NCBI GenBank assembly: GCA_020850615.1
Contig: JADZEI010000055.1
Location: forward strand, 1-38,134
DNA length: 38,134 nucleotides
Reading direction: 5' to 3'
DNA from: Dehalococcoidia bacterium
GTDB lineage: Bacteria > Chloroflexota > Dehalococcoidia > Tepidiformales > Tepidiformaceae
The stretch's first letter is position 1; every line of letters begins with the position of its first letter. A program made the position numbers and the translations under genes. The notes below the pieces were generated by a model that searched no databases, was not told the DNA's origin, and saw nothing but the letters and a program-made list of their open reading frames with translations. Of the stretch, positions 1 through 38,134 are shown piece by piece.

Positions 1-73
1 CCACCACGTCCGCCCGGTACTCCGGCGTGAACGACCGCCGTCGCCGGCGTCCCTTGCTCTCCGTTTCTGACAT
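1..73 (-). CDS. IS3-family transposase OrfA, N-terminal fragment
   Basis: Only the first 24 codons are in the window; the gene runs off the left edge. The peptide begins MSETESKGRRRRRSFTPEYR and continues ADVV. The basic stretch followed by R-S/R-F-T-P-E-[YF]-[KR]-A-x-V-V is the usual opening of IS3/IS911 OrfA proteins, the HTH_Tnp_1 DNA-binding domain. The start at 73 is supported by a purine-rich Shine-Dalgarno region (GGAGG and GGAGAAGG) just upstream. An intact element would carry orfB, with its DDE domain, in a -1 frame further left. Whether the element is complete cannot be told from here. Confidence 0.7.
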   Translation of the reverse strand, partial: MSETESKGRRRRRSFTPEYRADVV

Positions 74-121
74 CCTTCTCCGACCTCCCCGGTCATCTTG
101 GATGTCCGCCATTTCGGGGCA
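1..121 (-). mobile_element. End of an IS3-family insertion sequence (partial)
   Basis: The first 121 bases look like the left end of an IS3-type element whose body lies beyond the window. An OrfA start (see the CDS at 1-73) is preceded at 103-121 by a 19-bp candidate terminal inverted repeat which, read on the minus strand, begins TGCCCCGAAATGG. IS3 elements characteristically begin with TG and end with CA. The partner repeat and OrfB are out of view, so the family call rests on the OrfA N terminus and the terminal TG. Confidence 0.55.
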
Positions 122-150
122 AGCCCAAGCCGTCGACCCGGGCGTGCACC

Positions 151-171
151 GTGAATCGTGAACCGTGAACT
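151..171 (+). repeat. Heptanucleotide tandem repeat GTGAAYC, three units
   Basis: Three consecutive heptamers GTGAATC, GTGAACC and GTGAACT lie between the IS end and the stop codon of the SDR gene. The same family occurs at 17885, 19009, 23831, 28175 and 34592. Confidence 0.8.
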
Positions 172-174
172 CAC

Positions 175-987
175 CTACCCCGTAAACAACCCCCCATCCG
201 GGAACAGGATCTCCCCGGTGAAGTAGCTCGCCTCGTCGCTCGCCAGGAACAGCGCCGTGTTCGCGATGTCCTCTGGCCGCCCGAACCGCCCCATCGGGAT
301 CCCCGAGAGGATCTGCTGGCCGCGCGCCTCGTCCGCCCGTGCGGTGGCCGTCATCGGCGTTTCGATGAAGCCCGGGCCGATCGCGTTGACGCGCACGCCC
401 CGCGGCGCCAGCTCCAGCGCGAGCGTCTTCGTCAGCATCCACACGCCCGCTTTCGAGACGCAGTAGTCCGCCGCCCCGGGGATCGGGATCTTCGCCGCCC
501 CGCTCGCGATGTTCACGATCGACCCGCCCTGCGCGTGCTCCACCATCCGACGTGCGAAGGCACGGTTCGTATACATCACGCCCGTCAGGTTTACCGCCAG
601 CACCTTCTCCCAGTACTCGATCGGCTTGTTGATGATGAACGACGCCTCCCGCTCCGGGGACACCGGCCCTGCCGCTTCCTTGCCGCTCACATAGAGCGCG
701 TGCGAAATGCCCGCTGCGGCGACCAGCGCGTTCGCCCGCCCGTAGGCCGAATACACCCGCGCCGCCAGCTCCTCGCAGTCCTCGTGCTTGCTCGTGTCCG
801 TGCGCACGAAGAAGCTCCCGCGCCCCGCCGCCTTCACCTCCGCCACCGTCTCGTGCGCGCGTTCCTCGTCGAGGTCCGCCACCACGATGTCCGCGCCTTC
901 GTGCGCGAACCGCAGCGCGCACGCCTTGCCGATCCCGCTCGCGCCGCCCGTGACCACGGCGACCTTGCCGTCCAGCCGTCCTGCCAT
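175..987 (-). CDS. SDR-family NAD(P)-dependent oxidoreductase
   Basis: This is a classical short-chain dehydrogenase/reductase of 270 aa, presumably cytosolic, interconverting an alcohol and a carbonyl with NAD(P)(H); the substrate is unknown. TGGASGIG at residues 13-20 is the nucleotide-binding glycine motif. A37-D38-L39-D40 after beta-2 (acidic residue at the strand end) leans towards NAD(H). N133 in AVNLTG, S162, Y175 and K179 (YCVSK) complete the catalytic tetrad. The C terminus ends PDGG.F.G, as is usual. An insertion around residues 95-122, before the helix bearing Asn133, is longer than in most family members. The start is fixed by GGAGG six bases upstream of ATG, and a TAGAAT -10 hexamer lies at 1022-1027. 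It follows the AI-2E permease gene on the same strand but has its own promoter candidate. Confidence 0.9.
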   Translation of the reverse strand: MAGRLDGKVAVVTGGASGIGKACALRFAHEGADIVVADLDEERAHETVAEVKAAGRGSFFVRTDTSKHEDCEELAARVYSAYGRANALVAAAGISHALYVSGKEAAGPVSPEREASFIINKPIEYWEKVLAVNLTGVMYTNRAFARRMVEHAQGGSIVNIASGAAKIPIPGAADYCVSKAGVWMLTKTLALELAPRGVRVNAIGPGFIETPMTATARADEARGQQILSGIPMGRFGRPEDIANTALFLASDEASYFTGEILFPDGGLFTG

Positions 988-996
988 TCCAACCCT

Positions 997-1027
997 CCGC
1001 CCCGCTACCCGGGGCGGGCGGATTCTA
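997..1027 (-). promoter_or_regulatory. Candidate promoter and 5'-UTR hairpin of the SDR gene
   Basis: On the minus strand, TAGAAT (1022-1027) is a good -10 hexamer 34 bases before the ATG. Between it and the Shine-Dalgarno sequence is an 8-bp perfect stem (997-1004 with 1010-1017, loop of five). The stem's end touches the GGAGG, so the hairpin could modulate ribosome access. No convincing -35 was seen. Confidence 0.4.
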
Positions 1028-1041
1028 CTCAGCCCCGAACC

Positions 1042-2124
1042 TCACTCGCCACCCGATGGCTGTGGGGCCGGGTCCGGCGCCGCCACTTCCGTTTCCGAGC
1101 CGGCGATGCCCTTGAACGGGATGCCCTGGCGCCGGTCGAGCCAGTATTCGAGCAGCACCCGTCCCGCGGCCGTCGCCGGGAGCGCCAGCAGGATCCCCGG
1201 GATGCCGAGCAGCTCGCCGCCGGCCAGCACCGCGATCAGCACGATCAGTGGCGGCAGGTTCAGCGTCTGGCCGTAGACGCGCGGCACGAGGAAGCGGTCT
1301 TCGAACTGCTGGTACACCAGCAGCGCCCCCAGCACGATCAGGGCCTGCTGCGGCGACTCCTGGAACGCCGCCACCACCGGCGGGATGATCGCGATGAATG
1401 CCCCGATCAGCGGGATGATATCCGCGAACGCCGCGAGCACGCCGAACGCGATCGCGTTGTCCACCCCGGCGAGCAGGCACACCACGAGCGTGAACACCCC
1501 GATCACCGTCGACGTGATCAGCTGCCCGCGGATGTAGCCGCCGACGACCCGGCCCAGCGCCGCCAGGATCGTGTCCACCTCGGGCTCCCGGCCCGGTGGT
1601 ACGAAGCGGTACATGTACCCCGAGATCTTCGGCGCGTCGATTAGGAGGTAGGCCACCAGCACGATCACCGTCACGCTCGAGACGAGCCCGAACACCACCC
1701 GCTGACCGTAGTCCACCGCCACGTCGCCGGAGATGAGCTTGCCCCATTCGATCTCCTCGGCCCGTTCGGGGAGGTCCCAGCTCGCGGTGTTGATGCCCAG
1801 GTCTTCGGCGAACTCCTCAAACTGGCGCGCGTCTTCCGGCAGGTTGTCCCGCAGGTCGCGGAATTCGTTGATCATCGCCGGCACGACCAGCGCCGCCAGT
1901 CCGCCAAGCACGCCGATGATCGCCACCAGCACGAGTAGCACGGCCGAGATCCGGTGCGAGCCGTGCCGGACCAGCCACTCCACGTAGGGCAGCAGGGCCG
2001 CCGTGAAGATCAGCGCCACTACGATCAGCAGGAGCACGGTCCACAGCTGGACCAGCATCCACAACGCCAGGAACCCGAACGCGAGCGTCAGCAGGCCGCG
2101 GTAGGACAACTCCAGCTTGAGCAC
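1042..2124 (-). CDS. AI-2E family (PerM/UPF0118) transporter
   Basis: A 360-aa polytopic membrane protein of the AI-2E exporter family (PF01594). Members include E. coli TqsA, linked to autoinducer-2 export, and Na+/H+ antiporter-like proteins, so the substrate is open. There are hydrophobic segments near residues 10-60, a pair near 60-85, a soluble loop at about 88-145 (EFRDLRDNLPEDARQFEEF), then a run of membrane helices to about 335. The conserved C-terminal region is present, including ADIIPLIGAFIAIIPP and the YQQFEDRFLVPRVYG stretch typical of the family. A Pro/Gly/Glu-rich tail follows. The start is GTG at 2124 with GGGAGA about 5 nt upstream. Its stop lies 54 nt from the SDR start on the same strand. 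Confidence 0.88.
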   Translation of the reverse strand: MLKLELSYRGLLTLAFGFLALWMLVQLWTVLLLIVVALIFTAALLPYVEWLVRHGSHRISAVLLVLVAIIGVLGGLAALVVPAMINEFRDLRDNLPEDARQFEEFAEDLGINTASWDLPERAEEIEWGKLISGDVAVDYGQRVVFGLVSSVTVIVLVAYLLIDAPKISGYMYRFVPPGREPEVDTILAALGRVVGGYIRGQLITSTVIGVFTLVVCLLAGVDNAIAFGVLAAFADIIPLIGAFIAIIPPVVAAFQESPQQALIVLGALLVYQQFEDRFLVPRVYGQTLNLPPLIVLIAVLAGGELLGIPGILLALPATAAGRVLLEYWLDRRQGIPFKGIAGSETEVAAPDPAPQPSGGE

Positions 2125-2311
2125 GTTCGCTCTCCCTCGGTGGCTGGCCGTATTGTGGCCCGCCCGGCCGCCAATGTCCTATTGCTACTACCCGCCGCGG
2201 CGGGCAATTCCCTCGCAGGCGGATCAGTGTAATCCGCGTCATACAGCACGGCCCCGGCACCGCCTACACTCGCGGCCGCGACCCGCTCGCGTCATCTGTC
2301 CCCCGTGCGCG

Positions 2312-2333
2312 TAGACTACCGGCCCATCGGAGG
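2312..2333 (+). promoter_or_regulatory. Candidate -10 and Shine-Dalgarno of the crotonase operon
   Basis: TAGACT at 2312-2317 resembles other -10 hexamers in this window (TAGAAT at 1022 and 16654, TAGACT at 17933). GGAGG at 2329-2333 lies six bases before a TTG codon at 2340 and decides that unusual start. Confidence 0.45.
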
Positions 2334-2339
2334 TCAGAG

Positions 2340-3242
2340 TTGGAAACGCCAGAAAACATCATCTACGAGGTCGAGAACGGCCGCGCCCGCATCACCCTCA
2401 ACCGCCCGGAGAAGCTCAACGCGCTCTCGGTGAAGCTCCAGGAGGAGCTGAACGAGGCCCTCTGGGAAGCGGACAACGACAACCGCGTCCACGCCGTCAT
2501 CATCCGCGGCAACGGCCGCGCCTTCAGCGCCGGGTACGACCTGTCGCCAATGGCCAGCCGCCGCCCCGGCGCGGACGATGACCCGTACGCCGCCGTCTAT
2601 CGCGGCGGGCGCACCTTCGACGACGACGCCTGGCAGCTCGAGCGCGCCCAGCGCCTGCGCATGGCCATCTTCGACATGCACAAGCCCGTCATCGCCCAGG
2701 TACACGGCTACTGCCTCGCCGGCGGCACCGATGTCGCGCTCCTCTGCGACATCATCATCGCCGCGGACAACGCCACCATCGGCTTCCCGCCCGCCCGCGC
2801 CATGGGCTCACTCCCGAACCAGATGTGGGTTTACCACTGCGGTCCCCAGTGGGCGAAGCGCCTGTTCCTCACCGGCGATACCGTCACCGGCGCCGAGGCC
2901 GCGAAGATCGGGCTCGTCCTCAAGTCCGTCCCCGAGCAGTACCTCGAAGCCGAGGTTGAAGGTCTCGTCGACCGCATGGCCCTGATCGACACCGAGCTCC
3001 TCAGCGCGAACAAGCGCATCGTCAACGTCGCCCTCGAGCTCATGGGCGCCCGCACCATGCAGCGCTTCGGCGCCGAAAACGACGCCCGCGCCCACCTCGC
3101 GCCCAGCGTGCGCGAATTCGGCCGGATCGCCGGCGAGCAGGGCCTGAAGGCCGCCCTCGCCTGGCGCGACGGCAAGTTCGGCGATGGCCGTGCCCGCGTC
3201 GAAGGCCCCGAAACCCGCGACGAGAACGGCTATCTGAAGTGA
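2340..3242 (+). CDS. Enoyl-CoA hydratase/isomerase (crotonase) family protein
   Basis: A 300-aa crotonase-fold protein, cytosolic, acting on an acyl-CoA. The two oxyanion-hole regions are visible: RGNGRAFSAGYDLS (about residues 56-69) and HGYCLAGGTDVALLCD (122-137). The two glutamates of true enoyl-CoA hydratases are not conserved. D131 sits where the GGGxE glutamate is expected, and the G-x-P-E motif reads GFPPARAMG. The reaction is therefore probably another crotonase chemistry (isomerase, hydrolase or lyase), or uses Asp131. The loop at 70-100 is long and acidic. Translation starts at TTG with a well-spaced GGAGG. It is the first gene of a plus-strand operon, its TGA overlapping the GTG of the next gene. 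Confidence 0.88.
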   Translation: METPENIIYEVENGRARITLNRPEKLNALSVKLQEELNEALWEADNDNRVHAVIIRGNGRAFSAGYDLSPMASRRPGADDDPYAAVYRGGRTFDDDAWQLERAQRLRMAIFDMHKPVIAQVHGYCLAGGTDVALLCDIIIAADNATIGFPPARAMGSLPNQMWVYHCGPQWAKRLFLTGDTVTGAEAAKIGLVLKSVPEQYLEAEVEGLVDRMALIDTELLSANKRIVNVALELMGARTMQRFGAENDARAHLAPSVREFGRIAGEQGLKAALAWRDGKFGDGRARVEGPETRDENGYLK

Positions 3243-3985
3243 GCATCAAGGCGACCTCCGCGCTCAGCATCCTTGCCATCTGGGCGGCGATGATCCCCGC
3301 GGTCATCGTCGAGCCGGATGCGTGGTGGTCGCTCATCTTCGCCGGGCTCGCCACCGCCTCCATCGGCGTGAGCGCGTGGCGGCGGCTCGGCATCTCGCGC
3401 GTCATCGCCGTCGCCGGCACCTGGTCCGGCACGGCGCTGGCGGTCGCGAACGAACCCGGCGCCACCTGGATCGCGATCTTCGCCTTCCTCTCGACCGGCG
3501 CCATCGTCTACAGCGTCCTTCGCCGCGATGCCTGGCTCTCCGGGCTGGGCATCGCCGCGCCGTGGCTCGCGACGGGCATCGCCATCACCGCCAACGAAGG
3601 CGATGGCGCCTGGATCTGCGTCTTCGCCTTCCTCACCACCGGCGCGGTCGCGAACGCCGGGCGCAGCGCCTACCGCGGACTCGCCGCCATCCTCTGGTGG
3701 GGCATCGCCGGCGCCATCATGGTCATCGCCGGCGGCTGGGCCTGGCTCGCCGTCCCGGCCTTCGTCCTCTCCGGCCTCTCCATCGGCGTCGGTGACTTCC
3801 GTCTCCCCCGCCGCTTCGAATGGGACCTCTTTGACCGCGACGATGACGGCGACCGGCCCCCCGGCGGTCCCAGCGCCCGTGTCCGCGGCGTCCGCTGGGA
3901 AAGCGGACGCGGGTTCTCCGGCTTCCCCTTCGATGACCGCGACGACCGCGACAGCGACGGCGACGCCCCACCCGCGGTGCGCTAA
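3239..3985 (+). CDS. Hypothetical multi-pass membrane protein
   Basis: A protein of 248 aa, not recognised. Residues 1 to about 190 form six to eight hydrophobic segments in tandem-looking pairs. The stretches around WIAIFAFLSTGAIV and WICVFAFLTTGAVAN are so alike that an internal duplication is likely. From about residue 195 the tail is cytoplasmic in character, rich in Asp, Arg and Gly, and ends in a D/R run (DDRDDRDSDGD). The GTG start overlaps the stop of the upstream crotonase (GTGA), implying translational coupling. The next gene begins 10 nt after its stop. No catalytic motif is visible. Confidence 0.72.
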   Translation: MSIKATSALSILAIWAAMIPAVIVEPDAWWSLIFAGLATASIGVSAWRRLGISRVIAVAGTWSGTALAVANEPGATWIAIFAFLSTGAIVYSVLRRDAWLSGLGIAAPWLATGIAITANEGDGAWICVFAFLTTGAVANAGRSAYRGLAAILWWGIAGAIMVIAGGWAWLAVPAFVLSGLSIGVGDFRLPRRFEWDLFDRDDDGDRPPGGPSARVRGVRWESGRGFSGFPFDDRDDRDSDGDAPPAVR

Positions 3986-3988
3986 CAT
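3983..3988 (+). promoter_or_regulatory. -10 hexamer TAACAT for a possible leaderless start
   Basis: TAACAT lies 7 nt before the GTG at 3996, with no Shine-Dalgarno between. It overlaps the TAA stop of the preceding gene. This is the spacing expected of a leaderless transcript and would allow the last two genes of the operon to be expressed separately. Confidence 0.4.
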
Positions 3989-3995
3989 CGGTCTC

Positions 3996-4274
3996 GTGTC
4001 CTACGCACGCCAGTACGACGATGATGACGAGCTCGAGCTCGAAGACGACGAGGATGTGATCACCCTCGGCCGCGAGGAGCTGGACGACGAGCCCTGGGAC
4101 GACGGCCCCGACCTCGGCCCCGACGAGCGCGACCGCGACCTCCTCGACGGCAGCTGGGAGCAGCGCTACTACGCCGGCCAGGCGGGCCAGCGCGACTGGA
4201 GCACCGTCTACACCGGCCTCGCCATCCTCGTGCTCCTCAGCATCCTCGTGCCCGTTGTGCTGGTGCTGCAGTGA
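3996..4274 (+). CDS. Small acidic protein with C-terminal membrane anchor
   Basis: A protein of 92 aa, no family recognised. The first two thirds are extremely acidic (YDDDDELELEDDEDVITLG and further D/E blocks), followed by a W/Y/Q/R-containing segment and one hydrophobic helix at about residues 70-90 (GLAILVLLSILVPVVLVL) ending at the C terminus. It would be tail-anchored with an acidic cytosolic domain. GTG at 3996 is chosen because it is the only sensible start and follows a TAACAT box by 7 nt. Its TGA overlaps the GTG of the downstream SDR-like gene by four bases, so the two are probably translated together. Confidence 0.65.
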   Translation: MSYARQYDDDDELELEDDEDVITLGREELDDEPWDDGPDLGPDERDRDLLDGSWEQRYYAGQAGQRDWSTVYTGLAILVLLSILVPVVLVLQ

Positions 4275-4891
4275 GCCGCCCTCCCGTTGTCGCGATCATC
4301 GGCCAGGGCTCGCCCCAGGACCGCGCCATCGCCGTCGCCTGCGCCGAAGCTGGCGCCAACATCGCCCTCGGCACCGTCGAAAAGTCCACCGCCCAAGACT
4401 ACGCGATGAACTCCATCGCCAACGAAATCTGGAACATCGGCCCGGACCAGTTCGTCTGCCAGATGGACGCCGGCGATGCCGCCGAGGTCGCATCGTTTGC
4501 CGCCCAGGTCTCCGACCGTTTCGGCCACTGCGACCTCCTCGTCTGCAACAACGACCAGCCCGAGAGCGCGCCGCTCGACGAGCTCTCCCAGGACGAGTGG
4601 GACATCACCATCCGCGCGAACCTGACCGGCCCCTTCCTCGCGGCCCACGCCTTCGGCCGCCTCATGGAGCGCGACCGCGGCGGCCACGTCCTCCTCGTCG
4701 CCCACGAGCGTCCCGAGGCGGACGCCGCCTACTGCGCCGCGAAGGCCGGGCTCGAAGGGCTCGCCCGCGCCATGACCCGCACCTGGTCCCCGCGCGGCGT
4801 CGAAGTCGAGACGCTCCCCGTCGCCGGCGACGATGCCGCCCTCGCGGCCACGGTCGCCGCCCGCCTCCAGGCCATCCTCGCCGCCCACTGA
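4271..4891 (+). CDS. Degenerate SDR-fold protein
   Basis: A 206-aa protein with the Rossmann layout of short-chain dehydrogenases but several key positions changed. The glycine motif TGxxxGxG reads GQGSPQDR (residues 11-18), NNAG reads NNDQ (93-96) and YxxxK is kept (Y154, K158), but the catalytic Ser region reads LLVAHERP with no serine in place. N117 in RANLTG is kept. It is shorter than usual (250 aa or so) and lacks the normal C-terminal substrate loop and PDGG ending. A non-catalytic or altered role, perhaps as a binding partner or regulator, is inferred. The start overlaps the upstream stop (GTGA). It is the last gene of the operon and converges on the MFS gene. Confidence 0.75.
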   Translation: MSRPPVVAIIGQGSPQDRAIAVACAEAGANIALGTVEKSTAQDYAMNSIANEIWNIGPDQFVCQMDAGDAAEVASFAAQVSDRFGHCDLLVCNNDQPESAPLDELSQDEWDITIRANLTGPFLAAHAFGRLMERDRGGHVLLVAHERPEADAAYCAAKAGLEGLARAMTRTWSPRGVEVETLPVAGDDAALAATVAARLQAILAAH

Positions 4892-4901
4892 GCTGCGCCG
4901 G

Positions 4902-6272
4902 TTAGCCTTCGACCTTCATCGTTCCGCTTTCGAACACGTCCGGTTCGCGGATGAACAGCCACGCGAACACCGCCGCCACCAGTAGCACCACCCCGATGAC
5001 CGCGTAGACCCACTCGATCCCGAACAGGCCGCTCACCGCCCCGCCACCCAGCGGCCCCACCAGCAGCGCCAGCGACTGCATGCTCGCCGCGAGTCCGAAG
5101 GCGCTCCCGTGCTTGCCCTCCGGCACGCTGGCCCCGATGAGCGCGTTCGTGCCCGGCACCATCGCCCCCTGGAACAACCCCACCGCGCCCATGAACAGCA
5201 TGTAGGACAGGTACGAGCCTGCGAACGCGACCGGCAGGTAGAGCAGCCCCGTGAGCATCGCAGCTCCCGCGACGCTCCGCCGGTATCCCACCCGCTGGCC
5301 AATCGGTGCCACTGAGATTGCCGCGATCGTGCTCGTGAGCCCGATGACGCCGAACACCAACCCCGTCGCCGTCTCTTCCTTCAGCTCGAACGACCGGAAC
5401 ACCGCGTCGAAGTGGACCCGGTCGTCCTCCTCGTTGCTCGTAGTGTGGTCGGCGAAGTCGTCGACGCTGATCGGCATCACTGGCCGCACGAACGTCGTCG
5501 ATAGCCAGAGCGCGAACAGCAGGAGCAGCATCAGGACGATCTGCCGCTCGGAGACCACCACCCGCATGTTCTGGATGAGCCCGCCGCCCTTCGCCTTCCC
5601 CGCAGCTGGCCGCCCCTCGCTTTCCGGCTCGATGCCCTGCTCCTTCACGAAGAAGAACACGAGCGCGACCGCCGCGATGTAGAGCGCCCCGCAGAAGAAG
5701 AACGACTCGCGGATGCCGATGCTCGCCGCCACGATGCCGCCCGCGAACGGCCCGAGCATGTTCGCGCTGAACATCGCCGTCTGCAGCAGCCCGAGCGCGT
5801 AGCCCACCTTTGCCCGCGGCGTCGTCGCCGCCACCAGCGCCGCCGCCGCCCCCATCGTCCCCGCGAAGGCGCCCATCACGAACCGCAGCAGCACGAACTG
5901 CCAGACCGTGGTGACGATGCCCATCAGCGCGATCAGGATGCCCGCCCCGAGCAGCGCCCGCATGAACATCGGCTTGCGGCCGTAGCGGTCCGCCATCGAG
6001 CCCCAGATCGGCGCCGTCACCGTCAGCGAAAGGCCCGTCACGCTCGCCGAAATGCCGGTCCAGTAGGCCCGGTCCGACTTCGAGTCCATCCCCAGGTCCT
6101 GCAGGAAGAACGGGATGAACGGGAACACGAAGTTCGCGCCGAGCAACCCCACGAACACGCCGATCCAGACGAACGCCAGGTTCACGCGCCACGTGGCTTC
6201 GCGGGCGTCGGATGCGCTGGGTGCGGCGCCGGCGGCGGAGCTCACGAAGCGGGACCCTCCCCGCGGACACAT
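4902..6272 (-). CDS. MFS transporter (drug/metabolite efflux type)
   Basis: A 456-aa major facilitator with twelve predicted membrane segments and a large loop between the halves. The signature after TM2 is present as WGSMADRYGRKPMF, and its second-half counterpart is APIGQRVGYRRSV. The loop after TM7 is charged (SVDDFADHTTSNEEDDRVHFD) and longer than usual. Proteins of this type usually export drugs or metabolites by proton antiport; the substrate is unknown. The start is uncertain: ATG at 6272 has no Shine-Dalgarno, whereas GTG at 6245 (removing nine residues) is preceded by GGGAGG. Its stop is 10 nt from the stop of the convergent SDR-like gene. Confidence 0.9.
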   Translation of the reverse strand: MCPRGGSRFVSSAAGAAPSASDAREATWRVNLAFVWIGVFVGLLGANFVFPFIPFFLQDLGMDSKSDRAYWTGISASVTGLSLTVTAPIWGSMADRYGRKPMFMRALLGAGILIALMGIVTTVWQFVLLRFVMGAFAGTMGAAAALVAATTPRAKVGYALGLLQTAMFSANMLGPFAGGIVAASIGIRESFFFCGALYIAAVALVFFFVKEQGIEPESEGRPAAGKAKGGGLIQNMRVVVSERQIVLMLLLLFALWLSTTFVRPVMPISVDDFADHTTSNEEDDRVHFDAVFRSFELKEETATGLVFGVIGLTSTIAAISVAPIGQRVGYRRSVAGAAMLTGLLYLPVAFAGSYLSYMLFMGAVGLFQGAMVPGTNALIGASVPEGKHGSAFGLAASMQSLALLVGPLGGGAVSGLFGIEWVYAVIGVVLLVAAVFAWLFIREPDVFESGTMKVEG

Positions 6273-6333
6273 CCCTTAGCGCCGGTCACCGCCGTATTCT
6301 GTCAGCCGTCCTACCTTGACGCGAGCGGAAGAG

Positions 6334-6816
6334 TTACGCCCCGCCCAGCGCCGCCCGCGCCTCCGCGATCTGGGCCACGTGGTCGTCGATGTGCCCCACT
6401 CCGCGCTCCACCAGATCCCGCACTGACACCAGCTCCTCGCCCGAACGCCCCTGCCGCTCCCACGCCGCCTTGCCCGCGTAGGCCACGAGCTCGGCGGTGC
6501 TCCACCGCGTCAGCTCGAACTGCGCGATCGCGCCATCGACGTCCCGCCAGAGGTACTGCAGCCGCCGCTTCCACTCGCCCTCGTCCCACGCCGGGAGGAG
6601 CGGGACCTCCTCCGCGATGATGAACCGCACCCGAACCGCCCGCACCAGCTCCGCGTCCGCCAGATGCACCACGTGGTCCCGGATCGACCAGTCCTGCCCC
6701 GGCGCGCGCTGGCTCACCACCCCCTGTGAAACGCCCGCCATCGCCGCGCGCAACACACCCGGCCCCGCGCTGAACCGGTCGAACAGCTCCTTGTACACCG
6801 CCGGGATCTGCTGCAT
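6334..6816 (-). CDS. DinB-family metal-binding protein
   Basis: A 160-aa protein of the DinB/YfiT four-helix-bundle superfamily, related to thiol-dependent transferases. Most members have no known substrate. Metal ligands can be placed at H48 or H51 in RDHVVHLADAE and H142/H146 in GHIDDHVAQ; the W-x-I-RDHVVH context is typical. ATG at 6816 is chosen because TAGAAT lies exactly 7 nt upstream on the minus strand and there is no Shine-Dalgarno sequence, suggesting a leaderless message. The longer reading frame upstream only translates intergenic repeats. It is transcribed away from the next MFS gene. Confidence 0.82.
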   Translation of the reverse strand: MQQIPAVYKELFDRFSAGPGVLRAAMAGVSQGVVSQRAPGQDWSIRDHVVHLADAELVRAVRVRFIIAEEVPLLPAWDEGEWKRRLQYLWRDVDGAIAQFELTRWSTAELVAYAGKAAWERQGRSGEELVSVRDLVERGVGHIDDHVAQIAEARAALGGA

Positions 6817-6823
6817 GGCCACG

Positions 6824-6829
6824 ATTCTA
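6824..6829 (-). promoter_or_regulatory. -10 hexamer TAGAAT, leaderless arrangement (DinB)
   Basis: TAGAAT on the minus strand, 7 nt before the ATG at 6816; a five-of-six match to the sigma-70 consensus. Transcription would begin at or within a base or two of the start codon. Confidence 0.5.
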
Positions 6830-6839
6830 CGCCCAGTCG

Positions 6840-6860
6840 GTTGTCCGTTGTCCGTTGTCC
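6840..6860 (+). repeat. Heptanucleotide repeat GTTGTCC, three units
   Basis: Three perfect GTTGTCC heptamers upstream of the DinB gene. They are inverted relative to the five-unit run at 6956-6990, about 95 bp away. Confidence 0.85.
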
Positions 6861-6955
6861 GAATCAGCCGTGCCGTGCGATGCCCGCCACCCGCCCCTCG
6901 TTGCCAGCGGCTCGTCGATGTCCGGACGATGCCCGCAGTCGCGAACGCACGTGCC

Positions 6956-6990
6956 GGACAACGGGCAACGGATAACGGACAACGGACAAC
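6956..6990 (-). repeat. Heptanucleotide repeat GGACAAC (GTTGTCC reversed), five units
   Basis: The run reads GGACAAC, GGGCAAC, GGATAAC, GGACAAC, GGACAAC on the plus strand. With the run at 6840 it forms a loose inverted pair in the divergent promoter region between the DinB and MFS genes. Confidence 0.85.
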
Positions 6991-7014
6991 CTTTCGCCCG
7001 TAGCCCCCAGCCCT

Positions 7015-7020
7015 TAGCCT
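7015..7020 (+). promoter_or_regulatory. -10-like TAGCCT, leaderless arrangement (MFS)
   Basis: TAGCCT is 6 nt before the GTG at 7027 and fits TANNNT. No Shine-Dalgarno sequence is present in the C-rich gap between them. Confidence 0.35.
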
Positions 7021-7026
7021 TCCCCC

Positions 7027-8376
7027 GTGTCCTCCAACGGCGACCAAGCCCACCAACGCCACGACGCCTTCGCCGCCCTGCGCCAGCGCAACTTCCGCTT
7101 CTACGCCGCCAGCCGCCTCTCCAGCGCGGTCGCGATGACGCTCCTCCAGGCCACCCTCCTCTGGCAGATCTACGACATCACCGGCTCGACCCTCTGGGTC
7201 GGCATCCTCGGCCTCGTCCAGTTCGCGCCCTCCCTGGCCATGACCCTCATCGCGGGCGCCGTCGCCGATAGCTTCGACCGCCGCCGGATCGTCGTGCTCG
7301 CCCAGCTCGGCGCCATCCTCGCGGTCAGCGCACTCACGACCGCAACCCTCGCGGGCGAGCCGGGGCTCTGGGTCATCTTCCTGGCTGCTCTCGGCGTCGC
7401 CACCGTGATGGCGTTCGACTTCCCGGCCCGCCAGGCGCTGCTCCCGTCGCTCGTCCCCCCCGAGACCTTCCCCCAGGCGATCACCACCGGCTCGACGATC
7501 CAGCAGCTCGGGTTCGTCAGCGGGCCCGCGGTGGCCGGCTTCCTGATCCGCTTCGGCGGCATCGGCGCCTCCTACGCGGTCTACGTCGGCCTCATCGTCT
7601 GCTCCGTCCTCGCGCTGCTCGCCCTGCGCCCGCGCCGCGTCGACGCCCCGAAGCGCGCGGTCACCGTCTCGGCCATCCGCGAGGGCGTCTCCTTCGTCTG
7701 GCGCCGCCAGGCCATCCTCGGCTGCATGACCCTCGACATGTTCGCTGTCATCTTCGGCGGCGCGCAGGCGCTCCTCCCCGTCTACGCGAAGGACATCCTC
7801 GATGTCGGCGCGCTCGGCTACGGCGTGCTCCTCGCCTCGCTCGACGCCGGCGCGCTCGTGATGGCCGTCGCGCTCGTCGCGCTCCCGCCGATCCGCCGGT
7901 CCGGCCTCGCCCTCCTCTTCGCCGTCGCGGTATTCGGGCTCGCGACCATGGCCTTCGGCCTTTCGCGCTCGCTCCCGCTCTCCGTCGCGCTCTACGCGGT
8001 CATCGGCATGGCCGACCAGGTCAGTGTCGTGATGCGGCAGACCACCATCCAGCTCGCCACGCCGGACGAGCTCCGGGGCCGCGTCAGCTCGGTGAACTCG
8101 CTTTTCATCGGCGCTTCGAACCGGCTCGGCGCGGTCGAATCCGGCTTCGTCGCCGCCGCCACGAGCGCCACCTTCGCCGTCGTCAGCGGCGGCGCCGGCT
8201 GCCTCGCCGTCGTCGGCCTCGTCTGGGCGAAGATGCCCGAGCTCCGCAACTACCGCATCGAACCCCGCACGATCGCCACCGGCCCGACGCCCGCCACAGC
8301 TGCCGCGACGGCCGCACCCTCGAAAGCCGCGCTGCCAGATGCCGCCGGCGAAACCGCCCCCGGCGGCGGCGCCTAG
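7027..8376 (+). CDS. MFS transporter, EntS/MFS_3-like
   Basis: A 449-aa major facilitator resembling the MFS_3/EntS branch, which includes enterobactin exporters. The N terminus FAALRQRNFRFYAASRLSSAVA and the LWQIYDITGS segment are characteristic. The loop after TM2 reads AGAVADSFDRRRIV, and FDFPARQALLPSLVP and TPDELRGRVSSVNSLF are conserved signatures of this group. Twelve membrane helices are expected. Residues from about 415 form an Ala/Pro/Thr-rich soluble tail. The start is GTG with a -10-like box 6 nt upstream. The alpha/beta hydrolase gene follows two bases after its stop and is probably cotranscribed. Confidence 0.9.
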   Translation: MSSNGDQAHQRHDAFAALRQRNFRFYAASRLSSAVAMTLLQATLLWQIYDITGSTLWVGILGLVQFAPSLAMTLIAGAVADSFDRRRIVVLAQLGAILAVSALTTATLAGEPGLWVIFLAALGVATVMAFDFPARQALLPSLVPPETFPQAITTGSTIQQLGFVSGPAVAGFLIRFGGIGASYAVYVGLIVCSVLALLALRPRRVDAPKRAVTVSAIREGVSFVWRRQAILGCMTLDMFAVIFGGAQALLPVYAKDILDVGALGYGVLLASLDAGALVMAVALVALPPIRRSGLALLFAVAVFGLATMAFGLSRSLPLSVALYAVIGMADQVSVVMRQTTIQLATPDELRGRVSSVNSLFIGASNRLGAVESGFVAAATSATFAVVSGGAGCLAVVGLVWAKMPELRNYRIEPRTIATGPTPATAAATAAPSKAALPDAAGETAPGGGA

Positions 8377-8378
8377 CC

Positions 8379-9059
8379 ATGGCCACGCTCGCCCTGGTCC
8401 ACAGCCCCCTCACCGGCCCCGGCACGTGGGCCGTCCTCGCGCCCGAGCTCACCGCCCGCGGCCACACCGTCGCCGTCGCCGACCTCGCCGACACGGGCGC
8501 CCCGCCCTACTGGCCGCAGCACGCCAGTTCGGCCGCCGCCGCCATCACCAGCCCCGCGGTGCTCGTCCTCCACAGTGGCGCCGGCCCACTCGCGCCCGCC
8601 ATCGTCAGCACGCTCGCGGTCTCGCCCGCCGCCTGCATCTTCCTCGATGCGGGCCTGCCGCAGCCCGGCTCGCGCCTCGACGCCTTCGCGCGCGAGATGG
8701 GCGACGCTGCCGCCGCCGCCTTCCGCGCTAACCTCGAATCCGGCGGCCGCTACCCCGACTGGACCGACGGGCTTCTCGCCGCCCAGGTGCCGGATCCCGG
8801 CGTCCGCGCGGCCATCCTCGCGGACCTCCGCCCCCGCCCGCTCGACTTCTGGACCGAGCGCCTCGACTTCGCTCCCGACCTCGACATCCCCTGCGCCTAC
8901 CTCCAGCTCAGCCCCGCCTACGCCTCTTCCGCCGCCGAAGCGCGCCGCCGCCGCTGGCCCACCCTCGCCCTCGCATCCCACCACTTCGCCATGCTCACCG
9001 ACCCGGGGATCATCGCGACCCACCTCGAGTCGCTCGTCACCGCACTCCCCCATCAGTAG
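8379..9059 (+). CDS. Alpha/beta-hydrolase-fold protein
   Basis: A 226-aa protein with alpha/beta hydrolase architecture. It begins LALVHSPLTGPGTWAVLAPELTARGHTVAVADL, the usual first strand with an oxyanion-type HxP/TGxxxW turn. The nucleophile elbow reads VLHSGAG at about residues 63-69, with Ser as the likely nucleophile in a variant of GxSxG. The C-terminal SHHFAMLTDP supplies the catalytic His. An acid is not obvious. A role as an esterase or similar hydrolase is inferred only from the fold. It starts two bases after the MFS stop with no Shine-Dalgarno, so translation probably relies on coupling. Confidence 0.75.
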   Translation: MATLALVHSPLTGPGTWAVLAPELTARGHTVAVADLADTGAPPYWPQHASSAAAAITSPAVLVLHSGAGPLAPAIVSTLAVSPAACIFLDAGLPQPGSRLDAFAREMGDAAAAAFRANLESGGRYPDWTDGLLAAQVPDPGVRAAILADLRPRPLDFWTERLDFAPDLDIPCAYLQLSPAYASSAAEARRRRWPTLALASHHFAMLTDPGIIATHLESLVTALPHQ

Positions 9060-9163
9060 CCCGACCGTGTAGGGAGGCCAGTCGCCCCCTCCCCGATCTC
9101 GTTGCAGGCTTCCTGCTCCCCGCCCTTCCCCTCGCCCCCGCCACTCGCTAGCCTGCACGTTCC

Positions 9164-9904
9164 ATGCCCCGTGTCCGTGCCGATGTCCTGCTCGTCCAGC
9201 GCGGCCTCGCCGAGACGCGCGAGCGTGCCCAGCGCCTGATCATGGCCGGCCGTGCCCACGTCGGCACCACCGTCCTCGTCAAGCCCGCCACCATGCTCGA
9301 TGCGGACGCCCCCATCGAGCTCTCCGAACCCGAGAGGTACGTCAGCCGCGGCGGCTACAAGCTCGAGGGCGGCCTCGACGCCTTCGCCGTCGACCCCACC
9401 GGCCTCCGCTGCCTCGACCTCGGCGCATCCACCGGCGGCTTCACCGACTGCCTCCTCCAGTGCGGCGCCGCGAGCGTGCTCGCCGTCGATGTGGGGCGCG
9501 CCCAGCTCCACCAGCGCCTCCGCGAAGACCCGCGCGTCACGCTCATGGAGGGCGTGAACGCCCGCGACCTCCCCGAGCTGCCACCGATCGACCTCTTCGT
9601 GGGCGACCTCTCGTTCATCTCGCTGCGGAAGGTCCTGCCGTCGGTCGCCTCTCGCGTCCTACCGGGCACGCCCGGCATCGTCCTCTTCAAGCCGCAGTTC
9701 GAAGCCAGCCCCGGCGAGGTCCCCCGCGGCGGCGTCATCCGCGACGCCGCGCTCCGCGAACGACTGCTCGCGGAGTTCACCGCCTGGCTCGAAGAGCACG
9801 GCTGGCCCGTCTTCGCGACCATCACCTCGCCGATCGCAGGCGGCGACGGCAACGTAGAGTACCTGGTACACATCGCCACCCCCGCCGGGAGCCCCGCATG
9901 CTGA
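9164..9904 (+). CDS. tlyA: TlyA family rRNA 2'-O-methyltransferase
   Basis: TlyA family, 246 aa. Mycobacterial TlyA methylates the 2'-OH of 16S and 23S rRNA cytidines, and loss gives capreomycin resistance. An S4 RNA-binding domain occupies residues 1 to about 60 (RADVLLVQRGLAETRERAQRLIMAGRAHV). The Rossmann methyltransferase follows, with the SAM-binding LDLGASTGGFTD at about 84-95, LAVDVG further on, and GDLSFISL, the motif around the catalytic acid and Lys/Asp residues. Its gene order with NAD kinase and recN is conserved in many bacteria. The stop overlaps the nadK start by seven bases. No Shine-Dalgarno is visible; a TAGCCT box lies 9 nt upstream of the ATG. Confidence 0.93.
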   Translation: MPRVRADVLLVQRGLAETRERAQRLIMAGRAHVGTTVLVKPATMLDADAPIELSEPERYVSRGGYKLEGGLDAFAVDPTGLRCLDLGASTGGFTDCLLQCGAASVLAVDVGRAQLHQRLREDPRVTLMEGVNARDLPELPPIDLFVGDLSFISLRKVLPSVASRVLPGTPGIVLFKPQFEASPGEVPRGGVIRDAALRERLLAEFTAWLEEHGWPVFATITSPIAGGDGNVEYLVHIATPAGSPAC

Positions 9905-10749
9905 AGCGCGTCGCCATCCTCCACCACCCCCACAGCGAAGGGGCCGCCGCCTTCGCCCGGCAGCTCGAACGCGAGTTCACTCGCCGTGATGTCCAGGTCG
10001 GCGTCTCGGACGTCTGGGCCGATGGCGTCCCGGCGCTCATCCCCGGATCCGGGCTGGTCATCTGCATCGGCGGTGATGGCACGGTGCTCCGCGCCGCGCG
10101 CGTCTCGTGCCCCGATTCGCCCCCGCTCATGGGCATCAACATGGGCCGCCTCGGCTTCCTCACCGACATGAGCCCGCGCGACTTCTTCAACCACTTCGAG
10201 CGCGTCCTCGCCGGTGACTGGCGCGTCGAAGAGCGGATCATGGTCCGCGCCGATGTCTTCGATGGCCCCGAATCGCCGATGGAGTACCACGGGCTGAACG
10301 ACATTGTGATCAGCCGCCAGTCGCCCGGCCGCCCGATCTACGTCGATGTCCGCGTCGACCACGCCCTCGTCGCCGTCTACCGCTGCGACGGCATCATCGT
10401 CTCGACGCCCACGGGCAGCACCGGCTACTCGCTCAGCGCCGGCGGCCCGATCCTCTCGCCCACCGAGCACCACCTCGTCGTGACCCCGGTCTCGGCGCAC
10501 CTCGCCCTCGGGCGTTCGCTCGTCCTCGAACAGTCCTCCGAAGTCGAGCTCCGCGTCACCTCCGACCACGGGGCCATCCTCAGTGTCGATGGCCAGGAGG
10601 ACGTGCCGGTCGGCTCGGGCACGCTCGTCCGCGTCCGCGTCAGCGAGCACGTCACCCGCTTCGCGCGCTTCCGCGACCCCGCCTCCTTCTACGCCGAGCT
10701 CGCCGAACGGCTCGAATTCCAGCTTTCGAGCACCATGTCCCGTGCTTGA
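9898..10749 (+). CDS. nadK: NAD kinase
   Basis: ATP- or polyphosphate-dependent NAD kinase making NADP+, 283 aa, the usual length. GGDGT at residues 58-62 is the family's catalytic and phosphate-binding motif. MGINMGRLGFLTD, HGLND (more commonly NE or ND) and the TPTGSTGYSLSAGGP NAD-binding stretch follow. ATG at 9898 overlaps the end of tlyA by seven bases. The frame is open upstream, but that part only reads the tlyA gene in another frame. Its stop overlaps the recN start by eight bases, so the trio is translationally coupled. Confidence 0.95.
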   Translation: MLKRVAILHHPHSEGAAAFARQLEREFTRRDVQVGVSDVWADGVPALIPGSGLVICIGGDGTVLRAARVSCPDSPPLMGINMGRLGFLTDMSPRDFFNHFERVLAGDWRVEERIMVRADVFDGPESPMEYHGLNDIVISRQSPGRPIYVDVRVDHALVAVYRCDGIIVSTPTGSTGYSLSAGGPILSPTEHHLVVTPVSAHLALGRSLVLEQSSEVELRVTSDHGAILSVDGQEDVPVGSGTLVRVRVSEHVTRFARFRDPASFYAELAERLEFQLSSTMSRA

Positions 10750-12427
10750 GCGGCTCCGCATCAGCGGCTTTGCCGTCGCCCGCGAAGTCGAGCTCACGCC
10801 CGGGCCGGGGCTCGATGTGTTCACCGGCGAAACCGGCGCGGGCAAGTCGCTCGTGGTCGATGCCCTCGCCTTCGTCTTCGGCGCCCGCCGGGGCCGCGAA
10901 GTCATCGCCGCCGGCTACGAGCGGGCCGCCGTCGAAGCCGTCTTCCGCATCGGCGGCGACGCGGTCCAGCTCGAGCGCTCGGTCGGCCTCTCCGGCCGCA
11001 CCACCGCCCGCCGCGACGGCCAGCCGGCCACGGTGGACGACCTCCAGGCGCTTGCCGCCCGCGCGATCGACATCCACGGCCAGTCCGAGCAGCTCGCCAT
11101 CCTCCGCCCGGCCGTCCAGCTCGCCGTGCTCGATGACTACGCCTGCCTCGGGGGCGAACGTGCTGCGCTGGCCGTGCTCGTCCGCGAGCTCCGCGATGTC
11201 CGCCGCCAGCTCCGCGCCCTCGCCACGGACTCCCGCGAGCGCGAACGGCTCATCGACCAGCTCACCTTCGAAGTGGACGAGATCACCTCCGCCGGGCTCC
11301 AGCCGGGCGAGGACAAAGCCCTCCGCCACGAACAGGCCCGCCTCGCCAACGCCGGCCGACTCATCGCCGAGGCCACCGCGGCACTCGATGCCCTCGACGC
11401 GCCCGCCGTCGGTGAGGCCGTCCGCGCCGCCGCCGCCATCGTCGAACGCGACGACGCGGCTGCGGAGGTCGCCGACCTCGCCGCGCTCTTCGAGACCGCT
11501 GGCGCCGACCTCACGCGCGCCCTCCGCCACTACCGCGACGCCCTCGAAGAGGACCCCGAGCGGCTCCTCGAAGTCGAAGAGCGCCTCGACCGCATCGCGC
11601 GCCTGCGCCGCAAGTACGGCGAGACCATCGACGACGTCCTCGCCTACGCCGCCGGGGCCGCCGAGCGCCTCGCCGCGCTCACCGGCGCCGGCGTCTCGAT
11701 GGACGACCTCGAATCCCGGGAGGCGGACCTCCTGGCGCGCGCCGCCGCGGCCGCCGGCGCCCTCTCGGCCGCCCGCCGCGCCGCCGCCGGGCAGCTCGTC
11801 GCCGCCATCGCCGCCGAGCTCGCGCACCTCGGCATGGGCGGTGCCTCCCTGGCTATTGGCTTCGCCTGCGAAGACGACCCCGCCGGCCTCGTCACCGCCC
11901 TCCCGGACTACGAGGTCATCGCGGCCAGCTCCCCGCCCGGCCCCTCCGGCGACGCCCACCCCCGCGCCTTCACCGATTCCGGCGTCGACCGCGTCGAATT
12001 CCTCGCCTCGTTCAACCCCGGCGAGTCACCCCGGCCGCTCGGCGCGATCGCCAGCGGCGGCGAGACGTCACGCTTCCTGCTCGCCCTCACCACGGTCCTC
12101 GGGTCCACCGCCGAACCCCGCATCATCGTCTTTGACGAAGTCGACGAGGGCGTCGGCGGTCGTGCCGGCGGGCTCGTCGGCGAAGCGCTGGCCCGGCTGG
12201 CGGCGCGCCACCAGGTGCTCTGCATCACCCACCTGCCCCAGGTCGCGGCCTTCGGCGACCGCCATTTCGTCGTCTCGAAGCACACCGACGGCGCCCGGAG
12301 CTGGTCCGAGATCCGCGAAGCCGCCGCCGGCGACCGCATCGCCGAGCTCGCCTCCATGCTCGGCGGCCCCACCCCCGCCAACCTCGAAGCCGCCCGCGAA
12401 ATGCTCGCCCGCGCACGACGCGCCTAG
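10742..12427 (+). CDS. recN: DNA repair protein RecN
   Basis: RecN is an SMC-like ATPase acting early in double-strand-break repair. At 561 aa it has the normal length. Walker A GETGAGKS is at residues 29-36. The two central coiled-coil arms (about 150-390) are rich in Arg, Glu and Ala. The ABC-type signature SGGETSR and Walker B IIVFDEVDEGVGG lie near the C terminus, followed by the D-loop region and QVLCITHLPQVAAFGD. The GTG start at 10742 overlaps nadK by eight bases; the protein begins (M)LERLRISGF, as RecN proteins do. It closes the tlyA-nadK-recN operon. Confidence 0.95.
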   Translation: MLERLRISGFAVAREVELTPGPGLDVFTGETGAGKSLVVDALAFVFGARRGREVIAAGYERAAVEAVFRIGGDAVQLERSVGLSGRTTARRDGQPATVDDLQALAARAIDIHGQSEQLAILRPAVQLAVLDDYACLGGERAALAVLVRELRDVRRQLRALATDSRERERLIDQLTFEVDEITSAGLQPGEDKALRHEQARLANAGRLIAEATAALDALDAPAVGEAVRAAAAIVERDDAAAEVADLAALFETAGADLTRALRHYRDALEEDPERLLEVEERLDRIARLRRKYGETIDDVLAYAAGAAERLAALTGAGVSMDDLESREADLLARAAAAAGALSAARRAAAGQLVAAIAAELAHLGMGGASLAIGFACEDDPAGLVTALPDYEVIAASSPPGPSGDAHPRAFTDSGVDRVEFLASFNPGESPRPLGAIASGGETSRFLLALTTVLGSTAEPRIIVFDEVDEGVGGRAGGLVGEALARLAARHQVLCITHLPQVAAFGDRHFVVSKHTDGARSWSEIREAAAGDRIAELASMLGGPTPANLEAAREMLARARRA

Positions 12428-12430
12428 CGC

Positions 12431-12479
12431 GTTGCTCGTTGTCCGTTGTCCGTTCCCCGTTGTCCGTTGTCCGTTGTCC
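12431..12479 (+). repeat. Heptanucleotide repeat GTTGTCC, seven units
   Basis: Seven consecutive heptamers, five of them exact GTTGTCC and two variants (GTTGCTC, GTTCCCC). It begins immediately after the recN stop codon. Confidence 0.88.
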
Positions 12480-12501
12480 GGGGGAGCGAGGCGGCCGCGC
12501 C

Positions 12502-12546
12502 CGCCAGTCGCAAAGCGGTAGTCTGCCGAGCCCAGCCTCGGCGGCG
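12502..12546 (-). repeat. Hairpin-CTAC repeat element, minus orientation
   Basis: On the minus strand this reads a GCCGAG/CTCGGC stem-loop, then ACTAC, then a second small hairpin CGC-TTT-GCG. It is nearly the same sequence as the element at 35290-35330, which lies in the opposite orientation. It sits between the recN heptamers and the Rid gene. Confidence 0.7.
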
Positions 12547-12587
12547 CGACAGCCCAACCCATGCCGCGCGTCAGCGGGGCGACAGCG

Positions 12588-12974
12588 CTACACCACCGCC
12601 ACCGCCTCGATCTCCACCAGGTATCCCGGCGCCGCCAGCGACGACACCACCACGAATGTGCTTGCTGGCATCTCCCCCGCTGTGAACGCACTGTTGCGCG
12701 CCTCCACGATCGCCGGCCGGTATTCCAGCGATGTGGTGAACACGGTGATCTTCACGATGTCCCCCATTGTCCCGCCCGCCGCTTCCACGACCCGCCGCAG
12801 GTTCGCGAGGACCTGCCGCGCCTGCGCACCGGCATCGCCTTCGCCCACCAGCTTCCCGTCCGCGTCCTCCGCCACCTGCCCCGAGATGAAAACCGGCGTC
12901 CCGCTCTTCTTGATCGCGTGGTGGTAGAACGGCGAGTTCGCCATCCCCTCCGGGCGAATGAACTCCTTCGTCAC
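12588..12974 (-). CDS. Rid/YjgF/YER057c family protein lacking Arg105
   Basis: A 128-aa Rid-superfamily protein, expected to be a homotrimer with ligand sites between subunits. RidA itself deaminates reactive enamine/imine intermediates such as 2-aminoacrylate and needs Arg105. Here the conserved P-x-R-T reads P103-A104-S105-T106, so the arginine is replaced by serine. Other family features are kept: SGQVAEDADG near residue 31, VLANLRRVVEAAGG, DIVKITVFTTSLEY and the C-terminal LVEIEAVAVV. It therefore belongs to a divergent Rid subgroup without canonical imine deaminase activity. The GTG start at 12974 has GGAGGA about 5 nt upstream. It is a single-gene unit flanked by repeats. Confidence 0.85.
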   Translation of the reverse strand: MTKEFIRPEGMANSPFYHHAIKKSGTPVFISGQVAEDADGKLVGEGDAGAQARQVLANLRRVVEAAGGTMGDIVKITVFTTSLEYRPAIVEARNSAFTAGEMPASTFVVVSSLAAPGYLVEIEAVAVV

Positions 12975-13139
12975 GGTTCCTCCAGCCGCACACACGCGGC
13001 CGGCCCATCCTATCCGTCCCACACCGGCGCGTCCCGAAGCGCCGCCGCGCCAGCTCGGAGCACCGCGGTCCGTCCCCTCTAGCCAGTGCCACCGCGCCTC
13101 GCTCATCCTCGTGCCCGACAGCCAACAGCCGTTCGGTCC

Positions 13140-13160
13140 GGACAACGGACAACCGACAAC
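13140..13160 (-). repeat. Heptanucleotide repeat GGACAAC (GTTGTCC reversed), three units
   Basis: The plus strand reads GGACAAC, GGACAAC, CGACAAC. It lies just downstream of the terminator of the zinc-ribbon gene. Confidence 0.8.
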
Positions 13161-13162
13161 GC

Positions 13163-13204
13163 GCACAAAAACACAACGGAGGAGGTGCGTTGCACCTCCT
13201 CCGT
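13163..13204 (-). terminator. Rho-independent terminator of the zinc-ribbon gene
   Basis: A perfect 13-bp stem (13176-13188 with 13192-13204, loop of three) is followed on the minus strand by TTGTGTTTTTGTG. This is the clearest intrinsic terminator in the window and lies 22 nt after the stop codon at 13227. Confidence 0.9.
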
Positions 13205-13226
13205 CATACGGACCTGAGGGAGAGAC

Positions 13227-13454
13227 TCAGGAAAGACCGGCCGAATCGTTCCTCCGGCCGCGATACCGCGAGCCGTTCAGGCTGAAGCTGTCGCTGTCCC
13301 ACATCATGTCTTCGCTCGAATTGCGGAACTCCTTGTTCGCCCCGCACCGCTTGCAGCGCCCCTGGCTCTGCGACCCGTTGGGCGTTTCGATAACCCAGTG
13401 GTGGCGGCACACCGCCGACATGCTGCTCGTCTCTATCGCATTGGGATGCGTCAT
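13227..13454 (-). CDS. Small zinc-ribbon protein
   Basis: A protein of 75 aa. The core CRHHWVIETPNG, then GRCKRCGANKEFRNS, is a small conserved zinc-ribbon type in Chloroflexota and Actinobacteria. C16, H18 or H19, C34 and C37 are the likely zinc ligands. The tail is polar, with W/S/D/R residues, and probably disordered. Function is unknown; nucleic-acid or protein binding is possible. ATG at 13454 is chosen because GAGG lies 7 nt upstream; the longer frame has no ribosome-binding site. It is monocistronic, with an extended -10 (TGCTACGAT) 37 nt upstream and a strong terminator downstream. Confidence 0.85.
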   Translation of the reverse strand: MTHPNAIETSSMSAVCRHHWVIETPNGSQSQGRCKRCGANKEFRNSSEDMMWDSDSFSLNGSRYRGRRNDSAGLS

Positions 13455-13490
13455 CAATAAACCTCGTTCGCGGCTACCGCGTGGTAGGTA

Positions 13491-13499
13491 ATCGTAGCA
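13491..13499 (-). promoter_or_regulatory. Extended -10 promoter candidate, zinc-ribbon gene
   Basis: TGCTACGAT on the minus strand matches the extended -10 form TGnTANNNT. It gives a leader of roughly 30 nt containing the GAGG ribosome-binding site. Confidence 0.45.
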
Positions 13500-13551
13500 G
13501 GCCGCGCCTTCGACCGTATCGGCATATGACAAAAGAACTCGTTAAGCGTAT

Positions 13552-13571
13552 GTGGACTTTCACCTGTCCAC
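13552..13571. promoter_or_regulatory. Inverted repeat GTGGAC-N8-GTCCAC, possible operator
   Basis: A 6-bp perfect inverted repeat in the 278-nt divergent region between the zinc-ribbon gene and mrp, the most AT-rich stretch of the left half. Spacing of half-sites (14 bp centre to centre) could suit a dimeric regulator. No promoter could be aligned with it confidently. Confidence 0.25.
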
Positions 13572-13732
13572 CCTTTCAAACGTGAACCAGATCTCTTTCG
13601 GTTGGCGCGCCAGCACAATCCGCGCGGACGTGCAATACTGGTCGCGACGGTTGCGCGCCGCCCTGGCAGCGCCCGCTCCGGCCATCCCGGCCCAACCCCA
13701 TGGCGCTCCCGCCATCGAAAGGTACACCACGC

Positions 13733-14797
13733 ATGACTGCACCCCACGCCGTGAGCTACGACGCGGTGATGGCTGCCCTCGATAAGGTCAACGACCCCGA
13801 GCTCCACGCCAGCATCGTCCGCCTCGGCATGGTCAAAGATGTCCAGGTCGACGGCACCGCCGTCCGCCTCACCGTCGAGCTCACCACCCCCGCCTGTCCC
13901 CTCAAGGACACCATCGAAGGCGACGTCCACGCCGCCCTCGAGCCCCTCGGCGTCTCTACACTGACGCTCGACTGGGGCGCCATGGTCCGCGCTTCGAACC
14001 CCAAGGAAGGCCAGAAGCCGGTCGAAGGTGTCCGCAACATCATCGCCGTCGCCTCGAACAAGGGCGGCGTCGGCAAGTCCACTGTCGCATCGAACCTCGC
14101 CGTCGCCCTCGCCAAGGCCGGCGCGAAGGTCGGCCTCATCGACGCGGACATCACCGGCCCGAACCTCCCGACCATGTTCGGGCTCGAAGCCGGCTTCCAG
14201 GAGGGCTCGACCACCGGCCTCCGCGCCGTCGAGCGCTTCGGCGTGCACGTCGTCTCGATCGGCTTCTTGCTCCCGAAGGGCAAGCCTGTCGTCTGGCGCG
14301 GCCCCATGATCGGCAGCGCCGTCCGCCAGCTCCTCCATGATGTCCCCTGGGACGACCTCGACTACCTGGTCATCGACCTCCCGCCGGGCACGAGCGATGC
14401 CTCGATGAGCATGGCCCAGGACGCACCCGTCGCCGGCGTCGTCATCGTCTCCACCCCCCAGGACGTCTCCATCGAAGACGCGATGAAAGCCGTCTCCATG
14501 TTCGAAAAGCTGGACGTGCCCGTTTTCGGCATGGTCGAGAACATGAGCTACTTCATCGCACCCGATACCGGCACCCGCTACGACATCTTCGGTAGCGGAG
14601 GCGCCGAGCGCGCCGCCGAGCAGCTCGGTATCGACTTCCTCGGTGCCATCCCCATTGAGCCGGCCGTCCGCGAAGGCGCCGACACCGGCACTCCGATTGT
14701 TATTGGACACCCCGAATCCGCGTCCGCGAAGGCCATCGAGAAGATCGCCGGGCAGGTCGCGGCCAGGATCAGCGTTTTGCAAAGGATGGGCGTTTAG
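13733..14797 (+). CDS. mrp: Mrp/NBP35-type P-loop ATPase (Fe-S carrier family)
   Basis: A 354-aa Mrp (ApbC) protein. An N-terminal MIP18/DUF59 domain (about residues 5-80; VNDPELHASIVRLGMV, TTPACPLKD) precedes the deviant Walker A ATPase, SNKGGVGKST at 108-117. DADITGPNLPTMFG, DYLVIDLPPGTSD and the GAIPIEPAVREGADTGTPI region are typical. These proteins help build or carry [4Fe-4S] clusters. The C-terminal CxxC that binds the bridging cluster is missing: where NMSxFxCPxCG is expected the sequence is NMSYFIAPDTG. ATG at 13733 is preferred over 13700 because GAAAGG lies about 10 nt upstream. The NYN gene follows 8 nt after its stop. Confidence 0.9.
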   Translation: MTAPHAVSYDAVMAALDKVNDPELHASIVRLGMVKDVQVDGTAVRLTVELTTPACPLKDTIEGDVHAALEPLGVSTLTLDWGAMVRASNPKEGQKPVEGVRNIIAVASNKGGVGKSTVASNLAVALAKAGAKVGLIDADITGPNLPTMFGLEAGFQEGSTTGLRAVERFGVHVVSIGFLLPKGKPVVWRGPMIGSAVRQLLHDVPWDDLDYLVIDLPPGTSDASMSMAQDAPVAGVVIVSTPQDVSIEDAMKAVSMFEKLDVPVFGMVENMSYFIAPDTGTRYDIFGSGGAERAAEQLGIDFLGAIPIEPAVREGADTGTPIVIGHPESASAKAIEKIAGQVAARISVLQRMGV

Positions 14798-14805
14798 CCA
14801 AACAC

Positions 14806-16086
14806 ATGGCCCTCAACATCTTCCCCCGGCGGACGCCGCAAGCGGCGTCCGCCCCAGAATCCGAACCCACCAGCCTCCCCGAGCCCTCCCCCGAGGCGCT
14901 CGCGGGCATCGACACCGACACCGAAACCGCCGCCGACACCGCCACGGATGCGGCGGACGACGCGCGCAAGCGCACTCGCCGCGGCACCCGTGGCGGCCGC
15001 GGCCGCCGCAAGGCCGACGGCGCCGAAACCGGCGAGACGAGCGAAGCCGGCGAGGCTGTGGAAGCCACCGCCGAGGACACCCCGGCCGAGCCCGTAGCCG
15101 CCGAAGCCGCGGACGAAGAGAAGCCCGCCCCGCGTGCCCGCCGCTCGCGCCGCACGACCGCCGCCCCGGCCGCCGACGCCGAGACCGCCGCGGCCGTCGA
15201 AGCGCATACGCCGGAGCCCGAACCGCTGGCTGAGCCGGCCCCCACGCGGTCCCGCTCCCGCCGCGCCCCCCGCGCGCAGGCTGCCGAAGCCGCCGAGCCC
15301 GCTCCCGAGGAGCTCCTCGCCGCGCCCGAGCCGGCACCGCGCCCCGAGGCCCCGGCTCGCCCAGAGACGCCCGCCCGCCGCGAACCGGCGCCGCGCCACG
15401 AGCCCGCCGCGCGCCAGGAACCGGCTCCCCGCCACGATGGCGGCCGGTCCGCCCAGGACCCCACCGCCGCCCTCGTCCGCGCCATCGAGCAGCAGAACCG
15501 CCAGATCGAGCACCTCGTCCGCGCCCAGGAAGAGCTGGGGCGCAAGCTCGCCGCCGGCGATGGCCGGGGCAGCCCCGCCACCTCCTCGCACGCACGGCCC
15601 GCGCGCGTCGGCGTCTTCGTCGACTCCGCGAACATCGAGCTCGCCTGCGACCGGCTCCGCGCCCGGTTCGACTGGGGCAAGGTCCTCGCCATGCTCACGA
15701 AGGACCGCCAGCTCGTCCGCGCCATCGCCTACTCGCCCGTGCACGACGACCCGAACGTCAGCATCGAGACGCAGCGGTTCGCCGAACCATTCCTCGACAA
15801 GGGCTTCAAGCTCGTGACCAAGCCGTTCAAGCGCTTCGCCGACGGCACGATCAAGGCGAACGTCGACATCGAGATGTGCCTCGAAGTCGTGACCATGCTG
15901 GACCGCCTGGATGTCGTCTGCCTCGTCTCCGGCGACGGCGACTTCACCCCGCTCGTCCAGTACGTCCAGTCCCGCGGCGTCCGCTGCGAAGTCGTCGCCG
16001 TCGGCCAGAGCACGGCCGGGCAGCTCCGCCAGGCCGCCGACCAGTACATCGACCTTGGCCAGCGTCTCAAGGAGATCCGCGTCTGA
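14806..16086 (+). CDS. NYN-domain (LabA/DUF88) protein with long low-complexity N terminus
   Basis: A 426-aa protein. Residues 1 to about 225 are low complexity, rich in Ala, Glu, Pro and Arg, with blocks such as KRTRRGTRGGRGRRK; a short coiled coil (about 225-250, IEQQNRQIEHLVRAQEELG) leads into the NYN domain at 266-426. This PIN-like nuclease fold shows acidic residues in VFVDSANIE (D272), ANVDIEM (D354) and SGDGDF (D377, D379). Members act as RNA endonucleases or RNA-binding regulators. The basic/acidic arm recalls RNase E-type scaffolds, but that is an inference. The lipoprotein gene appears coupled to its stop. A strong hairpin lies within codons 8-16. Confidence 0.85.
   Translation: MALNIFPRRTPQAASAPESEPTSLPEPSPEALAGIDTDTETAADTATDAADDARKRTRRGTRGGRGRRKADGAETGETSEAGEAVEATAEDTPAEPVAAEAADEEKPAPRARRSRRTTAAPAADAETAAAVEAHTPEPEPLAEPAPTRSRSRRAPRAQAAEAAEPAPEELLAAPEPAPRPEAPARPETPARREPAPRHEPAARQEPAPRHDGGRSAQDPTAALVRAIEQQNRQIEHLVRAQEELGRKLAAGDGRGSPATSSHARPARVGVFVDSANIELACDRLRARFDWGKVLAMLTKDRQLVRAIAYSPVHDDPNVSIETQRFAEPFLDKGFKLVTKPFKRFADGTIKANVDIEMCLEVVTMLDRLDVVCLVSGDGDFTPLVQYVQSRGVRCEVVAVGQSTAGQLRQAADQYIDLGQRLKEIRV
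14828..14853 (+). other. Perfect hairpin inside the first codons of the NYN gene
   Basis: An 11-bp perfect stem (14828-14838 with 14843-14853, tetraloop CAAG) starting 22 bases after the ATG. It could impede early elongation, or be a repeat element inserted in frame and translated as RRTPQAASA. No U-tract follows. Confidence 0.5.
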
Positions 16087-16628
16087 TCCCGGCGCACGGG
16101 CGCCCGCAGCTCGCGCGCGCCCGCACCGCGTGGCTCCTGGGCCTCGCGGCCCTGCTCGTTGCCATCGCCGCTGTCGCCTGTGGCGGCGGCGGCAACAGCA
16201 GCGACGCCGCCACGCCGGCCGCTTCGCCCACGCCCGCGCCGCCCGGCCTTCCCAACGCCTACCTTCGCACGAAGGACGGCAACTTCGTCCGCGCCATCCC
16301 CGGCACCCACTGCTGGGACTCGAAGTGCGTCGACATGGCCGGCCCCCTGACCAACCTCGAGCCCGTGCCCCTGAAGCAGGGCGAAGCGATCGCCGTCTCC
16401 TTCGAAGCCGGCTTCCCCGACGAGTGGACGCTCACGTGGGTCCCCGCGCCCGCCCAGGCCCCCGCCCCCGAAGAGGGCGTCCGCGCCTGGGTCGCGATCG
16501 AAATCCCCGGCAACCCGCCCACCGGCACCACCATCCCTTCCACTCCGGGCCGCTACGTGATGATTATCTTTGCCCGCTGGGACGGCGAGGGAGATATCGC
16601 CTACGGCATCTACGCCGAGGTCAGCTGA
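16083..16628 (+). CDS. Lipoprotein of unknown function, probable CTG start
   Basis: A 181-aa secreted lipoprotein, not recognised. After the start come a basic n-region, a hydrophobic core and the lipobox VAC|GGGG, then an Asn/Ser/Ala/Pro/Thr linker and a folded domain of about 130 residues with one Cys pair (HCWDSKC). The C-terminal part reads like a small beta-rich domain. No ATG, GTG or TTG lies in frame between the NYN stop and the signal peptide core. The best start is CTG at 16083, overlapping the NYN stop as CTGA, with GGAG (16071-16074) 8 nt upstream. The only in-frame ATG further up (15876) would put the signal peptide behind about 70 residues of out-of-frame NYN sequence. Confidence 0.65.
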   Translation: MIPAHGRPQLARARTAWLLGLAALLVAIAAVACGGGGNSSDAATPAASPTPAPPGLPNAYLRTKDGNFVRAIPGTHCWDSKCVDMAGPLTNLEPVPLKQGEAIAVSFEAGFPDEWTLTWVPAPAQAPAPEEGVRAWVAIEIPGNPPTGTTIPSTPGRYVMIIFARWDGEGDIAYGIYAEVS

Positions 16629-16653
16629 GCGCGCCCCCAACCCCAAAACCCCG

Positions 16654-16659
16654 TAGAAT
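16654..16659 (+). promoter_or_regulatory. -10 hexamer TAGAAT of the LLM oxidoreductase gene
   Basis: TAGAAT lies 54 nt before the ATG at 16714 in the gap after the lipoprotein gene. No convincing -35 was identified. Confidence 0.4.
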
Positions 16660-16688
16660 CCCCAACCGGCCCGGAATTCCGCGGCGAC

Positions 16689-16709
16689 TGACAACTGATA
16701 ACTGAGGAC
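16689..16709 (+). repeat. Heptanucleotide repeat, TGAYAAC type, three units
   Basis: TGACAAC, TGATAAC, TGAGGAC in tandem directly before the LLM gene start. It resembles the GGACAAC family with the first base changed. Confidence 0.6.
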
Positions 16710-16713
16710 TCGC

Positions 16714-17751
16714 ATGAAGCTTGGCATCATGGTCGGCTATTCCGGCGCCCAGATGGGCCTGCCGCTGGACCTCATCCGCGAAGTCGAAGACCTCGGCTTC
16801 GATTCCATCTGGACCGCCGAAGCCTACGGCTCCGACGCCATCACCCCGCTCGCCTACATCGCGGCGCTCACCACCCGGATCAAGCTCGGCACCGCCATCA
16901 TGCAGATCCCCGGCCGCACTCCCGCCATGTGCGCGATGCAGACATCCACCGTCGATGCCCTCTCCGGCGGCCGCATGCTCGTCGGCCTCGGCCTCTCCGG
17001 CCCGCAGGTCGTCGAAGGCTGGCACGGCGTCCCCTATGGCAAGCCCGCCGCCCGTATGCGCGAATACGTCGAGATCCTGCGCAAGATCTGGGCCCGCGAA
17101 GCCCCGGTCGAGTACCACGGCCAGGAATACAACATGCCCTACACGGGCCCCGGCTCCACCGGCCTGGGCAAGCCCCTGAAGAGCATCCTCCACACCCGCC
17201 AGCTCCCCGTGTACCTCGCCACGATGGGGCCCCAGAACGTCCGCACCACCGCCGAGCTCGCCGACGGCTGGCTCCCCATCTGGTTCTCGCCCTACAAGAC
17301 CGACATGTACGACGCCGACCTCGCCGCCGGCTTCGCGAAGCGCACTGACGGCAAGACCCGCGCGGACTTCGACATCGCGGCCGGCTGCAACGTCCAGGTC
17401 ACCGACGACATCAAGGCCGCCCTCGACCGTCAGAAGCCGAACCTCGCGCTCTACTTCGGCGGCATGGGTGCGAAGTCCAAGAACTTCCACAACGACGCGA
17501 TGAAGAAGCTTGGCTACGCCGACGAAGCCGCGAAGGTCCAGGAGCTCTACCTCTCCGGCCGCAAGAAGGAAGCCGAAGAGGTCATCCCCTACGACCTCAT
17601 CGACGAGATGTCGCTCGTCGGCCCCGAAGCCCGCATTCGCGAGCGCTACAAGCAGTGGGAAGATGCGGGCGTCACGACCATGCTGGTGAACGGCCCGCTC
17701 CAGTCCCTGCACCTCATGGCGGACATCACCGGCGTCAACCGCGGGGCCTGA
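16714..17751 (+). CDS. LLM-class F420-dependent oxidoreductase
   Basis: A 345-aa luciferase-like monooxygenase-fold (TIM barrel) enzyme, close in style to the Rv3520c-like F420-dependent oxidoreductases. The N terminus MKLGIMVGYSGAQM, then FDSIWTAEAYGSDAITPLAYIAALTTRIKLGTAIMQIPGRTP, carries the family's cofactor and barrel-strand motifs. LSGGRMLVGLGLSGPQVVEGWHG and YLATMGPQNVRTTAELADGWLPIWFSP follow. It probably uses reduced F420 (FMN being the alternative) to reduce a carbonyl or similar group; the substrate is unknown. Upstream there is a TAGAAT box and a degenerate GGA near the ATG. Downstream is a strong hairpin at 17781. Confidence 0.9.
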   Translation: MKLGIMVGYSGAQMGLPLDLIREVEDLGFDSIWTAEAYGSDAITPLAYIAALTTRIKLGTAIMQIPGRTPAMCAMQTSTVDALSGGRMLVGLGLSGPQVVEGWHGVPYGKPAARMREYVEILRKIWAREAPVEYHGQEYNMPYTGPGSTGLGKPLKSILHTRQLPVYLATMGPQNVRTTAELADGWLPIWFSPYKTDMYDADLAAGFAKRTDGKTRADFDIAAGCNVQVTDDIKAALDRQKPNLALYFGGMGAKSKNFHNDAMKKLGYADEAAKVQELYLSGRKKEAEEVIPYDLIDEMSLVGPEARIRERYKQWEDAGVTTMLVNGPLQSLHLMADITGVNRGA

Positions 17752-17780
17752 CCCGGCGCGCAGCGCACCACACCAACGCA

Positions 17781-17804
17781 CGGCCGGCCCATTCGGGCCG
17801 GCCG
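17781..17804 (+). terminator. Hairpin after the LLM gene
   Basis: A perfect 10-bp GC stem CGGCCGGCCC/GGGCCGGCCG with an ATTC loop, 29 nt after the stop. It lacks a T-tract, so it may be a Rho-assisted terminator or a 3'-end stabiliser. Confidence 0.5.
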
Positions 17805-17810
17805 TTCACG

Positions 17811-17855
17811 CGCCGCAGGCGTAGCCGCGGAGCAGTGCTCCGCGGGATTGTCCGC
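17811..17855 (-). repeat. Hairpin-CTAC repeat element, minus orientation
   Basis: Read on the minus strand: GGACAATC, the palindrome CCGCGGAGCA-C-TGCTCCGCGG, then CTACGCCTGCGGCG. The copies at 20028 and 30253 match closely in the opposite orientation. Confidence 0.78.
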
Positions 17856-17884
17856 ACCACGCTGGCGCCAGCCCCCCCCCGGGC

Positions 17885-17898
17885 GTGAACCGTGAATA
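17885..17898 (+). repeat. Heptanucleotide repeat GTGAAYC, two units
   Basis: GTGAACC followed by GTGAATA. Same orientation as the copies at 151 and 19009. Confidence 0.6.
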
Positions 17899-17932
17899 GC
17901 TCCCACGACACCCCTTGTCGCCCCCTTTCCCG

Positions 17933-17959
17933 TAGACTCGTCCCGCGACTGAGTGGAGG
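17933..17959 (+). promoter_or_regulatory. -10 and Shine-Dalgarno for the zinc-ribbon/DUF4328 gene
   Basis: TAGACT (17933-17938) lies 27 nt before the ATG at 17966, and GGAGG (17955-17959) is six bases before it. These are the only good expression signals for the whole split gene. Confidence 0.5.
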
Positions 17960-17965
17960 ATGCGG

Positions 17966-18037
17966 ATGACCTGTTCCGCCTGTTCAGCGGAGCTCCCCTG
18001 GAACGCCCGGTTCTGCCTCGCCTGCGGCCAGCCGTAG
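17966..18037 (+). CDS. N-terminal zinc-ribbon segment (23 aa) ending at in-frame TAG
   Basis: ATG at 17966 with GGAGG six bases upstream encodes MTCSACSAELPWNARFCLAC followed by GQP and TAG (18035-18037). The CxxC...CxxCG pattern (C3, C6, C17, C20) is the zinc ribbon commonly found at the N terminus of bacterial membrane proteins. The same frame continues open after the TAG into the DUF4328 protein, with no other stop until 19010. The two parts were almost certainly one gene. Either a nonsense mutation or sequencing error split it, or the TAG is read through or used to make a micro-protein. All four Cys are intact, so decay, if any, is recent. Confidence 0.65.
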   Translation: MTCSACSAELPWNARFCLACGQP

Positions 18038-18073
18038 GAGCTGCCCGGGTCACAGAGCGCCCTCGCCGACCCC

Positions 18074-19012
18074 GTGGCCGCCCCACGGCCACCGGCACCG
18101 ACTCGCGCGCCCCGGTCTCGCCGGACAGCCACACGCTGGTCCCAGGCTGACACCGCACCGTTCCGGTTCGACGGTTCATGGTGGTCACGCGGATCAGGCG
18201 GCGAAGCCCTGCTCTTCGATGAGGCGAACGGCCGCTGGTACCGCCCGCCCTCCCACGAAACGCCGTTCTTCATGCGCCGCCCGAAGTTCAGCTCTCTCCA
18301 GACACCCGCGCTATTCGTCTACATCCTCCTCGGCGCGTTTTGCGCCGCCACCGCCTGGGCCATCTTCATCGACATCGACCGCGCGCTGCTCTTCGACGCC
18401 CTCGCCAGGAGGTCGCAACTATCGGCGGGAAACATCGTCCGCTGGGACGAAAGCGATTCGTGGTTGGAAACGGCGAAGGGGCTGCAGTTCCTGGCGACGC
18501 TTGCCAGCGTCCCGGCCTTCATCTGGTGGACCCGGCGGGCGACGTGCAACGTGCAGTCCTTTGGCATCGAGCGCCCCGAGTTCTCGCCCGCCTCGGCCAT
18601 CTGGTGGTGGTTCGTACCCATCGCCAACCTCGTGCAGCCCCTGCGCGTCCTGAACCAGGCGTGGCGAGCCTCCGGGCCCGACACGATCGACGACTACGAG
18701 CGTTCCTACCGTGCCGCCTCCATCCCGCCGGTCCTCCCGATCTGGTGGGTGCTCTGGCAGGTCTGCAACGTGCTCTGGGGCGCCGTCCCCACCGCCACGG
18801 ACGACCCGGACCTCACGATGGCCGACCTCGCCGGGTTCGCCTGGTTCACGGCCGTGGTGGATGCGGGCATGCTGGTCTCCGCGGTTCTCGCAATCGTTGT
18901 CGTCGCGATGCTGACGATCAGGCCGACGAGAGCCTCGACATCGAAGCCGACACCGACTGAACCGCACCCGCCACAGGCCGCGGGGCAACCACAGCCGCCC
19001 ACCCAAGCGTGA
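18074..19012 (+). CDS. DUF4328 membrane protein, downstream part of the split gene
   Basis: From GTG 18074 this is 312 aa in the same frame as the zinc ribbon at 17966. A Pro/Arg-rich linker (about 35 aa) leads to a short Trp/Gly motif (FDGSWWSRGSGGEALLFDEANGRWYRP), then at residue 67 MRRPKFSSLQTPALFVYILL begins the DUF4328 domain with about five membrane helices. Conserved DUF4328 elements include FIWWTRRATCNVQ.FG, FSPASAIWWWFVPIANLVQPLRVLNQAWRASGP and PIWWVLWQVCN. The tail is Thr/Pro-rich. No Shine-Dalgarno precedes 18074 or nearby starts, so the native start is probably 17966, read before the TAG at 18035. Initiation at ATG 18272, directly before the first helix, is another option. The stop overlaps the next GTG (GTGA). 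Confidence 0.72.
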   Translation: MAAPRPPAPTRAPRSRRTATRWSQADTAPFRFDGSWWSRGSGGEALLFDEANGRWYRPPSHETPFFMRRPKFSSLQTPALFVYILLGAFCAATAWAIFIDIDRALLFDALARRSQLSAGNIVRWDESDSWLETAKGLQFLATLASVPAFIWWTRRATCNVQSFGIERPEFSPASAIWWWFVPIANLVQPLRVLNQAWRASGPDTIDDYERSYRAASIPPVLPIWWVLWQVCNVLWGAVPTATDDPDLTMADLAGFAWFTAVVDAGMLVSAVLAIVVVAMLTIRPTRASTSKPTPTEPHPPQAAGQPQPPTQA

Positions 19013-19022
19013 ACCGTGAATC
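19009..19022 (+). repeat. Heptanucleotide repeat GTGAAYC, two units, containing a start and a stop codon
   Basis: GTGAACC and GTGAATC. The first heptamer supplies both the TGA stop of the DUF4328 gene and the GTG start of the next gene, so the repeat has become coding. Confidence 0.6.
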
Positions 19023-19554
19023 CGCCCCTCCCCGCCTGTTCCACTTCAGCGAGGACCCCCACATCCCCCGCTTCGAACCGCGCGCCGCCCCCGCCCACCC
19101 CGCCCTCGCCCCCGCCGTCTGGGCCGTCGATGAGCTGCATGCCCCCGCCTACACCTTCCCCCGCGATTGCCCCCGCATCCTCCTCTGGCGCACGCCGGAG
19201 ACCACGGACGCCGACTGGCGCCGCTGGGCCGGGAACACCGCCGCGCCGTTCGTCGCCTTCGTCGAATGGGACGCCCTGCGGCAGCTCCGCGAGACTGCTC
19301 TCTACCGCTACGCGCTCCCGCCCGGGACGTTCGGGCCGCTCCCCGGCGACCCGTGGATGTGGGTGAGCCACGAGCCCGTCACGCCCCTCGGCGTCGAACC
19401 CGTCGGCGACCTCCTCGATGCCATCGCCGCCGACGGCACGGAACTCCGCTTCGTGCCGTCGCTCGCCCCGCTCCACGGCGCCTGGGAGTCCACGGTTCAC
19501 TTCTCCGGCATACGCCTCCGCAACAGCCGCACGTGGCCGCCGGCCACCCGGTGA
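19009..19554 (+). CDS. DUF6886-like protein
   Basis: A 181-aa soluble protein resembling the DUF6886 family. The conserved opening RLFHFSEDPHIPRFEPR, then PAVWAVDELHAPAYTFPRDCPRILLW, is distinctive. Later come FVEWDALRQLRETALYRYALPPGTF and W.WVSHEPVTPL. No enzymatic motif is known to me for this family. The GTG start overlaps the TGA of the upstream gene and lies within a GTGAACC heptamer; GTG 19016 is out of frame. It is the last gene before the repeat region and before the change in strand composition. Confidence 0.75.
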   Translation: MNRESAPPRLFHFSEDPHIPRFEPRAAPAHPALAPAVWAVDELHAPAYTFPRDCPRILLWRTPETTDADWRRWAGNTAAPFVAFVEWDALRQLRETALYRYALPPGTFGPLPGDPWMWVSHEPVTPLGVEPVGDLLDAIAADGTELRFVPSLAPLHGAWESTVHFSGIRLRNSRTWPPATR

Positions 19555-19561
19555 CGAGCAT

Positions 19562-19996
19562 GGAGGTGGGGTGAAGGCGCTCCCGGCGAGCCGGGCGGGC
19601 GTTGCGCTGCCGCCCTCGGTCGGGGGCTGCCGCGGGGCATCCGTTTGGCTGACGCCAGCGCCCACGAGGGGCGCGGGCTACGACGGTGGCGCGGCGTCGT
19701 TCATGCGGGCGGGATGTCGGTGGAGGTGGGGTAACGCGTTCCGGGCGAGCCGGGCGGGCGTTGCGCTGCCGCCCTCGGTCGGGGGCTGCCGCGGGGCATC
19801 CGTTTGGACGCCAGCGCCCACGAGGGGCGCGGGCTACGACGTGGCGCGGCGTCGTTCATGCGGGGCGGGATGTCGGTGGCGGTGGGGTGACGCGTTCCGG
19901 GCGAGCCGGGCGGGCGTTGCGCTGCCGCCCTCGGTCGGGGGCTGCCGCGGAGCATCCGTTTGGCTGACGCCAGCGCCCACGAGGGGCGCGGGCTAC
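19562..19996 (+). repeat. Tandem array, three units of about 160 bp
   Basis: Units begin at 19562, 19722 and 19878 (spacings 160 and 156). Each contains GGNGGTGGGGT, CGGGCGGGCGTTGCGC, TCGGTCGGGGGCTGCCGCGG and the hairpin GCGCCC-ACGAG-GGGCGC followed by GGGCTAC. The third unit is truncated after this hairpin. The hairpin-CTAC core is the one shared with the 140-bp array at 34620-35330. Confidence 0.88.
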
Positions 19997-20027
19997 TGGG
20001 GATCGCGGGCTGACGCGGGGGATGGTA

Positions 20028-20075
20028 CGGACAATCCCGCGGAGCAATGCTCCGCGGCTACGGCTGCGGGGCCTG
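20028..20075 (+). repeat. Hairpin-CTAC repeat element, plus orientation
   Basis: GGACAATC, then CCGCGGAGCA-A-TGCTCCGCGG (20037-20057), then CTACGGCTGCGG. It is a near copy, inverted, of 17811-17855. Confidence 0.78.
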
Positions 20076-20115
20076 TGGCGTGGTCGCGGGCTACCGTGAG
20101 GCATGGCCCTGGGGG

Positions 20116-20157
20116 CCGCAGAGCCGGTGCTCTGCGACTACGGCTTCGCCACCTGCG
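20116..20157 (+). repeat. Hairpin-CTAC repeat element, diverged copy
   Basis: Stem CGCAGAGC/GCTCTGCG (20117-20124 with 20129-20136), then A-CTAC, then GGCTTCGCC. The architecture is the same as other copies but the stem differs by compensating changes. Confidence 0.6.
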
Positions 20158-20160
20158 GTG

Positions 20161-21378
20161 TCATTTGATGATGGCGCGGTCGCGGAGGGTGGCGATTCCT
20201 TCGGGGGTCATGTTGAGCCAGCGGTGGAGGATGTCGTCGGTGTCGCCGCCGTGCCCGGGCATGGGGCGGGTGATGCGGGGTGGCGTGGCGGAGAGGTGCA
20301 TCGGGGAGTTCGGGAGCTTGAGCGAGCCGGGGAGGCCGTAGGGCAGGGGGACATCGACGAGCATGTTGCGGGCGGCAACGTGGGGGTCGTGGAAGAGGTC
20401 GTCGATGCTGTTGACCTTGCCGATTGCGCAGACCTTCGCGGGTTCGATGATGGCGAACCACTCTTCGGTGGTGCGCTGTTCGAGGGCGTCGCTGAGCTCG
20501 GCTTCGAGGAGGTCGACGTGTTCGAGGCGGGCGCGGTTCGTGGCGAAGCGGGGGTCGAGGGCCATGTCGTCGCGGTCGATGAGGGCGCAGAAGAGCTCCC
20601 ATTCCTTGACGTTGGCGATGACGACCCAGCCGTCCTTCGTGGGGAAGGGGCCGAAGGGGGCGAGGAGGGCGTGGCGGCTGCCCTGGCGGGTGGGGTGCTC
20701 GTTGAAGGCGGAGCGGCGGACGATAGCGTTCTCGCAGAGGGCGAGCTGGGCCTCCATGAGGGCGACGTCAAGGAGCTGGCCTTCGCCGGTGAGCTCGCGG
20801 GCGCGGAGGGCGGCCATGATGCCGAGGGCGAGGTAGAGCCCGCCGACCATGTCGCCGATGCTGACGCCGACGCGAGTGGGGGGGCCGCCGAGCTCGCCGT
20901 TCAGGCCCATGGTGCCGCCCATGGCCTGGGCGACGGCGTCGACGGCGGCCATATGGCTGTAGGGGCCGGTCTGGCCGAAGCCGCTGAGGGCGCCGTAGAT
21001 GAGGCGCGGGTTCTCGGCGCGGAGGACTTCGTAGCCGAGGCCGGCGCGGGCCATGGCGCCGGGGCGGAAGTTCTCGGTGAGGACGTCGGCTTCGCGGGCG
21101 AGGCGGATGACCAGGTCCCGGCCCTCGGGTGTGCGGAAGTCGATGCAGATGCCGCGCTTGTTGCGGTTGGGGCTGAAGAAGAAGGTGGAGACGCCTTCGT
21201 AGTAGGGGCCGAAGCCGCGCTCCTTCTCGTGGGTGCCGGGGTGCTCGACTTTGACGACTTCGGCGCCGAGGTCGGCGAGCTGCATGGTGCCGAAGGGGCC
21301 GGCGAGGGCCCAGGTGAAATCGAGGACGCGGACACCCTGGAGGGGTGCGATGGGCTGGGAGGGAGCGGGGGTGGTCAC
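20161..21378 (-). CDS. CaiB/BaiF family III CoA-transferase
   Basis: A 405-aa CoA-transferase of family III, moving CoA between carboxylic acids through an aspartyl thioester. The N terminus PLQGVRVLDFTWALAGPFGTMQLADLGAEVVKVEHP is diagnostic, as are NRNKRGICIDFRTPEGR, LTENFRPGAMARAGLGYE and LIYGALSGFGQTGPY. The catalytic Asp is D176 in SIGDMVGGLYLALG. The donor and acceptor are not predictable; a nearby crotonase (22049-22816) makes acyl-CoA catabolism plausible. The GTG start at 21378 lacks a Shine-Dalgarno but has TACCAT 6 nt upstream. It is downstream of and codirectional with the nucleotidyltransferase gene. Confidence 0.92.
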   Translation of the reverse strand: MTTPAPSQPIAPLQGVRVLDFTWALAGPFGTMQLADLGAEVVKVEHPGTHEKERGFGPYYEGVSTFFFSPNRNKRGICIDFRTPEGRDLVIRLAREADVLTENFRPGAMARAGLGYEVLRAENPRLIYGALSGFGQTGPYSHMAAVDAVAQAMGGTMGLNGELGGPPTRVGVSIGDMVGGLYLALGIMAALRARELTGEGQLLDVALMEAQLALCENAIVRRSAFNEHPTRQGSRHALLAPFGPFPTKDGWVVIANVKEWELFCALIDRDDMALDPRFATNRARLEHVDLLEAELSDALEQRTTEEWFAIIEPAKVCAIGKVNSIDDLFHDPHVAARNMLVDVPLPYGLPGSLKLPNSPMHLSATPPRITRPMPGHGGDTDDILHRWLNMTPEGIATLRDRAIIK

Positions 21379-21384
21379 GGGGTC

Positions 21385-21390
21385 ATGGTA
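21385..21390 (-). promoter_or_regulatory. -10 hexamer TACCAT, leaderless arrangement (CoA-transferase)
   Basis: TACCAT on the minus strand, 6 nt before the GTG start. An ATG overlapping it is out of frame and stops at once. Confidence 0.42.
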
Positions 21391-21484
21391 GCGGAGGGGA
21401 GCGGTGGGGTCGTGGGGAGGCGAGGGGCGAGCCTGCAGTAAGGGCGGACGCGAGGGCGAGCGTCGCCTCGCAAAATATGTGCCG

Positions 21485-22009
21485 TTAGAGAAACAGGCGA
21501 CCCAGGATTTCGTCGGGCACCAGCGCGCGGAGCTCAGGATACGCCTCCAGGAGGCGAAGGATATCGGTGAGGTCCTTCTGACGCTTGGTCCCGATCCGCT
21601 TCGGTTCCAGGGCGGCTGCCACTTTCGCGCGCATCAAGTCCGTAGGAACGGCGACTGGAAGCGAGAGGTCGAGTACCTCCCGTCGTTCCGCCCGGTCGAC
21701 GAAGCTGCTGAGCTCGGGGTCCAGCTGGAGTTGGACCTGGAGCTTCGAACCCGGGTCATAGACGTTGAAGCTGTGTTCGAACTCATGCGTGCGGAACTCC
21801 CGCGCGAGGAGGTTTCGCGCGCGAGCGAGGTCGTCCGTGGCGATCACGATGTCGAGGTCCAGCGTGACAACCGGGTCCACATACGCGTTCACTGCCACGC
21901 CGCCAATCGCGCAGTAGCGTATGCCCCCGGCATCCAGCAAATCGACGACGCGTTCGAGGAAGTTGCTCTTGTCCTGCACGACGGCCTTCCAGAATGCTAG
22001 TGCGGTCAC
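21485..22009 (-). CDS. Nucleotidyltransferase-fold protein (MNT/AbiEii-like)
   Basis: A 174-aa protein with a nucleotidyltransferase fold. IRYCAIGGVAVNAYVDPVVTLDLDIVIA shows the GG-x-A helix and the T-x-DLD metal-binding acids (D51 and D53 region). Similar stand-alone proteins occur as toxins or antitoxins in toxin-antitoxin systems and as defence genes, but no partner gene adjoins it here. The C terminus DLTDILRLLEAYPEL is typical of the group. The gene is less GC-rich than its neighbours and lacks the G-rich plus strand of the right half (21901-21960: 21 C, 17 G), which points to recent acquisition. The GTG start at 22009 has no visible Shine-Dalgarno. Confidence 0.78.
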   Translation of the reverse strand: MTALAFWKAVVQDKSNFLERVVDLLDAGGIRYCAIGGVAVNAYVDPVVTLDLDIVIATDDLARARNLLAREFRTHEFEHSFNVYDPGSKLQVQLQLDPELSSFVDRAERREVLDLSLPVAVPTDLMRAKVAAALEPKRIGTKRQKDLTDILRLLEAYPELRALVPDEILGRLFL

Positions 22010-22048
22010 GAGTCAATCGTGCACAGGCAACTTGACCGTGCGCAATCC

Positions 22049-22816
22049 CTAGCGGCCATGGAACTTCGCGGGGCGTTTTTCGGCGAAGGCGCGGGCACCT
22101 TCGGTGGCGTCTTCGGTGACCTGGATTTCGGCGTACTTCTTCGCTTCCATGCGGAGGCCGTCAGGGAGGTGGGCGCCGAGGCCGCCTTCGTAGGCGAGCT
22201 GCTTCATGGCGCGGAGGGCGAGGGGGCCGTTGGCGCAGAGGCGTTCGGCCCATTCCATGGCGGTGGCCATGAGGTCGGCCTGGGGGACGACGGCGTTCAC
22301 GAGGCCGACGCGTTCGGCGCGCTCGGCGGAGATGCGCTCGGCGAAGAGGATCATCTCCATGGCGATGCCGAAGGGGACGTAGCGGGCGAGGCGCTGGGTC
22401 TGGCCACCGCCGGCGACGATGCCGCGCTTGGCGGCCATGGTGCCGAAAGTAGCGTTGGGGCTGGCGATGCGGACGTCGCAGCCGAGGGCGAGGGCGAGCC
22501 CGGCGGCGAGGCAGTGCCCGTTCACGGCGGCGATGACGGGCTTCCAGATGCCGTCGGGGGTGAGGCGGCTGCGTTCGCGGCGCATGCTCCAGTCGTTCTC
22601 GGCGTCTTCGTTGCTCTTCACGAGGTCGCGGCCGGCGCAGAAGGCGCGTTCGCCGGTGCCGGTAACGATGGCGACAGCGAGGCTGTCGTCGTGTTCGAAC
22701 TCGTCCCAGGCGGCGCCGAGCTGGGCAAACATCTGGGGGTCGATGGCGTTCATGGCCTCGGGGCGGTTGAGCGTTATGACGAGGACGGGGCCGGAGCGGT
22801 GGAGGTCGATGGGCAT
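22049..22816 (-). CDS. Enoyl-CoA hydratase/isomerase family protein
   Basis: A 255-aa crotonase-fold protein. It begins MPIDLHRSGPVLVITLNRPE; the first oxyanion loop GTGERAFCAGRDL and the second, VNGHCLAAGLALALGCDVRIA, are clear. The catalytic Glu of GGGxE is replaced (AAGLALA), and the second Glu position reads FGTMAAKRGIVAGGG, so a hydratase mechanism is unlikely and an isomerase or other crotonase reaction is more plausible. The C-terminal trimerisation helix with MKQLAYEGG and FAEKRPAKF is normal. ATG at 22816 is chosen because TATGCT lies 7 nt upstream; the longer frame adds 12 residues of promoter sequence. Confidence 0.88.
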   Translation of the reverse strand: MPIDLHRSGPVLVITLNRPEAMNAIDPQMFAQLGAAWDEFEHDDSLAVAIVTGTGERAFCAGRDLVKSNEDAENDWSMRRERSRLTPDGIWKPVIAAVNGHCLAAGLALALGCDVRIASPNATFGTMAAKRGIVAGGGQTQRLARYVPFGIAMEMILFAERISAERAERVGLVNAVVPQADLMATAMEWAERLCANGPLALRAMKQLAYEGGLGAHLPDGLRMEAKKYAEIQVTEDATEGARAFAEKRPAKFHGR

Positions 22817-22823
22817 GGCCGGA

Positions 22824-22829
22824 AGCATA
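22824..22829 (-). promoter_or_regulatory. -10 hexamer TATGCT, leaderless arrangement (crotonase)
   Basis: TATGCT on the minus strand, 7 nt before the ATG at 22816, with no ribosome-binding site between. Confidence 0.45.
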
Positions 22830-22950
22830 CGCGACCTTTCCCGGGCCCTCACGTGCGGGAGGGAGCTGACACGCGAACCGGGCGCGTTTTGACCCGGGCT
22901 GGCCGGTGGCGGGCATACGGTGGACGGACTTCCGGTATCAGGTGGTCACG

Positions 22951-23784
22951 ATGGGGGACTGGAACACGCGTGCGAGATGGCTGCTCGCGCTGCCGGGGAT
23001 CGCGGTGCTGACGCTGGCGCTCGTCGCGTGCGAGGACCGCGGCGAGAAGGATGCGGACGCGGAGGTTGCGCGCACGGCTGGCGACGAGGCGACACCTTCG
23101 CGCACGGCGGCGGCGACGACCCCTTCGCTGCCGGACGCGGACGGCGACGGTGTCGTGGACGCGGACGACGCGTGCCCGCGGGAGGACGAGGACGGCCGGT
23201 GGTCGGACGGGAGCGATGGGTGCCCGGATGGGCTGGCGGAGCTGACGGCCCTGGCTGCGAGTGACATCAACGCGTTCTGGGCGCGGGAGTTCGACGAGCA
23301 GGGCGCGGACTACACGGCACCGGCCGGGTTCACGGGGTATGAAGGTCCGGTCGAGACGGGCTGCGGGACGGCGACGCCGTACAACGCGTTCTACTGCCCG
23401 CTGGACCACTCGATCTACTTCGACGCGGACTTCCTGGGGGCGGAGCTGGAGGGGACGGGGGACTTCGGGCCGGTATTCGTGATCGCGCACGAGTGGGGGC
23501 ACCTGGTGCAGGCGAACCTGGGCATCCTGGTGGACCCGGACCGGTTCAGCATCCAGAACGAGCTCCAGGCGGACTGCTTCGCGGGGGTGTACACGAGCGA
23601 CGCGGAGGAGCGGGGCCTGCTCGAAGAGGGCGACCTCGATGAAGCGGTGACGAGCCTGCTCGCGGCGGGCGACCCGGACGACACGCCGTGGTACGACCCG
23701 CAGGCGCACGGGACGTCGGAGGAGCGGGTGCAGGCGTTCGCGGCGGGGATGGAGGGCGGGGTGGAGGCGTGTCTTGGGATATAG
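22951..23784 (+). CDS. Secreted lipoprotein zinc metallopeptidase with Ca-binding repeat
   Basis: A 277-aa protein resembling the neutral zinc metallopeptidase (YpfJ-like) group. A signal peptide (residues 1-26) ends at a lipobox LVAC|E, so it is anchored outside the membrane. Residues 61-93 form a thrombospondin type 3-like calcium repeat (DADGDGVVDADDACP, then DGCPDG). The peptidase domain has HEWGH at 180-184, and ELQAD at 204-208 supplies the third zinc ligand. Cys pairs may form disulfides. Substrates are unknown. ATG at 22951 suits the signal peptide; GTG at 22942 would add three residues. It is divergent from the crotonase gene and lies alone. Confidence 0.85.
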   Translation: MGDWNTRARWLLALPGIAVLTLALVACEDRGEKDADAEVARTAGDEATPSRTAAATTPSLPDADGDGVVDADDACPREDEDGRWSDGSDGCPDGLAELTALAASDINAFWAREFDEQGADYTAPAGFTGYEGPVETGCGTATPYNAFYCPLDHSIYFDADFLGAELEGTGDFGPVFVIAHEWGHLVQANLGILVDPDRFSIQNELQADCFAGVYTSDAEERGLLEEGDLDEAVTSLLAAGDPDDTPWYDPQAHGTSEERVQAFAAGMEGGVEACLGI

Positions 23785-23814
23785 GCGTAAAGGCGTAGAG
23801 GCGTAAAGGCGTAG
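23783..23814 (+). repeat. Octanucleotide tandem repeat AGGCGTAR, four units
   Basis: AGGCGTAA and AGGCGTAG alternate, two of each, starting inside the stop codon of the metallopeptidase gene. This is the only 8-nt unit seen. Confidence 0.85.
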
Positions 23815-23830
23815 AGTGGCCTTGAGCCGA

Positions 23831-23858
23831 ATTCACGATTCACGATTCACGATTCACG
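23831..23858 (-). repeat. Heptanucleotide repeat ATTCACG (GTGAATC reversed), four units
   Basis: Four perfect ATTCACG heptamers. The orientation is opposite to the GTGAAYC copies left of 19.55 kb. Confidence 0.88.
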
Positions 23859-23946
23859 CCTGGCGTGCGGGCGTCGCAGAGTGAGGTGCGCTTAGCACAG
23901 TTGGAAATCGAGCCCATAGGCTAGGGACGGGCGCGGGGCGAGGGGC

Positions 23947-23952
23947 TACGGT
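23947..23952 (+). promoter_or_regulatory. -10 hexamer TACGGT, leaderless arrangement (LuxR-type gene)
   Basis: TACGGT is 7 nt before the ATG at 23960. The GTG at 23951 overlaps the hexamer itself and is therefore unlikely to be the start. Confidence 0.42.
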
Positions 23953-23959
23953 GCGTCGC

Positions 23960-24754
23960 ATGGACGACACCGATGTTTACGGGAATCGAGTGGTGTGGAC
24001 CGCGCGCCAGCGGCAGGTCCTCGACCTGATCGCGGCGGGCCGGACGAACGGTGAGATTGCGGAGCTGCTCGCGGTCAGCCTCGGCGGGGCGAAGTGGCAC
24101 GTCAGCGAGGTGCTGGGCAAGCTCGGCGTGGCGTCGCGAGAAGAGGCGGCGGCGATCTGGAAGGAGCGCTCGGCGATTCGGAGCCGGCTGGGCCGCCTGG
24201 CGCGAGGACTCGTCCCGACAGCCCTGGCCGCCCGGATCGGCCTGGCGGCCGCGCCGGCGATCGCCGGAGGGGCGCTGCTCGTGGGCGTGGGCTCATGGCC
24301 GTTCCATGGACTACCCGGGTTCGAACAGGATGGACCAGACCCTGGCTTCGACTCCCAGCCGGCGACGGTCACGATCGCCGAGATCACCGAGAACGGCGTG
24401 ACGTTCAGGCTCACCGGCTCGGTCCGGGACGACGGGACCTGGCTCTGTGTACAGTCGGGCGAGCGTTGGCCGACATGTGCCGGTCCCGGCCGGGAACAGG
24501 GGCTATTCGGATGGGCGCCGGGCCGCCCAGCGTTCTTCTGGGGCACGCTGCCGCCCGAGGCGACGGAGGCCGTCGCGACGCTCCACACCAGCGGCCCGAC
24601 GTCGCTCACCATCCACGATGCACCCGCGGAGCTGCCGGGTGGAATGCAGTTCTACGTGGGAGCCGCCGGGCACGAACAGGACATCGCCCGGGTCGACCTC
24701 CTGGACGCGAGCGGGGCGGTTGTCGCGAGCCACTCGCTCTACCCGGCGCCGTAG
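23960..24754 (+). CDS. Membrane-tethered LuxR-type HTH regulator
   Basis: A 264-aa one-component protein. Residues 10-68 are a LuxR/FixJ helix-turn-helix (WTARQRQVLDLIAAGRTNGEIAELL, then AKWHVSEVLGKLGVASREEAAAIW). A basic linker and one membrane helix at about 90-112 (ALAARIGLAAAPAIAGGALLVGVG) follow. The remaining 150 residues would be outside the membrane and are beta-rich, with two Cys (TWLCVQSGERWPTCAG) and a pattern like a small carbohydrate- or protein-binding sandwich. No receiver domain is present. It may therefore sense an external signal and bind DNA from the membrane, in the style of ToxR/CadC, but with a LuxR domain. It is convergent with the thiamine-type ABC operon. Confidence 0.8.
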   Translation: MDDTDVYGNRVVWTARQRQVLDLIAAGRTNGEIAELLAVSLGGAKWHVSEVLGKLGVASREEAAAIWKERSAIRSRLGRLARGLVPTALAARIGLAAAPAIAGGALLVGVGSWPFHGLPGFEQDGPDPGFDSQPATVTIAEITENGVTFRLTGSVRDDGTWLCVQSGERWPTCAGPGREQGLFGWAPGRPAFFWGTLPPEATEAVATLHTSGPTSLTIHDAPAELPGGMQFYVGAAGHEQDIARVDLLDASGAVVASHSLYPAP

Positions 24755-24774
24755 TCCCGGCAAGGGCGGAGGGG

Positions 24775-25539
24775 TTAGGCGGGGGGCATGCCGCGGTCGA
24801 GCTCGGTGAGGAGCTGGGCTTTGAGGGCGACGAAGGCGGGGTCGGTGACGAGGGAGGGGACGCGGGGGCGGGGGAAGGGGACGTCGACGCGAGCCTGGAT
24901 GCGGCCGGGGCGGGCGGTCATGACGTAGACGGCGTCGGAGAGGACGAGCGCCTCTTCGACGTCGTGGGTGACGAAGAGGACGGTGCGCTGGTCGGCGGCC
25001 CAGACCTCCTGGAGCCAGCGGTGCATCTCGCGGCGGTTGATGGCGTCGAGGGCGCCGAAGGGCTCGTCGAGGAGGAGGACGTCGCGGGGGACGAGGAAGG
25101 TGCGGAGGAGGGCGAGGCGCTGGCGCATGCCGCCGCTGAGCTGCACGGGCCAGGCGCGTTCGAACCCGGCGAGGCCAAAGCGGGGAAAGAGGGCGCGGGC
25201 GCGTTCGCGGGCGTCGTGCTTCGACTGGCCTGCGATCTCGGCGCCGACGGTGGCGTTGGCGAGGGCGCGGCGCCAGGGGAAGAGGAGGTCCTTCTGGGGC
25301 ATGTAGGCGACGGCGCCGGGGCGGCCGCGGACGTCCTGGCCATCCACGAGGGCGTCGCCGGCGGAGGGGACCAGGAGGCCGGCGAGGACGCGGAGGAGGG
25401 TACTCTTCCCGCAGCCACTGGGCCCGACGAGGCTGACGAACTGGCCGGGTTCGGCGGTGACGGTGACGTCTTCGAGGACGGACACAGCGCCGCCGCCGAA
25501 GGCGTGGGAGATGTGCCGGAGCTCGATTGCGGAAGTCAT
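24775..25539 (-). CDS. thiZ: ABC transporter ATPase, thiamine-precursor type
   Basis: A 254-aa ATP-binding subunit of the nitrate/taurine/pyrimidine (NrtD/TauB/ThiZ) group. Walker A GPSGCGKST lies at residues 39-47, the Q-loop in AYMPQKDLLFPW, the signature LSGGMRQR, Walker B VLLLDEP, the D-loop GALDAI and the switch VTHDVEEAL. With the permease and lipoprotein upstream it should energise import of a thiamine pyrimidine precursor. ATG at 25539 has no Shine-Dalgarno; three GGCTGTT heptamers lie just before it. A 230-nt gap with a terminator-like hairpin separates it from the substrate-binding gene, so its expression may be uncoupled from the riboswitch. Confidence 0.85.
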   Translation of the reverse strand: MTSAIELRHISHAFGGGAVSVLEDVTVTAEPGQFVSLVGPSGCGKSTLLRVLAGLLVPSAGDALVDGQDVRGRPGAVAYMPQKDLLFPWRRALANATVGAEIAGQSKHDARERARALFPRFGLAGFERAWPVQLSGGMRQRLALLRTFLVPRDVLLLDEPFGALDAINRREMHRWLQEVWAADQRTVLFVTHDVEEALVLSDAVYVMTARPGRIQARVDVPFPRPRVPSLVTDPAFVALKAQLLTELDRGMPPA

Positions 25540-25544
25540 GTGGC

Positions 25545-25565
25545 GGCTGTTGGCTGTTGGCTGTT
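25545..25565 (+). repeat. Heptanucleotide repeat GGCTGTT, three units
   Basis: Three perfect GGCTGTT heptamers immediately upstream of the ATPase start codon on the opposite strand. Confidence 0.82.
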
Positions 25566-25648
25566 GGGTGGGATTGTTCGGGGTTCGGGCGTTGTGGTCA
25601 CGGGTCGACGCGAGGGGCTGGCGCGGGGCATGGGTTTGGCTGGCGCGA

Positions 25649-25671
25649 GCGGCCACGAGGGCCGCGGCTAC
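25649..25671 (+). repeat. Hairpin-CTAC repeat element inside the thiamine operon
   Basis: Stem GCGGCC/GGCCGC with an ACGAG loop, then GGCTAC. This is the same loop and tail as in both tandem arrays. Confidence 0.6.
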
Positions 25672-25725
25672 GCTCCGCCCGGGTTCGCGGTTGCGCTCCA
25701 TCCGGGCCGCGGTGCGCTGCGCCGG

Positions 25726-25749
25726 GGGGCCGCCTTTGTGGGCGGCCCC
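25726..25749 (-). terminator. GC-rich hairpin between the binding-protein and ATPase genes
   Basis: A perfect 9-bp stem GGGGCCGCC/GGCGGCCCC with a 6-nt loop, 20 nt after the binding-protein stop. No U-tract follows. It may attenuate or stabilise the transcript and lower ATPase expression relative to the binding protein. Confidence 0.4.
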
Positions 25750-25769
25750 GGGTGCGGTTCGCGGGTGGG

Positions 25770-26765
25770 TTAGTCTTTCGGGAGGAAGTCGTTGGTGTAG
25801 GCCTTTTTGGCGTCGACTTCCTTGGTGGTGAGGCCGGCCTGGCGAAGGAACTTCTCGAACTCGACCCAGATCTTTTCGTCCTGGACGCCCCACTGGCGGC
25901 CGGAGTCCATGTACTTGGTGACGTGGTACTCCTGGCTCTTCTCGACGAGGGCGCGGTCCAGCTCGGGGGCGGCCTTCAGGAGGGCGTCGGCGGCTGCCTT
26001 GGGGTCGTCGATCGCGGCTTCGTAACCGCGGGTGGTGGCGGCCATGAAGTCCTTCAGCATATCGGGGTCGCCGGAGATTTTCGATTCGCTGGCGATGAAG
26101 ACGGGGGTGTACCAGTCGGGGATGCAGTTGAGGTAGTCGACGAACTTCACGCTGGTGACATCGATGTTCTCGATCTCGCTGGCGCGCATGACGTCCCAGC
26201 CTTCGAAGACCCAGACGAAATCGAAGCGATCCTGCTCCATGCCGGGGAGGTAGTCGACGTTGCCGACTTCGACGGAGCTCACCTTCGCAGGGTCGCCGCC
26301 GTCGCACTGGACGAGGGCGTTAAGGATCTCGGATTCGAGCGGGCCGCCGAAACCGCCGTACTTCTTGCCTTCGAAGTCCTTCGGGCGGGTGATGTTGTCC
26401 TTCGCGAGAGCGAAGAAGCTGGAGTCGTTGTGCTGGAGGATGGCGCCGATGGAGACGACGGGGACGCCTTCGGCGCGGGCGGGGATGACGTATTCCTGGG
26501 CGGAGATGCCGATATCGGCGCCGCCCTGGGCGACGACGGGTTCGACGCCGGCGGAGGCGGGTTCGACGATCTCGAGGTCGATGCCTTCGTCTTCGTACCA
26601 GCCGTTCTCGAGCGCGAGGTAGATGCCGCTGTGCTGGGTGTTCGGCGCCCAGTTGAGCATGAGGGTGACCTTCTTGAGGTCGCCGCCGTCGTCGTCATCG
26701 CCGCCGCAGGCTGCGGCGAGCGGGAGGGCGAGGAGGGCAAGCAGGAGAAGCCAGTAGCGGTTCAT
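25770..26765 (-). CDS. thiY: ABC transporter substrate-binding lipoprotein, HMP/thiamine-precursor type
   Basis: A 331-aa periplasmic-type binding protein of the NMT1/THI5-like (ThiY) family. A signal peptide ends at the lipobox AAAC20|GG followed by an Asp-rich linker. KVTLMLNWAPNTQHSGIYLALENGWYEDEGIDLEIV is the characteristic first lobe, and GADIGISAQEYVIPARAEGVPVVSIGAILQHN follows. ThiY binds N-formyl-4-amino-5-aminomethyl-2-methylpyrimidine; the exact ligand here is inferred from family and the TPP riboswitch. ATG at 26765 overlaps the permease stop as ATGA, so the two are coupled. Confidence 0.88.
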   Translation of the reverse strand: MNRYWLLLLALLALPLAAACGGDDDDGGDLKKVTLMLNWAPNTQHSGIYLALENGWYEDEGIDLEIVEPASAGVEPVVAQGGADIGISAQEYVIPARAEGVPVVSIGAILQHNDSSFFALAKDNITRPKDFEGKKYGGFGGPLESEILNALVQCDGGDPAKVSSVEVGNVDYLPGMEQDRFDFVWVFEGWDVMRASEIENIDVTSVKFVDYLNCIPDWYTPVFIASESKISGDPDMLKDFMAATTRGYEAAIDDPKAAADALLKAAPELDRALVEKSQEYHVTKYMDSGRQWGVQDEKIWVEFEKFLRQAGLTTKEVDAKKAYTNDFLPKD

Positions 26766-27586
26766 TTGGTCCCTTCTTCTGATTTGGAGACGTAGATCCA
26801 GGGCGTGGCGAGGCGGGCGGCGATGTGCACGGCGGCGAAGAGCGCCATGCTCGCGAGGGCGACCACGACGACGGCGACGAAGACGCGGTCGACGCGGAAG
26901 GATGTCTGGGCGCGGGTGATGAAGAGGCCGAGGCCGGAGCTGCCGCCCATGTATTCGCCGATGACGGCGCCGAGGACGGCGTAGGCGGCGGCGATCTTGA
27001 GGCCGGCGAAGAACCCGGGCAGGGCCGAGGGGAGCATCACGTAGCGGAGAACGGCGAGGCGGCGTGCGCCCATGCTGCGGACGAGCCCGACGAGCTCGCG
27101 GTCGGCGTTCGTGAGGCCGTCGACGGTGGAGACGACGATCGGGAAGAAGCCGACGAGGGCGACGACGATGACCTTCGGGGTCATGCCAAAGCCGAACCAG
27201 ACGATGAGCAGCGGGGCGAGGACGATCATGGGGATCGTCTGGGAGACGATGAGGAGGGGATAGAGGACGCGCCGGACGAACGGCACGAGGGCGATGACGA
27301 CGGCGAGGCCGACGCCGATGAGGGCGGCGAAGAAAAGGCCGAGGAGGGATTCGGCCATGGTGGTGCGGATGTGGCCCGGGAGGACGCCGCGGGTTTCGAG
27401 GAATGCGTCCCAGACGCGGGAGGGGGCGGGGAGGACGTAGGGCTTGGTGTCGAAGGCGCGGACCCAGAGCTCCCAGCCGGCGACGAGGGCAACGAGCAGC
27501 GCCGCCGGCGGGAGGTACTCGGCGGCGTAGTGGCCGGCGCGGGCGAGGGGCGATGGGCGGGCGCGGGCGCCGGGCGCGGGGGTCAT
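26762..27586 (-). CDS. thiX: ABC transporter permease, thiamine-precursor type
   Basis: A 274-aa inner-membrane permease of the BPD_transp_1 family with six predicted helices. The EAA-type cytoplasmic loop reads ADRELVGLVRSMGARRLAVLRYVMLPSALPGFFAGLKIAAAYAV, which contacts the ATPase. The TIPMIVLAPLLIVWFGFG stretch is typical of SsuC/TauC/ThiX permeases. The ATG lies one base after the stop of the thiamine-binding gene, and its own stop overlaps the binding-protein ATG, so the first three genes form a tight unit under the TPP riboswitch. Confidence 0.88.
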   Translation of the reverse strand: MTPAPGARARPSPLARAGHYAAEYLPPAALLVALVAGWELWVRAFDTKPYVLPAPSRVWDAFLETRGVLPGHIRTTMAESLLGLFFAALIGVGLAVVIALVPFVRRVLYPLLIVSQTIPMIVLAPLLIVWFGFGMTPKVIVVALVGFFPIVVSTVDGLTNADRELVGLVRSMGARRLAVLRYVMLPSALPGFFAGLKIAAAYAVLGAVIGEYMGGSSGLGLFITRAQTSFRVDRVFVAVVVVALASMALFAAVHIAARLATPWIYVSKSEEGTK

Positions 27587-27587
27587 C

Positions 27588-27881
27588 TCAGGCCCGGAAC
27601 TTGCCGGTGAGGCCGTCCATGGTCATCTGGTATTCGGGGCGGGCCTGGTAGACCTTGACGACGGTGACGAGGCTGTTGGCGCCGGCTTCGAGGCAGGATT
27701 CGTGGACGCGGCGCATGAGCGGCCAGATGACGTCGGGTTCGCCTTCGACGGTGGTGCCGAGGGGGCTGACTTCGTAGTGGAGGCCGGACTCCTGGATGAC
27801 GGCGATCGCGGCTTCGATGTGGGCGTAGCGGTTGGCTTCGGTGCCGGGCGGTGTGGCGAGGCATTCCAGTTCGACGATCAC
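27588..27881 (-). CDS. MTH1187/YkoF-type thiamine-binding protein (DUF77)
   Basis: A 97-aa small ferredoxin-like fold protein of the thiamine-binding DUF77 family (PF01910). IVELECLATPPGTEANRYAHIEAAIAVIQESGLHYEVSPLGTTVEGEPDVIWPLMRRVHE is the recognisable core. Related proteins bind hydroxymethylpyrimidine or thiamine and often accompany HMP transporters. It is the first gene behind the riboswitch, consistent with delivering or sensing the pyrimidine. GTG at 27881 is chosen because AAAGGA lies about 8 nt upstream and the frame before it reads the riboswitch leader. The stop is one base from the permease ATG. Confidence 0.87.
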   Translation of the reverse strand: MIVELECLATPPGTEANRYAHIEAAIAVIQESGLHYEVSPLGTTVEGEPDVIWPLMRRVHESCLEAGANSLVTVVKVYQARPEYQMTMDGLTGKFRA

Positions 27882-27922
27882 GACAGGTTCCTTTCGGGCT
27901 GCCGTACCGTGGCCGGGAATGG

Positions 27923-27954
27923 AAAAGGCCGGGGGAAGGGTGCTTCCCCCGGCC
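27923..27954 (-). terminator. Riboswitch expression-platform terminator
   Basis: A perfect 12-bp stem (27927-27938 with 27943-27954, loop of four) followed on the minus strand by UUUUCC. It lies between the TPP aptamer and the first start codon, so ligand binding probably favours transcription termination. Confidence 0.75.
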
Positions 27955-28021
27955 ATGTGCGTCGCGAAAGGACGCGGCCTGGAGGAAGCGCGAGGCGCTG
28001 GCCTTCTGGCTGCGTCCCACA

Positions 28022-28105
28022 CCGCTTCCCTACGCCCGCATTACCGGGGTCAGGTTCCTGGGGTGGTCCCTACGACGGGATCTCAGCCTTGCGGCCCCCC
28101 CAGCG
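28022..28105 (-). ncRNA. TPP (THI-box) riboswitch aptamer
   Basis: On the minus strand the conserved THI elements appear in order: GGGGGCC, then GGCTGAGA (P2/P3 pyrimidine-sensing region), the P3 stem TCCC/GGGA, CCACCCCAGGAACCTGA, then GGTAATGCGGGCGTAGGGAA closing P4/P5. All core consensus blocks (CUGAGA, ACCUGA, GGUAAUGC, GCGUAGGGAA) are intact. The P3 arm is short. It controls the downstream thiamine-binding protein and ABC transporter operon, repressing uptake when TPP is abundant. Confidence 0.95.
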
Positions 28106-28132
28106 GCATGCCCAATGTTGGGTATAGGCGGG

Positions 28133-28161
28133 AGCTTACGCCTGTGGTTGGGGATTGTCGA
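28133..28161 (-). promoter_or_regulatory. Promoter of the TPP-riboswitch operon
   Basis: A -35 TCGACA (28156-28161, five of six to TTGACA), a 17-nt spacer and a -10 TAAGCT (28133-28138) on the minus strand, placing initiation shortly before the aptamer. Confidence 0.6.
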
Positions 28162-28174
28162 CTCGGGGGTATTT

Positions 28175-28202
28175 ACGATTCACGGTTCGCGATTCATGAT
28201 TC
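28175..28202 (-). repeat. Heptanucleotide repeat, GTGAAYC family reversed, four units
   Basis: ACGATTC, ACGGTTC, GCGATTC, ATGATTC on the plus strand, upstream of the riboswitch promoter. It is more diverged than other copies. Confidence 0.65.
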
Positions 28203-28261
28203 GCGCCAGGGGGCCGGACGACGAGCGCTGGCGCGGGGCGAGGGTGGGGCGGTCGAGGATG

Positions 28262-28936
28262 CTATTTGGAGAGGAAGGTGAGCTGGGTGGCGTCGAAGGC
28301 GAGGGTGGTGCCGTTGGGGGCGCGGAGCTGGATGACTTTGGCGAACTCGGCGGCGACTTCGAGGGGGCCGGTGCGTCCGGCGGCGGGGATGACGGCGCCG
28401 ATGTCGGGCGGCTGGTTTTCGACGTAGCGGACGACGAGCACGCCGCCCTGCTGGAGGTCGCCGCCGATGCTGCCGGCCATGACGACGAGCCGGCCGCCGT
28501 TGTCCTCGATCGACCACGCGCTCGTGGGGAGGAAGACCTGGCTGGAGACCGGAGGGGTGAAGTCCAAGAGCAGGCAGCCATCGCCGAGCGGGGTGCAGGT
28601 GAGCGGCGGTCGCGGGGTTTCGGCGATGCGGGCGGCCTCGCCGGCCAGCCGTGCCTTCTTGGCCGCGTCCGCAGCGGGGTCGGGGTCCCGGCCGGCGGCC
28701 TGGAGCTCCTGGCTGCGGGAATCCCGCGCGATGGCCAGCTTCTCTTCGAGGCTGGTCCGAAGCTCCGGGGAGAGGTCGTCGCGGGCGAGCTCGGCTTCGA
28801 GCGCCCGGACCTGGTCGTCGACGTGCGAGGGGCCGTTCCGTGTGGCGAGCGAGACCAGCGGGATGTCGGCGGCAAGCGCGAGGACCAGCAGGAGGAGGAC
28901 GCTGCGCCGTTTGTGCCTGGCAATCCGCTGCATCAT
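28262..28936 (-). CDS. Hypothetical membrane-anchored or exported protein
   Basis: A 224-aa protein, not recognised. Residues 1-12 are basic, 13-32 hydrophobic (VLLLLVLALAADIPLVSLA) as a signal anchor, and 38-105 look like a coiled coil rich in Glu, Ala, Arg and Leu. Residues from 110 form a beta-rich domain with one Cys pair (TCTPLGDGC), ending in a strand ATQLTFLSK. The ATGATG start pair is preceded by GGAG about 9 nt upstream, and TAGTAT (28956-28961) is a plausible -10. It is oriented away from the GGDEF-like gene. Being the next gene upstream of the thiamine operon on the same strand is probably incidental, as that operon has its own promoter. Confidence 0.72.
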   Translation of the reverse strand: MMQRIARHKRRSVLLLLVLALAADIPLVSLATRNGPSHVDDQVRALEAELARDDLSPELRTSLEEKLAIARDSRSQELQAAGRDPDPAADAAKKARLAGEAARIAETPRPPLTCTPLGDGCLLLDFTPPVSSQVFLPTSAWSIEDNGGRLVVMAGSIGGDLQQGGVLVVRYVENQPPDIGAVIPAAGRTGPLEVAAEFAKVIQLRAPNGTTLAFDATQLTFLSK

Positions 28937-28955
28937 GGGACGACTCCGCGCATGG

Positions 28956-28961
28956 ATACTA
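28956..28961 (-). promoter_or_regulatory. -10 hexamer TAGTAT, hypothetical gene
   Basis: TAGTAT on the minus strand, 19 nt before the ATG pair and just upstream of its GGAG ribosome-binding site. Confidence 0.38.
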
Positions 28962-29086
28962 CACCCGCGGTGCCGTTCCGCGGCGGTGGAAGCGCGGCCG
29001 TGTCAATGACGGTGTGGCCTTCGCACGGGTGGACCGGTTTCGTGGCGTGCGGCTGACTTTAGTGGGGTGTGGTGGGAGTTCACCGG

Positions 29087-29116
29087 GGTGTCACTTTTTG
29101 TACCCGGAGTGACACC
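29087..29116. other. Inverted repeat GGTGTCAC-N14-GTGACACC
   Basis: An 8-bp perfect inverted repeat with a T-rich, 14-nt centre in the 260-nt divergent gap between the hypothetical and GGDEF-like genes. It could be an operator, a hairpin, or the end of a small mobile element. Confidence 0.5.
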
Positions 29117-29196
29117 GGGAGGATCCCCAGCGGGCCCTGTCCCTGACGATACTGGAGTCGAACGCCCTGCGTTACGACCCGCCCAGGGGACTCGCC

Positions 29197-30132
29197 GTGC
29201 CGCTGCCTCGCCGTTCTCGATCGTCCGAGCTCCCGCGGAGCCCGATGCAGCGGGCGGAGGCGCAGCGCAAGAACCGGCGCGTGCTCCTGGGGACGCTGGG
29301 CGTGGTGGGGGCGGCGGAAGTGGTGGCGACGGTGGCGATGCCGCCGCTGGGGGCGGTGCTGCTGGGCGCGACCGGGGCGGCGGCCTGGCTGACGCGCCGG
29401 AACGAGAAGCTGGCGGAGGCTCAGCACGCGAGCGAAGTGGCGCAGCTTCGCGACAACCGGGGTGACGCTGGCCTGGTCGACATCGAAACGGGCCTGCCGA
29501 ACCGGCAGCACCTGATTGACCAGGTGGCGCGCGAGGTGGCGCGCTCGGAGCGGTATTCGCAGGAGCTGACGGTCGGGATCGTTGAGATCATGCGGCTGCA
29601 GGAGCTGCAGCAGGTGTGGGGCGACACGACAGTCGAGAAGGCCGTGATGCACGTAGCGGACACGCTGAAGCGAGTGGTGCGGACATCGGACTTCCTGGCG
29701 CGGCTGGATGCGCAGCGGTTCGCGGTAGTGCTGCTGGGGTGCAACCTGGCGCAGGCGCAGGTCTTCGGCGACCGGGTGAACATGGCAGTGAGCAACCGGC
29801 CGCTGCAAGCGCGCGAAAACGGGCGGCTGCCGGTGTACGTGAACGTGTCGCTGAGCGCGATGGAGTACGAGCCGGGCAAGTTCCGGGGGCCGATGGACTT
29901 CATCAGCGCGGCCGGCGGCGAGGTGGATGTGTTCGAAGCCGCTCCGCGGCCTGTGGCCGGCGTGGTTGGCGAACCGCTCCAGGCGGTGGCGGTGGCGGCG
30001 CCGCAGGCATCGCCGCGGCGGAGCGCGGACCCGCAATCGCTGCGGCGGCAGCTGGTGCGGGACTACTACCCGGACGGGAAGTCGGACGACTTCGCGACGG
30101 CGTGGGGGAAGTTCCGGAGCAAGGCGAGCTAG
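29197..30132 (+). CDS. Degenerate GGDEF-domain membrane protein
   Basis: A 311-aa protein. Two hydrophobic segments at about residues 28-65 are followed by a GGDEF-like domain (about 93-230) that keeps DIETGLPNRQHLIDQVAREVARSERY and TLKRVVRTSDFLARL. The signature GG[DE]EF is replaced by DAQRF (171-175), so cyclase activity is not expected; it may bind GTP or c-di-GMP or only dimerise. A 60-residue linker and a C-terminal helix (LRRQLVRDYYPDGKSDDFATAWGKFRSK) follow. GTG at 29197 has AGGGGA six bases upstream. It lies directly before the flagellar operon, separated by a repeat-filled gap, which hints at a motility role. Confidence 0.78.
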   Translation: MPLPRRSRSSELPRSPMQRAEAQRKNRRVLLGTLGVVGAAEVVATVAMPPLGAVLLGATGAAAWLTRRNEKLAEAQHASEVAQLRDNRGDAGLVDIETGLPNRQHLIDQVAREVARSERYSQELTVGIVEIMRLQELQQVWGDTTVEKAVMHVADTLKRVVRTSDFLARLDAQRFAVVLLGCNLAQAQVFGDRVNMAVSNRPLQARENGRLPVYVNVSLSAMEYEPGKFRGPMDFISAAGGEVDVFEAAPRPVAGVVGEPLQAVAVAAPQASPRRSADPQSLRRQLVRDYYPDGKSDDFATAWGKFRSKAS

Positions 30133-30252
30133 CGGGCTGACGCGGGGCGGTGTCCTGGGGGCGCGCCTGCCCTCGCTCACGCGCGGGCTACTGCTGGCAC
30201 CGGCTGGTGGCGCCGTGGGTCGTGGGCTGACGCGGGGCAGGGTAAGCCAGTC
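30133..30252 (+). repeat. Repeat-derived intergenic segment
   Basis: The gap between the GGDEF-like gene and flbD (30133-30481) begins with two copies of GGGCTGACGCGGGGC (near 30135 and 30227) and a CGCGCGGGCTACTGC segment. The same modules occur next to the 160-bp array near 20008. No gene is seen. Confidence 0.5.
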
Positions 30253-30289
30253 CCGCGGAGCAGTGCTCCGCGGCTACGCCTGCGGCGCC
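30253..30289 (+). repeat. Hairpin-CTAC repeat element, plus orientation
   Basis: CCGCGGAGCA-G-TGCTCCGCGG (30253-30273), CTAC, then GCCTGCGGCG. It matches 20028 and, inverted, 17811. Confidence 0.78.
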
Positions 30290-30297
30290 GGGGTTCC

Positions 30298-30353
30298 GGG
30301 GCACGGGGCACGGGGCACTGGGCACGGGGAGCGGGGCGCGGGGCACGGGGTGG
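30298..30353 (+). repeat. Heptanucleotide repeat GGGGCAC, eight units
   Basis: Eight consecutive heptamers, four exact GGGGCAC and variants TGGGCAC, GGGGAGC, GGGGCGC, GGGGTGG. This is the longest heptamer run in the window. Confidence 0.88.
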
Positions 30354-30444
30354 GGTGACGGGTAGGGGACATCCCGGACGGTGTCAGGGAAGCGCGCAGT
30401 GCGGGCAGGGCGTTCCCCCAATGCTTCCTCCATGAGCGCATCCC

Positions 30445-30472
30445 TACTCTGGGAGGGAGCCCGGAGAGGAGG
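30445..30472 (+). promoter_or_regulatory. Candidate -10 and Shine-Dalgarno of the flagellar operon
   Basis: TACTCT (30445-30450) fits TANNNT, and AGGAGG (30467-30472) precedes the flbD GTG by 9 nt. No sigma-28 or sigma-54 motif was recognised. Confidence 0.4.
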
Positions 30473-30481
30473 GCGCCGGTT

Positions 30482-30682
30482 GTGATCGAACTCACGCGCA
30501 TCGACGGCACGACGTTCTACCTGAACCCGGACCACATCGAGCTGATGGAGGGTTCGCACGAAACCCACATCACGCTTTCGAACGGGCACAAGTACGTGTG
30601 CGCTGAATCGCCGGACGTGATCGTGGAGCGAATCGCGGAGTACCGGCGGTCGGCGTCGGCGATGCTGCGGAGGATTGCGTAG
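30482..30682 (+). CDS. flbD: FlbD-family flagellar protein
   Basis: A 66-aa protein of the FlbD/SwrD family (MIELTRIDGTTFYLNPDHIELMEG, then THITLSNGHKYVCAESPDVIVERI). In Bacillus the SwrD protein increases flagellar motor power, and the gene typically sits just before motA as here. Length is normal (about 60-75 aa). The GTG start has AGGAGG 9 nt upstream. Its TAG shares one base with the motA GTG, so expression is coupled. Confidence 0.9.
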   Translation: MIELTRIDGTTFYLNPDHIELMEGSHETHITLSNGHKYVCAESPDVIVERIAEYRRSASAMLRRIA

Positions 30683-31497
30683 TGGACATCGCGACGCTCC
30701 TCGGGCTGGTCCTGGTGCTGGTCGGCATCATCGGGGGGAACATCCTCGAGGGCGGCAACCCGATGGCCCTGATCAACCTGCCGGGGTTCATGATCGTGAT
30801 CGTGGGCACGCTGGGGGCGACGGCGATGTCGCAGCCGCTGCCGGTGCTGATGAGCGCGCCGAAGGGGATCATCGCGGCCTTCCTGGGCGGGGCGAAGCAC
30901 GACGCGGGCGGGACGGTCGACCTCTTCGTGAACATGTCGGACAAGGCGCGGCGGGAGGGCCTGCTGGCGCTGGAAGGCGACGTGGACAAGATCCACGACC
31001 CGTTCACGCGCAAGGGCGTGCAGCTGATGATCGACGGGACGGACCCGGAGTTGCTGCGGGAGATCATGGAGATCGACGCGGGCGCGCAGAAGGAGCGCGA
31101 CGCGCACACCTACGAGATCTTCGAGTTCATGGGCGGCATCGCGCCGACGATTGGCGTGCTTGGCGCGGTCATGGGCCTGATGGGCGTGATGGGCCACCTG
31201 GACGAGCCGGACCACATCGGCCCCGGCATCGCGACGGCCTTCGTGGCGACGTTCTACGGGGTGTTCACGGCGAACGCGCTGTTCCTGCCGATCGGCAAGA
31301 AGCTGCAGAACAACAGCAAGCACCAGCAGACCTACCTGGAGCTGGTCATCCAGGGGCTGATGTCGATCCAGTCGGGCGATAACCCGCGGATCGTGCGGGA
31401 GAAGCTGGAAGGGTTCCTCGCGCCCGGCCAGCGGAAGCGGGGTGGCGAGTCGGAGGGCGGGTCCGAGGGTGGCTCGAGCCGCAGGGAAGCGGCATGA
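30682..31497 (+). CDS. motA: Flagellar stator protein MotA
   Basis: A 271-aa MotA, the ion-channel stator subunit with four membrane helices. IATLLGLVLVLVGIIGGNILEGGNPMALINLPGFMIVIVGTLGA gives the first two helices. The large cytoplasmic loop carries charged residues that contact FliG. The TM3 signature IFEFMGGIAPTIGVLGAVMGLMGVMGHL contains the conserved Pro, and TM4 follows (IATAFVATFYGVFTANALFLPIGKKL). The tail after about 250 is Gly/Ser/Arg/Glu-rich. It starts at GTG overlapping flbD and ends with an ATGA overlap into motB. Confidence 0.95.
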   Translation: MDIATLLGLVLVLVGIIGGNILEGGNPMALINLPGFMIVIVGTLGATAMSQPLPVLMSAPKGIIAAFLGGAKHDAGGTVDLFVNMSDKARREGLLALEGDVDKIHDPFTRKGVQLMIDGTDPELLREIMEIDAGAQKERDAHTYEIFEFMGGIAPTIGVLGAVMGLMGVMGHLDEPDHIGPGIATAFVATFYGVFTANALFLPIGKKLQNNSKHQQTYLELVIQGLMSIQSGDNPRIVREKLEGFLAPGQRKRGGESEGGSEGGSSRREAA

Positions 31498-32246
31498 GCA
31501 AGAAGGCCGATGTCCCAAAGCCAGAAAACCACGAACGGTGGATCGTCAGCTATGCGGACATGCTGACGCTGCTGTTCGCGCTCTTCGTGGTGTTGTACGC
31601 GACGGGCAACCCGAACACCGAGAAGCTCAAGCAGGTGCGGGAATCGCTCGACGACGCGTTCAACACGGGCGTGCTGCAGGGTTCGAACGGGGATTCGCCG
31701 ATCTTCGAGGGCAGCGGGATTACGTCGAGCATCGCCAACATCAAGTCGGCGGACCTGGAAGCGATCGCCGAGGAGGTCGGCACGTTCGCGCAGACGGCGG
31801 GGCTGGACGGGAAGATCCAGATCCGTTCGGAGGCGGACCGGATCACGATCAGCCTGGCGGACAACCTGCTGTTCGATTCGGGGAGCGCGGAGCTCAAGCC
31901 GGGCAGCCAGGACGTGCTGCTGATGGTGGCGGGCGTGCTGAACCACCTGCCCAACGACCTGAAGATCGAGGGCCACACGGACAACGTGCCGGTGAACAGC
32001 CCGGACTACCCGACGAACTGGGAGCTCTCGGCGGCGCGATCGTCGACGGTGCTGCGGTTCCTGGTGGAGGCGGGGACGGTCTCGGGGGCGCGGATGGAGC
32101 TGGCGGGATACGCGGAGACGCATCCCATCGCGGATAACGCGACGGCGGAAGGGCGCGCCCTCAACCGGCGCGCGGACATCGTGATCATGTACCCGACGCA
32201 GGAGGACCTGGAGCGGGCCCTCAGCGCGGCAGGAGCCCAGCCATGA
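31494..32246 (+). CDS. motB: Flagellar stator protein MotB
   Basis: A 250-aa stator subunit with one membrane helix. The ion-carrying Asp is D22 in VSYADMLTLLFALFVVLYAT. The plug/linker (about 45-105) leads to the OmpA-like peptidoglycan-binding domain, with LLFDSGSAELKP, IEGHTDNVPVNSPDYPTNWELSAARSSTVLRFLV and NRRADIVI. Together with MotA it forms the proton- or sodium-driven stator anchored to the wall. Its ATG overlaps motA (ATGA), and its stop overlaps fliL (ATGA). Confidence 0.95.
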   Translation: MSKKADVPKPENHERWIVSYADMLTLLFALFVVLYATGNPNTEKLKQVRESLDDAFNTGVLQGSNGDSPIFEGSGITSSIANIKSADLEAIAEEVGTFAQTAGLDGKIQIRSEADRITISLADNLLFDSGSAELKPGSQDVLLMVAGVLNHLPNDLKIEGHTDNVPVNSPDYPTNWELSAARSSTVLRFLVEAGTVSGARMELAGYAETHPIADNATAEGRALNRRADIVIMYPTQEDLERALSAAGAQP

Positions 32247-32755
32247 TGAAGGACAAGAAGGTGCTGGCCGGGGGAGGCGTGCTGCTGCTCGCCCTCTTCT
32301 GGTTCTACATCAAGCCAAACTACGTAGACGCGAAGCCGCCGCCACCTCCGCCGAGCGAGGAGGAGATCGCCGCGGCGCCGAAGCCGACGCTGACGATCCC
32401 GGGGAAGGGCGAGGAGCCGCTGATCCTGAACCTGAAGAGCACGGGGACGGGGCAGGCGTACGCGAAGGTGGAGATCGCGCTGGAGTTCGAGGACCCGGAC
32501 CTGGAGTTCCTCGGGGTCAGCGGGCATGCGCTGGTGCTGAAGAACGAGGAGTTCGCCTCGCACATGGAGACGGAGGTCCACCGGATCCGGGACGCGATTT
32601 CGCGGGTGATCGGCGCCAAGACGCTCGCGGAGGTTTCGACCGTGGAGGGGCGCGAGGCGTTGAAGGAAGAACTGATCGAGGCCATCAACGAGGAGATGCA
32701 CACCCACCATGTCGCGAGCGTGTACTTCTCGAGCTTCGTGACCGACGGGCAGTAG
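32243..32755 (+). CDS. fliL: Flagellar basal body-associated protein FliL
   Basis: A 170-aa FliL with one N-terminal membrane helix ([17 protein letters not shown]), a proline-rich linker ([10 protein letters not shown]) and the extracytoplasmic FliL domain ([25 protein letters not shown], then [18 protein letters not shown]). The C-terminal [11 protein letters not shown] is characteristic. FliL supports stator function under load. It overlaps motB by ATGA and precedes the switch protein gene by 10 nt. Confidence 0.92.
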
Positions 32756-32765
32756 GAGGGGAGCG

Positions 32766-33908
32766 ATGTCCGACCCGAAGAGCATCCTGGCACAGCTCCT
32801 CTCGCCGGCGCAGGCGGAGGCGCTGAGCCTCGCAGGGGCGGAGGCGTGGGAATCGGCGGCGGGCTCGCTGGAGCTGCTGCTCGCGGGCACGCCCGGGCTG
32901 GCCTCGGCCGAGGCGCGGCTGGTGATGCCGGACGAGATCGTGGGCGAGTTCGCGGACCCGCACCTCGTCCTCCCGGTCGAGCTTTCGACGGCGAAGGACC
33001 AGTCGGCGAACGCCTACGTCATCGCCGGGACGGGCGCGGCGGCGGCGTTCTTCGATTCGGAGGCGGACGACCCGGGCGACCAGGAACAGCAGACGATCAT
33101 CATGGCGTCGACGATTGCGGCGCAGCTGATCCAGGCGATGAACGCGCAGGTGTTCGGGCGGTCGCCGGACGGGCTGGTGGTGTCGCTGGACGACGTGGCG
33201 GTGAACGCGATGCCGGAGCTGCTCGAGGCGATGGACGACCCGGCGCTGCTGCTCACGCTCGGGCTGGAGGTGGGGAAGCCGCTTTCGCTGCGGATGGTGC
33301 TGCCGGGCACGTTCCTGGACATCTTCGCGGGGGCGATGCCGGTGATGACGGCGGCGGAACCGGAGCCGGCGGCTGCACCCAAAGCGAGTGCGATCGACCC
33401 CTCGCTGGGGTTCACGCTTTCGGAAGACGACCTGGACGCGGCGGAGCTGATCGAGGACCCGCAGCCGATCCGGGCGGCGGCGTTCGCCGCGGCGCCGATG
33501 GGTGCGGAGCCCGTTGGCGCGGGCGCGGGGATTGGCGGCGGGAGCGCGGCGTTCAGCGAGCCGCCGCCGCGCGAGCCAACGCCGATCTCGGCGGCGCCGG
33601 CGTCGCACCGGGCGCGGTTCGCACCGCTGCCGGAGGCGGAGCCGGCGCGCCAGCGGAGCCCGATCGACATGCTCGCCGGGCTGCGGATGAACGTCTCGGT
33701 GGAGCTGGGGCGGACCGAGCTGACGGTGGCGGAGGTGCTGGGGCTGGGGCCGGGCTCGGTGATCGAGCTGGACCGGCTGGCCGGCGAACCGGTCGACATC
33801 CTGGTGAACGACCGGCTGATCGCGCGGGGCGAAGTCGTGGTCGTGGACGAGAACTTCGGCGTGCGGGTTGTGGAAGTGGTGCGCCGCGGGAAGGGTGACG
33901 AGGACTGA
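32766..33908 (+). CDS. fliN: Flagellar motor switch protein, FliN/FliY type
   Basis: A 380-aa protein. Residues 1 to about 200 resemble the CheC-like half of FliY/FliM ([11 protein letters not shown] near 62, [21 protein letters not shown] near 112, [20 protein letters not shown] near 165). A 105-residue Ala/Pro/Glu-rich linker follows, and a FliN/SpoA domain (about 305-375: [67 protein letters not shown]). The CheC phosphatase motif D/SxxxExxN reads with Gln for Glu (QAMN), so CheY-P hydrolysis is doubtful. SD GGAGG lies upstream. No fliM lies in the window. The stop overlaps the fliO ATG by one base. Confidence 0.85.
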
Positions 33909-34579
33909 TGAACAACCGGCCGGACCGCAAACGCCTGCTCTGGTTCGCCGCGATCGGCGGGGTGGTGCTGGCGGCGTTGCTGTTCGTGTCGATGATGGCG
34001 CCCTCGGCGCACCCGGGGGAGGAATCGCCGATCCTGCGGCCCCAGACGACCGCGGCCGGTTCGAGCGCTCCCGATGAGCAGCTCACCGGCCGCACGACCG
34101 TCCCGGCGGAGGCGGATACGGGCGGCGGCGGGGGATTCTCGCTCTCGGGCGGGGAAGCGGTCTCGCTGGCGTGGCGGCTGGCCCTGGCGGCGGTGATCAT
34201 CGGCGTCTCGATCGTAGGGTTGCGCTGGTGGGGGAAGCGGACCCAGGGGCCGCGGAGCACGACCGGCTTCATCCGCGTGGTAGACACGCTGGCGATCAGC
34301 AACGGACGGACGATCCACCTGGTGGCCCTGGGGGACCGCGTGATCGCGGTCGGGGCGACGACACAGCAGCTGACGCTGCTGAACGAGCTCACGGACGAGG
34401 AAGCGGCGGACGTGCTCACGGCGACGCCGGCGAACGGGAACGGGCAACAGCTCTCGACGTTCGCGGCGGAGCTGTTCGCCTCGATGCGGCGGACGGGGAC
34501 GGAGGGGCGGAGCGCGGGGACGCGGCGGGAGGCGGCGGTGGAGCGGGGGGAAGGGGCGGAGCCGACGATCGGGCGGTAG
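33908..34579 (+). CDS. fliO: Flagellar biosynthetic protein FliO
   Basis: A 223-aa FliO-like protein with a first hydrophobic segment (about residues 10-30, LLWFAAIGGVVLAALLFVS), a 60-residue polar linker, a second helix (about 86-107, LAWRLALAAVIIGVSIVGLRWW) and a FliO domain (IRVVDTLAISNGRTIHLVALGDRVIAVGATTQQLTLLNEL). FliO assists assembly of FliP rings in the flagellar type III export gate. The C-terminal 50 residues are low-complexity. The gene shares one base with fliN (TGATG). Unusually, fliP does not follow directly; a 0.9-kb repeat island intervenes. Confidence 0.88.
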   Translation: MNNRPDRKRLLWFAAIGGVVLAALLFVSMMAPSAHPGEESPILRPQTTAAGSSAPDEQLTGRTTVPAEADTGGGGGFSLSGGEAVSLAWRLALAAVIIGVSIVGLRWWGKRTQGPRSTTGFIRVVDTLAISNGRTIHLVALGDRVIAVGATTQQLTLLNELTDEEAADVLTATPANGNGQQLSTFAAELFASMRRTGTEGRSAGTRREAAVERGEGAEPTIGR

Positions 34580-34591
34580 GGCGGGGGCGGG

Positions 34592-34612
34592 TTCACGATT
34601 CACGGTTCACGC
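34592..34612 (-). repeat. Heptanucleotide repeat TTCACGN (GTGAAYC reversed), three units
   Basis: TTCACGA, TTCACGG, TTCACGC just after the fliO stop, in the same orientation as the copies at 23831 and 28175. Confidence 0.72.
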
Positions 34613-34619
34613 GGGATCG

Positions 34620-35290
34620 GGGCGGTGTCGAGCGCGGGCGCGGGGCGGCCGGGGCCTGCTGCGCCGCCCGGCGATACCGATTCGCGGCGGGGCCTATCGG
34701 GGTGGCATGCATTGGGCTTAGACGCTCGGGCCCACGAGGGGCCCGGCTACACCTGGTGGTATGGCCATCAAGCGCTGCCGCGGGGCGTGCCGGGCCTGCT
34801 GAGCAGCCCGGCGATCCGGGGGCGGAGCGGTGCCTATCGGTGGGGCAGGCGTTGGGCTTAGACGCTCGGGCCCACGAGGGGCCCCGGCTACACCTGGTGG
34901 TACGGCCATCAAGCGCTGGCGCGGGGCGTGCCGGGCCTGCTGAGCAGCCCGGCGATCCGGGGGCGGGGCGGTGCCTATCGGTGGGGCAGGCGTTGGGCTT
35001 AGACGCTCGGGCCCACGAGGGGCCCCGGCTACACCTGGTGGTACGGCCATCAAGCGCTGCCGCGGGGCATGCCGGGCCTGCTGCGCGGCCCGGCGATCCG
35101 GGGGCGGCGGCGGGGCCTATCGGTGGGGCATCCGTTGGGCTTGGACGCTCGGGCCCACGAGGGGCCCCGGCTACACCTGGTGGTATGGCCATCAAGCGCT
35201 GGCGCGGGGCGTGCCGGGCCTGCTGAGCAGCCCGGCGATCCGGGGGCGGGGCGGGGCCTTCGGTGGGGCATCCGTTGGGCTTAGACGCAC
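34620..35290 (+). repeat. Tandem array, about five units of 140-142 bp, inside the flagellar export operon
   Basis: The gap between fliO and fliP (34580-35501) is mostly this array. The marker CCCACGAGGGG recurs at 34731, 34871, 35012 and 35154 (spacings 140, 141, 142). Each unit holds GGGCCC-ACGAG-GGGCCC, then GGCTAC, a ACACCTGGTGGTA segment, a GCCGGGCCTGCT/AGCAGCCCGGC hairpin and a GGGGGCGGGG tract. The fifth unit swaps its hairpin for the element at 35290. Open frames across it (34171-35226 plus, 34593-35195 minus) are translated repeats. The remaining 35331-35470 shows no gene. Confidence 0.9.
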
Positions 35291-35330
35291 CGCCGAGGCT
35301 GGGCTCGGCGGACTACCGCTTCGCGGTGAG
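35290..35330 (+). repeat. Hairpin-CTAC repeat element closing the array
   Basis: Stem CGCCGAG/CTCGGCG (35291-35297 with 35304-35310), GACTAC, then ACCGC-TTC-GCGGT. It is nearly identical to the inverted copy at 12502-12546. Confidence 0.75.
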
Positions 35331-35470
35331 CTGGCGCGGAGCCCGGGCCTCCCGGACCTCGAATTGGCGGGGTGGTGGGAGCTGGGAATTCAGGGGTGCA
35401 GGGCGGCTTGTCAGGGTGAGCACCAATGCGGAATGGGCCTTTCCCGATAACTCTGTGAAGCGGCCGAACC

Positions 35471-35496
35471 TACCCTGAGGTCACCTTCAGAGGAGG
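35471..35496 (+). promoter_or_regulatory. Candidate -10 and Shine-Dalgarno for fliP
   Basis: TACCCT (35471-35476) fits TANNNT, and AGGAGG (35491-35496) precedes the GTG at 35502 by 5 nt. A separate promoter would be needed if the repeat island stops transcription from fliO. Confidence 0.4.
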
Positions 35497-35501
35497 CCGC
35501 C

Positions 35502-36263
35502 GTGGCCGGGATCGTTCGCCGCCCCATTGTCGTTGGCGCACTGCTGGCTGCGGCGGGGTTCGTGGCGATGGGCGGGCTTTCGGCGCAGGGCGCGGCGGCG
35601 CAGGGGGCGCAGCCGATCGACACGCAGAACCCGCAGAACGTCTCGGCGGCGCTGCAGATCCTGCTGATGGTGACGGTGCTCTCGCTGGCGCCGGCCATCC
35701 TGGTGATGGTGACGTCGTTCACGCGGATCATCGTGGTGTTGTCGTTGCTGCGGACGGCGATTGGTATCCCGCAGCTGCCGCCGAACCAGGTGCTCATCGG
35801 GCTGGGGCTGTTCCTGACGGTGTTCGTGATGGCGCCGGCGATCAAGCAGATCAACGACGAGGCGATCCAGCCGTACATGAACGGGACGCTGACGCAGCAG
35901 GAGGCGTACAGCCGGGGCGAGGAGCCGCTGCGCGAGTTCATGTTCAAGCAGACGCGGGAGCAGGACCTGGGGCTGTTCCTGAAGCTGGCGGGGGCGGAAA
36001 AGCCGGAGAACCGGGACGAGGTGCCGACCTATGTGCTGGTGCCGGCGTTCACGATCTCCGAGCTGAAGACGGCGTTCCAGATGGGGTTCGTGCTCTTCAT
36101 CCCGTTCCTGATCATCGACCTGGTGGTGTCTTCGGCCCTGCTGAGCATGGGCATGATGATGCTGCCGCCGGTGGTGGTCTCGCTGCCGTTCAAAATCTTG
36201 CTCTTTGTGCTGGTCGATGGGTGGTACCTGATCGTGGGTTCGCTCGTCGGGAGCTTCGCGTGA
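35502..36263 (+). CDS. fliP: Flagellar export gate protein FliP
   Basis: A 253-aa FliP with a cleavable signal peptide (about residues 1-35, ending AQGAAAQ) and four membrane helices. [41 protein letters not shown] is the strongly conserved first helical pair, with [20 protein letters not shown] next. The periplasmic loop contains the [20 protein letters not shown] signature, and the C terminus reads [21 protein letters not shown]. FliP, FliQ and FliR form the export gate at the basal body. The GTG start is fixed by AGGAGG. Confidence 0.96.
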
Positions 36264-36279
36264 GCGTGGGAGAAACGCG

Positions 36280-36549
36280 ATGAACGAATCGGTGGTGATC
36301 GGGCTTGCGCGCGAGGCGCTGTGGACGTCGCTGATCGTGGGCGGTCCGATCATGGGGATCGCGCTCGTGGTGGGCATCGTGATCAGCGTGATCCAGGCGG
36401 TGACGCAGGTGAACGAGATGACGCTGACGTTCGTGCCGAAGCTCGTCGCGGTGTTCGTGGGGATGCTGATCATGGGCCCCTGGATGATGGAGGCGATGAT
36501 CAGCTTCTCGACGGGCATTTTCGGAAACATGGCGATGTACGGGCGCTGA
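36280..36549 (+). CDS. fliQ: Flagellar export gate protein FliQ
   Basis: An 89-aa protein with two membrane helices. VVIGLAREALWTSLIVGGPIMGIALVVGIVISVIQAVTQVNEMTLTFVPKL matches FliQ throughout. The normal length is 86-90 aa. The start follows GAGAAACGCG, a weak ribosome site, 17 nt after fliP. The second helix ends with MIMGPWMMEAMISFSTGIF. Confidence 0.96.
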   Translation: MNESVVIGLAREALWTSLIVGGPIMGIALVVGIVISVIQAVTQVNEMTLTFVPKLVAVFVGMLIMGPWMMEAMISFSTGIFGNMAMYGR

Positions 36550-36557
36550 GGACGGAG

Positions 36558-37331
36558 ATGCTGACGCTTTCGCCGCAGTTCACCTATGCGTTTCTGCTCC
36601 TCCTGATCCGGACGAGCGCGATGCTGGTGTCTGCCCCGCTGCTGAGCCACCGGGGCATCCCCGCGTGGACGAAGGTGGGGTTCGCGGTGTTCATCGCGCT
36701 GGTGCTGGTGCCGGCGGAGAGCGAGCGGCTGCCAGACGCACCGAACGACTTCGGGACGGTTGCGGCGGCGGTGATCGCCGAGACGCTGTTCGGGCTGGCG
36801 CTGGGGCTGGCGATGCAGCTGGTGTTCGTGGGCCTGCAGATGGGCTCGCAGATCCTGGGCATCCAGATGGGCTTCGGGCTCGGGTCTGTGTACGACCCGG
36901 TGACGGGCGCACAGTTCGGCGCGTTCGACCAGTTCTACGCGGTGCTGGTGACGCTGGTGTTCTTCACGATGAACGGGCACTACATGGTCATCCAGTCGCT
37001 CGCGGAGACGGTGCGGGCGGTGCCGCTCGGGACGTTCAACCCGCTGGTCATCGAATCGGGCGAGATCGCGGCGCTGATCACGGGGCTGTTCGTGACCGCG
37101 GTGCGGGTCGCCATGCCGGTGCTGGCGGCGCTGTTCCTGACGGACGTGGGGATGGGCTTCGTGGCGCGGACGGTGCCGCAGGCGAACGTCCTGGTGGTCG
37201 GCATGCCGATCAAGATCGGCGTCGGGATGATCGTGATGATGGCGGCGCTGCCGCTGACGACCACGCTGATCCAGGGCGTCATCGGGAATGAGCTGGCGGG
37301 TTCGAGCCAGCGGCTGCTGGGGGCGGGCTGA
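36558..37331 (+). CDS. fliR: Flagellar export gate protein FliR
   Basis: A 257-aa FliR with about six membrane segments. FTYAFLLLLIRTSAMLVSAPLLSHRGIPAWTKVGFAVFIALVLVP and GLQMGSQILGIQMGFGLGSVYDPVTGAQ are diagnostic, as is the C-terminal NVLVVGMPIKIGVGMIVMM. ATG at 36558 is chosen: GGACGGAG lies directly upstream and the protein then has the usual N terminus. The longer frame merely overlaps fliQ. It ends sharing one base with flhB (TGATG). Confidence 0.95.
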   Translation: MLTLSPQFTYAFLLLLIRTSAMLVSAPLLSHRGIPAWTKVGFAVFIALVLVPAESERLPDAPNDFGTVAAAVIAETLFGLALGLAMQLVFVGLQMGSQILGIQMGFGLGSVYDPVTGAQFGAFDQFYAVLVTLVFFTMNGHYMVIQSLAETVRAVPLGTFNPLVIESGEIAALITGLFVTAVRVAMPVLAALFLTDVGMGFVARTVPQANVLVVGMPIKIGVGMIVMMAALPLTTTLIQGVIGNELAGSSQRLLGAG

Positions 37332-38134
37332 TGTCGGCGGAACGCAGTGAGGCCCCAACCCCACGCCGGCGCGAGGATGCGCGCAAGAAGGGCAATGTCG
37401 CGCGGAGCCAGGACCTGGTCTCGGTGGGGACGCTGCTGGTGGCGGTGATCGGCATGCGGTTCGCGGGGCCGGCGCTCTGGGGCGACATGCAGGACATCCT
37501 CGGCGAGGGGCTCTCGAACCAGTCGGACCAGGAGCTCACGGCGTCGACGGCGTACCAGCTGGCGCGGGATTCGGGCGTGCGGATGCTGATGGCGCTGGCG
37601 CCGCTGTTCGCGATGGTGATGCTCGCGGGGGTGGCGTTGAACCTGGGGCAGACGGGCCTGATGTTCAGCGGCTCGGGGATCAAGCCGAAGATGAACGTGC
37701 TCAACCCCGCTAGCGGTGCGAAGAAGCTCTTCGGCAAGGAAGCGACGGTTTCGCTGGCGAAGGCGCTGGCGAAGATGGGGACGATCACGGTCGTCGTCTA
37801 CATGACGATGAAGGGGCAGCTCGCGGCGATCGCGGGGATGAGCCTGGAGACGCCGGCGCAGGCGACGGCGCACATGGCGCAGCTCGGGTTCGATATCGCG
37901 ATCCGGGCGGCGGTGGTGCTGTTCCTGATCGGCGTGGCGGACTGGGCGTGGCAGCGGCGCCAGTGGATGTCGAACCTGAAGATGACCAAGGAAGAGGTCC
38001 GCCAGGAGATCAAGGAGACGGACGGCGACCCGCAGGTCAAGGCGGCGATCCGGCGGCGGCGGAACGCGCTGCTGAACCGGATGATCGCGTCGGTGCCCAA
38101 GGCGGACGTGGTGGTGACGAACCCGACGCACTTC
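37331..38134 (+). CDS. flhB: Flagellar export switch protein FlhB (partial)
   Basis: The first 268 codons of FlhB; the gene runs off the window. The N terminus SERSEAPTPRRREDARKKGNVARSQDL is typical, followed by four membrane helices and the cytoplasmic start MKMTKEEVRQEIKETDGDPQVKAAIRRRRN. The last visible residues VVVTNPTHF include the N-P-T-H autocleavage site (N264-P265) that switches substrate specificity from rod/hook to filament. The ATG overlaps the fliR stop. About 90-100 residues are missing at the C terminus. Confidence 0.96.
   Translation, partial: MSAERSEAPTPRRREDARKKGNVARSQDLVSVGTLLVAVIGMRFAGPALWGDMQDILGEGLSNQSDQELTASTAYQLARDSGVRMLMALAPLFAMVMLAGVALNLGQTGLMFSGSGIKPKMNVLNPASGAKKLFGKEATVSLAKALAKMGTITVVVYMTMKGQLAAIAGMSLETPAQATAHMAQLGFDIAIRAAVVLFLIGVADWAWQRRQWMSNLKMTKEEVRQEIKETDGDPQVKAAIRRRRNALLNRMIASVPKADVVVTNPTHF

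Follow-up and report, generated by a model that had tools for sequence, protein, structure and literature searches.

Strand asymmetry at replication boundaries

In most bacteria, the rpmH-rnpA-yidD-yidC gene cluster together with parS forms the origin region of the chromosome. Origin and terminus are also marked by the composition of the two strands, the GC skew switching from C to G at oriC and usually from G to C at the terminus, where the switch is found at dif. As a rule, the leading strand is assumed to be G-rich (PMC3269012, PMC8941118, PMC2031905, PMC6042203), and the minimum of the cumulative G-C curve is used to locate origins (PMC6042203, PMC3269012). In a survey of AT and GC biases, the usual negative correlation between both was obtained for 17 of 17 Chloroflexi, and a positive correlation for atypical Firmicutes (PMC5291525). 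The AT skew of the latter is reversed, while their leading strand is still G-rich (PMC5291525). An incomplete search of the open-access literature yielded no description of a bacterium with inverted GC skew.

The window considered here, i.e. the whole stretch of 38,134 nucleotides that was analysed, corresponds to an entire contig (C55) of a 4.17-Mb draft genome in 95 contigs. Its plus strand switches once and sharply from C-rich to G-rich. The switch resembles known terminus boundaries in the sharpness of the reversal, its independence of gene direction, its intergenic extent and the convergence of the genes, but it runs from C to G and no canonical dif was found with it. The C-to-G polarity and the single sharp switch are shared with oriC boundaries; however, dnaA, parS, rpmH and DnaA boxes are all missing, and parS and rpmH of the relatives are located at the opposite switch. 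Like the Firmicutes with atypical AT skew, the family of this genome seems to depart as a lineage from the usual G+T composition of the leading strand, with the difference that the reversal appears to concern the GC skew (compare PMC5291525).

With a probability of about 0.6, the switch is a terminus-type replichore boundary in a chromosome that has a C-rich leading strand. It is likely that the whole family (14 genomes tested) displays a strongly inverted skew with a C-rich leading strand, in contrast to the usual G-rich one of its sister families in the class, and that the window holds the terminus of one of its members. The family-wide inversion is both more surprising and better supported than the terminus reading of this particular switch.

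Composition reversal within the window

The initial annotation had described a change of the plus strand from C-rich to G-rich, and this reversal proved to be real in genes of both directions as well as in intergenic DNA. GC skew calculated per 1 kb ranged from -0.08 to -0.24 in all intervals before 19 kb and from +0.13 to +0.26 in all those past 20 kb, and it changed from -0.16 to +0.20 when 6 kb were taken on each flank. The maximum-likelihood change point was obtained at 19,550 (2dLL = 834; the interval given in Table 1 lies within 5 log units), and the cumulative skew of the window reaches its minimum at 19,549. Genes left of the switch have a mean skew of -0.16 on the plus strand and -0.19 on the minus strand, and both means are positive on the right (Table 1). 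The ranges of the 20 genes on the left and the 21 genes on the right are disjoint (Mann-Whitney p = 5e-8). Intergenic DNA gave values of -0.18 and +0.19 left and right of the switch, respectively, and the skew at four-fold sites showed one value per strand (+0.51 and -0.60). The reversal of composition is independent of gene direction, as expected for a terminus. G+C content and four-fold-site usage are similar on both sides. Within the ~1.4 Mb sampled of the 4.17-Mb genome, this is the largest skew reversal, the runner-up going from -0.06 to +0.14.

Table 1. Features at and around the skew switch, with positions in the window
Feature	Position	Strand	Remarks
C-rich plus-strand segment	1..19554		mean gene skew about -0.17 on either strand; 15 of 20 predicted genes on the plus strand
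DUF6886 protein gene (PF21820)	19009..19554	+	nearest gene on the left side of the switch
Skew change-point interval	19474..19666		best position 19,550
Tandem array, 156-bp unit	19561..19996	+	2.8 copies, 94% matches; diverged relatives dispersed genome-wide (67-94% identity)
G-rich plus-strand segment	19997..38134		mean gene skew +0.17 (plus strand) and +0.20 (minus strand)
Hairpin-CTAC element	20040..20061	+	
Hairpin-CTAC element	20119..20141	+	
CoA-transferase family III gene (PF02515)	20161..21378	-	nearest gene on the right side of the switch; points towards the DUF6886 gene

The switch is located at the start of the intergenic region 19,555-20,160, which is filled by the 156-bp array, the left edge of the array adjoining the switch. 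Gene directions converge on this point: with one exception, the genes are on the plus strand over 7.0-19.55 kb, and they are mostly on the minus strand over 20.2-28.9 kb. No tRNA gene was found in the window. The DUF6886 protein has a sole match in the genome collection, in Paenibacillus. An NMT1/THI5 transport operon on the minus strand is preceded at a short distance by a TPP riboswitch (28010-28111, minus strand), and flagellar genes (MotA, FliM/N C-ring, FliP and FliR-type) occupy the plus strand from 30682 to 38134.

Two families of short repeats, the hairpin-CTAC and the GTGAAYC elements, had been proposed to change orientation at the switch. The elements themselves exist, but the orientation rule is weak and has exceptions already within the window, as GCGGCTAC is also present on the plus strand left of the switch (9,351 and 13,470) and GTGAAYC also on the minus strand of this side (6,179, 18,843 and 19,494). 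In a sampled third of the genome, the distribution between the G-rich and the C-rich strand was 73:53 for GCGGCTAC and 107:140 for GTGAAYC. Repeat orientation follows the skew strand as a weak tendency at best; being near 50:50 genome-wide, it was dropped as a replication marker.

Landmarks of origin and terminus in this genome

The three parS sites of the genome and its rpmH-rnpA-yidD genes were located on contig C66, and dnaA on contig C70. The earlier statement that dnaA, DnaA boxes and dif are absent from the window was borne out: near-matches to the DnaA box (20 against 22 expected) are not in excess there, and a search with the canonical dif pattern revealed no dif-like site. Clusters of canonical DnaA boxes were detected nowhere in the sequence sampled from this genome and its relatives. 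Genome-wide searches for canonical dif in seven genomes of the family gave match counts near those of the controls and not above chance, suggesting that the dif of this family may be diverged.

The skew on the flanks of the parS sites (L179) is weak, and a G-to-C polarity is weakly visible. The C-rich strand is the coding strand of dnaA and the str/S10 genes, and the G-rich strand that of the tuf-nusG and SRP54/S16 blocks and of 10 out of 14 tRNA genes. Taken over all genes, there is no strand bias, 50% being on the G-rich strand. Orthologues of the genes lying near parS in the complete relative G013 are mostly found on low-skew contigs here, and those of genes at mid-distance mostly on strong-skew contigs. 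Contigs with near-zero skew (C66 with parS, C67, C35, C30, C86 and others) amount to ~1 Mb and clearly skewed ones to ~3 Mb. The amplitude of the skew seems to rise with distance from parS in this genome, which is the opposite of G013. TA skew was considered as an independent mark of polarity and was dropped because the C-rich strand is T-rich at four-fold sites, while the intergenic DNA of this genome indicates the opposite.

Skew polarity in relatives of the same family

G013 has a complete chromosome of 2.75 Mb, of which about 15% was sampled. Left of 1.28 Mb, most of the arm has a skew of +0.15 to +0.24, and values around -0.2 were obtained right of 1.3 Mb; in more detail, positive skew extends to 1.16 Mb and negative skew begins at 1.298 Mb, with an island of mixed sign at 1.28-1.295 Mb. 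A cluster of five near-perfect parS sites (1,296,937-1,297,341) is situated at this sharp G-to-C change, flanked by rpmH-rnpA-yidD on one side and, on the other, by a propeller gene and then yidC. The skew across parS also goes from about +0.2 to -0.27 in G148, a complete genome of the same genus, and from +0.09 to -0.085 in G012, a complete genome of another genus. The G-to-C polarity at parS is displayed by G012, G013, G148 and G021, and it is opposite to the C-to-G polarity in the window, as it should be for a terminus. In two other members of the family (G006 and G007), the rpmH strand is C-rich on both flanks of parS, without a change of sign, so that the exact origin may be elsewhere near parS. 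At the opposite pole of G013 the skew is weak, and the C-to-G pole of both G013 and G148 is gradual, whereas the switch in the window is sharp. Genes of G013 are slightly more often on the C-rich strand.

In the family, the parS cluster is intergenic, lies beside rpmH-rnpA-yidD (G013 L147:15700-17700; L176-L181, L209 and L210) and comprises as many as seven parS-like sites; canonical DnaA boxes are absent from it. Two regions of G013 have a low skew within an otherwise strongly skewed chromosome. One of them is an island (L147:1-9700) with DNA polymerase III alpha and an SPP1-type portal gene; the other, at 420-440 kb (L139), was taken as a candidate ribosomal operon and turned out to be a prophage with terminase, portal and tail genes.

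The S10 operon (L2) is directed away from parS in G012, G013 and G148, as would be expected of an operon on the leading strand with an origin at parS. Over the whole S10 locus, 13 of the 14 family genomes show a negative skew of the coding strand; the remaining one is neutral with -0.001, and 10 of 10 genomes from other families range from +0.002 to +0.126. At third positions, the coding-strand skew reaches -0.12 to -0.51 in the family. In the four family genomes with a strong local skew, dnaA is coded on the C-rich strand. Four-fold-site skew amounts to about 0.4-0.6 in the two genomes measured. Because of the G-to-C change at parS, the direction of the S10 operon and the location of both S10 and dnaA on the C-rich strand, the leading strand of this family appears to be C-rich, i.e. 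its GC skew is inverted.

In most of the other families of the class in which parS was found, it is downstream of rpmH. Where their skew is clear, both flanks of parS belong to one domain with a G-rich rpmH strand, which is the usual arrangement. In two genomes of one such family (G093 and G066, family f17), 29 and 10 perfect parS sites, respectively, are spread over many contigs; most other genomes have one to few.

If the inversion in the family is true, origin finders which assume a G-rich leading strand would swap its origin and terminus. As the leading strand of bacteria is regarded almost universally as G-rich, an inverted lineage would be mis-oriented unnoticed. The reversed family and its sister families with usual skew would then offer a natural contrast for the cause of GC skew, be it polymerase, repair or damage bias.

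Nature of the switch

Since parS and rpmH are located at a G-to-C switch in complete genomes of the family, the C-to-G switch in the window would correspond to the terminus, provided that this genome has the same polarity. Replication forks would start in the parS/rpmH-rnpA-yidD-yidC region, at a G-to-C switch, and would meet near 19.5-20 kb of the window, at a C-to-G switch; strand-specific mutation would give the opposite composition on the two sides. We infer parS to be the marker of the origin, this genome to have the polarity of its family and the switch to be a terminus and not the endpoint of a rearrangement. A terminus in a C-leading genome had been mentioned in the initial annotation among several possibilities. 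It is now the best supported of them, owing to the relatives' parS at the G-to-C switch and to the C-rich coding strand of the family's S10 operon. In this genome, it is favoured by the absence of a comparable reversal from the ~1.4 Mb sampled, by the distribution of the parS-near and mid-distance orthologues over low-skew and strong-skew contigs, by the convergence of genes on the switch and by dnaA and str/S10 on the C-rich strand. Against it stand the missing dif, the weak skew at the parS sites of this genome and its mixed gene-direction evidence, as well as G006 and G007 with their constant sign at parS and the gradual C-to-G pole in the genus of G013. The same earlier text had associated the polarity with a replication origin under the usual G-rich leading strand. 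A C-to-G switch is indeed what origins show in most bacteria, and most of the tRNA genes as well as the tuf-nusG and S16 blocks are on the G-rich strand here. However, the switch has no DnaA-box cluster and no dnaA, rpmH/rnpA or parS in its vicinity, these genes and sites being on other contigs, and it is a point where genes converge. In addition, the relatives have parS at the opposite polarity, with the S10 operon directed away from it on the C-rich strand. As canonical boxes are also missing at parS of the family, their absence is not peculiar to the window. Altogether, the origin proposal is not supported, and an origin at this position is very improbable.

The switch may also be the endpoint of a rearrangement, an inversion or another event, within a replichore, for which dispersed repeats such as the 156-bp array would have served as recombination site. 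That the switch is located where an array with numerous dispersed relatives begins points in this direction, and so do the heavily rearranged genomes of the family and the distance of 440 kb that separates in G013 the block left of the switch (TlyA-NAD kinase-RecN) from the block on its right (CoA-transferase to GGDEF). An inversion predicts a matching sharp G-to-C switch, and none was seen in the ~1.4 Mb sampled of the 4.17 Mb. The full-strength skew on both flanks is compatible with a terminus and with a rearrangement alike. Given the mixed evidence from gene directions and the lack of a dif-like site, an endpoint at the 156-bp array has to be kept in consideration. The gradual C-to-G pole of G013 and G148 is contrary to the sharp switch observed here, and an inversion endpoint therefore retains about a quarter of the probability. 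An assembly artefact, in which unrelated pieces of the same genome were misjoined through a repeat, would fit a draft of 95 contigs in which the join falls in repetitive DNA. It is less likely, because, in the third of the genome that was sampled, the longest exact match of the junction elsewhere is below 50 bp, and a genome-wide search gave no alignment of the junction above 94% identity. The agreement of G+C content and four-fold-site usage across the junction also argues against a misjoin, which is considered improbable.

Divergent DnaA proteins

DnaA of this genome scores 222 bits, compared to the NCBIfam equivalog cut-off of 344. In several members of the family, its signature is of the GGRDKSTV or GGRDRSTV type, with K or R replacing the usual H (GGRDHTTV). 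Divergent DnaA is encoded at loci L001 (C70), L156, L158, L160, L161 and L163. The divergence of DnaA may be a reason for the missing canonical DnaA boxes in the family. In addition, L002 (G000:C27:43357-44388) and its counterparts in most of the family genomes searched code for a conserved protein, ~470-560 aa in length, in which two DnaA/DnaC/IstB-like AAA+ domains are arranged in tandem.
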